Under the pieces are notes generated by a model. That model saw only the letters and a list, made by a program, of their open reading frames with translations, made no database searches and was not told where the DNA came from. 43,717 bases of DNA from assembly GCA_024640825.1 (NCBI GenBank), contig JAHEEG010000014.1, positions 1 through 43,717 on the forward strand, in the 5' to 3' direction. Below are positions 1-43,717 of this stretch, piece after piece (position 1 is the first letter of the stretch; every line of letters begins with the position of its first letter). This DNA comes from Gammaproteobacteria bacterium (GTDB taxonomy: Bacteria; Pseudomonadota; Gammaproteobacteria; Pseudomonadales; Azotimanducaceae). The position numbers and the translations under genes are program-made.

Positions 1-1034
1 AAGGTGCCCAGCAATGTCGACTCTGCCATGAGGAGCAGAAATATGTGCCTCGGTCGCGCGCCCACCGAGCGCAGGATGGCCATCTCCCGGCGGCGCTCGT
101 TCAGACCGCTTAGAATCACTGTCATCATGCCGATCAGCCCTGTCAGCACTACCAGCGTGGATACGGCCAGCAGAGCCCGTTCCGCGAGGCCCACCAGGCC
201 CCATAGCTCCTGAAGCGCCACGCCGGGCAGAATCGCTGACAGAGGCTCCCGCGGGTACTCGTTGATTGCCCGCTGAATCTGCAGTGTGTGCGTCGGCTGC
301 GTCACGCCCAGCAGAAATGCGCTGATCTCCGCCGGCTCCGCAGCCAGTTCCACGTCCTCCGCTGCGCCAAGCCCTGGGTCCCCGTGGGTGGTGCCTTCCC
401 GACCCACATGAATAGCCTCGACGCCTTGCAAGCTGACGTGCACCGTGCGATCCACCGGCGTGCCCGTGGGCTCGAGAATCGCGACGATACGAAACGGTAG
501 ATCGTCGTGCTCGGTAAAACTGCCTTCCCCGGTGCCGTGAGCGATGATAATCGACTCGCCGATCTCATACTCCAGTTCTCTCGCCACGCTGTCACCCAGC
601 ACGGCTTCGAACTGCGCCAGGCTGAGCATCCCGTCGGCGGCGACAAGGTGGTCATCCGGACCGTACCGCAGGTGCTGAAAATATGCCTCATTGGTGCCCA
701 GTACCCGGAATCCACGGTGAGAATCGCCAAGAGACAGCGGTATCGACCAGTCCACCCAGGGGTGACGTGAAATCCGCTGGTACGAGTCCCAGCTGATATT
801 GTTGCTGGGATTGCCAATTCTGAATACGGAGTACAGAAGCAACTGCACCGAGCCTGCGCGCGGGCCAACGATGAGATCGGTACTGGACAGCGTGTTTAGA
901 AAACTCTCCCGGGTCTCCGTGCGCAGCTTCTCGACCCCCAGCAGCAGAAAAACGGCTACGGCGATGGACGTGATGGTGAGCACGACGCTGCCACTTCTGT
1001 TTGCTAGGCTCTTCAGCGCCATGCGGGTCAGCAT
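1..1034 (-). CDS. ABC transporter permease, FtsX/LolC-MacB type (3' end beyond window)
   Basis: Reading the minus strand from the ATG at 1034 gives an open frame of 344 codons that runs off the window start, so the C-terminus is missing. The layout is typical of FtsX-like permeases: an N-terminal membrane segment near residues 15-35, a large periplasmic region of about 220 residues, then a hydrophobic segment around residue 280 and the family-like stretch EMAILRSVGARP before the next helix. The start overlaps the stop of the ATP-binding gene by 7 bases, so the two are translationally coupled. LolCDE and MacB relatives use ATP hydrolysis in the cytoplasm to move lipids, lipoproteins or peptides outward by mechanotransmission. 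The substrate here cannot be read from sequence. Confidence 0.85.
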   Translation of the reverse strand, partial: MLTRMALKSLANRSGSVVLTITSIAVAVFLLLGVEKLRTETRESFLNTLSSTDLIVGPRAGSVQLLLYSVFRIGNPSNNISWDSYQRISRHPWVDWSIPLSLGDSHRGFRVLGTNEAYFQHLRYGPDDHLVAADGMLSLAQFEAVLGDSVARELEYEIGESIIIAHGTGEGSFTEHDDLPFRIVAILEPTGTPVDRTVHVSLQGVEAIHVGREGTTHGDPGLGAAEDVELAAEPAEISAFLLGVTQPTHTLQIQRAINEYPREPLSAILPGVALQELWGLVGLAERALLAVSTLVVLTGLIGMMTVILSGLNERRREMAILRSVGARPRHIFLLLMAESTLLGT

Positions 1035-1759
1035 GGTGTGGGCGCTGTCTGCGGACTGTCCTGAGGCCCGCGCAACTCCAGACGTTCCGGGAATCTTTCC
1101 TTGAGATCGCCATCGTGACTGACGAACAGCAGGCTGGCACCGGTGGTGCCGCACTCTTCGAAAAGCAGGTCGATAAATCGCTCACGGGCGATCGGGTCGA
1201 GGGCGGAGGTCGGTTCGTCGGCGATAATGAGCTCCGGTCGGCCGATGAGGGCTCGAGCTACGGCAACCCGCTGCTGCTGGCCGGCTGAAAGTTCGGACAC
1301 CCGGCGCTGATGGAAAAGGGATTCCGGCAGCTGCAGGCGCTTCAGCAGGCGTTCCGCTTCTGCCGATGGGCGGCGCGCGCCGCTGGCCGCTTCGACCGCT
1401 CGCCGTTTGCGTACGGGCGAGAACCGGCAGGGCAGCAGCACGTTTTCCACCAGCGAGAGATAGGGCACGAGGTTGAACATCTGGAAGACGAAACCGACGT
1501 GGTCGGCGCGAAAGCGGTCCCGCTGGCCCGCTGTCAGCGCGGCGAGGTCCTTGCCGAGCACCTCAACCCTGCCCGCCTCGGGTCTCAACAGCCCGCCTAT
1601 CAAGCTGATGAGGCTAGTTTTGCCGGTGCCGCTGGCACCCCGGATAAACAGCCGCTCGCCCGGTTCGATGGTCAGATTCAGGTCTTCCAGAATTGGCTGC
1701 GATTGATTGGGCCAGCTGAAGCTGACGCCGGTGAGACTTACCACAGCTTTTGCGGTCAA
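1028..1759 (-). CDS. ABC transporter ATP-binding protein, LolD/MacB family
   Basis: A 243-residue nucleotide-binding subunit. Walker A is GASGTGKTS at residues 41-49, the signature LSAGQ is at 157-161, Walker B LIIADE at 177-182, the D-loop SALD at 185-188 and the switch histidine in VSHD at 215. Length and the short signature region fit the LolD/MacB/FtsE group that pairs with FtsX-like permeases. A charged, alanine-rich stretch at about 115-135 looks like a small insertion between the Q-loop and the signature. The first codon is TTG at 1759 with only a weak purine stretch upstream, so the start is uncertain. No ATG lies nearby in frame. It overlaps the downstream permease and diverges from the peroxidase gene across about 89 bp. 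Confidence 0.88.
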
Positions 1760-1791
1760 TATCAGACTCTCGTTGCTGAAAAGGTTCGGGC

Positions 1792-1820
1792 GTGACCGCT
1801 CAGCGTCGATGTCCTAGTAT
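1792..1820 (+). promoter_or_regulatory. Candidate sigma70 promoter of the glutathione peroxidase
   Basis: GTGACC at 1792-1797 (4/6 to the -35 consensus) and TAGTAT at 1815-1820 (4/6 to the -10 consensus) are separated by exactly 17 bp and lie 28 bp upstream of the start codon. This is a visual match only. The gap is short and shared with the divergent ABC operon. Confidence 0.35.
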
Positions 1821-1848
1821 CTTTGCTGTCAACCACGGGAGGTGACAC

Positions 1849-2328
1849 ATGTCTACTTTTCATGATCTCGAAATGAAATCCATCGACGGCGAGCTGGTGA
1901 AGTTTGGCGGCTTTGAGGGCCAGCTCTGTCTGGTGGTAAACGTTGCCAGTCGTTGAGGGCTGACGCCTCAGTACGCAGGTCTGCGTACCATACACGAAAA
2001 CTATTCCGATCGTGGCTTTACGGTGCTGGCGTTCCCCTGCAATCAGTTTGGTGCCCAGGAGCCGGGTACGGACGCGGAGATCCGCGAGTTCGCGGTGGGC
2101 AAGTACGCGGCCAACTTTCCCATGTTCAGCAAGGTGGAGGTAAATGGTCCCGGCGCTTGCCCGCTTTATCAGTACCTCAAAGCCGCGCGGCCTGACGAGG
2201 AGGGCAACGTCAATATTCCCTGGAACTTCACCAAGTTTCTCGTCGATGGTGAAGGAAGAGTTGTGGCGCGTTTTGCGCCCACAGTAACTCCGGAAGAAAT
2301 TGCCGAGACTCTGGAAGCGCTTTGCTGA
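1849..2328 (+). CDS. Glutathione peroxidase, selenocysteine-containing (TGA at 1954-1956 read as Sec)
   Basis: Translation from the ATG at 1849 (ribosome site GGGAGG at 1837-1842) gives a full-length peroxidase of 159 residues if the single internal TGA is read through. That TGA encodes residue 36 in NVASRUGLTPQY, exactly where the family carries its catalytic Cys or Sec. The rest of the catalytic tetrad is present: Gln66 in FPCNQFG and Trp125-Asn126 in PWNFTKFL. The length matches bacterial glutathione peroxidases. A perfect 7-bp stem with loop GGTC starts 14 bases after the TGA, where bacterial SECIS elements sit. The enzyme would reduce peroxides in the cytoplasm using thioredoxin or glutathione. 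Cys64 is the usual conserved FPCNQ cysteine and Cys159 is the last residue. A nonsense-mutated pseudogene is the alternative, but the hairpin and intact downstream frame argue against it. Confidence 0.9.
1971..1988 (+). promoter_or_regulatory. Bacterial SECIS-like stem-loop
   Basis: GTACGCA (1971-1977), loop GGTC (1978-1981) and TGCGTAC (1982-1988) form a perfect 7-bp stem. The apical loop begins 22 bases after the TGA, within the spacing known for bacterial SECIS elements, and has guanines in its first positions. The core GCAGGTCTGC is, from memory, the same as that at the tip of the E. coli fdhF SECIS. SelB would bind it and deliver Sec-tRNA. No selA, selB or selC lies in this window. Confidence 0.8.
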
Positions 2329-2404
2329 CCCGCGCGCTTTACCGGTTGCGGCGTTCCAGTGGAGAAAGATGGCCGTTGGCAGGGTCATTGCATAGCTCTG
2401 TCGC

Positions 2405-3244
2405 ATGAGCTGGCTGATTGCCACAGATCTGGATGGAACCCTGCTGGATGACCACTACGACCTGGTCGAGGCCGCCGCCGCCCTGGATAAGCAGGTTGCC
2501 ATGGGCCACGAAATCGCGCTTGCTTCCAGCAAGACCTTCAGCGAGATGCTGCAGTTGTCGGCGCTTTGCAGCCGCTCGCCCACTCTGATTTTTGAGAACG
2601 GCGCCGGGGTCGCGTGGCCCGAGCGGCTGTGGCGTAAGTCCGACGCCGGGCCCGTGCAGGACGGGTTCCGGATTCAGCTGCGCGGCGATGGCTACATGCG
2701 GTTGCGAGCCATGCTTCGCGGCTTGCGGCGAAGCAGCGGAGTGCGCTACCAGGGTTTTGCCGACATGTCCGTTGCCGAAGTTGCCGACCTCACCGGGCTG
2801 TCGATGGCGGGCGCTGCCCTCGCGCGGGAGCGTCAGGCCAGCGAACCGCTGCGCTGGCTGGACAGTCCTGAAGCTCTGCAGCGTTTTGAGCATTCGCTGC
2901 AGCAACGCGGTTATCGCCTCGTACAGGGGGGAAGATTTCACCACGTTATGCCGCGCACCGACAAAGCCTGTGCCGTCTCAGCGCTGGCGCGGCGCCTCGC
3001 CGAAATGCATGCCGCCAGAATCAGAGTGCTCTGCTGCGGTGACAGCGCTAACGACCGGGCCATGCTGCGCGGCGCCGATGTTGCCGTGGTTTTCCCGCGC
3101 CCGGACGGAAGCTTTCTGGTGCTTGATCATGATGGCCCGGCGGGTGATTCTGGCCCGGCGGCTGTGTTTCGCGCAGCGAGCGCTGGTGCCGACGCCTGGT
3201 CGCGGGCTGTGGCCGGTGCCTTGCGTCGATGCAGTTCGGCCTAA
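2405..3244 (+). CDS. Glucosyl/mannosyl-3-phosphoglycerate phosphatase, HAD superfamily
   Basis: A 279-residue HAD phosphatase of the MPGP type. Motif I is DLDGT with the nucleophile Asp8 and acid/base Asp10. The loop ALASSKT near residue 38 corresponds to motif II, and GDSAND at 212-217 is motif IV. The cap region lies between. It would dephosphorylate glucosyl-3-phosphoglycerate (or the mannosyl form) to the free glycosylglycerate in the cytoplasm. The next gene, 37 bp downstream on the same strand, is a glucosyl-3-phosphoglycerate synthase, which favours the glucosyl substrate. The start codon ATG at 2405 has no strong ribosome site, but motif I begins within eight residues, so the N-terminus cannot be much shorter. 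Confidence 0.88.
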   Translation: MSWLIATDLDGTLLDDHYDLVEAAAALDKQVAMGHEIALASSKTFSEMLQLSALCSRSPTLIFENGAGVAWPERLWRKSDAGPVQDGFRIQLRGDGYMRLRAMLRGLRRSSGVRYQGFADMSVAEVADLTGLSMAGAALARERQASEPLRWLDSPEALQRFEHSLQQRGYRLVQGGRFHHVMPRTDKACAVSALARRLAEMHAARIRVLCCGDSANDRAMLRGADVAVVFPRPDGSFLVLDHDGPAGDSGPAAVFRAASAGADAWSRAVAGALRRCSSA

Positions 3245-3281
3245 AGTTCGGCTGAAACCCGAGAGCCTGGAGGTACCGTCC

Positions 3282-4535
3282 GTGAGTGACTTTTTTCAGA
3301 ACGGCATTATTACGACCCTGCATAATCTTTCTCGAAGGCCTACCGAGGCGCTGCAGCAGGATCTGCTGCAGTTTTCGGCTCAGCGACCCATGGCGCTGGT
3401 GCTGCCCTGTCTTTATTCGGAGCTGCAGCACCCGGCTCTGTCCAGGATTCTGGACCAGTTGCAGCAGGTGCCTTATCTGTCCCAGATCGTGATAGGTCTC
3501 GACCGGGCCAGCGAGCGCGAATATCGGCATGCTCTGGCGTTCTTTTCCCGGCTGCCGCAACCCCATGCGGTGCTCTGGAATGACGGTCCGCGAATGCGCG
3601 TCATTCAGGACCGGCTTGCGGATCTGAAGCTGGCGCCCGCAGAGCTGGGCAAAGGCTGCAACGTCTGGTACTGCTTTGGCTATGTGCAGGCAACCGGGGT
3701 AGCCGACGCGGTGGCGCTGCACGATTGCGATATCACCACATACCATCGGGACATGCTTGCCCGGCTGCTCTATCCGGTCGCCAACCCGCAGTTCAACTAT
3801 CAGTTCTGCAAGGGTTATTACGCCCGAGTGGCGGAAAATCGGCTGAATGGTCGGGTCAGCCGGCTGCTGGTTTCGCCGCTCATTCGAACGCTGAAGAAAG
3901 TCTCTGGCGAGCATTCCTTTCTCAGCTATCTCGACAGCTTCAGGTACCCGCTGGCGGGAGAATTCTCCATGCGTATAGAGGTTCTCAAGGATCTGCGTAT
4001 CCCTTCCGACTGGGGGCTGGAGATTGGCGTGTTGTCCGAGGTCTATCGGAACTATTCCACCAACCGGCTGTGTCAGGTGGAGGTTGCTGACACCTACGAT
4101 CACAAGCACCAGGACCTTTCCTCCAACGACGAGACACGCGGGCTGTCACGCATGAGCCTGGATATCTCCAAATCGCTGTTCCGCAAGATGGCAACCTATG
4201 GCGCGGTTTTCGATCAGGCTACAGTTCGCTCGGTGAAAGCCGCTTACTTTCGTATTGCTCTGGATCTCATTGAGTCTTACAGCAACGACGCGCTCATGAA
4301 TGGCCTGCATCTCGATCGCCATAAAGAGGAGCATGCCGTTGAGCTTTTTGCTCGCAATATTCTCAAGGCCGGCGAATCGTTTCTCGAAGGCGGTGACGAG
4401 TCGCCCTTCATTCCGGCATGGAATCGAGTGACCAGCGTGTACCAGGACGTTTTTGCGGATCTTGTCGCGGCGGTCGATGCCGATACCCGCGAGTTCGGTC
4501 CGACCTCGGCGCAGGACCGGGCGGTCATCGGCTGA
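3282..4535 (+). CDS. Glucosyl-3-phosphoglycerate synthase, GT81-type glycosyltransferase
   Basis: The 417-residue protein starts at GTG 3282 with GGAGG 8 bases upstream. The same frame is open further upstream, but that part is an out-of-frame shadow of the phosphatase. It begins with a nucleotide-sugar fold strand (MALVLPCLYSEL, about residues 37-48) and has an acidic HDCDI motif at 147-151 that fits the metal/UDP-binding DxD of GT-A enzymes. The conserved GKGCNVWYCFGY stretch precedes it at 123-134. Family members join glucose from an NDP-glucose donor to 3-phosphoglycerate, the first step of glucosylglycerate synthesis, an osmolyte that accumulates under salt or nitrogen stress. The phosphatase upstream would complete the pathway. 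Mannosyl specificity cannot be excluded from sequence alone. Confidence 0.85.
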   Translation: MSDFFQNGIITTLHNLSRRPTEALQQDLLQFSAQRPMALVLPCLYSELQHPALSRILDQLQQVPYLSQIVIGLDRASEREYRHALAFFSRLPQPHAVLWNDGPRMRVIQDRLADLKLAPAELGKGCNVWYCFGYVQATGVADAVALHDCDITTYHRDMLARLLYPVANPQFNYQFCKGYYARVAENRLNGRVSRLLVSPLIRTLKKVSGEHSFLSYLDSFRYPLAGEFSMRIEVLKDLRIPSDWGLEIGVLSEVYRNYSTNRLCQVEVADTYDHKHQDLSSNDETRGLSRMSLDISKSLFRKMATYGAVFDQATVRSVKAAYFRIALDLIESYSNDALMNGLHLDRHKEEHAVELFARNILKAGESFLEGGDESPFIPAWNRVTSVYQDVFADLVAAVDADTREFGPTSAQDRAVIG

Positions 4536-4549
4536 CATTCAGCTGTCAG
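4532..4549. terminator. Stem-loop between convergent genes, possible bidirectional terminator
   Basis: CTGACA and TGTCAG form a perfect 6-bp stem around a 6-base loop, spanning the stop codons of both convergent genes. There is no T-tract on either strand, so intrinsic termination is only a possibility. Confidence 0.3.
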
Positions 4550-6261
4550 CAGCCGACGTCCAGCCACAGCACCTGAAAGGGCTTCAGCGGTAGCAGCGGT
4601 TCCACTTCGATGGTATTTCCGGTCAGAAGATCCATGTAGTTACCCGGCGCCAGGTCGTCTTTCTCCAGCCTCAGGTCCTGCGCGACGCTGGAAAGCGAAG
4701 CGACGACCAGCACCCTCTGACCGGGGGCGCTGCGTTCCAGGGCGAAAGCCGATGCCGGCATATCCAGCACGCGCTGCGGGTATTCGGGAGAGAATGCACG
4801 GATGCTGGCGCGTCGCCTCAGCATATTTTTGAAAGCCGCCATCACGTGGTACTGGGGGGAGTAAGGATCCTCCAAGCTCGCCTGCAGGGCCTGCAGTTCC
4901 CAGCGCCCGCGATTGATAGAGCGGGTTCGCCCCGTCTGCTCTACGCCCAGCAGGTCGTTTTCCGACGCCAGCAGGCTGTGAATGTAGATCGCGGGAATGC
5001 CCTGGAACGCCAGCAGCAGCGCATGTGCTGCAAGGTATCGTGGCAGGTCGTTCAGCGAACCGCCGAAGGCCGAAAACAACGAGATGTTGATTTCGTACGG
5101 CGTCTCGATACCGGGCGACACTTCCCGCAGGGTCACGAAGCCGCCGCGCTCGTGCATGCGCTCTACCAGCGCCTGTACGCGGTCCGCCGGCATGAGTCCT
5201 TCCAGGGGGCGCAGGCCGATGCCGTCGTGGGATGCAATGAAGTTCAGATAGCCGGCGCCGTCCGGCGGCGGATCCAGCGCCCGGGCCCAGGTGGTCAGAT
5301 AGCTGGCGTCCTCGAACACGTAGCTGTAGAGCAGCAGCGGTGCCAGGCTGAACTGGTACACGATGTGGGCTTCGTCTGCGCTGCCGAAATAGCTGACGTT
5401 TTCCTCGTGGGGGACGTTGGTTTCCGAGACCAGGCGTACTTCCTGTCCGGCAATTTCCAGCAGCAGGCGCAGAATCTTAACCACCAGATGTGTCTCGCGC
5501 AGGTGCAGGCAGGTTGTTCCCAGGGTCTTCCACAGATAAGCCACCGCATCCAACCTGATATAGCGGGCGCCGTGCTCGACGTAGCGGAACAGGATGTCGA
5601 CCATTTCCGCCAGAACCTCGGGATTGCTGAAGTCGAGGTCCACCTGGTCTTCGCTGAATGTGGTCCACACCTGCTTTATGCCGCGGTACGTGTGCACGTT
5701 TGTTATGAGCGGGGTGTTGCGCGGGCGGGTGACCTTTGAGACGTCAGCGACCGGGCCAACGGTGATGAAATAGCCGCGCCCGGGTTCGCGGTCGCTGATG
5801 AAATCGGCGAACCAAAGGCTCTCCCGGGAACAGTGGTTGATCACCAGATCTATCATCAATCGGAAGTCGCCTGCCAGACGCTGCACGTCGTCCCAGTCTC
5901 CCAGATCGGAGTCCACGCCGCGGAAATCGATAACGGCAAACCCGTCGTCGGATGACGAGGGAAAAAAGGGCAAAACGTGTACGCTGCTGAAGCCATCCTC
6001 GAGATGCTCGAGGAGAAATTTTCTCAGCGTCTGCAGCGGCGCAACCCCGGGCTCTTTGATGCTGTTGGCATAGCTGATCAGCATGATCTCGCCGGCCGAA
6101 AGGGCGGCCGGGCTGCCAGCGGGTTTCATGTGCCGGGCACGCGCCAGAAGCCGTTCGCCCAGGTCGGCGGCTACAGCCTCGCCGTATAGCTCCGTGAGCA
6201 TCTCACGCAGCCGCGCACGGCTGGTTTGCAGGGCCGCGGAGGTTGGCCTTTGCATGTCCAT
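4546..6261 (-). CDS. Glucosylglycerate phosphorylase, YcjM-like GH13_18
   Basis: A 571-residue GH13 enzyme with the family catalytic triad: nucleophile Asp238 in RYIRLDAV, acid/base Glu280 in LVSETNVPHEEN and transition-state Asp346 in ASHDGIG. The substrate region FPSSSDDGFAVIDF (about 100-113) and INH at 141-143 are typical of subfamily 18. Length and motifs match E. coli YcjM, a glucosylglycerate phosphorylase, better than the roughly 500-residue sucrose phosphorylases. YcjM-type enzymes split 2-O-glucosylglycerate with phosphate to glucose-1-phosphate and glycerate. It converges on a glucosylglycerate synthesis pair with a 10-bp gap, which supports that substrate over sucrose. The start is ATG 6261, with a second ATG at 6255. 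Confidence 0.85.
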   Translation of the reverse strand: MDMQRPTSAALQTSRARLREMLTELYGEAVAADLGERLLARARHMKPAGSPAALSAGEIMLISYANSIKEPGVAPLQTLRKFLLEHLEDGFSSVHVLPFFPSSSDDGFAVIDFRGVDSDLGDWDDVQRLAGDFRLMIDLVINHCSRESLWFADFISDREPGRGYFITVGPVADVSKVTRPRNTPLITNVHTYRGIKQVWTTFSEDQVDLDFSNPEVLAEMVDILFRYVEHGARYIRLDAVAYLWKTLGTTCLHLRETHLVVKILRLLLEIAGQEVRLVSETNVPHEENVSYFGSADEAHIVYQFSLAPLLLYSYVFEDASYLTTWARALDPPPDGAGYLNFIASHDGIGLRPLEGLMPADRVQALVERMHERGGFVTLREVSPGIETPYEINISLFSAFGGSLNDLPRYLAAHALLLAFQGIPAIYIHSLLASENDLLGVEQTGRTRSINRGRWELQALQASLEDPYSPQYHVMAAFKNMLRRRASIRAFSPEYPQRVLDMPASAFALERSAPGQRVLVVASLSSVAQDLRLEKDDLAPGNYMDLLTGNTIEVEPLLPLKPFQVLWLDVGC

Positions 6262-6421
6262 GGCGTTACCCCAGCGAGCCCGGGGAAGGCAGGTCGACCG
6301 GCATTTGCGCTATCTTGGTGCGAATGCGCACGATGTCAGGGCGCTGCGCCTGTCGATCTTGGTGAACGCAGAGTGTTGCCTGCGCCAGCTCGGGACACAC
6401 AGGTCTGGTGGTCTGTTTTTT

Positions 6422-6442
6422 GCAATTTGCAATTTGCAATTT
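6422..6442. repeat. 7-bp tandem repeat, three copies of GCAATTT
   Basis: Three perfect copies of GCAATTT lie head to tail, followed by a partial fourth copy (GC). They sit in the AT-richest part of the intergenic region and overlap the candidate -35 element of the symporter promoter. Confidence 0.8.
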
Positions 6443-6456
6443 GCTCACGCTATGAG
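6427..6456 (+). promoter_or_regulatory. Candidate promoter for the sodium:solute symporter
   Basis: TTGCAA at 6427-6432 and TATGAG at 6451-6456 are separated by 18 bp. The -35 element lies inside the GCAATTT tandem repeat. The match is modest and visual only. Confidence 0.3.
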
Positions 6457-6465
6457 TGCCGTATC

Positions 6466-6501
6466 CATGACTGGAACCATGACCGGAAACATGACCAGAA
6501 C
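6466..6501. repeat. 12-bp imperfect tandem repeat, three copies
   Basis: CATGACTGGAAC, CATGACCGGAAA and CATGACCAGAAC follow each other without gaps, just downstream of the candidate -10 element. Copies spaced at 12 bp could be regulator binding sites or simple replication slippage. Confidence 0.75.
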
Positions 6502-6567
6502 CAAGCCTGGATGCTTTTCTAAACTTTTCCAACCCGCATCATACATATTGCATGCCAAGGTGGGTTG

Positions 6568-8175
6568 ATGCAGTTGATCGACTGGCTTGTCGTAGGTTTC
6601 TACATGCTGCTGATGCTGACGCTGGCCGCCCTGATCGGCCGTGGTCAGCGCAACACGTCGGACTACTATCTTGGCGCCAACCGAATAAGCGCTCTCAGCC
6701 TTGCCTCGTCTACCATAGCCACCCAATGCTCCACTAATAGCCTGCTCGGCGCGCCCGCTTTCGTTGGTTTCACGCTCGGTGGCGGCCTGCTCTGGCTGCA
6801 GTACGAGCTTGCGGTTCCTCTCGCCATGCTTGCGCTGATCTATCTGCTCACGCCTATCCGGAGATTGGGCGTGATCTCGGTCTACGAGTTCCTCGAGCGG
6901 CGCCTCGGTCCGGCGGCCCGTCTTGTCGCCAGCGGCAGTTTTCAGATCTTCCGCGGCGTGGCCACAGGGGTCACCGTCTATGGGGTCGCGCTGGTGCTCA
7001 CCCTCATCATGGAAATCACCTTTACCCAGGCGGTGCTTCTGATGATGGGCGTCACCATCGCCTACGACGTGCTTGGTGGCATGCGCGCGGTGGTCTTCAG
7101 CGATGTGGTGCAGCTGGTGCTGCTGACCGGTGCTGTCGTGGTGAGTCTCTGCCTGCTTGGCCTCCAGGTTGGGGGCTTTGCCCCGTTCTTCGACCAGCGC
7201 ACCGATACGCTCAGTGACCAGTGGGGGCTGACTGGCGGCTCAGACTATGGTTTCTGGCCCATGCTGATTGGCGGGTTTTTCCTCTACGCCGCCTACTACG
7301 GTTGCGACCAAAGTCAGGCTCAGCGGGTGCTCTCTGCCCGGTCCGAATCCGATACCCAGCGCGTCCTGGTCTACAACGGCATTTTGCGATTCCCTCTTGT
7401 CTTCGGCTACTGCCTGCTGGGTCTCGGCCTGGCCGCATATGCTGCAACGGACCCGACCTTCGTGGCCTCGCTTCCCCGCAGCGAGTCAGGAATGCCCAAC
7501 TACAACCTCGCCTACCCGTTCTACGTCCTGGAGCATTTCGCGCCTGGATTCGTGGGGTTGGTGATGGTGGGCATCTTTGCGGCGGCCATGTCTTCCATCG
7601 ATTCGTCCATAAACTCGCTTTCCGCGGCGACGGTGGAGGACTTCCTGCATCGATTCCGGCGGCTTTCGGAACGGCAGCTTTTCGTTGCGTCCAAGCTTAC
7701 TACGCTGTTCTGGGGTGGGTTTGCAGTGGCCTTCTCTTATCAGGTAGAGCGGATCGCACCAACGGTTCTGGAAGCCATCAACAAGATCGGTTCGATGGTC
7801 AATGGGCCTTTGCTTGCCCTGTTCACCCTCGCTCTGCTGGCGCCTAAGGTCGGACAGGTTCGAGCCATAGTCGGGTTTTTTGTCGGCGTGGCCGGGAACT
7901 TTGTGCTTTGGCAGGGTTTCCCCGGCGTTTCCTGGTTGTGGTGGAACGTTTTCGGCTTCATAACTGCCATTGGTGTGACGGTACTCTGTGTCGTTCCCTC
8001 GTTCATTCGGTCGAAGGCAGGGGTTTCTAATTCGGAAGCGTCACAGAATCGGCCGCTGATCGGGCTTTCTCTGGCGCGCGTTGCGGTGCCTACCAGGCTG
8101 CAGGGCGCGCTGCTCTTGATGGCGGTGCTGATCTTTCTGATATGTCTAGCGCTTGATCAGATCACGCCGGTGTGA
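6568..8175 (+). CDS. Sodium:solute symporter (SSS/SLC5 family)
   Basis: A 535-residue, strongly hydrophobic protein with about 13-14 membrane segments. Early on it has the pattern GRGQRNTSDYYLGAN, typical of SSS proteins at the end of the first helix, and later the family-like stretch AMSSIDSSINSLSA. I chose the ATG at 6568, which has AAGG at 6557-6560, over the TTG directly before it. SSS proteins import sugars, amino acids or other small solutes with sodium. The gene diverges from the glucosylglycerate phosphorylase across a shared regulatory region, so a sugar or glucosylglycerate-like substrate is the best guess, but the sequence does not prove it. Confidence 0.88.
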   Translation: MQLIDWLVVGFYMLLMLTLAALIGRGQRNTSDYYLGANRISALSLASSTIATQCSTNSLLGAPAFVGFTLGGGLLWLQYELAVPLAMLALIYLLTPIRRLGVISVYEFLERRLGPAARLVASGSFQIFRGVATGVTVYGVALVLTLIMEITFTQAVLLMMGVTIAYDVLGGMRAVVFSDVVQLVLLTGAVVVSLCLLGLQVGGFAPFFDQRTDTLSDQWGLTGGSDYGFWPMLIGGFFLYAAYYGCDQSQAQRVLSARSESDTQRVLVYNGILRFPLVFGYCLLGLGLAAYAATDPTFVASLPRSESGMPNYNLAYPFYVLEHFAPGFVGLVMVGIFAAAMSSIDSSINSLSAATVEDFLHRFRRLSERQLFVASKLTTLFWGGFAVAFSYQVERIAPTVLEAINKIGSMVNGPLLALFTLALLAPKVGQVRAIVGFFVGVAGNFVLWQGFPGVSWLWWNVFGFITAIGVTVLCVVPSFIRSKAGVSNSEASQNRPLIGLSLARVAVPTRLQGALLLMAVLIFLICLALDQITPV

Positions 8176-8358
8176 AGGGGATGCTCTTCCAAACCTCAGC
8201 TTCGAGCTTGTGCTGCAGAATTTCCTAAACATGACGACTGCCTGCGCGACGTGGGTTCCGCGTCAAACCCGTACGCCCTGAAGGTCTGCTGGACGTGCTC
8301 GAGCGGGCAGTCACGGGGTGGCGCCAATTCGCCCCGCTGTCAGGTTGCCCGGGACCGG

Positions 8359-9447
8359 TTAGCGCTCAACGCGCAGAATTCTGCCTTGATCGCTGTCTGT
8401 TACCAGGTAGAGATAGCCGTCCGGGCTCACCCGGACATCGCGTATGCGCTCATCCAGATCGGAAAACAGCGCTTCCTGGTCTGCTACGACGCCGTCGTCC
8501 AGCACCAGCCGACGCACCTCTTTGTCTACCAGCGCGCCGACGAACAGGTCGCCATCCCACTCCGGAAACCGGTCGCCCCGATAAATAGCCATGCCGGAAG
8601 GTGCGATAGACGGCACCCAGTAAGTCAGCGGCTGCTCCATGCCGGGGAGCTCGGTGTAGGGAGAGATACGGGCGCCGTTGTAGTCGACGCCCCAGCAGAT
8701 GGCCGGCCACCCATAGTTGTGGCCAGGTTCGATGCGGTTCACCTCGTCGCCACCCCGGGGCCCGTGCTCGTGTTCGTAGACGATGCCGGTGTTCGGGTCT
8801 ACCACCAGCCCCTGGGGATTGCGGTGCCCGTAGCTCCACACTGCAGCGCCCGGCATGCCCCGGTCTGCATAGGGATTGTCTTCGGGAATGCTGCCGTCGC
8901 GATTGATGCGGATGATCTTGCCCAGATTGGAGTCCACGTTCTGAGCCTCCTCCCGATAGTCAAAGCCGTCGCCGGTGGTCAGCAGCAGAGTGCCATCTGC
9001 CATGAAAGCCAGTTTGCCGCCATAGTGCTGCGGCGTGCCCTTGGCAGGGTTGGCGGTGAAGATGACTTCGACGTCCGCAAGTCCGTCTTTGGTCAGAGTG
9101 CCGCGGGCAACATGAGTCGCGTTCGCCTTCAACTCACCCTGAGCATAAGAGAGATAGACCAGGTGGTTGGTATCGAAAGCGGGGTCCAGGGCAACTTCCA
9201 GCAGGCCGCCCTGGCCCGCGAAATAGCTTTCGGGCACGCCTGTCAGGGGTGCGCTGACGGTGCCGTCGACGCTTATCCTGCGCAGCGTTCCCGTGCGCTC
9301 CGTCACCAGGTAACCGCCATCCGGCAGGAAGGCAAGGCTCCAGGGATTGTCCAGACCGTCCGCCACGGTCACCAGGCTGTAGTCGGCTCGCCCGGCCGCT
9401 GAGGCGATCAGGGTAAGCGCGGCAAGCAGGATCAGAGGTCTAGGCAT
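8359..9447 (-). CDS. PQQ-dependent aldose sugar dehydrogenase, YliI/Asd-like
   Basis: A 362-residue secreted protein with a signal peptide (MPRPLILLAALTLIASAAGRA, cleavage near residue 21), so it acts in the periplasm. Beta-propeller motifs of soluble glucose/aldose dehydrogenases are visible: DGLDNPWSLAFLPDG near the start, GHRNPQG in the middle, HGPRGGDEVN after it and a closing DGYLYLVTDS blade. Members oxidise aldose sugars to lactones with pyrroloquinoline quinone. No PQQ synthesis gene is in the window. The ribosome site GGAG lies 6 bases before ATG 9447. The preceding 183 bp after the symporter show nothing I can name. Confidence 0.85.
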   Translation of the reverse strand: MPRPLILLAALTLIASAAGRADYSLVTVADGLDNPWSLAFLPDGGYLVTERTGTLRRISVDGTVSAPLTGVPESYFAGQGGLLEVALDPAFDTNHLVYLSYAQGELKANATHVARGTLTKDGLADVEVIFTANPAKGTPQHYGGKLAFMADGTLLLTTGDGFDYREEAQNVDSNLGKIIRINRDGSIPEDNPYADRGMPGAAVWSYGHRNPQGLVVDPNTGIVYEHEHGPRGGDEVNRIEPGHNYGWPAICWGVDYNGARISPYTELPGMEQPLTYWVPSIAPSGMAIYRGDRFPEWDGDLFVGALVDKEVRRLVLDDGVVADQEALFSDLDERIRDVRVSPDGYLYLVTDSDQGRILRVER

Positions 9448-9540
9448 TAATAACTCCGGTGTGGCCGACTGCGATGCATTGGCCTATGTCATGGGTCTGC
9501 CGTTATGCTATGGCATCTTCACATCGAGGTTAAAGGGGAA

Positions 9541-9984
9541 ATGCTGCGAGCGTTGGGCGCCTATCTGCTGGCCGTTGTGGTTACCTACGTGTGCGCCGCG
9601 GTTGCGGCCACCCAGTCTGTGATATCCCGTCTGGCCGATATGGGCGTTGACGTGGACTTTGCGCTTCGCCTGCAGACCACGTTGCAGGACACTGTGGGTA
9701 TGATTCCTTACCTGGTCCTCATCGCGGTTGCTTTCGCCATTGCCTTTCCCGTGGCTGCCCTGGTCTCTCGATTTCTGCCCCGCTGGCGGAGCCTGGGCTA
9801 CCCACTGGCGGGTGGGGTCGCCATCCTAGCCCTGCACTTCATTCTCAATCAGGCCTTAAATATCACCCCGGTCGCCGCGGCAAGAACGACGCTTGGTCTT
9901 GGCGTGCAAGCGTTGGCTGGCGTGCTTGGCGGCTACCTCTGTCTGCGCATGCTGCCTCGAAAGGAAACGCTCGCCGAGCGCTGA
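9541..9984 (+). CDS. Small membrane protein of unknown function
   Basis: A 147-residue protein with about four predicted membrane helices and few charged residues. I recognise no family. ATG 9541 is chosen because the hydrophobic helix begins right after it and an AAAGGGG run precedes it. An earlier ATG at 9505 would add 12 polar residues. It ends 12 bp before the AbgT-family transporter on the same strand, so the two are probably cotranscribed and it may be an accessory membrane protein. That role is inference. Confidence 0.7.
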   Translation: MLRALGAYLLAVVVTYVCAAVAATQSVISRLADMGVDVDFALRLQTTLQDTVGMIPYLVLIAVAFAIAFPVAALVSRFLPRWRSLGYPLAGGVAILALHFILNQALNITPVAAARTTLGLGVQALAGVLGGYLCLRMLPRKETLAER

Positions 9985-9996
9985 GCGAGTCGAGCT

Positions 9997-11559
9997 ATGA
10001 GCGAACGGCTGGACGCGCCTCAGGAAGGGCACCACGCCTCCTCGCTGATGACGCGTCTGCTGGACAGCGTGGAGCGCATCGGCAACCGGCTGCCGGACCC
10101 TGCGCTGCTGTTTTTCCTGCTGCTGCTGGCAGTGTGGGTGCTGTCGGCACTGATGGCGCAATTCACCTATAGCCATATCGATCCGCGCTCTGATGCGCCC
10201 ATTGAGGTGGCGAACCTGCTGACGGCCGACTCTCTGACCAGCTTTCTGTCAGGTATGGTCAAAACATTTGTTAACTTTCACCCCCTGGGCGTCGTGCTGC
10301 TGGCGATGCTTGGCATCGGGGTGGCCGACCATACTGGTTTCATCCGGGCAGGTCTGCGAGCGCTGCTGGAGCTGACCTCGCCCCGGCTTCTGACCCCCAT
10401 GCTGCTTTTGATTGCCATCATCAGTCACAGCGCGGCGGATGCCGGTTACGTGCTGGTGATACCTCTCGGCGCTGTCATCTTCCAGGCGGCGGGCCGGCAT
10501 CCGCTGACAGGCATCGCCGTGGCCTTTGCCGGCGTATCCGGGGGGTTCAGTGCCAACTTCATCCCGTCCGCCATCGACCCCATGCTGCAGGGCATCAGCC
10601 AGGCGGGTGCGCAACTCATCGACCCTGGGCTGGTACTCAACCCGCTGAATAACTGGTTCTTCACCTCCGCATCCACGCTGCTGATCGTGGGCGTGGGTTG
10701 GTGGGTTACCGACAGGCTTGTAGAACCCCGGATGGTTCAGGAGGTGGTGGATGGAGATCTCGCCGACGTACCGCGGCTTGAATCGCTTTCCGCGGCTGAA
10801 CGGCGGGGGCTGCAAGCGGGCCTGCTAACCATGGCCATCGGGGGGCTGGCGCTGGCCGCCAGCGCCTGGCCGGCATCCTCTGCTTGGCGCGCTGTCGAAG
10901 GCGGTTTGGCGGCTTCTTCGGCGCCACTGATGCGTAGCATCGTGCCGCTGATCTTTCTCTTCTTTCTGCTTCCCGGCGTTGTTTACGGCTGCGTCGCGGG
11001 TACAGTCAAGAACCATCGAGACATTGTCGCGGGTATGAGCCAGGCCATGAGCGGTATGGGCTACTACATCGTGATGGCGTTCTTTGCCGCGCTGTTCATT
11101 GCCGAGTTCGGCCGTTCCAATCTGGGGGCGCTGTTCGCGCTGCAGGGCGCGGCCTGGTTGAAGGCCGCGGCGCTCCCCGGGGGCATCACGGTGATTTCGG
11201 TGGTGCTGATAACCGGGCTGGTGAATCTGTTTGTCGGCTCCGCTTCGGCGAAGTGGGCACTGCTTGCGCCCATTCTGGTGCCGATGCTGATGCAGCTCGG
11301 CATATCCCCTGATCTCACTCAGGCCGCCTATCGGGTGGGAGACTCTTCCACCAATATCATCACGCCGCTGATGCCCTACTTTCCGCTGGTGGTTGTGTTC
11401 TGCCAGCGCTACGTCAGCAGCACCGGCATCGGCACTGTGGTGGCCATGATGTTGCCGTATGCCGTGAGCTTTCTTGTTACGTGGACGGGGTTTTTGCTGC
11501 TTTACTGGGCCGTCGGGCTGCCCCTTGGCCTGCAGGCCAGCTATGGGTATGGCGGGTAG
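9997..11559 (+). CDS. AbgT family transporter
   Basis: A 520-residue membrane protein close in length to E. coli AbgT and Neisseria MtrF. The opening VERIGNRLPDPALLFF, the segment SHSAADAGYVLVIPLGAVIF, AGVSGGFSANFIPSAIDP and the C-terminal GDSSTNIITPLMPYFPL are all characteristic of this family. Members import p-aminobenzoyl-glutamate, a folate breakdown product, or export p-aminobenzoate and sulfonamides. Which applies here is open: no abgA or abgB hydrolase genes lie alongside, which weakens the salvage reading. It follows the small membrane protein by 12 bp. Confidence 0.9.
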   Translation: MSERLDAPQEGHHASSLMTRLLDSVERIGNRLPDPALLFFLLLLAVWVLSALMAQFTYSHIDPRSDAPIEVANLLTADSLTSFLSGMVKTFVNFHPLGVVLLAMLGIGVADHTGFIRAGLRALLELTSPRLLTPMLLLIAIISHSAADAGYVLVIPLGAVIFQAAGRHPLTGIAVAFAGVSGGFSANFIPSAIDPMLQGISQAGAQLIDPGLVLNPLNNWFFTSASTLLIVGVGWWVTDRLVEPRMVQEVVDGDLADVPRLESLSAAERRGLQAGLLTMAIGGLALAASAWPASSAWRAVEGGLAASSAPLMRSIVPLIFLFFLLPGVVYGCVAGTVKNHRDIVAGMSQAMSGMGYYIVMAFFAALFIAEFGRSNLGALFALQGAAWLKAAALPGGITVISVVLITGLVNLFVGSASAKWALLAPILVPMLMQLGISPDLTQAAYRVGDSSTNIITPLMPYFPLVVVFCQRYVSSTGIGTVVAMMLPYAVSFLVTWTGFLLLYWAVGLPLGLQASYGYGG

Positions 11560-11566
11560 TCGGCGA

Positions 11567-11629
11567 GCCTCGCAGGTCGGGCCTCGCAGGTCGGGCCTCG
11601 CAGGTCGGGCCTCGCAGGTCGGGCCTCGC
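11567..11629. repeat. 14-bp tandem repeat, four perfect copies plus half
   Basis: GCCTCGCAGGTCGG is repeated four times without interruption (11567-11622), followed by GCCTCGC. It starts just after the AbgT stop and ends about 100 bp before the macro-domain gene. There are no spacers, so it is not a CRISPR array. The period is not a multiple of three, and no gene covers it. Confidence 0.9.
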
Positions 11630-11728
11630 CGCGGTATTTACGTATGGCAAGGCGCCTGCCAAGCCGTCACGATGACGCCCTAGTGCTGAACCGCATTGGC
11701 AATAAATTCGATATACAAGGAAATTATC

Positions 11729-12211
11729 GTGTTGAAGGAAGTATCGGGAGACATCCTGCTCAGTAAAGCCGAGGTTATCGCCCATGGCGTGGCGCCTGGT
11801 GATCATTTCAACCAGGGTCTTGCACTGTCGCTGCGGGAACGCTATCCCGCCATGGCAAAAGATTTCCGCCATTACTGCCAGATTTCTCACCCGAAGTCTG
11901 GTGAGCTCTGGGCCTGGGCGGGCGCAGATGGACGGCGCATCGTCAATCTTATGACGCAGGAGGAAGCGTCAAGCAAGAAGGCGAACCCGGGCAAGGCCAC
12001 CGCGCACAACGTCAACGTTGCGCTGCGTAATCTGAAGCACCTGGCCCAGGAGGAGGACTTCAAGAGTCTTGCTCTGCCGAGGCTTGCTACGGGCGTGGGC
12101 GGTCTTCAGTGGGACGAGGTTAGGGCGCTGGTTGAAAATCAGCTCGGAGATTTGAGTATTCCCGTTTATATCTACACCACCTTTGAGGCGGGTGTTCAAG
12201 CCGAAGAGTGA
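11729..12211 (+). CDS. Macro-domain protein, possible ADP-ribosyl hydrolase
   Basis: A 160-residue single macro domain from GTG 11729 (AAGGA at 11717-11721, 7-base spacing). TTG 11732 is a close alternative. It opens with EVSGDILLSKAEVIAHGVAPGDHFNQG, the ligand-loop layout of macro domains, and has ALPRLATGVGGLQWDEV near residue 120, typical of the TARG1/OARD1/DarG branch. Such enzymes bind ADP-ribose and often remove ADP-ribose from proteins, nucleic acids or O-acetyl groups in the cytoplasm. Its stop overlaps the region carrying the ribosome site of the VOC gene. No DarT-like toxin or ADP-ribosyltransferase lies next to it, so it is not an obvious antitoxin. Confidence 0.82.
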   Translation: MLKEVSGDILLSKAEVIAHGVAPGDHFNQGLALSLRERYPAMAKDFRHYCQISHPKSGELWAWAGADGRRIVNLMTQEEASSKKANPGKATAHNVNVALRNLKHLAQEEDFKSLALPRLATGVGGLQWDEVRALVENQLGDLSIPVYIYTTFEAGVQAEE

Positions 12212-12225
12212 GGGAGGACGCAGTC

Positions 12226-12720
12226 ATGGCCACCATCAAGCGGGTCAATCATACGGGTATCAGCGTGCGCGACATGGAGCGCTCGCTGGCCTTCTATCGA
12301 GATCTGCTGGGCCTGGAGCTGATCTTTGATTCCGACGTCGATGACGTGCCGCCCTTGAGCGCGGTAGTTGGCATGAATCACGCCCGTGGGCGCGTCGCTT
12401 GGCTGCGCGCCGGAGATACCATGATAGAACTGTGGCAGTGGGACCACCCGGAAGGCCGGCTGCTGCCGGACGACTACTGCCCCGCGGATAAAGGGGTGAC
12501 CCATTACGCATTGGAAACGGATGATGTGGACGGGCTTTACCAGCGCATCGTCGATGCCGGTTTTCACGCTAACACGGAGCCTCGGGATCTCGGTCTTCAT
12601 AAAACCACTTACGTGCGGGGCCCCGACGACGAGATCATCGAGATTCTGGAAGATCGTGCGACGGACAAATGGCTTGCAGAGTTGACCGCGGAGGCTGCCC
12701 GCCGGCGGGCGTCCAAATAA
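12226..12720 (+). CDS. VOC family protein (glyoxalase/dioxygenase fold)
   Basis: A 164-residue vicinal-oxygen-chelate protein. The likely metal ligands sit in the usual places: His9 in NHTGIS, Glu68 in MIELW, His93 in VTHYALE and Glu139 in IIEILED. The helix MERSLAFYRDLLGLE is the standard beta-alpha-beta module, present twice. ATG 12226 is chosen for GGGAGG at 12212-12217. The family includes glyoxalase I, epimerases and extradiol dioxygenases, and the substrate cannot be named. It follows the macro-domain gene by 14 bp, so a shared transcript is likely. Confidence 0.85.
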   Translation: MATIKRVNHTGISVRDMERSLAFYRDLLGLELIFDSDVDDVPPLSAVVGMNHARGRVAWLRAGDTMIELWQWDHPEGRLLPDDYCPADKGVTHYALETDDVDGLYQRIVDAGFHANTEPRDLGLHKTTYVRGPDDEIIEILEDRATDKWLAELTAEAARRRASK

Positions 12721-12732
12721 GGCCCGCGGGCC
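12721..12732. terminator. GC-rich palindrome between convergent genes
   Basis: GGCCCGCGGGCC is a perfect 12-bp palindrome directly after the VOC stop and 6 bp before the SIMPL protein's stop. No T-tract follows, so it may be a weak bidirectional transcription barrier or simply chance in GC-rich DNA. Confidence 0.25.
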
Positions 12733-12738
12733 CGGCGC

Positions 12739-13440
12739 TCAGGGCGGCGCGGACGGTCCGAGGGCGAAGGTGGACCGCACGCTGCGCTGGACGCTGATCT
12801 CTCCGGGGCTGAAGTCTGACCCCGAATCCGCTGCCCGCGCGGTCATGGCTTCCATCATCAGGGGGCGAACCTGATGGGCGTCTACGGACACGTCGATCAC
12901 CTCCCCAAGGCCAACCCCAAATCGTCGGGCCACCCGCCGGGCTTCGTCTTTGGCATCATCGATGGCCAGATCCAGCGCTTGCCGCTCGAGCTCAGACCGG
13001 TTGGACAGGTCCAGTTGAATGTTTGCTATGCCGTTCACTCCGCGCTTCAGCGCGCCGTTGATCAGCGCCCCGATATCGTCCAGGTCCCACAGCACCAGTT
13101 GGATAGACCGGCTGGCGATCAGGCCATCTGCTTGAGCGCCTTTGTCCGAGGGTTGGTAGCGTGGCCGAATGCTGATGGCCGCTGCGGTGACGTCACGCTT
13201 CTTGATGCCCATCTCCCTGGCCAGTTCGAGCACCGCGGTGGTTACCTCGTCCAGCTGAGCCTTCATGCCTGCGGCGTCTTCGCCCTCCCGGCGTACTTCC
13301 AGGCTCAATCGTGCCATGTTCGGAACAGCACGTACCTCTCCGGAACCCGCCACGTGGATCCCCATGATTTCGGCGGCTGCGGAGACCGACAGCGTGCTTG
13401 CCAGCCAGGCGATGACCAGGAATGAGAACTGAGGCCGCAT
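12739..13440 (-). CDS. SIMPL domain (DUF541) periplasmic protein
   Basis: A 233-residue protein with a cleavable signal peptide ending near residue 23 (VSAAAE) and the SIMPL/DUF541 pattern. The opening strand IHVAGSGEVRAVPNMA is followed by helix-strand repeats and RYQPSDK, then SIQLVLWDLDDIGALINGA and the central helix RQALDLAIDDAKDEARRVA. It probably sits in the periplasm. The family includes E. coli YggE and the BP26 antigen, linked to oxidative stress, but no enzymatic reaction is established. The ribosome site GGAG precedes ATG 13440 with 7-base spacing. Confidence 0.85.
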   Translation of the reverse strand: MRPQFSFLVIAWLASTLSVSAAAEIMGIHVAGSGEVRAVPNMARLSLEVRREGEDAAGMKAQLDEVTTAVLELAREMGIKKRDVTAAAISIRPRYQPSDKGAQADGLIASRSIQLVLWDLDDIGALINGALKRGVNGIANIQLDLSNRSELERQALDLAIDDAKDEARRVARRFGVGLGEVIDVSVDAHQVRPLMMEAMTARAADSGSDFSPGEISVQRSVRSTFALGPSAPP

Positions 13441-13471
13441 GATTGATCTCCGAGATGGACGTCCGTCCCAC

Positions 13472-13477
13472 TATAAT
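13472..13477 (+). promoter_or_regulatory. Consensus -10 box next to the patatin start codon
   Basis: TATAAT lies only 8 bases before the ATG at 13486, so transcription from it would begin at or within a base or two of the start codon. No matching -35 hexamer is clear at 16-18 bp upstream. No Shine-Dalgarno sequence precedes the ATG. Confidence 0.35.
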
Positions 13478-13485
13478 CGATTCAT

Positions 13486-15837
13486 ATGGCCAAGAAAGAA
13501 CTTCGGTTGGCGGTGGTGATCTACGGCGGGGCCTCCCTTGCCGTCTACATGCATGGGGTCAGCAAAGAGCTGCTCAAGCTGGTGCGGGCGTCAAAGGTCC
13601 TGCACGAGATGGGCACTGACCGTGCCAGCGACCTGCCCTATCATCAAGGGCCCGATCGTCGCGATGCGGATACCGAAGCCGTTTACTTCGAGGCGCTCAA
13701 ACAGATCAGCAAAACCAGCGACTTCCGGGTCGTGATCGATGTGATCGCTGGCGCTTCTGCAGGGGCGATCAACGGCGTCATGCTCGGAAAAGCACTGGTT
13801 GATGACGCCCTGCTGGATTCGCAGACGTCGCTGTGGATGACCGATGCAGACGTCGATCACCTGGGCGCTGAAAACACGAACGCGTGGCGCAAATGGTATC
13901 TGTACCCGTTTCTCCGAGCGCTGTCTTTCTGGATGCCGAACGATGTCGGACGGAATCCTGAAACCCGCGAAAAAATTGCCCGCCTGGTGCGCTCTTCCTG
14001 GTTTCAGCCGCCGTTTTCCGGTGAGCGGCTCAGCCACCACTTTTTCGACGGTCTGGATGCCATGGCGGCGTCGCGAAGAGCGGACAGCACGCTGCTGCCA
14101 CCCGGACAGCGGCTAGACGTTTACGCCAGCATCACCGATCTTGTCGGCTACCCGCGGGCCATCCAGCTCCATGAGCAGCTGGTGGCCAGAGAGATGGAGC
14201 ATGCCGCTTTCTGTCGGCTCTCTCACGTCGCCAGCGTCGCCGGTCAAGGTACCAGCGACTTTGTTGATGAGAACAACCCGGCACTGGTCTGGGCGGCCCG
14301 CGCCAGTTCTTCCTATGCCGGGGCCTTCCCACCGTTTCACCATGCGGAGATCCGGCGGGTGCTGGGCGCCCGGCAGATACCCTGGCCGCGGGAGCGGAGC
14401 TTTTTGCAGAGCAGTATCTATGCCCGAGACGGCTCTCCCGCATACCGCCATTTTGATCCTGCCGACCGGTACTTTGTCGATGGCGGCATCGTTAACAACA
14501 AACCCTTCGGTGCGGCGCTCGAAGCGCTGAATCATCGCGCCTCCGATCGGCAGGTCGACCGATGTCTGGTATACATCGAACCCACGCCCAATCTCGAAGG
14601 CCTGTCCCATCCGGAGAAGAATCTTGGTTATTTGAGCACCCTGCGGGCAGCGCTTTCCTCCATCCCCCGCAACCAACCCATACTCGACGATCTGAACGAA
14701 ATCGTTGCGCAGGATGCCCGGGTGCAGGTGAATCGCCGGGTCGTCGACGGCAATCGCGCCGACATTGCGAGAATGGTTTCCGGTATACAGTCGGCCAATG
14801 TCCATCAGGCTGCGTCCCCCCAGCTCATCGGCTACCTGCGAGCGCAGCTGATGGAGCGCGCGGAGGAAGAGATGGGCATCGCCTTCCACGCTTACGTGCA
14901 GCGCAGGGTATGGCGTCTTGCCGACGCGCTGGCCAAGGAATGGCTGGTACTGGCCGATGGGGGCGGGGACGCGCGAATGGCGCGTGGTATGGAACTGTCT
15001 ATCGCTCACTGGTGGCAGGCGCTCGAGCCGGAGGAGGCGGATACCCGCGAGAACAGACAGGAAGATTTTCTTGATCAGTTCGACGTTACCTTCCGCATCC
15101 GCCGCCTGCAGTTTCTCATCCGGCGTATGAATCAGGGTGAAGACCGGGTGGGTCTTGCAGAGCACGAGCTCGCTGCTTTGGACAGTTTCAAGCAGGTGGC
15201 CTACGAATTCATGGAGCGCTGCTACGACCTGCGCCGTTATCGCCACCTCACCGATTCGCTGATGAGCGTGCTGGTCGAAGCTGCCGGACGGGTACCTCTG
15301 TTCCCCGGGGAGGCTAAAACGCTGTTGCGTCAGGTTTCCGACGCGCTCGCGCTCAAAACGCTGGACGTCGAGCTCGACGCGGCGTTTCACGAGTTCAGCG
15401 AATCGCTGGCGGATGCGGAATTCCGCCAGTCGATGATGGCCGACTACCTGGGCTTTCCCATTTACGACGTGCTGCTCATGGCGCCCGGAACCCCTGACGC
15501 TGGCCCGGATCCGCTGACGCCGATTCGCGTGGAGCGGATCAGCCCCGCCGATTCATTGACGCTGAACGAGGCTTTCGGCGGTCTGCGCTGCCGAAATTTC
15601 ATGGGCTTCATCGGTTTCTTCAACCGGGCCTACCGGGAGCACGACTACCTGTGGGGTCGGCTCAACGGCGCTGACCGTCTGGTTGATATGCTCGCTACGG
15701 CTGCCAATGGCGCCATCGAGGAACCGCTAGCTCTGAAGAAGGCGCTGTTTGCGGCCATCGTTGAACGCGAGCGCCATCGCCTGTATCGCTGCGACGATCA
15801 GCTGGCCGCCATCAGTCGTGCGATCGAGTCACTGTAA
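13486..15837 (+). CDS. Patatin-like phospholipase with DUF3376-type C-terminal region
   Basis: A 783-residue protein. The N-terminal half is a patatin hydrolase: oxyanion-hole strand LRLAVVIYGGASLAVYMHG (7-25), nucleophile elbow GASAG with Ser91, and the catalytic Asp332 in FVDGGIVNNKPFG. These give the Ser-Asp dyad of lipid acyl hydrolases. The C-terminal half is long and helical, as in the patatin-related proteins (DUF3376) of actinobacteria and some proteobacteria. It has no signal peptide. Substrate and role are unknown, and membrane phospholipid turnover is the likely area. No ribosome site precedes the ATG, but a TATAAT box lies 8 bases upstream, which suggests a leaderless message. Confidence 0.85.
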   Translation: MAKKELRLAVVIYGGASLAVYMHGVSKELLKLVRASKVLHEMGTDRASDLPYHQGPDRRDADTEAVYFEALKQISKTSDFRVVIDVIAGASAGAINGVMLGKALVDDALLDSQTSLWMTDADVDHLGAENTNAWRKWYLYPFLRALSFWMPNDVGRNPETREKIARLVRSSWFQPPFSGERLSHHFFDGLDAMAASRRADSTLLPPGQRLDVYASITDLVGYPRAIQLHEQLVAREMEHAAFCRLSHVASVAGQGTSDFVDENNPALVWAARASSSYAGAFPPFHHAEIRRVLGARQIPWPRERSFLQSSIYARDGSPAYRHFDPADRYFVDGGIVNNKPFGAALEALNHRASDRQVDRCLVYIEPTPNLEGLSHPEKNLGYLSTLRAALSSIPRNQPILDDLNEIVAQDARVQVNRRVVDGNRADIARMVSGIQSANVHQAASPQLIGYLRAQLMERAEEEMGIAFHAYVQRRVWRLADALAKEWLVLADGGGDARMARGMELSIAHWWQALEPEEADTRENRQEDFLDQFDVTFRIRRLQFLIRRMNQGEDRVGLAEHELAALDSFKQVAYEFMERCYDLRRYRHLTDSLMSVLVEAAGRVPLFPGEAKTLLRQVSDALALKTLDVELDAAFHEFSESLADAEFRQSMMADYLGFPIYDVLLMAPGTPDAGPDPLTPIRVERISPADSLTLNEAFGGLRCRNFMGFIGFFNRAYREHDYLWGRLNGADRLVDMLATAANGAIEEPLALKKALFAAIVERERHRLYRCDDQLAAISRAIESL

Positions 15838-15897
15838 CCGCCTGAACCCATCACGTTACCGCAGTGGCTTCTCTCTAATTGTGACACGAGTCCGGCC

Positions 15898-16737
15898 TCA
15901 GCCGCGGTTTGCGCTGGCAATCCAGCAGGCACCGCTGAGCACGATGCCCGAGTCTTCAGCGTACGGTGCGATCGCCTCGCGGACTGCGTCCAGAGCTTTG
16001 TTACGCGCGTCTTCCTCCAGATCGGCAAGAACCCGGCTCATTGGCCCGTTGCGTAACAGGAAAGCCACGGCTTCTTCCACATCTCCGCCCAGACGCATGT
16101 CAGCGGTGCAGGGCTCTATGGCAATGTTGATGAAACCTGCCTGGTCGAGAATGTCCTGCACGTACGCAGGGTCAGCAAAGGCGAATGGTCCCGGTGCCTT
16201 TGGGTCGGGCGGCGATTCTGGCTCAGGCAGGAAAGGCTGTGCAGCGCCGCCAGGCACCGACAGCCAGGGATTGTCTCTGGGGGATTGCCAGCAGATAAAG
16301 CACAGTCGGCCGTGGTCCTGGAGAGCCGAATGGATATGTGTGAAAGCCTGTTGGGGGTTGGCGAAAAACATTACACCGAATCGGGAGAATGCCAGATCAT
16401 AGCGGGTGTTGAACGGATGGTTGGATGCGTCGGCCGCGATGAATTCCAATAACTCGTTGCCGGCGCTTCGGGCGCGGGCGTGAGCGAGCATGGGCTCCGA
16501 AATATCCACGCCGGTGACTCTGGCGCCGTATTCGGCCATCGTCAGAGAGGTGCCGCCGCAGCCACAGCCGATATCCAATACGGCTTCTGCCGGTTGCGGA
16601 GCCGCACGGGCGATGGCTCTGTCAGACAGCTCGGCCAGCAATTGGTCCATGCGCTCCTGTGACGCAACCCAGCTTTCCGCAGCCGGGCCGTTCCAGAATT
16701 CAATCTGTTCTCTGTTGCTGTTTTGCTCGGCAGTCAT
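15898..16737 (-). CDS. Class I SAM-dependent methyltransferase
   Basis: A 279-residue methyltransferase. Motif I is VLDIGCGCGG at 53-62, the following acidic strand end is VTGVDIS and a motif IV-like YDLAFSRFGVMFF lies further on. The N-terminal QIEFWNGPAAESW is common in UbiE-like bacterial methyltransferases of unknown substrate. The ribosome site GGGAG lies 8 bases before ATG 16737. It is the last gene of a likely three-gene minus-strand operon after the Na/Pi cotransporter and the SDR, 45 bp behind the SDR. Confidence 0.85.
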   Translation of the reverse strand: MTAEQNSNREQIEFWNGPAAESWVASQERMDQLLAELSDRAIARAAPQPAEAVLDIGCGCGGTSLTMAEYGARVTGVDISEPMLAHARARSAGNELLEFIAADASNHPFNTRYDLAFSRFGVMFFANPQQAFTHIHSALQDHGRLCFICWQSPRDNPWLSVPGGAAQPFLPEPESPPDPKAPGPFAFADPAYVQDILDQAGFINIAIEPCTADMRLGGDVEEAVAFLLRNGPMSRVLADLEEDARNKALDAVREAIAPYAEDSGIVLSGACWIASANRG

Positions 16738-16782
16738 GGTGCGTTCTCCCTGTTGAAAACGCCCATGCTAGGCAAATGCAGT

Positions 16783-17823
16783 CTACTTCGCATGGGAAAT
16801 GTTGCAGCGCGTTTGCAGATAGGCCAGCAGCGTTTCAATGTCGTCCCCCTGCCGGGATCCGGGCAGCGCATGGACCGCGCGCAGGGCCCGGTCGAACCAG
16901 ATGCCTTCCGGGCTGCGTTGGTCTGGACGGCGCGCGGCCAGCCACAAGGCTGTATCCGCGCCGGCAGGAACGTTGCGCAGGAAGGGTTTCAGAAGCCGGT
17001 GAAAGTCCGGCAGCGATGTCTCGACGCCAGGGGTGTCTACCCAGCCCGGGTGCATCACGTAGTGCTGCCGACGCCCCTTCTCGATTCGCCGCAGATACGC
17101 GTTCAGCTCGACCTGAGCCCGCTTGTGGTGTGCATAGGCCAGCGCGCCCTGATAGTCATCGTGAGATTCCAGCGCCGCCACCGACAGGGGCACGTTGTAC
17201 ATGCCGCCGGAACTCATGTTGATGATGCTTGCACCGGCGGTCAGGAGGCCGCGCTCGGTTGCTTTGTTGGTGAGCAGCCAGGGGTTCAGCAGGTTGGTCG
17301 CGAAACCAGTATCAAGGCCCTCGATCGTGGTTGAAGGCGTGTTCAGCAGAACGCCGACGTTGTTGATCAGCACGTTCAATCCCGGTCGCTGGGCCAGCGC
17401 GTGGTCGATCAACTGCTCCGTGCTAGCAACCAGAGAGAGGTCCAGCGCTATCGGATGGATGCTGCCGGGCAGGTTCTCTGCCTCGCTCGCAAGCGCGGCA
17501 AGTTTTTCCGCGCTGCGCGCAACGGCCAGAACGTCGGCTCCAGCCGCTGCAGCCTGGCGGGCGATCTCCCGGCCGATGCCGGTCGATGCGCCGGTGACCA
17601 GCCAGTGCTGGCCTGAGAAGTCCCAGACTTCCTGCTGCCATAAGGCGCGCCTGGCGAGGTAGCCAAGGTTTGTGAAACTCGGCAGGAAACCGATGAAAAA
17701 GCGGGCTGCCTGAAGTGTGTCGCCGGTGCCGCTCATGGGTTGGATTTTGCGCGCCGCGTAGAACAGGGCATCGAGGCTACGCCTGTTCTGGTGAAGCTTC
17801 TGTGAAAGATGCTTCAAGGCCAT
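16783..17823 (-). CDS. Short-chain dehydrogenase/reductase, DHRS12-like
   Basis: A 346-residue SDR with a roughly 70-residue N-terminal extension before the Rossmann fold. Cofactor motif TGASTGIG is at 77-84, NNVG at 154-157, Ser205 in NMSSGG, and the catalytic pair Tyr230/Lys234 in YAHHK. The N-terminal extension and the YNVPLS region resemble DHRS12-type proteins, whose substrates are not known. The first ATG (17823) overlaps the cotransporter gene by 47 bp. An internal ATG at 17736 would give 317 residues with no overlap. Neither has a clear ribosome site, so the start is uncertain. Confidence 0.82.
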   Translation of the reverse strand: MALKHLSQKLHQNRRSLDALFYAARKIQPMSGTGDTLQAARFFIGFLPSFTNLGYLARRALWQQEVWDFSGQHWLVTGASTGIGREIARQAAAAGADVLAVARSAEKLAALASEAENLPGSIHPIALDLSLVASTEQLIDHALAQRPGLNVLINNVGVLLNTPSTTIEGLDTGFATNLLNPWLLTNKATERGLLTAGASIINMSSGGMYNVPLSVAALESHDDYQGALAYAHHKRAQVELNAYLRRIEKGRRQHYVMHPGWVDTPGVETSLPDFHRLLKPFLRNVPAGADTALWLAARRPDQRSPEGIWFDRALRAVHALPGSRQGDDIETLLAYLQTRCNISHAK

Positions 17824-19429
17824 CCAGCGCGATAAGGCGTTCGGCCATCTTGGTGAGCTGCTCTGCGATCTTCAGATAGCTGCGTAGGCCCTCCAGGCCC
17901 GAGTTCAGGCGGTTGATAGGCAGCGTCCTCCGGCTGGCCGCTTCCAGCAGCTGCGACTTCAGATCGTGCCAACGCTTGCGTAACGCTTCGTACGCGGATT
18001 TCAATTCATCGAGATCAAAACCTTCCAGCGCCGGGTCGCAGCGATTGACGTGTGCGAGGACATCGGCCTGATAGCCGGCAATGGCGTCATAGTTTTCTGG
18101 GCGCTCCGGTTTCATCAGGGAATCGATGTCGTCACGATGCCGGTCCAGCTCGGCGGCCAGGCTGATGACATCTTCCAGATAGTTGGTGACCCTGAGGCTC
18201 AGCGGCAGATTGGAGGACAGTTCCGAACCCAGGCGTGAAGCCTCCAGCCCGACAACGAAGCCGGCGATGGCGTCCAGCAGGGCCATGGTTGCCTCGCGCT
18301 GTTCAGCTACCGAGCGGTGTGGTGGCCCTTCTACGTTGATCGCCGTGTCCACGACCTGCCGGGTCAACTGGCTGGCACGCCGAAGCTCGAGCTTAAGGGC
18401 GTCCAGCGCCAGCGACGGAGTCGCCATCACGTTGCGGTCGAGATACTTCGGTTTGGACAGCATCTCTGCCTGCGTCGTGAAACGCTTTTCGAGAAACGCA
18501 GCAAGCCGTCCGGTCAGCGGCCACATCAGCAAGACCCCCAACAGATTGAAGATGGTATGGAACAGCGCCAGCGTTATCGCCGGCGCGTCTTCCAGACCCA
18601 GGGCTTGCCCGCCGCTGCGCACTAACCAGATCAGCAGCGGCAGCAGCGTCAGCGCAACGGCCCCCGTCAGCAGGTTGAAGAGTACGTGAGCCGCGGCAAC
18701 GCGACGGGCGTTTGCCGTCGCACCGATCACGGCGAAGGCGGCAGTGGACGTCGTGCCGACGTTCGCTCCGATCACCGTCGCCGCGGCCGCGTCGATGCCC
18801 AGAACACCCCCGGTTGCGGCTGTGAGGGTGATGGCGATGGCAGCGCTGGACGATTGTGTGGTAACGGTCATGACGAATCCAAGCGCCACATACAGAACCA
18901 ATCCCAGCCCGCCCTGAGGGGCGAAGGCGCCAACGTTGATGTCGGCGGCGAAGCTCTGGAAGGCCTCCTGCAGCACGTCGACGCCAATGAAAAAGAGACC
19001 GAATCCCGCCACCGCTTCTCCCGCTGCACCCAGTTTCCTGCTGGCCCCAGTGAGCCGGGCCAGCATGCCGAGGCCGATAAGTGGCAGCGCCAAGGCTTCG
19101 ATCTTGACGTCGAATCCGACCGCGGCGACCAGCCAGCCGGTCATGGTGGTACCGATGTTGGCGCCGTAGACGATTCCCAGAGACTGGGTGAGATTCAGCA
19201 GGCCGGCGTTGACGAAGCCGATGGTGGCGACGGTCACAGCGCTGGACGACTGCACGACGGCCGTTACCAGCATGCCGCTGGCAACCCCCCGCAGGGGGGT
19301 GCTGGTGGAACGGGAGAGGATCTCTTTGAGCGCGTCGCCGGCCGCCAGTTTCAGACCGTCGGAAATCATGGACACCGCCAGCAGGAAAAGACCCAGCCCG
19401 CCGAGAAATGTCCCGGCAATCAGCAGCAT
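17777..19429 (-). CDS. Na/Pi cotransporter family protein with PhoU-like C-terminus
   Basis: A 550-residue protein of the NptA/YjbB type. The duplicated membrane half carries QSSSA twice, at 60-64 and 192-196, the hallmark of sodium-phosphate cotransporters, along with GANIGTT and GANVGTTSTA. About 330 residues of membrane domain are followed by a cytoplasmic helical region of some 200 residues that looks PhoU-like. In E. coli, YjbB exports phosphate, while other members import it. It leads a likely operon with the SDR and the methyltransferase. The start ATG 19429 has no good ribosome site. Confidence 0.88.
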   Translation of the reverse strand: MLLIAGTFLGGLGLFLLAVSMISDGLKLAAGDALKEILSRSTSTPLRGVASGMLVTAVVQSSSAVTVATIGFVNAGLLNLTQSLGIVYGANIGTTMTGWLVAAVGFDVKIEALALPLIGLGMLARLTGASRKLGAAGEAVAGFGLFFIGVDVLQEAFQSFAADINVGAFAPQGGLGLVLYVALGFVMTVTTQSSSAAIAITLTAATGGVLGIDAAAATVIGANVGTTSTAAFAVIGATANARRVAAAHVLFNLLTGAVALTLLPLLIWLVRSGGQALGLEDAPAITLALFHTIFNLLGVLLMWPLTGRLAAFLEKRFTTQAEMLSKPKYLDRNVMATPSLALDALKLELRRASQLTRQVVDTAINVEGPPHRSVAEQREATMALLDAIAGFVVGLEASRLGSELSSNLPLSLRVTNYLEDVISLAAELDRHRDDIDSLMKPERPENYDAIAGYQADVLAHVNRCDPALEGFDLDELKSAYEALRKRWHDLKSQLLEAASRRTLPINRLNSGLEGLRSYLKIAEQLTKMAERLIALDGLEASFTEASPEQA

Positions 19430-19547
19430 GGAAGTAACAGCATGGCGGTGTCAGGTTTACTCTGCATGCTCAATTTCATCTCCCCTGTGGGCGATTGATG
19501 ATGCATAATCTCGCGCCCTTTTAGTAGCACCCTGCCATTCTCCGAAC

Positions 19548-20846
19548 ATGACCCACACGCTTTTCAAGGTTGCCACGCTTCTGGTTGCCGTGGCCATTCT
19601 CCTGACTGGTCATGGTTTACAGCTCACCCTGTTGCCCATGCGTGCGGATGCCCTGGGGTGGACGGCGAACGCTATCGGCCTCACGGGCTCTACCTACTTC
19701 CTGGGTTTTGTTGTCGGCTGTCTGACCGTCCCTTCGCTCGTTTCCCGGGTCGCTCATATACGTGCCTTCATGACCATGGGCGCTGTCGCCACGCTCGCCC
19801 TGCTGGGTGCCGGACTTTTCGATTCGCTTTCAGCCTGGCTCCTGCTGAGGTTTGCCACCGGCTATGCCCTTTCCGGGCTCTACATGACGATCGAAAGCTG
19901 GCTCAGCGAAGCTGCACCGCCGAACAGGCGCAGCACCGTTCTGGCCATATACACCCTGATTTCGCTGCTGGCCATGGCTTTGGGGCAGGGGTTTCTCTCC
20001 TTCGGCGCTCCCGAGGATCTGGGGCTGGTAATAGTTGGCGCGATGCTTCTGTGCCTGGCGACGGTGCCCATCGGGCTGACCCGCATGACCGCCCCGCACC
20101 CGCTTCCGCTTACCCGATTCTCTTTGGGCTCGTTGCTCAAAGCTTCCCGGGTCGCCGTGGTCTGTGCGTTCTTCGGCGGTCTGGTCACCGGAGCCCTGTG
20201 GTCCGTGGGGCCGCTTGTGGGCAGATCTTTCGGGCTCGAGGCTGGATCGGTGGGCGCGCTTATGAGCACGGTCATTCTCGGCGGCGCGGTGGCGCAGCTG
20301 CCGGTGGGAAGGCTGTCTGATCGAACGGACAGACGCTTCGTGATAGCCGGTCTGTTGGCAGCCGGTGCCCTGACTGCTGTTCTGGGATGGTTCCTGGCCG
20401 CTTCCGGCGGTGCAGCTTTGTTTGTTGTCATGTTCCTTATCGGTGTCGTCAGCCTGCCCATATACGCGTTGTGCATTGCTACCGCCAGTGACAACGCGAC
20501 GGTGTCCATGATCGAGATCGCCAGCGGTATTCTCATTATGAACAGCCTGGGCTCGATTCTGGGGCCAGTGGTGGTTTCCGCGCTTATCGCCCTGTTTGGC
20601 GGCAAGGGATTCTTTCTTTACGTGGCGGTCAGTTTTACGCTCGGCTCGCTGTGGGCTCTATATCGGATAGTGACCGTGGAAAGACCCAGAGCGCATGAGA
20701 ATGCGTTCGTCGGCTTGCCAAGGACCACGCCTGTCGCGGTAGAGCTGACGCTAGCTGAGGTTCCTTCGACGGCGCAAGGGATGGACCCGGCCGACGGCGT
20801 CGTTGGTGGGCCTGAGCCGGCAACGCCGCCCGACAGGATGCACTAG
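19548..20846 (+). CDS. MFS transporter, YcaD-like
   Basis: A 432-residue, 12-helix major facilitator protein. The loop after helix 2, the family-typical SGLYMTIESWLSEAAPPNRRS and PVGRLSDRTDRRFVI between helices 8 and 9 resemble E. coli YcaD and relatives. The last 45 residues are hydrophilic and proline-rich. No substrate is known for YcaD. It diverges from the Na/Pi cotransporter across 118 bp with no convincing promoter and lacks a clear ribosome site before ATG 19548. Confidence 0.82.
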   Translation: MTHTLFKVATLLVAVAILLTGHGLQLTLLPMRADALGWTANAIGLTGSTYFLGFVVGCLTVPSLVSRVAHIRAFMTMGAVATLALLGAGLFDSLSAWLLLRFATGYALSGLYMTIESWLSEAAPPNRRSTVLAIYTLISLLAMALGQGFLSFGAPEDLGLVIVGAMLLCLATVPIGLTRMTAPHPLPLTRFSLGSLLKASRVAVVCAFFGGLVTGALWSVGPLVGRSFGLEAGSVGALMSTVILGGAVAQLPVGRLSDRTDRRFVIAGLLAAGALTAVLGWFLAASGGAALFVVMFLIGVVSLPIYALCIATASDNATVSMIEIASGILIMNSLGSILGPVVVSALIALFGGKGFFLYVAVSFTLGSLWALYRIVTVERPRAHENAFVGLPRTTPVAVELTLAEVPSTAQGMDPADGVVGGPEPATPPDRMH

Positions 20847-20878
20847 GCGCGGTGGACATCGATCTGGCGCGAAGGGAG

Positions 20879-22591
20879 TCAGCGGCGCCTGCTGCCGCTG
20901 AGCACACCGGGACGGTCCGGGTGCGGGCGAAATGTGGTTGCGCCCTTGAGCCCCAGCCGGTGGGCCTCAGAGTAAATGTTCGTGAAACGGCTCAGAGGAA
21001 AATCAGCGGGCACGTTGATGGTCTTGGATATGCCCTGATCCACTAAGGGTTGCAGCGCTGCCTGCATCGCCAGGTGAGCGTCCGGCGTCAGATCCCGGGC
21101 GGTGGTCAGTGCCGGCGGATCGCCCGCTGCGCCTCGCTGCCGCTTGTGCCAGAGTCGGCAGGCGTGATCTTCCACGTCGAATGCGGCGAGACCGCCTGTT
21201 TTTGTGCGCATGGAACGCCGATAGTGGGATTCGAAGATGGGTTCGATGCCACTGGAAACGTTGTTGGCGAGCAGGCTGATGGTCCCCGTCGGCGCGATGG
21301 CTGTAAGGTGGCTGTTGCGCAGGCCGTGTTTGCGGATTTCGGCCAGCAGGTCGCGGGGCAGTCGCTGGATAAAGGTGCCCTGCAGAAAACGCGTCCGGTC
21401 CAGCGCTGTGAAGCTGCCGCGCTCTCTGCTCAGCCCGACGCTGGCCAGATAGGCAGCGTCTCTGATGCATGTCATGACCTCAGCGGCCAGAGATCTCGCC
21501 GGGCTGCTGTCGTATGGGATTCCCAGCATCAACAGCGCGCTGCCCAGGCCCATGAAGCCGAGACCAATGCGGCGCGTCGCGGCGGCCTCGTCCCGTTGCG
21601 CCGGCAGAGGAAACCGCGACAGATCTATGATGTTGTCGAGAAAGCGCACGGCGGCAGGCACGCAGTTCCGCAACGCCTCGAGATCGAATCTTGCCCGAGT
21701 ACTGAAGGGCTCACGGACGAAAGCGGTGAGGTTGAAGCTGCCCAGGTTGCAGGCGCCGTAGGGTGGCAGGGGAACCTCGCCACAGGGGTTGGTGGTGGTC
21801 AGGGTCTCTCGATACCAGAGGTTGTTTTCGCGGTTGATCTGATCGACAAAAAGCACGCCGGGCTCAGAGCCCTCGTAAGCGGCCTGCACCAGCTTGCGCC
21901 AGAGATTTCTGGCGCGCATTTTCTTGTGCACTTTGCCTGCAAACGTGAGATGCCATTCGTCGTTGCGCGCTACTGCGCCCATCAGCGCGTCACTCACCTG
22001 CACCGAGCAGTTAAAATGGCTTAAGGATTGACGGTCGCTCTTCGCGGCAATGAAGTCCTCGATGTCCGGGTGATCACAGCGCAGCGTCGCCATCATGGCG
22101 CCGCGTCGCGACCCGGTGGCGCAGATGGTGGCACACATGCTGTCCCACACGCGCATGAAGGAGACCGGTCCGGATGCGATGTTGGCGGTTTCTCTTGCGG
22201 CGGTTCCCCGTGGCCGCAGGGGAGAAAAGTCGTAGCCGACCCCGCCGCCTTCCTGCATGGTGAGCGCGCCCTCTTTCAGACCTTCGAAAATTGCCGCCAT
22301 CTCGTCATGCAGTTGCCCCATGACGAAACAGTTGAAGAGGGTGACCCGTCGCTCTGTCCCCGCGCCGGCGAGAATCCGCCCGCCGGGCAGAAAGCGCAGA
22401 TCCGCCATCAGGTCATAAAAAGTGGCCTGCCAGCGAGAACGATTCGCGCCTTCGGCGAAAGCCGCTGCGCGGGCGACGCGCTCCCAGGTGGATGCCGGGC
22501 TGCTTTCGGTAAGCCCAGCCTCCGTCACCAGCCGATATTTGCTTTCCCAGATGTGCTGGGCGATGGCGGTGGTGAATGGCGGCTGGGTCAT
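20879..22591 (-). CDS. nrdJ: Adenosylcobalamin-dependent (class II) ribonucleotide reductase
   Basis: A 570-residue NrdJ-type enzyme. The thiyl-radical cysteine motif NPCGE is at 268-272 (Cys270, with Asn268 and Glu272). The redox pair is Cys88 in LFNCFV and Cys281 in YGACNLGS, 11 residues after Cys270 as in Thermotoga NrdJ. The GGGVGYDFSPLRP stretch lies at 115-127. It would make deoxyribonucleotides in the cytoplasm using vitamin B12, with or without oxygen. The C-terminus ends in a basic SGSRRR shortly after the last core motif, and I see no terminal cysteine pair that normally re-reduces the active site. No nrdJb-like gene is adjacent. Confidence 0.9.
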   Translation of the reverse strand: MTQPPFTTAIAQHIWESKYRLVTEAGLTESSPASTWERVARAAAFAEGANRSRWQATFYDLMADLRFLPGGRILAGAGTERRVTLFNCFVMGQLHDEMAAIFEGLKEGALTMQEGGGVGYDFSPLRPRGTAARETANIASGPVSFMRVWDSMCATICATGSRRGAMMATLRCDHPDIEDFIAAKSDRQSLSHFNCSVQVSDALMGAVARNDEWHLTFAGKVHKKMRARNLWRKLVQAAYEGSEPGVLFVDQINRENNLWYRETLTTTNPCGEVPLPPYGACNLGSFNLTAFVREPFSTRARFDLEALRNCVPAAVRFLDNIIDLSRFPLPAQRDEAAATRRIGLGFMGLGSALLMLGIPYDSSPARSLAAEVMTCIRDAAYLASVGLSRERGSFTALDRTRFLQGTFIQRLPRDLLAEIRKHGLRNSHLTAIAPTGTISLLANNVSSGIEPIFESHYRRSMRTKTGGLAAFDVEDHACRLWHKRQRGAAGDPPALTTARDLTPDAHLAMQAALQPLVDQGISKTINVPADFPLSRFTNIYSEAHRLGLKGATTFRPHPDRPGVLSGSRRR

Positions 22592-22625
22592 AGGGTAGGC
22601 TCGAGACCCGATCGGAAGAATGATC

Positions 22626-22657
22626 GGAAGCCCGGCCGCAGTATTGGCCGGACTTCC
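22626..22657 (-). terminator. Stem-loop downstream of hsp20
   Basis: GGAAGC/CCGGCC on one arm and GGCCGG/ACTTCC on the other form a 12-bp stem with one C-A mismatch around an 8-base loop. It lies 10 bp past the hsp20 stop in the 75-bp gap before nrdJ. Only a short T-rich stretch follows on the minus strand, so termination is plausible but not certain. Confidence 0.5.
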
Positions 22658-22666
22658 AGGTAAGCG

Positions 22667-23161
22667 TCAGGGCTGTATCTCGACCCGCTTGCTCTGTGCG
22701 CCTTTTGCCTTCGGTATGGTCACCTCCAGCATGCCGTCCTTGAGCGTCGCTTTGGCATTGTCGCCGTCGACCTCGCAGGGCAGGGGCACGGTACGGGAAA
22801 CGTAGCTGCTGACAATTTCCCGTTGATGATAGTTATCCTTGTCCGTTTCCTCCTCCTTGCGGGCAGTACCCTGTACGGTGATCGAGTTGCCGGTTACGTT
22901 GATTTCGATCTCATCCTTGCTGAACCCCGGCAGCTCGGCCTTGACGAAAACCTCGGCAGTCCGGTCAACGACGTCCACCTTGGGTGCTTTGTTTTCCAGC
23001 TTCCCGGGCCACGCTGGCCAGTCCGTCGAGAAAGGCCGCAACCATCGACGGTTGAAGAAGTCTTCGAAAAGATGCTCGATTTGCTGATCGAAACGGGCGG
23101 GCGCTGCGCCCTCCTTTTTGACGGGCACTTCCTTTCCTTTTGTCTTGCCTTCCGTTGTCAT
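22667..23161 (-). CDS. Hsp20/alpha-crystallin small heat-shock protein
   Basis: A 164-residue small heat-shock protein. The start ATG at 23161 is set by AAGGAG 7 bases upstream. The longer frame to 23221 lacks such a site. After a variable, charged N-terminus it has the alpha-crystallin core: KVDVVDRTAEVFVKAELPGF, FSKDEIEINVTGNSITVQG, a loop rich in Lys/Glu, and the closing AKATLKDGMLEVTIPKAKG. It ends with VEIQP rather than the usual IXI motif. It holds unfolding proteins in the cytoplasm for ATP-dependent chaperones. I could not see a clear sigma32 promoter upstream. Confidence 0.92.
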   Translation of the reverse strand: MTTEGKTKGKEVPVKKEGAAPARFDQQIEHLFEDFFNRRWLRPFSTDWPAWPGKLENKAPKVDVVDRTAEVFVKAELPGFSKDEIEINVTGNSITVQGTARKEEETDKDNYHQREIVSSYVSRTVPLPCEVDGDNAKATLKDGMLEVTIPKAKGAQSKRVEIQP

Positions 23162-23339
23162 ATGGAATCTCCTTCGCTGGATTTGAGCGTATTCTTCCGC
23201 AACCCCCGGCGTCCATGACATCCGGTGATCTACCTACCGCGCGAGGTGCTTGCCACGCAGTAGGGGTAATACCGGATATTTATGCGGATGCCCCCGTGAG
23301 AGATTCTTGCGTCATTCAGGGTGGCCTGGAGTCCGTGCC

Positions 23340-24242
23340 GTGATCGATCCCCAGCCAGACAACGGCGCCATTGCTGCCGAGCTGCGGGAGATGTCGAGCC
23401 TGCTTGAGCGCCAGCAGGCAAATCCCTTTCGGGTCAGGGCTTACGCCCGGGCAGCGGCGATGGTGGAGTCCCTGGATGAGCCCATCAGGGATCTCTACGT
23501 CAGACGCGGGCGGGAAGGCCTGGAGGCGCTACCCGGTATCGGGCACGGCATTGCCGGCGCCATCGAAGCCCTGCTGCAGAGCGGCCGGTTTCCTCAGCTG
23601 GAGCGGCTGCGCGGACAGATGGATCCGGAGGCGCTGTTCGCGCAGATTCCCGGTGTCGGCCCAGGGCTGGCAGCCATCATCCACAACGAGTTGCATGTGG
23701 ATACCCTAGAAGCGCTGGAAGCGGCTGCTTACGACGGGCGCCTTGCCGAGGTGCCAGGAATAGGACCACGGCGCCTTGCCGCCATTCGTGCGGTATTGGG
23801 GGAACGGTTGGCGCGCAGACAGCCATCGCAAACATCGATCACCGACGGCACGGACGAGACCTTCGCTCCGGAAATTGCGTCGCCCGCGGCCCCTAAGACC
23901 GCGCGACGGGCACGGCCGTCGGTGTCCGTGCTGCTGGCCGCCGACCTCGAGTACCGGGCAAAGGCGTCCCGCGGTGAGTTGCCCCTGATCTCGCCGCGGC
24001 GGTTTAATCCGGAGCACAAAGCTTGGTTGCCCGTGTTCCATACCGAGCTGGAGGGCTGGCACATGACGCTCCTGTTCTCCAACACGGCTCGGGCCCACGA
24101 GCTCAAGCGCAGCCACGACTGGGTGGTGATCTACTACTACGACGAAGATCACCATGAGGGTCAGTGTACGGTAGTCACCGAGATATACGGACCGAAGGCA
24201 GGTCAGCGCGTCGTGCGCGGACGGGAGAAGGAAAAGGTATGA
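23340..24242 (+). CDS. PolX-like helix-hairpin-helix DNA-binding protein without polymerase domain
   Basis: A 300-residue protein from GTG 23340 (GGAG at 23328-23331). Residues 11-95 match the N-terminal DNA-binding domain of family X polymerases (LREMSSLLERQQANPFRVRA). Helix-hairpin-helix motifs follow: PGIGHG at 65-70, PGVGPG at 104-109 and PGIGPR at 139-144. There is no nucleotidyltransferase palm and no PHP domain. A linker leads to a C-terminal domain of about 100 residues (from about 195) with many aromatic residues, including WHMTLLFSNTARAHEL and DWVVIYYYDEDHHEGQCTVV. It would bind gapped or bent DNA. The gene overlaps the isoaspartate methyltransferase by ATGA, so the two are coupled. 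Confidence 0.82.
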   Translation: MIDPQPDNGAIAAELREMSSLLERQQANPFRVRAYARAAAMVESLDEPIRDLYVRRGREGLEALPGIGHGIAGAIEALLQSGRFPQLERLRGQMDPEALFAQIPGVGPGLAAIIHNELHVDTLEALEAAAYDGRLAEVPGIGPRRLAAIRAVLGERLARRQPSQTSITDGTDETFAPEIASPAAPKTARRARPSVSVLLAADLEYRAKASRGELPLISPRRFNPEHKAWLPVFHTELEGWHMTLLFSNTARAHELKRSHDWVVIYYYDEDHHEGQCTVVTEIYGPKAGQRVVRGREKEKV

Positions 24243-24916
24243 CGGATGCGGGAGACCGACGACGGGCGCGTGAGGCGTTGATCCGGGTCATCGAGGAAGA
24301 GGTTCGGCAGACGGAGGTCTACACCGGCCGCAGCCATCTGGACCTGCGGGTGTTGAATGCCCTCGAAGAGGTCCCCCGCGAGCGTTTCGTGCCGGAATAT
24401 GAAGTCGACAGCGCTTACGCCAACGTGCCCTTGCCGATCGGCTACCGGCAGACCATCTCACAACCCTACATTGTGGCGCTCATGACGGACCTGCTGGAGC
24501 CCCGTCTCTCGGATACGGTCCTCGAAATTGGTACCGGTTCCGGCTACCAGGCGGCAGTGCTTTCGCTGCTGGTTGATCGCGTCTACAGCGTCGAAGTGGT
24601 CGCGGAGCTTGCGGATCAGGCTCGCGAAAGGCTCTCCGCTCTGGGCTACGGCAATGTCGAGGTCAGGCAGTCGGACGGCAACCTCGGCTGGCCGGAGCAC
24701 GGCCCCTACGACAGCATCATCGTCACGGCTGGCGCCAGAGACGTGCCGGATGCGCTCCTCGAGCAGCTGAAGCCAGGAGGCCGCCTCGTGATCCCCGTTG
24801 ACGCCAACGCGCATCAGGTACTGAAGCTGATCCGCAAGGATGAGGCTGGAGGGTTGCACAGCCAAGACATCCTGCCGGTAGCCTTTGTGCCCCTGGTAGA
24901 ACCGCCGCCCGGCTAG
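24239..24916 (+). CDS. pcm: Protein-L-isoaspartate O-methyltransferase
   Basis: A 225-residue enzyme with the family hallmarks: RERFVPEYEVDSAYAN (47-62), GYRQTISQPYIVALMT (68-83) and SAM motif I VLEIGTGSGYQA (94-105). It methylates abnormal L-isoaspartyl residues so that damaged proteins can be repaired. ATG 24239 overlaps the stop of the helix-hairpin-helix gene (ATGA), with purine-rich AAGGAAAAGG upstream, so it is translated by coupling. Unlike in enterobacteria, it is not next to surE or rpoS. Confidence 0.9.
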   Translation: MTDAGDRRRAREALIRVIEEEVRQTEVYTGRSHLDLRVLNALEEVPRERFVPEYEVDSAYANVPLPIGYRQTISQPYIVALMTDLLEPRLSDTVLEIGTGSGYQAAVLSLLVDRVYSVEVVAELADQARERLSALGYGNVEVRQSDGNLGWPEHGPYDSIIVTAGARDVPDALLEQLKPGGRLVIPVDANAHQVLKLIRKDEAGGLHSQDILPVAFVPLVEPPPG

Positions 24917-24932
24917 CGGATGAGCAGGCTTG

Positions 24933-25379
24933 TCAAAGCCCCCGTTCGAGCTGTGCGCGCAGGGCGCGCAGCGTTTTCAGAGCTGCTGTGATCTGGCGCG
25001 GGGAAGCGGACGTGTTCTTCCCAGCCTCGAGGCTGTCGGTAATGTATTGCCGTTCCCGCTGCTTCATCCGGGTGATCACTTCTGCACCTGGGTCGGTGAG
25101 GGTGATGACCACCGAGCGTTTGTGCGCGGGATTGGCACGAGCGGTAAGGTAGCCACGCGCCTTAAGTGCATCCACCAGCGCCTGGACACGCTGCCGCGTG
25201 ACGCGGCGGGCTTTAGCCATCTGCGGAACTGTCTGCGGCCCATCGCTGGACAAGGTCTCCAGGATCGCGCGCATCCCCAAAGAAAGGTCTTCCTCAGAGT
25301 GCAGCGTCTCGCCGATGTTGACCAGCGCGTGGTAGAAGACGCGGGATTCGTTGAGCAGATCGTCGATTGGGTCCTGCAT
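24933..25379 (-). CDS. MarR family transcriptional regulator
   Basis: A 148-residue winged-helix regulator from ATG 25379, chosen because the region before it to 25469 overlaps a palindromic operator and is unlikely to be coding. It has the recognition helix TVPQMAKARRVTRQRVQALVDAL and the wing RANPAHKRSVVITLTDPG, with dimerisation helices at both ends. MarR proteins usually repress their own gene and a divergent neighbour and are released by a small aromatic or lipid-like ligand. The divergent neighbour is a sterol desaturase-type oxidase. Two inverted repeats in the gap share the half-site TGACAA, consistent with autoregulation. Confidence 0.88.
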   Translation of the reverse strand: MQDPIDDLLNESRVFYHALVNIGETLHSEEDLSLGMRAILETLSSDGPQTVPQMAKARRVTRQRVQALVDALKARGYLTARANPAHKRSVVITLTDPGAEVITRMKQRERQYITDSLEAGKNTSASPRQITAALKTLRALRAQLERGL

Positions 25380-25409
25380 CGGTCCATTATGCTGCTGCCC
25401 ACCCTGGTT

Positions 25410-25425
25410 GACAACTGATGTTGTC
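25410..25425. promoter_or_regulatory. Candidate MarR operator 1 (GACAAC-N4-GTTGTC)
   Basis: A perfect 6-bp inverted repeat with a 4-base spacer. The TTGACA at 25408-25413 that overlaps it could be a -35 element for the divergent desaturase. The half-site GACAA is shared with the larger palindrome 9 bp away. Confidence 0.55.
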
Positions 25426-25433
25426 GTGTTCAG

Positions 25434-25459
25434 TATATGACAATAATTATTGTCATATA
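25434..25459. promoter_or_regulatory. Candidate MarR operator 2, perfect 26-bp palindrome
   Basis: The 13-base half TATATGACAATAA is followed directly by its exact reverse complement. It is the longest perfect palindrome I found in the window and lies between the MarR gene and the desaturase, where a dimeric repressor would block both promoters. It contains the same TGACAA half-site as operator 1. Confidence 0.75.
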
Positions 25460-25479
25460 TGTTCTGCATGGGTGTAGCT

Positions 25480-26355
25480 ATGGATTATTCGAATTTGCTG
25501 CTGCGGCATGGGGAGGATCTTCAGGTCTGGGTTTTCTTCACCTGTCTCGGCCTGTTTTTCGGTCTCGAACGCCTGTTTCCCCGCAGGCCCCGGCCCGCGC
25601 ATGGCTGGTCGCGCTGGCGCACTAACCTTCTGCTGACGACGATTAACGTCACCGCCCTGGGCATGGTTCCCGTCTCCTTCATTGCTGGCGCTGCCTGGGC
25701 GCAGCAGCAGGCGTTCGGGCTCCTGAACTGGCTGCCCATACCGGCATGGGCAGTGGTGATTGCAACGCTATTGCTCAGGGGCTTCATTTCGTTTTTCACC
25801 CACTACCTGTATCACAGGTTTCCCCTGCTGTGGCGCCTGCACCGAGTGCATCATCTGGATACCGATCTGGATATCTCCTCGACGGTTCGCTTTCATCCTT
25901 TGGAAATGCTGACCGGGCCGCTCATCGGTCTGCCGCTGGTAATCGGGCTGGGTCTTTCGCCCTGGGTACTGCTGTTCTATGAACTCCTGGACGCCGCCGT
26001 GACCCTGTTCAGCCATGCCAATCTGCGCCTGCCCGCCGGTCTCAACCGTTGGCTGCGCTATTTGATCGTCACCCCGGATCTGCATCGAATACACCATTCT
26101 GTGCGACAGCCAGAGACGGATAGCAACTTCAGCGCGGTTTTTCCGGTGTGGGATCTTGTGTTCGGCACTTTCCGACCGGAGCCGTCAGTGCCGCCGGAAT
26201 TGATGACGCTTGGCCTCTCGGAGTTACGCGATGCGAATACCGATCGGTTGGGCTACCTGCTGCGGGCCCCCTTCCTGCCAGCACAGCCTGGCCGGCCAGC
26301 CTCGAGCTTGCTGGATGCGGTCCCGTCAGGTGAAGCGGGTCACCAGACCGGGTAA
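25480..26355 (+). CDS. Sterol desaturase/fatty acid hydroxylase family protein
   Basis: A 291-residue membrane protein with the three histidine boxes of this di-iron family: HYLYH at 108-112, HRVHH at 121-125 and HRIHH at 202-206, plus His179 in FSHANLR. About five membrane helices surround them. Members use oxygen to hydroxylate or desaturate lipids at the membrane. ATG 25480 is chosen because earlier ATGs at 25459 and 25468 lie at the edge of the palindromic operator, but they are not excluded. Control by the divergent MarR regulator is likely. Its 3' end overlaps the convergent OmpA-like gene by 16 bp. Confidence 0.87.
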   Translation: MDYSNLLLRHGEDLQVWVFFTCLGLFFGLERLFPRRPRPAHGWSRWRTNLLLTTINVTALGMVPVSFIAGAAWAQQQAFGLLNWLPIPAWAVVIATLLLRGFISFFTHYLYHRFPLLWRLHRVHHLDTDLDISSTVRFHPLEMLTGPLIGLPLVIGLGLSPWVLLFYELLDAAVTLFSHANLRLPAGLNRWLRYLIVTPDLHRIHHSVRQPETDSNFSAVFPVWDLVFGTFRPEPSVPPELMTLGLSELRDANTDRLGYLLRAPFLPAQPGRPASSLLDAVPSGEAGHQTG

Positions 26356-27779
26356 ATCACGATATCGATGCGCCGGTTGCGCTTTCTGCCTTCCGGCGTT
26401 TCGTTGTTTGCCGCAGGCCGGGACTCCCCGTATCCCAGTGCTGTAAGGTTGGCCGGTGACAGCGGCGCATTTGCCAGCAGGTATTGGAGCACCGCTTCGG
26501 CCCGAGCTTGGGACAGCCGGAGATTGAGGTCATCGGACCCGAAGGAGTCTGTGTGTCCCTCGATCACGACGGATGCCTCGGGGAATTGAAGGATGGCTCG
26601 CTGCACCGCGTTGAGCAGCGGGTACTGTTCGGAGGTGATCTGAGACCGGCCGGTCGCGAAGTTCAATCCGATCATGCGCAGAATGACGCTTTCTCCCTGG
26701 CGAAGAACGATGGCCTGTTCCGGGCTGAACAGCGCCTCCACCGTGGCGATGCGCTCCCGTTGCCGCCGCTGTTTGTCCACGATCTGATTCATCCGCTGCA
26801 GGCTCGCCGACTGTCCGCCGACCTCCAGGTTCAGCGCGGCGATCTGCGCATCCCTGTCGGCCGCACCCTGCTCCAGGAAGTCCAGGTCGGCCTGCAAAGT
26901 TTGAATGCGCGTTTTCAGGGCGTCGATGGCGTCTTTTTCGCCGTTGTCGAAATAGACCGGGATATCCAACTGATCTGCCAGCTCGCTGATGGACGCTTCC
27001 CACTGCAGCAATATCTGCTCGAGGTTGGTCTCATCTTTGCGTATCTGGTTCTCGAGTGTTGCCACGTAGATCGCGTGGCGGGCATTGTGCTCGGCTAGCT
27101 GTGCCAGATTTCTTGGCCGGTCCGTGTCGTAGCGGTTTTCGTTGAGTTCGACCTCCGCTTCCTCCAGCAGCGCTTTGGCCCGGTTGAAAGACTCGGGCGC
27201 ATAGCGTTTTGCGCGAATGTCGTCGGCGTTCTGCAGCAGCGAACGGGTGGTGGCCAGATAGTTAGCTTTGATGGCCGTCAGCTCGGCCGCCTTGTATAGA
27301 GTTTTGGCTTCCTCACCCGCCCGCTGCGCGCTCTCCAGGCGCCCGCGTTCCAGGCGGATTGCCCCCTCGCCAAACGTTTGCTCGGCCTCCTGCCACTGTT
27401 CGGCTGCAAAGTCGCGAGCCTTCGCCGCCTCCGCCTCCTGTCTGGTCTTCAGCACGTCTTCGAACGTGGTTTGTGCCACCTTGCTGTCTTCGGCCGCTTT
27501 GCGGAACAGCTCGGTGGCGCTGGCCAGGTTGCGCTGAATGCGCTCGATGTCGCCGCCGTCAGCCAGAATGGATTCCGCTTTCCGATAGTCTTCGGCGGCC
27601 GCCCCGTAGCTGGTCGGGGCCAGCAGGTTGGCCTGGGCTTCGTTGGCGACGCTCAGCGCGTCCTTGGCATCCTTGAAAAGGGTATCTCTCACGATCTGGG
27701 GAATCGACGGCTCGGCGGCCAGGGTGCTCTGGGCCGCGCCGAACGTCAGCAGGATGGCAAGGATCAACGTTGGTCTCAT
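26340..27779 (-). CDS. OmpA family protein with long coiled-coil region
   Basis: A 479-residue envelope protein. A signal peptide ends near residue 22 (STLAAEP). A long alanine/glutamate-rich helical region follows (about 40-340), with repeated KAxxLL and EEAE patterns that look like tandem coiled-coil units. The C-terminal OmpA peptidoglycan-binding domain covers about 355-479, with LNFATGRSQITSEQYPLLNA, VVIEGHTDSFGSDDLNLRLS and GYGESRPAANNETPEGRKRNRR. It probably anchors to peptidoglycan and spans part of the periplasm. GGAG lies 8 bases before ATG 27779. Confidence 0.88.
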   Translation of the reverse strand: MRPTLILAILLTFGAAQSTLAAEPSIPQIVRDTLFKDAKDALSVANEAQANLLAPTSYGAAAEDYRKAESILADGGDIERIQRNLASATELFRKAAEDSKVAQTTFEDVLKTRQEAEAAKARDFAAEQWQEAEQTFGEGAIRLERGRLESAQRAGEEAKTLYKAAELTAIKANYLATTRSLLQNADDIRAKRYAPESFNRAKALLEEAEVELNENRYDTDRPRNLAQLAEHNARHAIYVATLENQIRKDETNLEQILLQWEASISELADQLDIPVYFDNGEKDAIDALKTRIQTLQADLDFLEQGAADRDAQIAALNLEVGGQSASLQRMNQIVDKQRRQRERIATVEALFSPEQAIVLRQGESVILRMIGLNFATGRSQITSEQYPLLNAVQRAILQFPEASVVIEGHTDSFGSDDLNLRLSQARAEAVLQYLLANAPLSPANLTALGYGESRPAANNETPEGRKRNRRIDIVIYPVW

Positions 27780-27885
27780 CGAAGAACTCCGTGTCAGCGG
27801 ATAAGAGTCAAGCTGCGCTCAAGATACAGATTTGGCACAGCCGGGAGAAGCGTGTACAAAACAGATCCCGAATACTGGAGGTGCC

Positions 27886-29760
27886 ATGGGTAGTCGCTTC
27901 GGCGTCAAAGATCTGCTGCTGTATCTGTTTCTACTTATCATTCTAGTCAGCATCTGGCTGACCATGGTGCAGATCGACCGCCAGTGGTCCTTCATCCGTC
28001 TCACCCAGGAAAAGCTGGACGAGCAGACCAGGGACATTGCCGACCTGCGTCGACAGCTGCAGCGCGGTGTCCTGGTCGCAGATTCCGACAGGCCGGCGCA
28101 AACCACCGGTGGTCTGCCGCCCACCTGGGAAGGGTTCCGTCGTGCTCACCAAGCCAGCCTTGCCCCCGATTACGCGGAAGGCGACTGGCTGATAAATTAC
28201 TTCGGCAGCAATCTGCAGCGATTGACCCCCATGCTGTCCGCTGACGCCTATGCGTCCTGGGTTCAGGAACAGGTTCTGGACACGCTCATTACCCGGGATC
28301 CGGAAACCCTGGACTGGTTGCCCCTGCTGGCGGAGTCCTGGGCTGTTAGCGAGGATGGGCTGACAGTCAGATTTACCGTGCGGCAGGGGGTTACCTTCTC
28401 TGACGGCGAGCCCCTGACAGCGGATGACATCGCCTTTACCTATCGCTTCATTATGGACGAGCGTATCGCCAGCCCGCGCGCGCGCGCGTATTACTCGCGC
28501 ATCAAATCGGTGACGGTAGAGGGCAACGACGTTGTCTTCCGCTACGAAGAGCCCTACTTCGGTTCCTTTGAGCTGGCCGGTACCATGCAGGTGCTGGCGG
28601 AGCATTTCTACGGCCCCTATCTGGAGAGCACCGAGCGGGCTGAGCAGTTCAACAGCGCCACAGGCCTGCTGCTGGGGTCCGGTCCGTACAAGCTGCAGGA
28701 TCCCGTTGGCTGGACCCCGGACCAGCCGGTTGAGCTGGTTCGCAATGATCGTTATTGGGGCTGGGTACAGCCGCCCTTCGACCGGATGGTGTGGAAGGTT
28801 ATTCAGAACGATGCTGCCACCCTGACCGAGTTCAAGAACGGCGACGTCGACGTCTATTCGGCTCGCCCCCTCGATTATCGGGAGCTTCTGAAGGACGAAG
28901 CCCTGCTGGCTCGAACCAATCACTTCGAGTACTACAACGCCCGCGGCGGTTATTCCTACATTGGCTGGAATCAACAGCGCGATGGTGAACCCACGCGGTT
29001 TGCAGATCCCAGGGTACGGCAGGCTCTGACTTACCTTACGGATCGGCAGCGGCTGGTGGAGGAAGTGTTTCTCGGCTATGCCAAGCCGGCCAACGGCCCG
29101 TTCAATCCCCTGGGCAAGCAGATCAATCCGGACATCGAAACCCGTACGTTTAACCTGGCCCGGGCCCAGTCGCTGCTCGCCGAGGCTGGTTTCGAAGATC
29201 GGGACGGCGATGGGATCATTGAATCAGCCGATGGCGAGCCGTTCCGATTCAAGCTGCTGTATCCCGCTGGCAGTGACGACTACAAACGGGTCGTGCTCCT
29301 GATAAAGGATTTCTACGTCAAGGCTGGCATCATCATGGAGCCGGAGCCCACGGACTGGCCGCTGGTTCTGAAGGCCCTGGACGAGAAAGCTTTCGACGCC
29401 ATTTCCCTGGGTTGGACCAGCGGCTTCGAGATCGACCTGTATCAGTTCTTCCACTCCTCTCAGATGCAACCCGGTGGCGACAATTTCCTGTCTTATAGCA
29501 ATCGGGAACTCGACAGTCTGATCGAAACCGCCCGAGCGGAGATGGACGAACCCAAGCGCATGGAAATTTGGCGGCGTTGTCACGAGATCCTCTGGGAGGA
29601 CCAGCCCTATACGTTCCTGATCTGGCGAGCGAGCCTCAACTTCATCGACGAGCGTATCCAGAACGTGCAGCGGACCCGCTCGGGCGTTAACCGACCCGGT
29701 TTATGGCAGGCGCCGGGTGAGTGGTACGTCCCGGCGGCGCGCCAGAAATACGACGGCTGA
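27886..29760 (+). CDS. ABC transporter substrate-binding protein, SBP_bac_5 type, membrane-tethered
   Basis: A 624-residue peptide/nickel-type binding protein from ATG 27886 (GGAGG 4 bases upstream). It has no lipobox. Instead residues 5-30 form an uncleaved membrane anchor (LLLYLFLLIILVSIWLTMV) and residues 31-62 a short coiled coil (LTQEKLDEQTRDIADLRRQL). The mature domain carries family motifs: VRFTVRQGVTFSDGEPLTADDIAFTY, FNPLGKQ and a C-terminal CHEILWEDQPYTFLIW. It is the first gene of an importer operon, 9 bp before the first permease. Oligopeptides are the likely cargo. Confidence 0.9.
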   Translation: MGSRFGVKDLLLYLFLLIILVSIWLTMVQIDRQWSFIRLTQEKLDEQTRDIADLRRQLQRGVLVADSDRPAQTTGGLPPTWEGFRRAHQASLAPDYAEGDWLINYFGSNLQRLTPMLSADAYASWVQEQVLDTLITRDPETLDWLPLLAESWAVSEDGLTVRFTVRQGVTFSDGEPLTADDIAFTYRFIMDERIASPRARAYYSRIKSVTVEGNDVVFRYEEPYFGSFELAGTMQVLAEHFYGPYLESTERAEQFNSATGLLLGSGPYKLQDPVGWTPDQPVELVRNDRYWGWVQPPFDRMVWKVIQNDAATLTEFKNGDVDVYSARPLDYRELLKDEALLARTNHFEYYNARGGYSYIGWNQQRDGEPTRFADPRVRQALTYLTDRQRLVEEVFLGYAKPANGPFNPLGKQINPDIETRTFNLARAQSLLAEAGFEDRDGDGIIESADGEPFRFKLLYPAGSDDYKRVVLLIKDFYVKAGIIMEPEPTDWPLVLKALDEKAFDAISLGWTSGFEIDLYQFFHSSQMQPGGDNFLSYSNRELDSLIETARAEMDEPKRMEIWRRCHEILWEDQPYTFLIWRASLNFIDERIQNVQRTRSGVNRPGLWQAPGEWYVPAARQKYDG

Positions 29761-29769
29761 CCCTTACCC

Positions 29770-30852
29770 GTGATCAACTACATCATCCGGCGCCTGCTGC
29801 TGATGCTGCCAACCCTGGCAGGCATCACGGTGCTCGTTTTCAGCGTCATGGCCTTGGCGCCCGGCGGCATCGGCGCCAACCTGATGACAAGCGGCGGAGA
29901 TATGCGGCCGGAGGAACGCAAGGCCATGGTCGAATATCTGAACCGTCGCTACGGGCTGGATCAGCCCATGACGACCCAGTACCTGCGTTGGCTTAATAAC
30001 ATCATGCCTATCGGCTTCGCCACCGGGCCGGACGGCGCACGCGGTGAGTTCGGTTTCAAAACGCCCGATCTGGGCAGCAGCTTCGTCAAGAACCGTCCGG
30101 TGCTGGACCTTGTTGCGGAAGCTCTGCCTATCACCCTTTTGCTTAACGCGTTGACGGTTCCGCTGGTATTCGTCGGCTCCATCCTGATGGGCGTTTACAC
30201 TGCGCGCTTCAGAGGTGGCGCGCTCGACGTCAGCATCGGGACCGTCAACCTCGCACTCTGGTCCGTGCCCACCATCTGGATGGGCGTGGTGCTGATTGGC
30301 TTTCTCGCCAGCGAGGAGTATCTGAAATGGTTCCCCACCTCGGGGTTGAGCAGCCTGAGGTCGGACACCTGGAATTTTCTGCCAACTTTCGGGACGCCTG
30401 CAGAGCTGGGATACCAGAGGGGGTATCTGCTGGATTTGCTCTGGCACCTGGTGCTGCCTGTGATCTGCCTGACCTATTCCGGATTCGCCTTTCTTACCAA
30501 GCTGACCCGCGCGGCGGTGCTGGAGAACCTTCTGAGCGACTATGCGAGAACCGCGCGCGCAAAAGGCGCCAGCGAACGCGCCGTCCTCTGGCGTCACGTG
30601 TTCCGCAACAGCCTGCTGCCACTCATTACCGTTACGGCGTCCATCTTGCCCGGCTTGCTGGTCGGATCGGTTATCGTTGAGTCCATCTTTTCAATCGACG
30701 GCATGGGCCGGCTTGCGGTAGAGGCGGTGCAGATGCGGGATCGCGAGGTTGTACTTTCGATCACTCTTATAACAGGCATGCTCACGCTTTTCTCTTATCT
30801 GCTGGTAGACATCTGTTACGCTCTTGCTGATCCGAGGGTGAGCTATGAGTGA
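29770..30852 (+). CDS. ABC transporter permease, DppB/OppB type
   Basis: A 360-residue permease. It opens with the family signature MINYIIRRLLLMLPTLAGI and has six membrane helices. The EAA-type cytoplasmic loop that docks the ATPase is visible as DYARTARAKGASERAVLWRH near residues 257-276. Its start is GTG 29770, 9 bp after the binding-protein stop, with only a weak ribosome site, so coupling is likely. It overlaps the next permease gene by 8 bp. Confidence 0.9.
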   Translation: MINYIIRRLLLMLPTLAGITVLVFSVMALAPGGIGANLMTSGGDMRPEERKAMVEYLNRRYGLDQPMTTQYLRWLNNIMPIGFATGPDGARGEFGFKTPDLGSSFVKNRPVLDLVAEALPITLLLNALTVPLVFVGSILMGVYTARFRGGALDVSIGTVNLALWSVPTIWMGVVLIGFLASEEYLKWFPTSGLSSLRSDTWNFLPTFGTPAELGYQRGYLLDLLWHLVLPVICLTYSGFAFLTKLTRAAVLENLLSDYARTARAKGASERAVLWRHVFRNSLLPLITVTASILPGLLVGSVIVESIFSIDGMGRLAVEAVQMRDREVVLSITLITGMLTLFSYLLVDICYALADPRVSYE

Positions 30853-32035
30853 GATGCCGACCCCGGCGGCAAGCGCCCACGGAGAACATGAGACCTTCAG
30901 CGCTCGGGTACTGCGGCAGACGGCGGCCCGCTGGGGCGCTCGCATCGGCGTCGCCTGGATTGGCCTGGTTGCGCTGGCCGCAGTTTTCGCGCCGTTTCTC
31001 GCCAACAGTCACCCGCTGGCGCTGAAAACCTCGGATGGCTGGAGCAGCCCGTTGCTGGAACATCTCACCTGGATGGACGTTTCGCTGCTGGCCGCTTTTA
31101 TCGCCGTGCTTGTCGTCTGGTTTTTGCGTCGCCGACTTAGCGGCGCTCGCCGGCTCGCCGTCTTGACACTTGCCGTGCTTGCAGCGGCGGTGCCCGCCTA
31201 TCTGCTGGTGAATCCACCTCAGGCCGTTGTCTTCGAGACGTATCGCCAGGCCCTTGCCAGCGGCGCTGCGGAGCAGGCCGTCTTTGCGCCGGTGCCTTAC
31301 TCACCCACCGATCGCTCCCGCGACAAGCCGCTGTCTCTTTCGCCGCCGGATTCTGTGCACCTCATGGGCACCGACGAAGACGGGGCGGACGTCCTTTCGA
31401 GAATGATTCACGCCTGCCGCATTGCGCTAGGCATCGGCTTCGTCGCCACCGGCATCGCGCTCGCCATCGGCATTCTGTTTGGCGGCATCATGGGTTTCTT
31501 CACGGGCTGGGTGGAGATTCTGATGATGCGGTTCCTGGAAATCTTCGAGTCCATCCCCCAGCTTTTTCTTCTGCTCACCGTGGTGTCCTTTTTCGGACGC
31601 AACATTTACCTCATCATGGCGGTCATCGGCCTCACATCCTGGCCGGGTTATGCTCGCTATCTGCGTGCGGAATTTCTCAAGCTGCGGCAGCAGGACTTCG
31701 TACAGGCGGCCCAGGCCTGCGGCCTGCCGATCTGGTCGGTGCTGTTCCGTCACATGTTGCCCAACGGAGTAGCGCCGCTTCTGGTGGCGGCGAGCTTCGG
31801 GATCGCCTCTGCCATTCTGGCGGAGGCGACGCTGAGCTTTCTCGGCCTCGGCGTGGTGGATGCCCCCAGCTGGGGCGGAATGCTGAATCAGGCGGTGGGT
31901 CCCGGCGGCACCTTCGCCGTCTGGCTGGCCACCTATCCTGGTCTGGCGATATTTCTCACGGTGTTTGCCTACAACCTCATTGGCGAGGCGTTGCGCGATG
32001 CCATAGACCCGCATCTGCAGCGGGCGCCAGGCTGA
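30845..32035 (+). CDS. ABC transporter permease, DppC/OppC type, enlarged
   Basis: A 396-residue permease, about 100 residues longer than the usual DppC. After the first helix and the FAPFLANSHPL region there is an extra stretch (about 75-140) with two hydrophobic segments, WMDVSLLAAFIAVLVVWFL and AVLTLAVLAAAVPAYLLV. The normal HLMGTDEDGADVLSRMI motif follows. The EAA loop is FVQAAQACGLPIWSVLFRHMLPN. The start overlaps the previous gene by 8 bp, and the stop is 6 bp before the ATPase gene. Confidence 0.9.
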   Translation: MSEMPTPAASAHGEHETFSARVLRQTAARWGARIGVAWIGLVALAAVFAPFLANSHPLALKTSDGWSSPLLEHLTWMDVSLLAAFIAVLVVWFLRRRLSGARRLAVLTLAVLAAAVPAYLLVNPPQAVVFETYRQALASGAAEQAVFAPVPYSPTDRSRDKPLSLSPPDSVHLMGTDEDGADVLSRMIHACRIALGIGFVATGIALAIGILFGGIMGFFTGWVEILMMRFLEIFESIPQLFLLLTVVSFFGRNIYLIMAVIGLTSWPGYARYLRAEFLKLRQQDFVQAAQACGLPIWSVLFRHMLPNGVAPLLVAASFGIASAILAEATLSFLGLGVVDAPSWGGMLNQAVGPGGTFAVWLATYPGLAIFLTVFAYNLIGEALRDAIDPHLQRAPG

Positions 32036-32041
32036 AAGCGG

Positions 32042-33730
32042 ATGCTGCTGTCGGTCAGAAATCTGCACGTGCAGTTCGGTACGGGAGACTCGGCGGTCAG
32101 CGCCGTTGACGGGGTGTCTCTGGACATCGCGCCAGGTGAAACCTACTGTCTGGTCGGAGAGTCCGGTTCCGGCAAGAGCGTTACCGGCCTGTCGCTGATG
32201 CAGCTGCTGCCCCAGTCACTTCCCCGTCGACCTGGCGGCCAGGCTCTGTTCCGCTCGAGCAGACTCGCGGCGGAGGGGTTGCCGACCGTTTCCGGGGCCG
32301 TAGATTTGCTACGGCTGCCGGAACAAGAGATGCAGCGAATCCGCGGCGGCCGCATTTCCATGATTTTTCAGGAGCCGATGACCGCGCTGAACCCGGTGCT
32401 CACCATTGGCGAGCAGGTGATCGAGCCGCTGCGGTTGCATCTCGGCATGGACGAATCGGCGGCCCGTGTCAGAGCCCTGGAACTCCTGGAACAGGTTCAG
32501 ATGCCGGAGCCCGAGCAGCGCCTGAAAGAATACCCGCATCGGCTTTCGGGCGGCCAGCGTCAGCGCGTGATGATCGCCATGGCCATGGCCTGCGAGCCGG
32601 ACCTGCTGATTGCCGACGAGCCCACCACGGCACTGGATGTCACGATCCAGGCGCAGATTCTGGCACTCATGGCGGACCTGCAGCGGCGGCGGAATACGGC
32701 ACTGCTGTTCATCACCCACGATCTCAGCGTGGTCGCGCAGATTGCCGATCATATTGCTGTGATGCAGCTCGGGCGGATCGTGGAGACAGGTACCCGTGAC
32801 CAGGTGCTGTACAGACCTCAGCATGCGTATACGCGCCAGCTCCTTGCGGCGCTCCCCAGCAGGCTGATACGACACAACCGGATTCCGCGTCCCGAGGGTG
32901 AAGAGCCGCTGGTCAGCGTCCGAAATCTCAAAGTCTATTTTCCGGTGCGGCGAGGCGTGCTGCAGCGCCGGGTCGACGATGTCAAAGCGGTGGACGGCGT
33001 TAGTCTGGATATCCGCAAAGGGCGGGTTCTGGCAGTGGTGGGAGAGTCGGGGTCCGGGAAAACGACCCTCGGGCGAGCGCTGCTGCGGCTGCTTCCCGAG
33101 ACCTCGGGAGAAATTCTTTTCCGCGATGCCGACCTTGCCAGGCTGGCGCCGCGGCAGATGAAACCGTACCGGCGGTGGCTGCAGATTGTCTTTCAGGACC
33201 CCTATTCCTCCCTGAACCCTCGTCTTAGCATCGCTACGACCCTTACCGAACCCATGGCCACCCACGGCATCGGGTCCAGCCAGGAGGAGCGGTTGTGGAT
33301 GGCCGGGGAAACGCTCGAACGGGTGGGCCTGGATCGCGCGATGCTGATGCGCTTTCCGCACGAGTTCTCCGGTGGTCAACGCCAGCGCATCGGCATCGCC
33401 CGGGCCCTGGTGCTGGGGCCTGAACTCATCGTCTGTGACGAGGTGACGAGCGCATTGGATGTCAGCGTGCAGGCGCGGGTCCTGGCTCTGCTGGATGAGC
33501 TGCGTGGCGAGCTCGACCTGACCTATCTGTTCATCACGCACAACATCGACGTGGTTCGCTACTTCGCCGACGAGGTTGCCGTCATGTACCGGGGGCGCAT
33601 CGTGGAGCAGGGCCCGGTGGCCGATGTCTGCGACGAGCCCCAGCACGCGTACACCCGCAAACTGCTGGCCGCGGTGCCGAGCTTCGATCCGCCGCCGGAT
33701 TCGGGAACTGCAGGCGCTCCGGTCCGCTGA
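32042..33730 (+). CDS. ABC transporter ATP-binding protein, fused DppD-DppF type
   Basis: A 562-residue protein with two complete ATPase domains, as in YejF and GsiA. Domain 1: Walker A GESGSGKS at 39-46, signature LSGGQRQR, Walker [13 protein letters not shown]. Domain 2, after about residue 285: a second GESGSGKT, signature FSGGQRQR and [12 protein letters not shown], in which Val replaces the usual Pro after DE. Each half ends with the peptide-transporter tail [14 protein letters not shown] or [14 protein letters not shown]. It powers the importer formed by the three upstream genes, giving a complete system in one operon. Confidence 0.92.
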
Positions 33731-33738
33731 GCGGTCTG

Positions 33739-34761
33739 TCAGGCGGAACGCACCGCGTGCCAGTGCTCGCTGATGCCGTAGCCAGTTCGCCCTTCGGTCC
33801 GAAACTCGGCTAGCCCCTCATTGACGAAAGTGGCGCCGCCGGCTATGGGTATCTTGGTTGGACAGATGGTGAGGATTCTGCCGGTCACGTCCACCGTCTT
33901 GCCCGCCTCAGTTTCCCCGCGCAGGCGGACGGCCGTGTGCCAGAGCGAGCCCCTTCGGTACTCGCTTTCGATCACGACGTTTCGAAGATCCTCCGTACGG
34001 TCGCCGCGGCTGATCCACCCGGAGCCGCGCATGACGCCATCCGTGTGGCGAAAGCAGGATCCACCCATGGCGAGGTCGGCCCCGAAGTTCATCGAAAACC
34101 AGTTAACGAAGGGGCGAGGATCTTCCGCTTCCTGGCGTTCACTTTCCGGTACCTGTTCGGATGCGGTCTCCTGCGTCTGGCCCGCGCCCCAGTCTCTGGG
34201 GCCCCAGGATTTATCGCGTACGCCAAAGCCCGACGGGTGAAACACCTCGGTCCCGGTCGGGCTTTTCAGGCGGATTTCCCCGCGCACCTGGCCCGTCTGT
34301 TCGAAATGGCCACGCGCGCCGTTGGCTGCGTAGTGGGGTTCGGTCAGGGCGTTGAAATCCATCTGCATGCTCAGCGTGGCCGGCTGGTACCAGCCCTCTG
34401 GTCTTGCCTTTCGGCGCTCAAGCAGAATGGAAGCGTCGGCGATGTCCTGAGCGGGACCCTCGTAGCGCACCTCCCAGTTCTGAAACGGTACGACGCACAC
34501 GAGTTCAAGCTGTCCCGCGCGCAGATCATCGTTGTAGGCATTCAGGTCTTTGCCGATCTCACGCCTGCCGTAGGTGAACGCAACCCTATCGCCGCCCAGA
34601 TAAACCACGTGCAGACCGTCGGCCCAGCCATCACCTGGGCGAAAGCCCATGCGGGTAAACATGGCAATTTGGGAATCCGGGTCGACGAAATTGAAATAGT
34701 AGCTCTCGCTCCATGCGCCCTGGGCGCCGACCGGGTGCATTCTCTCGTCCAGGGGGTTCAT
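33739..34761 (-). CDS. Protein of unknown function, lipocalin-like (CrtC/DUF7064-related)
   Basis: A 340-residue cytoplasmic-looking protein with no signal peptide. It begins GAWSESYYFNFVDPDSQIAM and contains many beta-strand-like segments and RDKSWGPRDWG, a motif seen in CrtC/AttH-type two-lipocalin proteins and in DUF7064/DUF7065 proteins. Those often occur near lipid or isoprenoid degradation genes. The assignment rests on pattern memory only, and no reaction can be given. The GGAGAGG ribosome site precedes ATG 34761. It lies 92 bp behind the MarR gene on the same strand and may be in its operon. Confidence 0.6.
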   Translation of the reverse strand: MNPLDERMHPVGAQGAWSESYYFNFVDPDSQIAMFTRMGFRPGDGWADGLHVVYLGGDRVAFTYGRREIGKDLNAYNDDLRAGQLELVCVVPFQNWEVRYEGPAQDIADASILLERRKARPEGWYQPATLSMQMDFNALTEPHYAANGARGHFEQTGQVRGEIRLKSPTGTEVFHPSGFGVRDKSWGPRDWGAGQTQETASEQVPESERQEAEDPRPFVNWFSMNFGADLAMGGSCFRHTDGVMRGSGWISRGDRTEDLRNVVIESEYRRGSLWHTAVRLRGETEAGKTVDVTGRILTICPTKIPIAGGATFVNEGLAEFRTEGRTGYGISEHWHAVRSA

Positions 34762-34853
34762 GGCCTCTCCATTTATCCGGTGAGCGTCGTCTGCGTCGAA
34801 AAACCACTATAACCTGCCGCATGTCCGCCGTGAACGGCTGCGCCAGTGTCGAA

Positions 34854-35348
34854 TCATTCCCGGGCGGTGTCGAGGTAGGCGCGGATACGCTGTAGCTGGG
34901 GTAGCTGTCGGCGAATGCGCGCTATACCGAATTCTTCGAGAAAGGCTTCGAGCAGGGGGAAGGTTGCCGCAACGGCAGCGTCCCGTGCCTGGCGGCCGCG
35001 CGGCGTAATGCGCACAAGCTTGCGCCGGCCGCTCGTCGGGTCTGCGTTAATGCTCACGAAACCTTTGGCCGCCAGCTTGCCGAGGGTATTGGTCATGGCG
35101 CCTTTGCTGACCTGAAATGCCCTCGCCAGCCTGCCTGGGGTGGCTTCGTCGTCGACGCGGACAAACCAGTTGAGCACGCCGAACTGCGACTGGTTCAGCC
35201 CCTGAGGCATCTGTTTGTCCATCTGGTTGGCGGACAGCTGCGCGATGATGTTGATCTCGTTGAAAAAGCTGTAAGCATCGTTGAGATCGGCCGTGTTTCG
35301 GCGCGCCCTCTGCGCTTTCCCGGCAGCCAGTTTTCGCGGCATAGACAT
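34854..35348 (-). CDS. MarR family transcriptional regulator
   Basis: A 164-residue winged-helix regulator (162 if the second ATG at 35342 is used). It contains GLNQSQFGVLNWFV, the recognition helix RLARAFQVSKGAMTNTLGKL, the wing NADPTSGRRKLVRITPRG and a final dimerisation helix. The region just upstream holds overlapping inverted repeats and a consensus TATAAT on its own strand (35384 to 35379), so it probably represses itself and the divergent gene at 35429. The CrtC/DUF7064-like gene follows downstream. Confidence 0.87.
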   Translation of the reverse strand: MSMPRKLAAGKAQRARRNTADLNDAYSFFNEINIIAQLSANQMDKQMPQGLNQSQFGVLNWFVRVDDEATPGRLARAFQVSKGAMTNTLGKLAAKGFVSINADPTSGRRKLVRITPRGRQARDAAVAATFPLLEAFLEEFGIARIRRQLPQLQRIRAYLDTARE

Positions 35349-35370
35349 TGTTTAATATCAAACAGTTTGA
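35349..35370. promoter_or_regulatory. Overlapping palindromes, candidate MarR operator
   Basis: TGTTT-N6-AAACA (35349-35364) overlaps the perfect inverted repeat TCAAACAGTTTGA (35358-35370). Both lie between the start codon of the MarR gene and its -10 box, a position where a bound repressor would block initiation or early elongation. Confidence 0.65.
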
Positions 35371-35395
35371 AGTGAAACATTATACCGGGTATTGT
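35367..35395. promoter_or_regulatory. Divergent promoters between MarR gene and the 35429 gene
   Basis: On the minus strand a perfect TATAAT lies at 35384-35379. On the plus strand TTGAAG (35367-35372) and TATTGT (35390-35395) are 17 bp apart, each 4/6 to consensus. The two promoters overlap each other, and the plus-strand -35 overlaps the palindrome. Confidence 0.45.
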
Positions 35396-35428
35396 GCTTT
35401 TCGAGAAGGCGACGAGGTTGGGTGGAAC

Positions 35429-35833
35429 ATGTTGAAAGCTGCAGTTTGGATTCTAGGCGGGCTGCTGGCTCTCGCGTTTGTGATTTACGTTTCGCAGATT
35501 GTGGCGTCAGAGACCGGCGAGGTCGTGGTGTTGACCACTGCCGGTGCGGGCGGCGAGCCGGTGGAGACCCGTCTCTGGGTCGTCGATCTTGAAGGCAGTC
35601 AGTACCTGCGCGCTAGCGAAGGTTCAGGATGGTACGGACGCTTGATGGCCGATGCGGCGGTAGAGCTGCGTCGTGGGGAGAATTCGAGCCCCTATGCTGC
35701 GGTGCCGTCTCCGGAGGTAAGAGATAGGGTTAACGATCTGATGCGGGATAAGTATGGCTGGCGCGATGTCTACATCGGCTGGCTCGTAGGTAGTCGGGAT
35801 AAAGCCATGCCCATTCGCATGGATGTCAGATAA
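35429..35833 (+). CDS. Membrane-anchored small protein, possibly DUF2255/split-barrel type
   Basis: A 134-residue protein with an N-terminal membrane helix (AAVWILGGLLALAFVIYVSQI, about 4-24) followed by a domain containing TTAGAGGEPVETRLWVVDLEG, YLRASEGSGWYGRLMADAAVELR and a C-terminal DKYGWRDVYIGW. This order resembles DUF2255 and related nitroreductase/flavin-binding split-barrel proteins, but the match is from memory. ATG 35429 was chosen because the membrane helix starts right there. The longer frame back to 35348 runs through the operator. Control by the divergent MarR protein is likely. Confidence 0.6.
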   Translation: MLKAAVWILGGLLALAFVIYVSQIVASETGEVVVLTTAGAGGEPVETRLWVVDLEGSQYLRASEGSGWYGRLMADAAVELRRGENSSPYAAVPSPEVRDRVNDLMRDKYGWRDVYIGWLVGSRDKAMPIRMDVR

Positions 35834-35856
35834 ACGGCCAGGTCCGATGTACTTTC

Positions 35857-36354
35857 TTAGAAGAAGCGTGCCAGCACGAACAGGCTCACCATCGTGAACG
35901 CCAGGCTCACCTTCACGGCTGCGCCGACCACAAGGCCCACAGTGGCCCCCGCTCCGGCGCGGCCCGCTTCTCGCAGCGAGCGCCGAGCCGACAGCTCGCC
36001 GATAACCGCGCCGATGAAAGGTCCAAGCAGGATGCCAGCGGGGGCGAAGGCAATGCCAACCAGCGCACCGATCAGTGCGCCCCATGCGGCTCTCGGAGTA
36101 GCGCCGAAACGGGAAGCACCCATGGCGCTCGCGGCGAAGTCCACCAGGTAGGTCAGTACGGCCATCGCCGCGAGCACGGTCATGGTACCCCAGCCAGCGT
36201 AGGCGAAATCGTCGATCCAGGCGCCGAGCAGCAGACCCGCAAACAGTATCGGTGGCCCGGGTAGTGCGGGCAGCAGCAGGCCCAGTATGCCTGTCGCGAT
36301 CAGCAGCACGGCCAGGACCCACAGCAGCACTTCCATTGTCATCGCGGTTTCCAT
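35857..36354 (-). CDS. DUF456 family membrane protein
   Basis: A 165-residue membrane protein with about four or five helices. The pattern LPALPGPPILFAGLLLGAWIDDF near the N-terminus and GASRFGATPRAAWGALIGALVG in the middle, followed by ILLGPFIGAVIGEL, is the DUF456 signature. The glycine-rich helices fold closely in the membrane. No function is established for the family. A second in-frame ATG at 36342 is possible. It converges on the gene at 35429 with a 23-bp gap. Confidence 0.85.
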   Translation of the reverse strand: METAMTMEVLLWVLAVLLIATGILGLLLPALPGPPILFAGLLLGAWIDDFAYAGWGTMTVLAAMAVLTYLVDFAASAMGASRFGATPRAAWGALIGALVGIAFAPAGILLGPFIGAVIGELSARRSLREAGRAGAGATVGLVVGAAVKVSLAFTMVSLFVLARFF

Positions 36355-36688
36355 GAACGGCCTCGCCTCGTAAAACAGATCAGTGCTGCGGGGTGAGCCC
36401 AGGGATCATCGATAGAGCTCTTATGCTTGCACTTGCGCGGTGCGCAAGCTTGTCAAAATGCACAACTTGAATGCAACCTCCGGCGTGGAGCGGCCAGTTG
36501 ATTCGCTCAGAGCGCCCTGAAGCGGAATTGTTCGAGAGTTGGCCCGTGTTTTGCAGATTCTTTTTCGAGACATGGGTTCGACAAACGCTTAGCCGATCCG
36601 GGTCGCTCTCTTTCGGCTGATGGCCGGACGATATCGGGCTAGGGGTCGTGAGCGTGAAAACTTCCAACGGTTGATGAGGAAAAAGGAA
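36355..36688. other. Intergenic region between DUF456 and acyltransferase genes
   Basis: About 334 bp without a supportable gene. Apart from the 17-bp hairpin-forming palindrome listed separately, I see no repeat, RNA gene or clear promoter. The last part is open in the acyltransferase frame, but only the ATG at 36689 has a proper ribosome site. Confidence 0.5.
36432..36448. promoter_or_regulatory. Palindrome CTTGCGC-N3-GCGCAAG
   Basis: A perfect 7-bp inverted repeat with a 3-base loop. It is about 80 bp upstream of the DUF456 start and 240 bp upstream of the acyltransferase. It could be a regulator site or an RNA hairpin. No T-tract follows on either strand. Confidence 0.4.
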
Positions 36689-37429
36689 ATGACAGCGCAA
36701 ATAGCGACAGAGTTTCTTGAAACGGATTACGCAGGACCGCATACCTGGCAGACTCAGGGCTGGGCGCGACTGGTGAGGCGTGCCATGCGTGGGCGTGCTT
36801 ATACTCGCTGGGTCGACCGCTATTGTGAATCTCTGACGGTGACCGGTAAAGAGCACTTCATCGGTCTGCACGGTCCCTGCATCGTCATCGCTAACCATCA
36901 AAGCCACATGGATTCTCTGGTGCTGCTGACAGCGCTGCCGGACGGCGTGAAAAACAATTTCTATTTCGGTGCGGCGGCCGATCGCTGGTTTGTCAAAGGC
37001 AAGAAGAAGCTGATATTGCAGCCCTGGTATCAATCCCTGGTGCTGGGAAATTTCCCCATCAGGCGCGGTGGCGGCTCGCAGGCGCTCGAATATGCGAAGA
37101 CGCTGCTCAACAAAGGCTGCAACGTCGGCATCTTTCCCGAAGGCACCCGTGCCACCAACGGGCGCCTGGGAGACTTCCGCAAGGGGGTGGCGCTGCTGGC
37201 GCTGGAGCTGGACATCCCCGTGGTGCCCGTCTATCTGTCCGGTCTGCGGGAGATGCGACCGAAAGGCCAGTTGGAGGTGACCCCCGGCCCCGCCAGCGTC
37301 GAAATTCTCGAGCCGCTTCGGTTCGCCGTCGGAACGAGCGTGGCGGAAGCCACAGAGCAGATGTGGCAGCGTATGAATGAAAGGCATCTGGCCCACTACC
37401 CGCCGGCACCCGTTCGGCGCGCGGCTTGA
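36689..37429 (+). CDS. 1-acyl-sn-glycerol-3-phosphate acyltransferase family (PlsC-like)
   Basis: A 246-residue acyltransferase with the family blocks in order: NHQSHMD at 69-75 (catalytic His70 and Asp75), a block II-like GNFPIRRGGGS near 120-130, block III FPEGTR at 149-154 and block IV VPVYLSGL. It would transfer a fatty acyl group to a lysophospholipid or similar acceptor at the inner membrane. ATG 36689 is chosen because GAGGA lies 8 bases upstream. It has no long hydrophobic N-terminus, so membrane binding would be peripheral. It converges on the oxidase gene with a 13-bp gap. Confidence 0.87.
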   Translation: MTAQIATEFLETDYAGPHTWQTQGWARLVRRAMRGRAYTRWVDRYCESLTVTGKEHFIGLHGPCIVIANHQSHMDSLVLLTALPDGVKNNFYFGAAADRWFVKGKKKLILQPWYQSLVLGNFPIRRGGGSQALEYAKTLLNKGCNVGIFPEGTRATNGRLGDFRKGVALLALELDIPVVPVYLSGLREMRPKGQLEVTPGPASVEILEPLRFAVGTSVAEATEQMWQRMNERHLAHYPPAPVRRAA

Positions 37430-37442
37430 GACCAGGCATCTC

Positions 37443-38627
37443 TCAGCGGGCCTGGGCGTCTCCGCCCAGGCCTTTCAGCATCAGGCCCTCTGCGGGCAGG
37501 CCGAGCAGGACCCGCCCGGCGTCGTCGATGTGATGAGAAGCTACGGTCGCGTGCTGGCGTACCACTCGGATATCTCTGGCAAGTCGCTCCAGCGGATGGC
37601 CTTTCTGGTTCGCCGTGGTGCCGGCTGCATCGCAGAGTTGATCCACGGCTTCGGTGCAGCCAGCGACTGCGTCTGAGCAGGCCGCCTGAAAGATGGCCAG
37701 CTGCCGGCTCGAGATCTTTCGTTGGGCCCGCACGTCGGCCCAGAGTTCCTCAACCAGCTCGAAAACCAGCGCGCGAGCCCCCCTGACGCGTATCTCAGCC
37801 TCAGCGGCGGCTCGCTGAGCTCTACCCCGATTGCGCAATGATCGGCTGGTGAAACGCGGCTTCTTGCCCTCGGCCAGCTCGACAAATGCGTCAATGGCGG
37901 CTCTTGCGACGCCGAGTGAGACGGCTACCTTGTTGTAGGCCAGGCGCGCGCCGAGCGGAAATCGAAGCAGTGGTGACGCATCCCGGGTACCGCCGATGGG
38001 CGCGACGATGCGACTTTCCGGAACGAACGTATCGACAACGCGTACGTCATGGGAGCCGGAGCCCGCGAGGCCCGAAACGTGCCAGGTATCCAGAATTTCG
38101 AAGTCGCCTTTTTCGATTATGGCGTAGACATTGCCGCGATCAGTATCTGGCTCGCCGTTGCGGTACAGACATACCGTCGCGCCGAAGAGGTGGCCGTTGT
38201 GGCAGCCGCTGACGAACTGCCACTGGCCGCTGACACGATAGCCGCCGTCTACCGCGTCGGCACGACCGACAGCGGCCGTCGAGCCGCACAGCACCACCAT
38301 GGGATCCGCGATCAGCTCCGCGCACTGGTGAAATCCTGGCGCGATCAGACCGAAGCTTTCGACGCCTATCATGAGGTTCCAGCCGGCACTCCCGTCCGCA
38401 CGGGAGATCGCTTCGATGGTGCGTATCTGGGTAACGGGATCGGCGTTTTCTCCACCGCAGCTCTCCGGTGCCGCTATGCGATACAGCCCCTCACGGGCGA
38501 AAGCCTGAGCAACGCTGGCCGGGAGATGGCGCTGGGATTCGGCGGCGTCGGCATTTGCGCGTACCAGGGATGCCAGCGCGGACGCGCGCTGTACCGGGTC
38601 TTTAGACGGTGTTGTAGAAACGTTCAT
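37443..38627 (-). CDS. Acyl-CoA-dehydrogenase-fold flavoprotein, possible class D monooxygenase
   Basis: A 394-residue protein with the three-part acyl-CoA dehydrogenase fold: an N-terminal helical domain (SVAQAFAREGLYRIAAPESCGGEN), a middle beta domain (YRVSGQWQFVSGCHNG, then WHVSGLAGSGSHDVRVVDTFVP) and a C-terminal helical domain. The WxFxSGC stretch and SGLAGSGSHDV are typical of the HsaA/HpaB-like oxygenase branch as well as of uncharacterised acyl-CoA dehydrogenases. No flavin reductase is adjacent. Its start overlaps the stop of the amidohydrolase by ATGA, so the two are coupled and may act on the same compound. Confidence 0.82.
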   Translation of the reverse strand: MNVSTTPSKDPVQRASALASLVRANADAAESQRHLPASVAQAFAREGLYRIAAPESCGGENADPVTQIRTIEAISRADGSAGWNLMIGVESFGLIAPGFHQCAELIADPMVVLCGSTAAVGRADAVDGGYRVSGQWQFVSGCHNGHLFGATVCLYRNGEPDTDRGNVYAIIEKGDFEILDTWHVSGLAGSGSHDVRVVDTFVPESRIVAPIGGTRDASPLLRFPLGARLAYNKVAVSLGVARAAIDAFVELAEGKKPRFTSRSLRNRGRAQRAAAEAEIRVRGARALVFELVEELWADVRAQRKISSRQLAIFQAACSDAVAGCTEAVDQLCDAAGTTANQKGHPLERLARDIRVVRQHATVASHHIDDAGRVLLGLPAEGLMLKGLGGDAQAR

Positions 38628-40450
38628 ATTGCCTCCTGATCGTCAGCCTGGAACACGCGGACGCCCCCTACCCAGGTCTCCAGCACCCGTATTTTTCCGA
38701 TGTCGGTAGCGGTTACCTTCCGCGGATCGGCGTCGAGAATGACGAAGTCCGCCAGCTTGCCCGGTTCCAGGCTGCCGACCTCGTGATCCGAATGGCACTG
38801 CCAGGCGGCGTCCCGGGTCATGGCCCTGATGGCGACCTCTACCGGGACTGCTTCGTCCGGCGCCAGCAGGTTGTCGGGATCCCGCCATAGGGTGCGGGTA
38901 ACTGCGTTCTCGATGCAGCGCAGAGGATTCATCTCGGTGACCGGCTCGTCCGAGTGTATGGTCCATCGGATGCCCGCTGCCTCGCACGCGGCGGCCCGGT
39001 CCAGCTTGGCCGCTTTCTCCGGGCCGAAAATTTCGTCCCGGAACGCCTGACCCCACCAGTACACGTGGCCAATGAGAAAACTGGGCGACAGTCCCAGGTT
39101 GCGGATTCGCACGATCTGCTCGTCGTGCAGAATGGAGCAGTGCTCGATGCGGCAACGGGCCGAGGCCGGGTCGAGGCCGACTGCTCGTGCAGCCTCGAAA
39201 GCTTCCAGCACATTGTCGATCGCCTGATCGCCGTTCGCATGAACCACCACTGGCCAGCCCTGCTCCAACCTGGTCGCGACTTTCTCTTTGAGGGCCTCCG
39301 GTTCGACGTAGGCGATGCCACGGCTGTCGGCGCACAGAAACGGCTCGCGCTGCAGACCGGTCAGGCCCTGATTGGAACCGTCGGAAACGATTTTCCAGCC
39401 AGCCGCGCGCAGCCAGCTGTCGCCGTCACCGAACTTGACGGACGAACGGTCCCAATCCTCGGCGCGCTGGTCTCCTAGCGAGTAGCGGAAGCGGCAGGTC
39501 ATGGCGTTGCTGTCGCGCAGCGCGCGGTAGAGTTCGAGCTCCCCGGCGCCCTGCATCAGGCCGGTACCCTGGTCGCACACCGTGGTGAATCCCACGGCGT
39601 TGGCATGGGCGAAGACGTCCAGACAGGCGCGACTGATATCGTGGGCGCGCATGGCGGCATTGTGCCGTGCCACGCGGCCCAGGGCCCCTCCGCCCTGCAG
39701 GACGCCGTTTGGCATGCCGTCGCTGTCGCGCTCGAAGCGGGAACCCGGCGGGTCCGGAGTGTCCCGGGTGATGCCCGCAATCTCCAGTGCCCGGGTATTG
39801 CAGTACCCCAGATGCAGGGACGCGTTGTAGACGAAAACGGGCAGGGTTTCGGAGACCGTATCGAGCATCTGCCGGGTAAGTACCGAGGGTCCCGCCTGCA
39901 GAGACGGATCGAACTGGCGGCCCACCACCCATGCGTCCGGGTTTTCTTCGAGCGCCGTTTCCGCCGCCACCTCCCGCAGGCGCTGCAGTGCGCCCTCGAC
40001 GCTGGGATAGCGAAATGGTCCGACGTTTTCGTACAGATGCAAAACGGCGATAGGCACCAGATGCATGTGGGGTTCGATGAAGCCGGGGAGCAGGGTTCGA
40101 CCCTGGCAATCGATCACCAGGGCGTCATCAGTGGCCTGGGACCGCGCTTCCTCCGCGGAGCCCACCCGTATCACCCGCCCGTCGCGGATCAGCAGCGCGT
40201 CGGCCTCGCTCATGTTTGGATCCATGGTCATAACTCGGGCATTGACCAGCAGACACTCTCCGGCGGTGAAACGCGCGATGGGGAAATCGGGGCGCGAGCG
40301 AAACGCGTCCGCCTGACGCCTCAGGTCGATATTGCCCGTTTCCAGCAGTGCGGGCAGTGCCTCGGCGCAGCAGGGGCAGCCGAACAGGCTGTGGCTGAAG
40401 GGCGGTCGCTTGGCGCCGCCGCCGCTGTATCCGCTCTGGTGATCAAACAT
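38624..40450 (-). CDS. YtcJ-like metal-dependent amidohydrolase with CPCC extension
   Basis: A 608-residue amidohydrolase. ATG 40450 is chosen because GGGGAGG lies 6 bases upstream. An ATG at 40456 touches the ribosome site. Metal motif HMH is His128 and His130 in LPGFIEPHMH. Further ligands appear in VVHANGDQAIDN, CRIEHCSI and TIHSDEPV, and the final SLEPGKLADFVILDADP strand is characteristic. YtcJ-type enzymes hydrolyse amides or cyclic imides of mostly unknown identity. Before the catalytic domain there is an unusual extension of about 60 residues with GCPCC (Cys25, Cys27, Cys28). The enzyme is coupled to the downstream flavoprotein. Confidence 0.85.
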   Translation of the reverse strand: MFDHQSGYSGGGAKRPPFSHSLFGCPCCAEALPALLETGNIDLRRQADAFRSRPDFPIARFTAGECLLVNARVMTMDPNMSEADALLIRDGRVIRVGSAEEARSQATDDALVIDCQGRTLLPGFIEPHMHLVPIAVLHLYENVGPFRYPSVEGALQRLREVAAETALEENPDAWVVGRQFDPSLQAGPSVLTRQMLDTVSETLPVFVYNASLHLGYCNTRALEIAGITRDTPDPPGSRFERDSDGMPNGVLQGGGALGRVARHNAAMRAHDISRACLDVFAHANAVGFTTVCDQGTGLMQGAGELELYRALRDSNAMTCRFRYSLGDQRAEDWDRSSVKFGDGDSWLRAAGWKIVSDGSNQGLTGLQREPFLCADSRGIAYVEPEALKEKVATRLEQGWPVVVHANGDQAIDNVLEAFEAARAVGLDPASARCRIEHCSILHDEQIVRIRNLGLSPSFLIGHVYWWGQAFRDEIFGPEKAAKLDRAAACEAAGIRWTIHSDEPVTEMNPLRCIENAVTRTLWRDPDNLLAPDEAVPVEVAIRAMTRDAAWQCHSDHEVGSLEPGKLADFVILDADPRKVTATDIGKIRVLETWVGGVRVFQADDQEAI

Positions 40451-40680
40451 CTGCATCCTCCCCGCAAAGCGGCTACCCGGTCACCGCCTCTTGTCTATCG
40501 ACACACCCATCCTACGCCCGGCGAGGTGTGAAAGCCCAGGGTTGCGCGCGCTTCGCCGAGTTCGGGCACAATGGCCGCCCCGCCGGTTTTACGTTGAGGA
40601 ATCATATTCAGCATGGGCGCCGATCGTTACCCGTTGGGCATTCCAGACAATGCTCCCGCGCCGCGGGCGATGGGCGGCAT

Positions 40681-41958
40681 GTGAGCTTCGCTAAACGCAT
40701 CAACGGATTGTTTCGACCCCAGGGCAAAATTTTCTACGGCTGGTGGATCGTCGCCGCCAGTGGCGGTGTTCAGTATCTGGCCAGCGTGCTCTGGATGCAG
40801 TCCTATGGCGCTTACGTGGTGCTTCTACAGGCGGACTTCGGCTGGAGCAAAACCCTGCTTGCGGGCGCCTTCGCTCTGACCCGGATTGAGAGCGGCATTC
40901 TCGGACCGTTGCAGGGCTGGCTGGTCGACCGGTTTGGACCGCGCATCGTGCTCAGCGTAGGCACCGTCATGTTCGGGGTCGGTTTCATGCTGTTCAGCCA
41001 GGTAGATTCGCTGCTGACCTTTTATCTGACCTTTGCGCTCATCGCCCTTGGCTCGAGCCTAGGCGGCTTTGCGACCCTGATGGTCTCGCTGGTGAACTGG
41101 TTCAGCCGTCACAGGGCCAAGGCGGTGGCGTTTTCACAGATAGGTTACGCACTGGGTGGCTTCTCGGTGCCGCTGGTGATACTGCTGCTCGAGGCGTTTG
41201 GTTGGCGCAGCACGGCGCTCATTTCCGGTTTCGTCGTAATCCTGGTGGGTCTGCCTCTGGTGCGGCTCGTGCACCACCGTCCTGAAGATATTGGTGAACG
41301 TCCCGACGGCGCGCCGGCACCGCCGGGCGAAAGTGAGGGCCGCAGCGCCGCCAGCGCCGATTTCACTGCCCGGGAGGCCATGCGCACCCGCGCGTTCTGG
41401 CTGATTTCGGCCGGTCATGCCACCGCGCTGCTGGTGGTTTCTGCCGTTCTGGTTCATCTGGTTCCCCATCTCACCGAAGGCCTGAACTACTCTCTGGCAG
41501 AGGCAGGTGGTGTGGTGGCGCTGATGACGGCATTTCAGATGCTCGGACAGCTGTCTGGCGGTTATCTCGGCGATCGCTTGAACAAGCGGGTGATCTGCGC
41601 CCTGTGCATGGTTGCCCATGCAGGAGGCCTGCTGCTGGTAACCTTTGCCACCACCTGGTGGATGGTGCTTGGCTTTGCCGCGTTGCATGGCCTGGCGTGG
41701 GGTACCCGCGGGCCGCTCATGGTGGCGGTACGCGCCGACTACTTTGGTCCCACCTCTTTTGGCACGATCATGGGCTTCTCGTCTCTCATCGTCATGCTTG
41801 GTATGTCTGGCGGTCCCATCGTCGCCGGCTACATGGCGGATGTTTCGGGAAATTACGAGAGCGGCCTGGCGCTGCTGGCGGGCTTGTCTCTACTTGGCTC
41901 GCTGCTGTTCCTCGCCGCCAAGCCGCCACTGCCGCCCAGTCGTCAGGCTTGCACCTGA
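40681..41958 (+). CDS. MFS transporter, OFA/monocarboxylate type
   Basis: A 425-residue, 12-helix MFS protein. Typical features of the oxalate:formate/monocarboxylate branch are FYGWWIVAASGGVQYL at the first helix, the loop GWLVDRFGPRIVLSVG and FSRHRAKAVAFSQIGYALGG before helix 5. GTG 40681 is chosen because the hydrophobic start comes soon after. The ribosome site is weak, and the frame is open further upstream without MFS-like sequence. It diverges from the amidohydrolase by 230 bp and may import that enzyme's substrate, which is inference. Confidence 0.82.
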   Translation: MSFAKRINGLFRPQGKIFYGWWIVAASGGVQYLASVLWMQSYGAYVVLLQADFGWSKTLLAGAFALTRIESGILGPLQGWLVDRFGPRIVLSVGTVMFGVGFMLFSQVDSLLTFYLTFALIALGSSLGGFATLMVSLVNWFSRHRAKAVAFSQIGYALGGFSVPLVILLLEAFGWRSTALISGFVVILVGLPLVRLVHHRPEDIGERPDGAPAPPGESEGRSAASADFTAREAMRTRAFWLISAGHATALLVVSAVLVHLVPHLTEGLNYSLAEAGGVVALMTAFQMLGQLSGGYLGDRLNKRVICALCMVAHAGGLLLVTFATTWWMVLGFAALHGLAWGTRGPLMVAVRADYFGPTSFGTIMGFSSLIVMLGMSGGPIVAGYMADVSGNYESGLALLAGLSLLGSLLFLAAKPPLPPSRQACT

Positions 41959-41999
41959 GGAAGCGACTATCTTGCCGCGTCCCCGCCGGCGGAGCAGGC

Positions 42000-42239
42000 G
42001 TGACCTCTCTCTGCTCCCGTTACGAGCTCACAGACGGGCGCGTCACGGGCAGCGTCGGCCAACACTACGACGTCCTCATCGCGCCGCGGACCTACGCCGA
42101 ATTTGTGTGTGCATGGTGTCGCGACGCCGCATTTCTGACGGTCGGCGAGCGAGACCCCGGTTCCCGAGCCGTCAGGCCCAACCCGGGTGTTATTCCGTGG
42201 GAACCGTCATATAGATGCCGTTCGACTTCAGCTCCCTGA
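42000..42239 (+). CDS. Possible small protein of unknown function
   Basis: A 79-codon frame from GTG 42000 with GGAG at 41991-41994. It encodes a soluble peptide containing YELTDGRVTGSVGQHYDVLI and EFVCAWCRDA. Third codon positions are G/C-rich as in the neighbouring genes. It lies 41 bp after the MFS gene, and its last 50 bases overlap the opposite-strand gene. I recognise no family, and chance remains a real possibility in GC-rich DNA. Confidence 0.3.
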   Translation: MTSLCSRYELTDGRVTGSVGQHYDVLIAPRTYAEFVCAWCRDAAFLTVGERDPGSRAVRPNPGVIPWEPSYRCRSTSAP

Positions 42240-42885
42240 TGGGGGCGATACTGGCGAGAAACTTCTGCAGCCAGTCGGAGCTCATTGCATCCAGCAGCGC
42301 GGCCACTCGAGCCTGATTCGGCAGGGACATGAGCACCTGCAGCTGGCCTGCACCCTCGCCGGCTGCGATGGCGCTGTATACGCTCAATTTTGCGTCGTCC
42401 AGGCCGTTTTCCGACATCAGCGTGTCCAGGTTGCGGATTGCGTCCAGATAGGCAGCGGTGTCGGTCGTGGTAACGAAGGTGGCATATACGACGCCGTCTT
42501 CATAGACGCCGCCATCGATCAGAGCCGTGTACAGCGTATTGTCGACGCGCTTGCGAATGACATCCGCAGAAGCGATGACGGCTGCCACGGCTTTGTTGTT
42601 GGTCGATGACATGCCCTGGGCCAGCCAGTCGGCGCTGGTGTCTGCAAACGATACGTAGTAGGCAACGCCGACCTGTTCGCCGGCCTGAGCCGGAACGTAG
42701 ACGTTTCCGGAAGCCTTAATGTTTTCCGCTTTCCAGGTTTTATTGAGCCTGCCGACGAAGTTGGCGTAGGCGGCGACATCATCTGTTTCCACCGTGATCA
42801 CCGTCATGAATTGAGCGGCGGACGCGGAGGCGCTGGCAAAGATGGCCATGGTTATCAGTGCAGCAGCAGCTAGCAGGTCTTTCAT
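42190..42885 (-). CDS. Secreted protein of unknown function with two similar halves
   Basis: A 231-residue protein with a signal peptide (cleavage after SASASAA, near residue 24). Two similar halves follow, each a strand-helix-strand unit: FMTVITVETDDVAAYANFVG with VAYYVSFADTSADWLAQGMS, and VVYATFVTTTDTAAYLDAIR with LQVLMSLPNQARVAALLDAMS. This looks like a duplicated ferredoxin-like dimeric barrel of the NIPSNAP/ABM type. No function can be assigned. AGGGGAG lies 4 bases before ATG 42885. The 288 bp upstream of it, to the next gene, show nothing I can name. Confidence 0.75.
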   Translation of the reverse strand: MKDLLAAAALITMAIFASASASAAQFMTVITVETDDVAAYANFVGRLNKTWKAENIKASGNVYVPAQAGEQVGVAYYVSFADTSADWLAQGMSSTNNKAVAAVIASADVIRKRVDNTLYTALIDGGVYEDGVVYATFVTTTDTAAYLDAIRNLDTLMSENGLDDAKLSVYSAIAAGEGAGQLQVLMSLPNQARVAALLDAMSSDWLQKFLASIAPIRELKSNGIYMTVPTE

Positions 42886-43173
42886 GATTCTCCCCTGTGT
42901 AAATAGATCTCCCTGTTTCAGTTTGAGCTTAGACTCCAGTTTTCACAAGCATTGGCGTTACCAACTGATTCTGAAATCATTCTCACAATGGTTGGCTCGA
43001 GCTGGATACCCGTGCCGATCGTCGAGCTCGGCCCGTTGAGCCCCTGATGTGAGACAATCCCGGGGCGTGACGGGTCACATCTAATTCTCATGCGGAGCAG
43101 CCGGGCCCTCGGGGCTGTTCAACTCAAGCCGCAATCAGATCTGCAATGGCCTTTGAAACAAGGGGGACTCACA

Positions 43174-43717
43174 GTGAAGGCGATGCTCTGGAACAATCAG
43201 ACCGCGGTGCAGGTTGGCGGCGAAGAGCTGATCGACGCGTGGCGGGCCAGGCCCGATACCTGTCTCTGGGTCGACCTCGAGCACGACGCTGACCACGATG
43301 CCGACCATGAGGCCAGGGTGCTCGCCGAGTTCGGCGCGGACAGCGCGGTCATCGAGCAATCACTGGCGGTTCGCTACCCGCCGAAAGTAGAGACCCTCGC
43401 GGATGAGGCGGTTTTCATGCTGCTGCGCGGGCTGGACGCCACGTCCGACTCCATCGACTTCGGTACCATTCAGATCGCCTTTCTTGTCGGCGAGCGCTTT
43501 CTGGTCAGCCGGCACAGCGCCAGGTCCCCGTCGATCGAACGGGTGCAGCAGCAGCTTGAAGCCGGCGCTTCCGACGTCGGGCGCCGGCCTGCGGAACTCG
43601 CCCTGGACGTGGCGGAAGTGCTGGTCGGCCGCTACGTTCCCATCGTCCTGAATCTGGAGGGACGCCTCGAGAAGATGGAGGATGAGATGTTCGAGAACCC
43701 CACTGACGACCTGCTCA
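43174..43717 (+). CDS. CorA-like divalent cation transporter, N-terminal part (cut by window end)
   Basis: The first 181 codons of a CorA/ZntB-type transporter from GTG 43174 (AGGGGG, 7-base spacing). ATG 43183 is a second choice. The visible part is the cytoplasmic domain: WVDLEHD, DSAVIEQSLAVRYPPKVETL (where CorA proteins have the H..E..R.PK pattern), VFMLLRGLDA, IAFLVGERFLVSRH and the long helix that leads to the pore. The GMN pore motif would lie beyond the window. An unusual acidic/histidine stretch DADHDADHEA sits at about residues 38-47. Confidence 0.8.
   Translation, partial: MKAMLWNNQTAVQVGGEELIDAWRARPDTCLWVDLEHDADHDADHEARVLAEFGADSAVIEQSLAVRYPPKVETLADEAVFMLLRGLDATSDSIDFGTIQIAFLVGERFLVSRHSARSPSIERVQQQLEAGASDVGRRPAELALDVAEVLVGRYVPIVLNLEGRLEKMEDEMFENPTDDLL

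Follow-up and report, generated by a model that had tools for sequence, protein, structure and literature searches.

Bacterial glutathione peroxidases (GPx) with selenocysteine (Sec) were already in print by 2005, when a study of the Sargasso Sea described a bacterial Sec-GPx with a SECIS element and reported five Sec sequences (PMC1088965). The Global Ocean Sampling data analysed in 2008 contained 40 Sec and 3,287 Cys forms of GPx (PMC2398784), and a 2026 review gives a GPX-like protein with a UxxT motif as a high-confidence prediction (PMC13188914). A 2023 survey of annotated proteins describes the known bacterial Gpx-like proteins as thioredoxin (TRX)-dependent, with the peroxidatic Cys present in 100% and the resolving Cys in 94% of them, and describes canonical mammalian GPx as enzymes without a resolving Cys (PMC10084747). 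Bacterial GPx carrying both the peroxidatic and the resolving Cys are also reported in a 2021 GPx phylogeny (PMC8614756). In the open-licence text of this literature, figures excluded (including PMC9312934, PMC1242214, PMC1794560 and PMC5029168), we found no mention of bacterial Sec forms going together with the absence of the resolving Cys, which may be in print elsewhere.

The gene described here is a further member of the bacterial Sec-GPx kind, and lies in a stretch of 43,717 nucleotides (the window). It shares with the marine sequences the GPx family, the UxxT motif, the in-frame UGA and a bacterial SECIS element downstream of it; those are metagenome sequences, whereas here a host genome, its Sec machinery and the distribution of the gene across a family could be studied (PMC1088965, PMC2398784). 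The active-site Gln, Trp and Asn and the sequence family are also those of the bacterial TRX-dependent Gpx-like peroxiredoxins, but these have a peroxidatic and a resolving Cys where the window protein has Sec36 and Ala82 (PMC10084747). Mammalian GPX4 (2obi and other PDB entries) is a Sec-type GPx too, and 2obi matched residues 3–152 with 136.3 bits. Unlike mammalian GPX4, the window gene has a bacterial SECIS within its coding region, and its sequence is slightly closer to yeast HYR1 (149.5 bits, E 6.7e-43), which aligned ungapped to residues 1–158 of the read-through protein.

Reading frame and protein family

The features of the locus, all on the forward strand, are as follows.

1837–1844, forward: Shine–Dalgarno-like GGGAGGTG, 4 nt upstream of the ATG (from the sequence)
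1849–2328, forward: gene for a predicted Sec-containing glutathione peroxidase, 159 residues plus the TGA stop (reading frame, PF00255, HYR1 alignment)
1954–1956, forward: in-frame TGA, predicted selenocysteine, peroxidatic residue 36 (67 of 110 loci have TGA and 43 have TGC or TGT)
1971–1988, forward: bacterial SECIS apical hairpin, 7-bp stem, loop GGTC at 1978–1981, 21 nt between the UGA and the loop
2056–2058, forward: Gln70 codon, catalytic tetrad (invariant, 103/103 distinct rows counted)
2092–2094, forward: Ala82 codon, place of the resolving Cys in two-Cys GPx (homologue alignments)
2221–2226, forward: Trp125-Asn126 codons, catalytic tetrad (invariant, 103/103 distinct rows counted)
2326–2328, forward: stop TGA (TGA closes 11 of 12 open frames examined, the GPx gene included)

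A sequence-only reading of this DNA had proposed a frame from ATG 1849 to TGA 2328 interrupted solely by TGA 1954–1956, falling on catalytic residue 36 in the context NVASR-U-GLT. Both points held, and the aligned homologues with Cys have it at this residue. In a profile search, the 159-residue read-through protein matched PF00255 with 138.4 bits (E 8e-41, cut-off 27), and the active-site Sec or Cys, Gln, Trp and Asn of this GPx family were all found, at positions 36, 70, 125 and 126. The same reading was right in assigning Trp125-Asn126, which occurred in every one of the 103 distinct rows scored (63 Sec rows plus 40 Cys rows with C82; the count leaves out 2 others), and was wrong in placing the catalytic Gln at residue 66: Gln70 occurred in 103/103 rows, and the Cys paralogue of the genome has Asp at 66 and keeps Q70. 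This paralogue (G000:C24, L137:857–1462, minus strand) is a GPx homologue 48% identical to the window protein; it differs in carrying Cys36 and Cys82 (EFCSTKFGVQFP) and in having no SECIS hairpin (2/7 pairs).

As anticipated, plain gene calling truncates the gene; the list of open reading frames of at least 60 aa showed just a 101-aa fragment from GTG 2023 in this frame. Sec-GPx genes shortened in this manner may escape surveys of annotated proteins. The frame is under purifying selection before as well as after the in-frame TGA; in comparison with a same-genus copy (L025), dN was 0.07 and dS 0.87 upstream of it, and dN was 0.066 and dS 0.43 downstream.

SECIS hairpin

The constraints given for bacterial SECIS elements in the 2026 review are a loop of 3–9 nt, a stem of 4–16 bp, a G among the first two loop positions and 16–37 nt from the UGA (PMC13188914). 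The hairpin at 1971–1988 (GTACGCA-GGTC-TGCGTAC) satisfies them, with a 4-nt loop starting with GG, a 7-bp stem and a spacing of 21 nt. Among 57 distinct Sec sequences, all seven stem pairs were present in 35 and six in 22, and the 13 additional Sec loci of a second set of 41 loci had six or seven, as compared with a mean of 2.7/7 pairs in 40 Cys homologues with C82. A covariance model of the SECIS searched against the host genome gave 65 bits for the GPx gene, 17.7 bits (E 0.024) for the Cys paralogue and nine matches with E of at least 0.36; it did not recover the other Sec candidates of this genome.

Stem changes on both sides that kept the pair were GC to AU in six rows and CG to UA in one, and they recode the protein at residues 43 and 46 (A43T with R46C; R46H). 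At residue 46 the 63 Sec rows carry Arg, Cys or His, whereas the 40 Cys rows with C82 carry Glu or Gln, so that at this position the amino acid seems to be set by the RNA. The codon of Gln41 was CAG in 67/67 Sec loci vs 11/40 Cys loci with C82. The stem varies so little that formal covariation was modest, and the count of further pair types in the stem was not above that of shuffles. Sliding the pairing by −2 beat the annotated stem on three of five measures (covariation score 0.167 vs 0.100, both-side cells 19 vs 7, further pair types 4 vs 3), while 94.5% of the cells were paired in the annotated stem vs 72.2% after the slide. An Rfam search of positions 1500–2700 returned no family at its gathering score and one chance-level match (E 0.7, 14 bits vs 48). 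A lower hairpin pairing the UGA with 1966–1970, predicted in the window, was rejected: none of its pairs changed on both sides among the 57 Sec sequences, and one particular pair was broken in 33 of them.

Selenocysteine machinery of the host genome

A Sec-containing enzyme had been taken to imply selA, selB, selC and selD in the genome, and all four were found in the host assembly, a draft of 4.09 Mb in 296 contigs that is 96% complete. The genes for SelA (526 bits to TIGR00474 in a profile search), SelB and tRNA-Sec (anticodon tca) are consecutive on contig C199, where selB was matched in two parts around a region with a 38-N assembly run that splits it. Two selD genes scored above the cut-off, at C287:286–1203 and C199:39593–40498. 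The latter sits within an open frame of 722 residues and may be a fusion.

Distribution of the in-frame TGA

To the window protein, 155 genomes of a same-family draw of 200 gave a match, and of the 147 for which a best match was listed, 122 had the TGA in that match and 25 did not. In a class-level draw of 140 genomes (host included), TGA inside the match was found in 0/50 other matching genomes, two of the 50 matches being very weak. The Sec form, which the sequence-only reading had called uncommon, is thus uncommon at class level, though it is the rule within the family. SelA was found in 107/122 of the family genomes with TGA vs 22/25 of those with Cys (p = 1.0), a comparison that is uninformative because SelA is nearly everywhere in the family. 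Of the 15 TGA-bearing genomes in which SelA was not found, 11 are 62–87% complete and four (G041, G087, G103 and G187) are 93–96% complete.

For the alignment of homologues that had been proposed as a check, we used the loci that matched the window protein best, 110 in all (30 from the family draw and 80 from named assemblies). The codon of residue 36 was TGA in 67 loci, TGC in 36 and TGT in 7, that is, 67 TGA and 43 Cys codons. The TGA also occurred in contig L054 from a Pseudomonadales metagenome-assembled genome (MAG), and the TGA-bearing named loci came from assemblies labelled Pseudomonadales, Actinomycetes, Myxococcales, Deltaproteobacteria and Alphaproteobacteria, all of them MAGs in which single labels could be wrong. 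The second set of 41 loci consisted of the Cys paralogue of the genome and 40 loci picked from the family draw (27 Cys-type and 13 low-scoring TGA rows), and contains repeats (L152 with L041 and L059; L163 with L090).

Resolving cysteine and phylogeny

We examined position 82, the alignment column that holds Cys in HYR1. Cys was present there in 0/80 Sec loci vs 83/100 Cys loci, totals that count loci rather than distinct genes in a sample outside which the Sec-GPx of Spirochaetes and Clostridia lie. By set, C82 was found in 0/67 Sec and 40/43 Cys loci of the 110, in 0/13 Sec and 15/28 Cys loci of the 41, and in 28 of a set of 29 loci, all Cys, taken from the class-level search; in the remaining one a Cys stands three positions further on. 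Cys loci that lack C82 thus number 17, with 3, 13 and 1 in the three sets. The window protein has Ala82 where the TRX-dependent two-Cys Gpx-like class has its resolving Cys, and the combination of a Sec codon with no Cys at 82 is that of the one-Sec, GPX4-like type. The absence of C82 from the Sec loci suggests one-Sec chemistry like that of GPX4, which differs from the two-Cys, thioredoxin-dependent picture of bacterial GPx in the literature. Two other residues, Cys27 (1927–1929) and Cys104 (2158–2160), are common in the Sec clade and are both absent in 55/71 Cys loci.

In a quick tree from which columns 36 and 82 were left out, a branch with an SH-aLRT of 99 had all 55 C82 rows on one side, while the 13 distinct Cys rows lacking C82 were placed among 76 Sec rows. 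A second tree of 109 rows, from which the SECIS-coded columns and column 104 were also removed and in which the C82 rows were thinned to 20 of 55, repeated both placements; the 29 class-level loci were left out of the trees. The 13 one-Cys rows needed five Sec-to-Cys changes on the quick tree and six on the more careful 109-row tree, where the starred branches force five and the bootstrap was not settled. Since the AU test made on the quick tree still allows all Sec rows to form one clade (p = 0.25) and the bootstrap was unsettled, the claim is limited to several likely Sec-to-Cys conversions without a return of C82. One row without C82 (L090/L163) kept 5/7 stem pairs and the GGTC loop, and its hairpin looks like a decayed SECIS.

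Interpretation of the in-frame TGA

Frame, protein family, machinery, hairpin and conservation were all observed, and from them we infer Sec insertion itself and peroxidase activity. We are highly confident that the UGA at 1954–1956 is decoded as Sec and that the product is a glutathione peroxidase of the monomer type. A pseudogene, or a sequencing error giving TGA for the TGC or TGT of an ordinary Cys peroxidase, would be conceivable in a draft of 296 contigs, TGA and TGC being one base apart, but is very improbable. The same codon is TGA in most of the 110 loci and of the family genomes with a listed best match, and in MAGs labelled Actinomycetes, Myxococcales and others, and this recurrence in other assemblies refutes a sequencing error; furthermore, purifying selection persists downstream of the TGA, and the SECIS hairpin accompanies the TGA and is missing from the two-Cys forms. 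A genome-wide reassignment of TGA to another amino acid is less probable still. In-frame TGA codons would be expected from it and no other support for it was found, whereas 11 of the 12 open frames examined close with TGA, so the codon still serves as a stop, and homologues have their catalytic Cys where this frame has its TGA.

With the UGA read as Sec, SelB carrying Sec-tRNA-Sec would act on the SECIS hairpin at 1971–1988 to insert Sec at the UGA. Sec36, positioned by Gln70, Trp125 and Asn126, would then reduce the hydroperoxide and become a selenenic acid, which would in turn be reduced directly, in two steps, by small thiols such as glutathione, as in mammalian GPX4. Direct reduction by small thiols appears the most likely route because Ala82 replaces the resolving Cys of ordinary bacterial GPx, and we somewhat favour glutathione or another low-mass thiol as the reductant. 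A glutathione synthetase gene is present in the host genome (403 bits). A possible but rather doubtful alternative is that the Sec enzyme is recycled by thioredoxin or glutaredoxin through another resolving Cys, such as Cys104 with or without Cys27, and not by glutathione directly. C104 is present in 51/80 Sec loci vs 15/71 Cys loci, together with C27 in 41/80 Sec loci, and 12 of the 13 Cys loci without C82 in the 41-locus set carry it. However, both C104 and C27 are absent from 17/80 Sec loci, so neither Cys is essential.

In a broader proposal, for which we would put the chances at about even, the clade, with members in MAGs labelled Pseudomonadales, Actinomycetota, Myxococcales and others, would be a genuine lineage of one-Sec glutathione peroxidases that parallels animal GPX4, in which the resolving Cys was lost with the gain of Sec and was not regained even in Sec-to-Cys revertants. 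If so, bacteria would have two types of GPx, a thioredoxin-dependent two-Cys type and a glutathione-dependent one-Sec type, both encoded in this genome, and surveys of annotated proteins would overlook the one-Sec type because it is called as truncated. A clade without Cys at the resolving position makes the relation between Sec and the loss of the resolving Cys directly testable in bacteria.

Other selenoprotein candidates and neighbouring genes

The other Sec candidates of the host came from two family searches, and formate dehydrogenase was the sole other selenoprotein family searched. Three genes of the AhpC/TSA family have an in-frame TGA at a redox position and are candidate selenoproteins: C49:38542–38934 (L197), C87:4708–5043 (L198) and C146:8722–9081 (L199), with the contexts SADW-U-PYC, ASW-U-GC and RGHW-U-PYC, respectively. 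A SelW-like gene (PF10262) at C199:56440–56643 (L201), on the contig that also holds selA, selB and selC, has TGA in a CxxU motif (YCSS-U-N). No formate dehydrogenase alpha (TIGR01553) scored above the cut-off in the 96% complete draft, and the three weak matches had no internal stop. For Pseudomonadales, a 2006 survey named no selenoprotein other than formate dehydrogenase (PMC1794560). The host genome showed no Sec formate dehydrogenase in this one family search and several thiol-redox Sec candidates, and here Sec may be retained for thiol-redox enzymes. One further AhpC/TSA-type match, at C224:7892–8188 (L200), has TGA at the redox position plus a TAA and looks broken.

In the window, the neighbours of the GPx gene at 2405–3244 and 4546–6261 encode a HAD-family hydrolase and an alpha-amylase-family protein, respectively, which we presume may belong to glucosylglycerate or mannosylglycerate metabolism.
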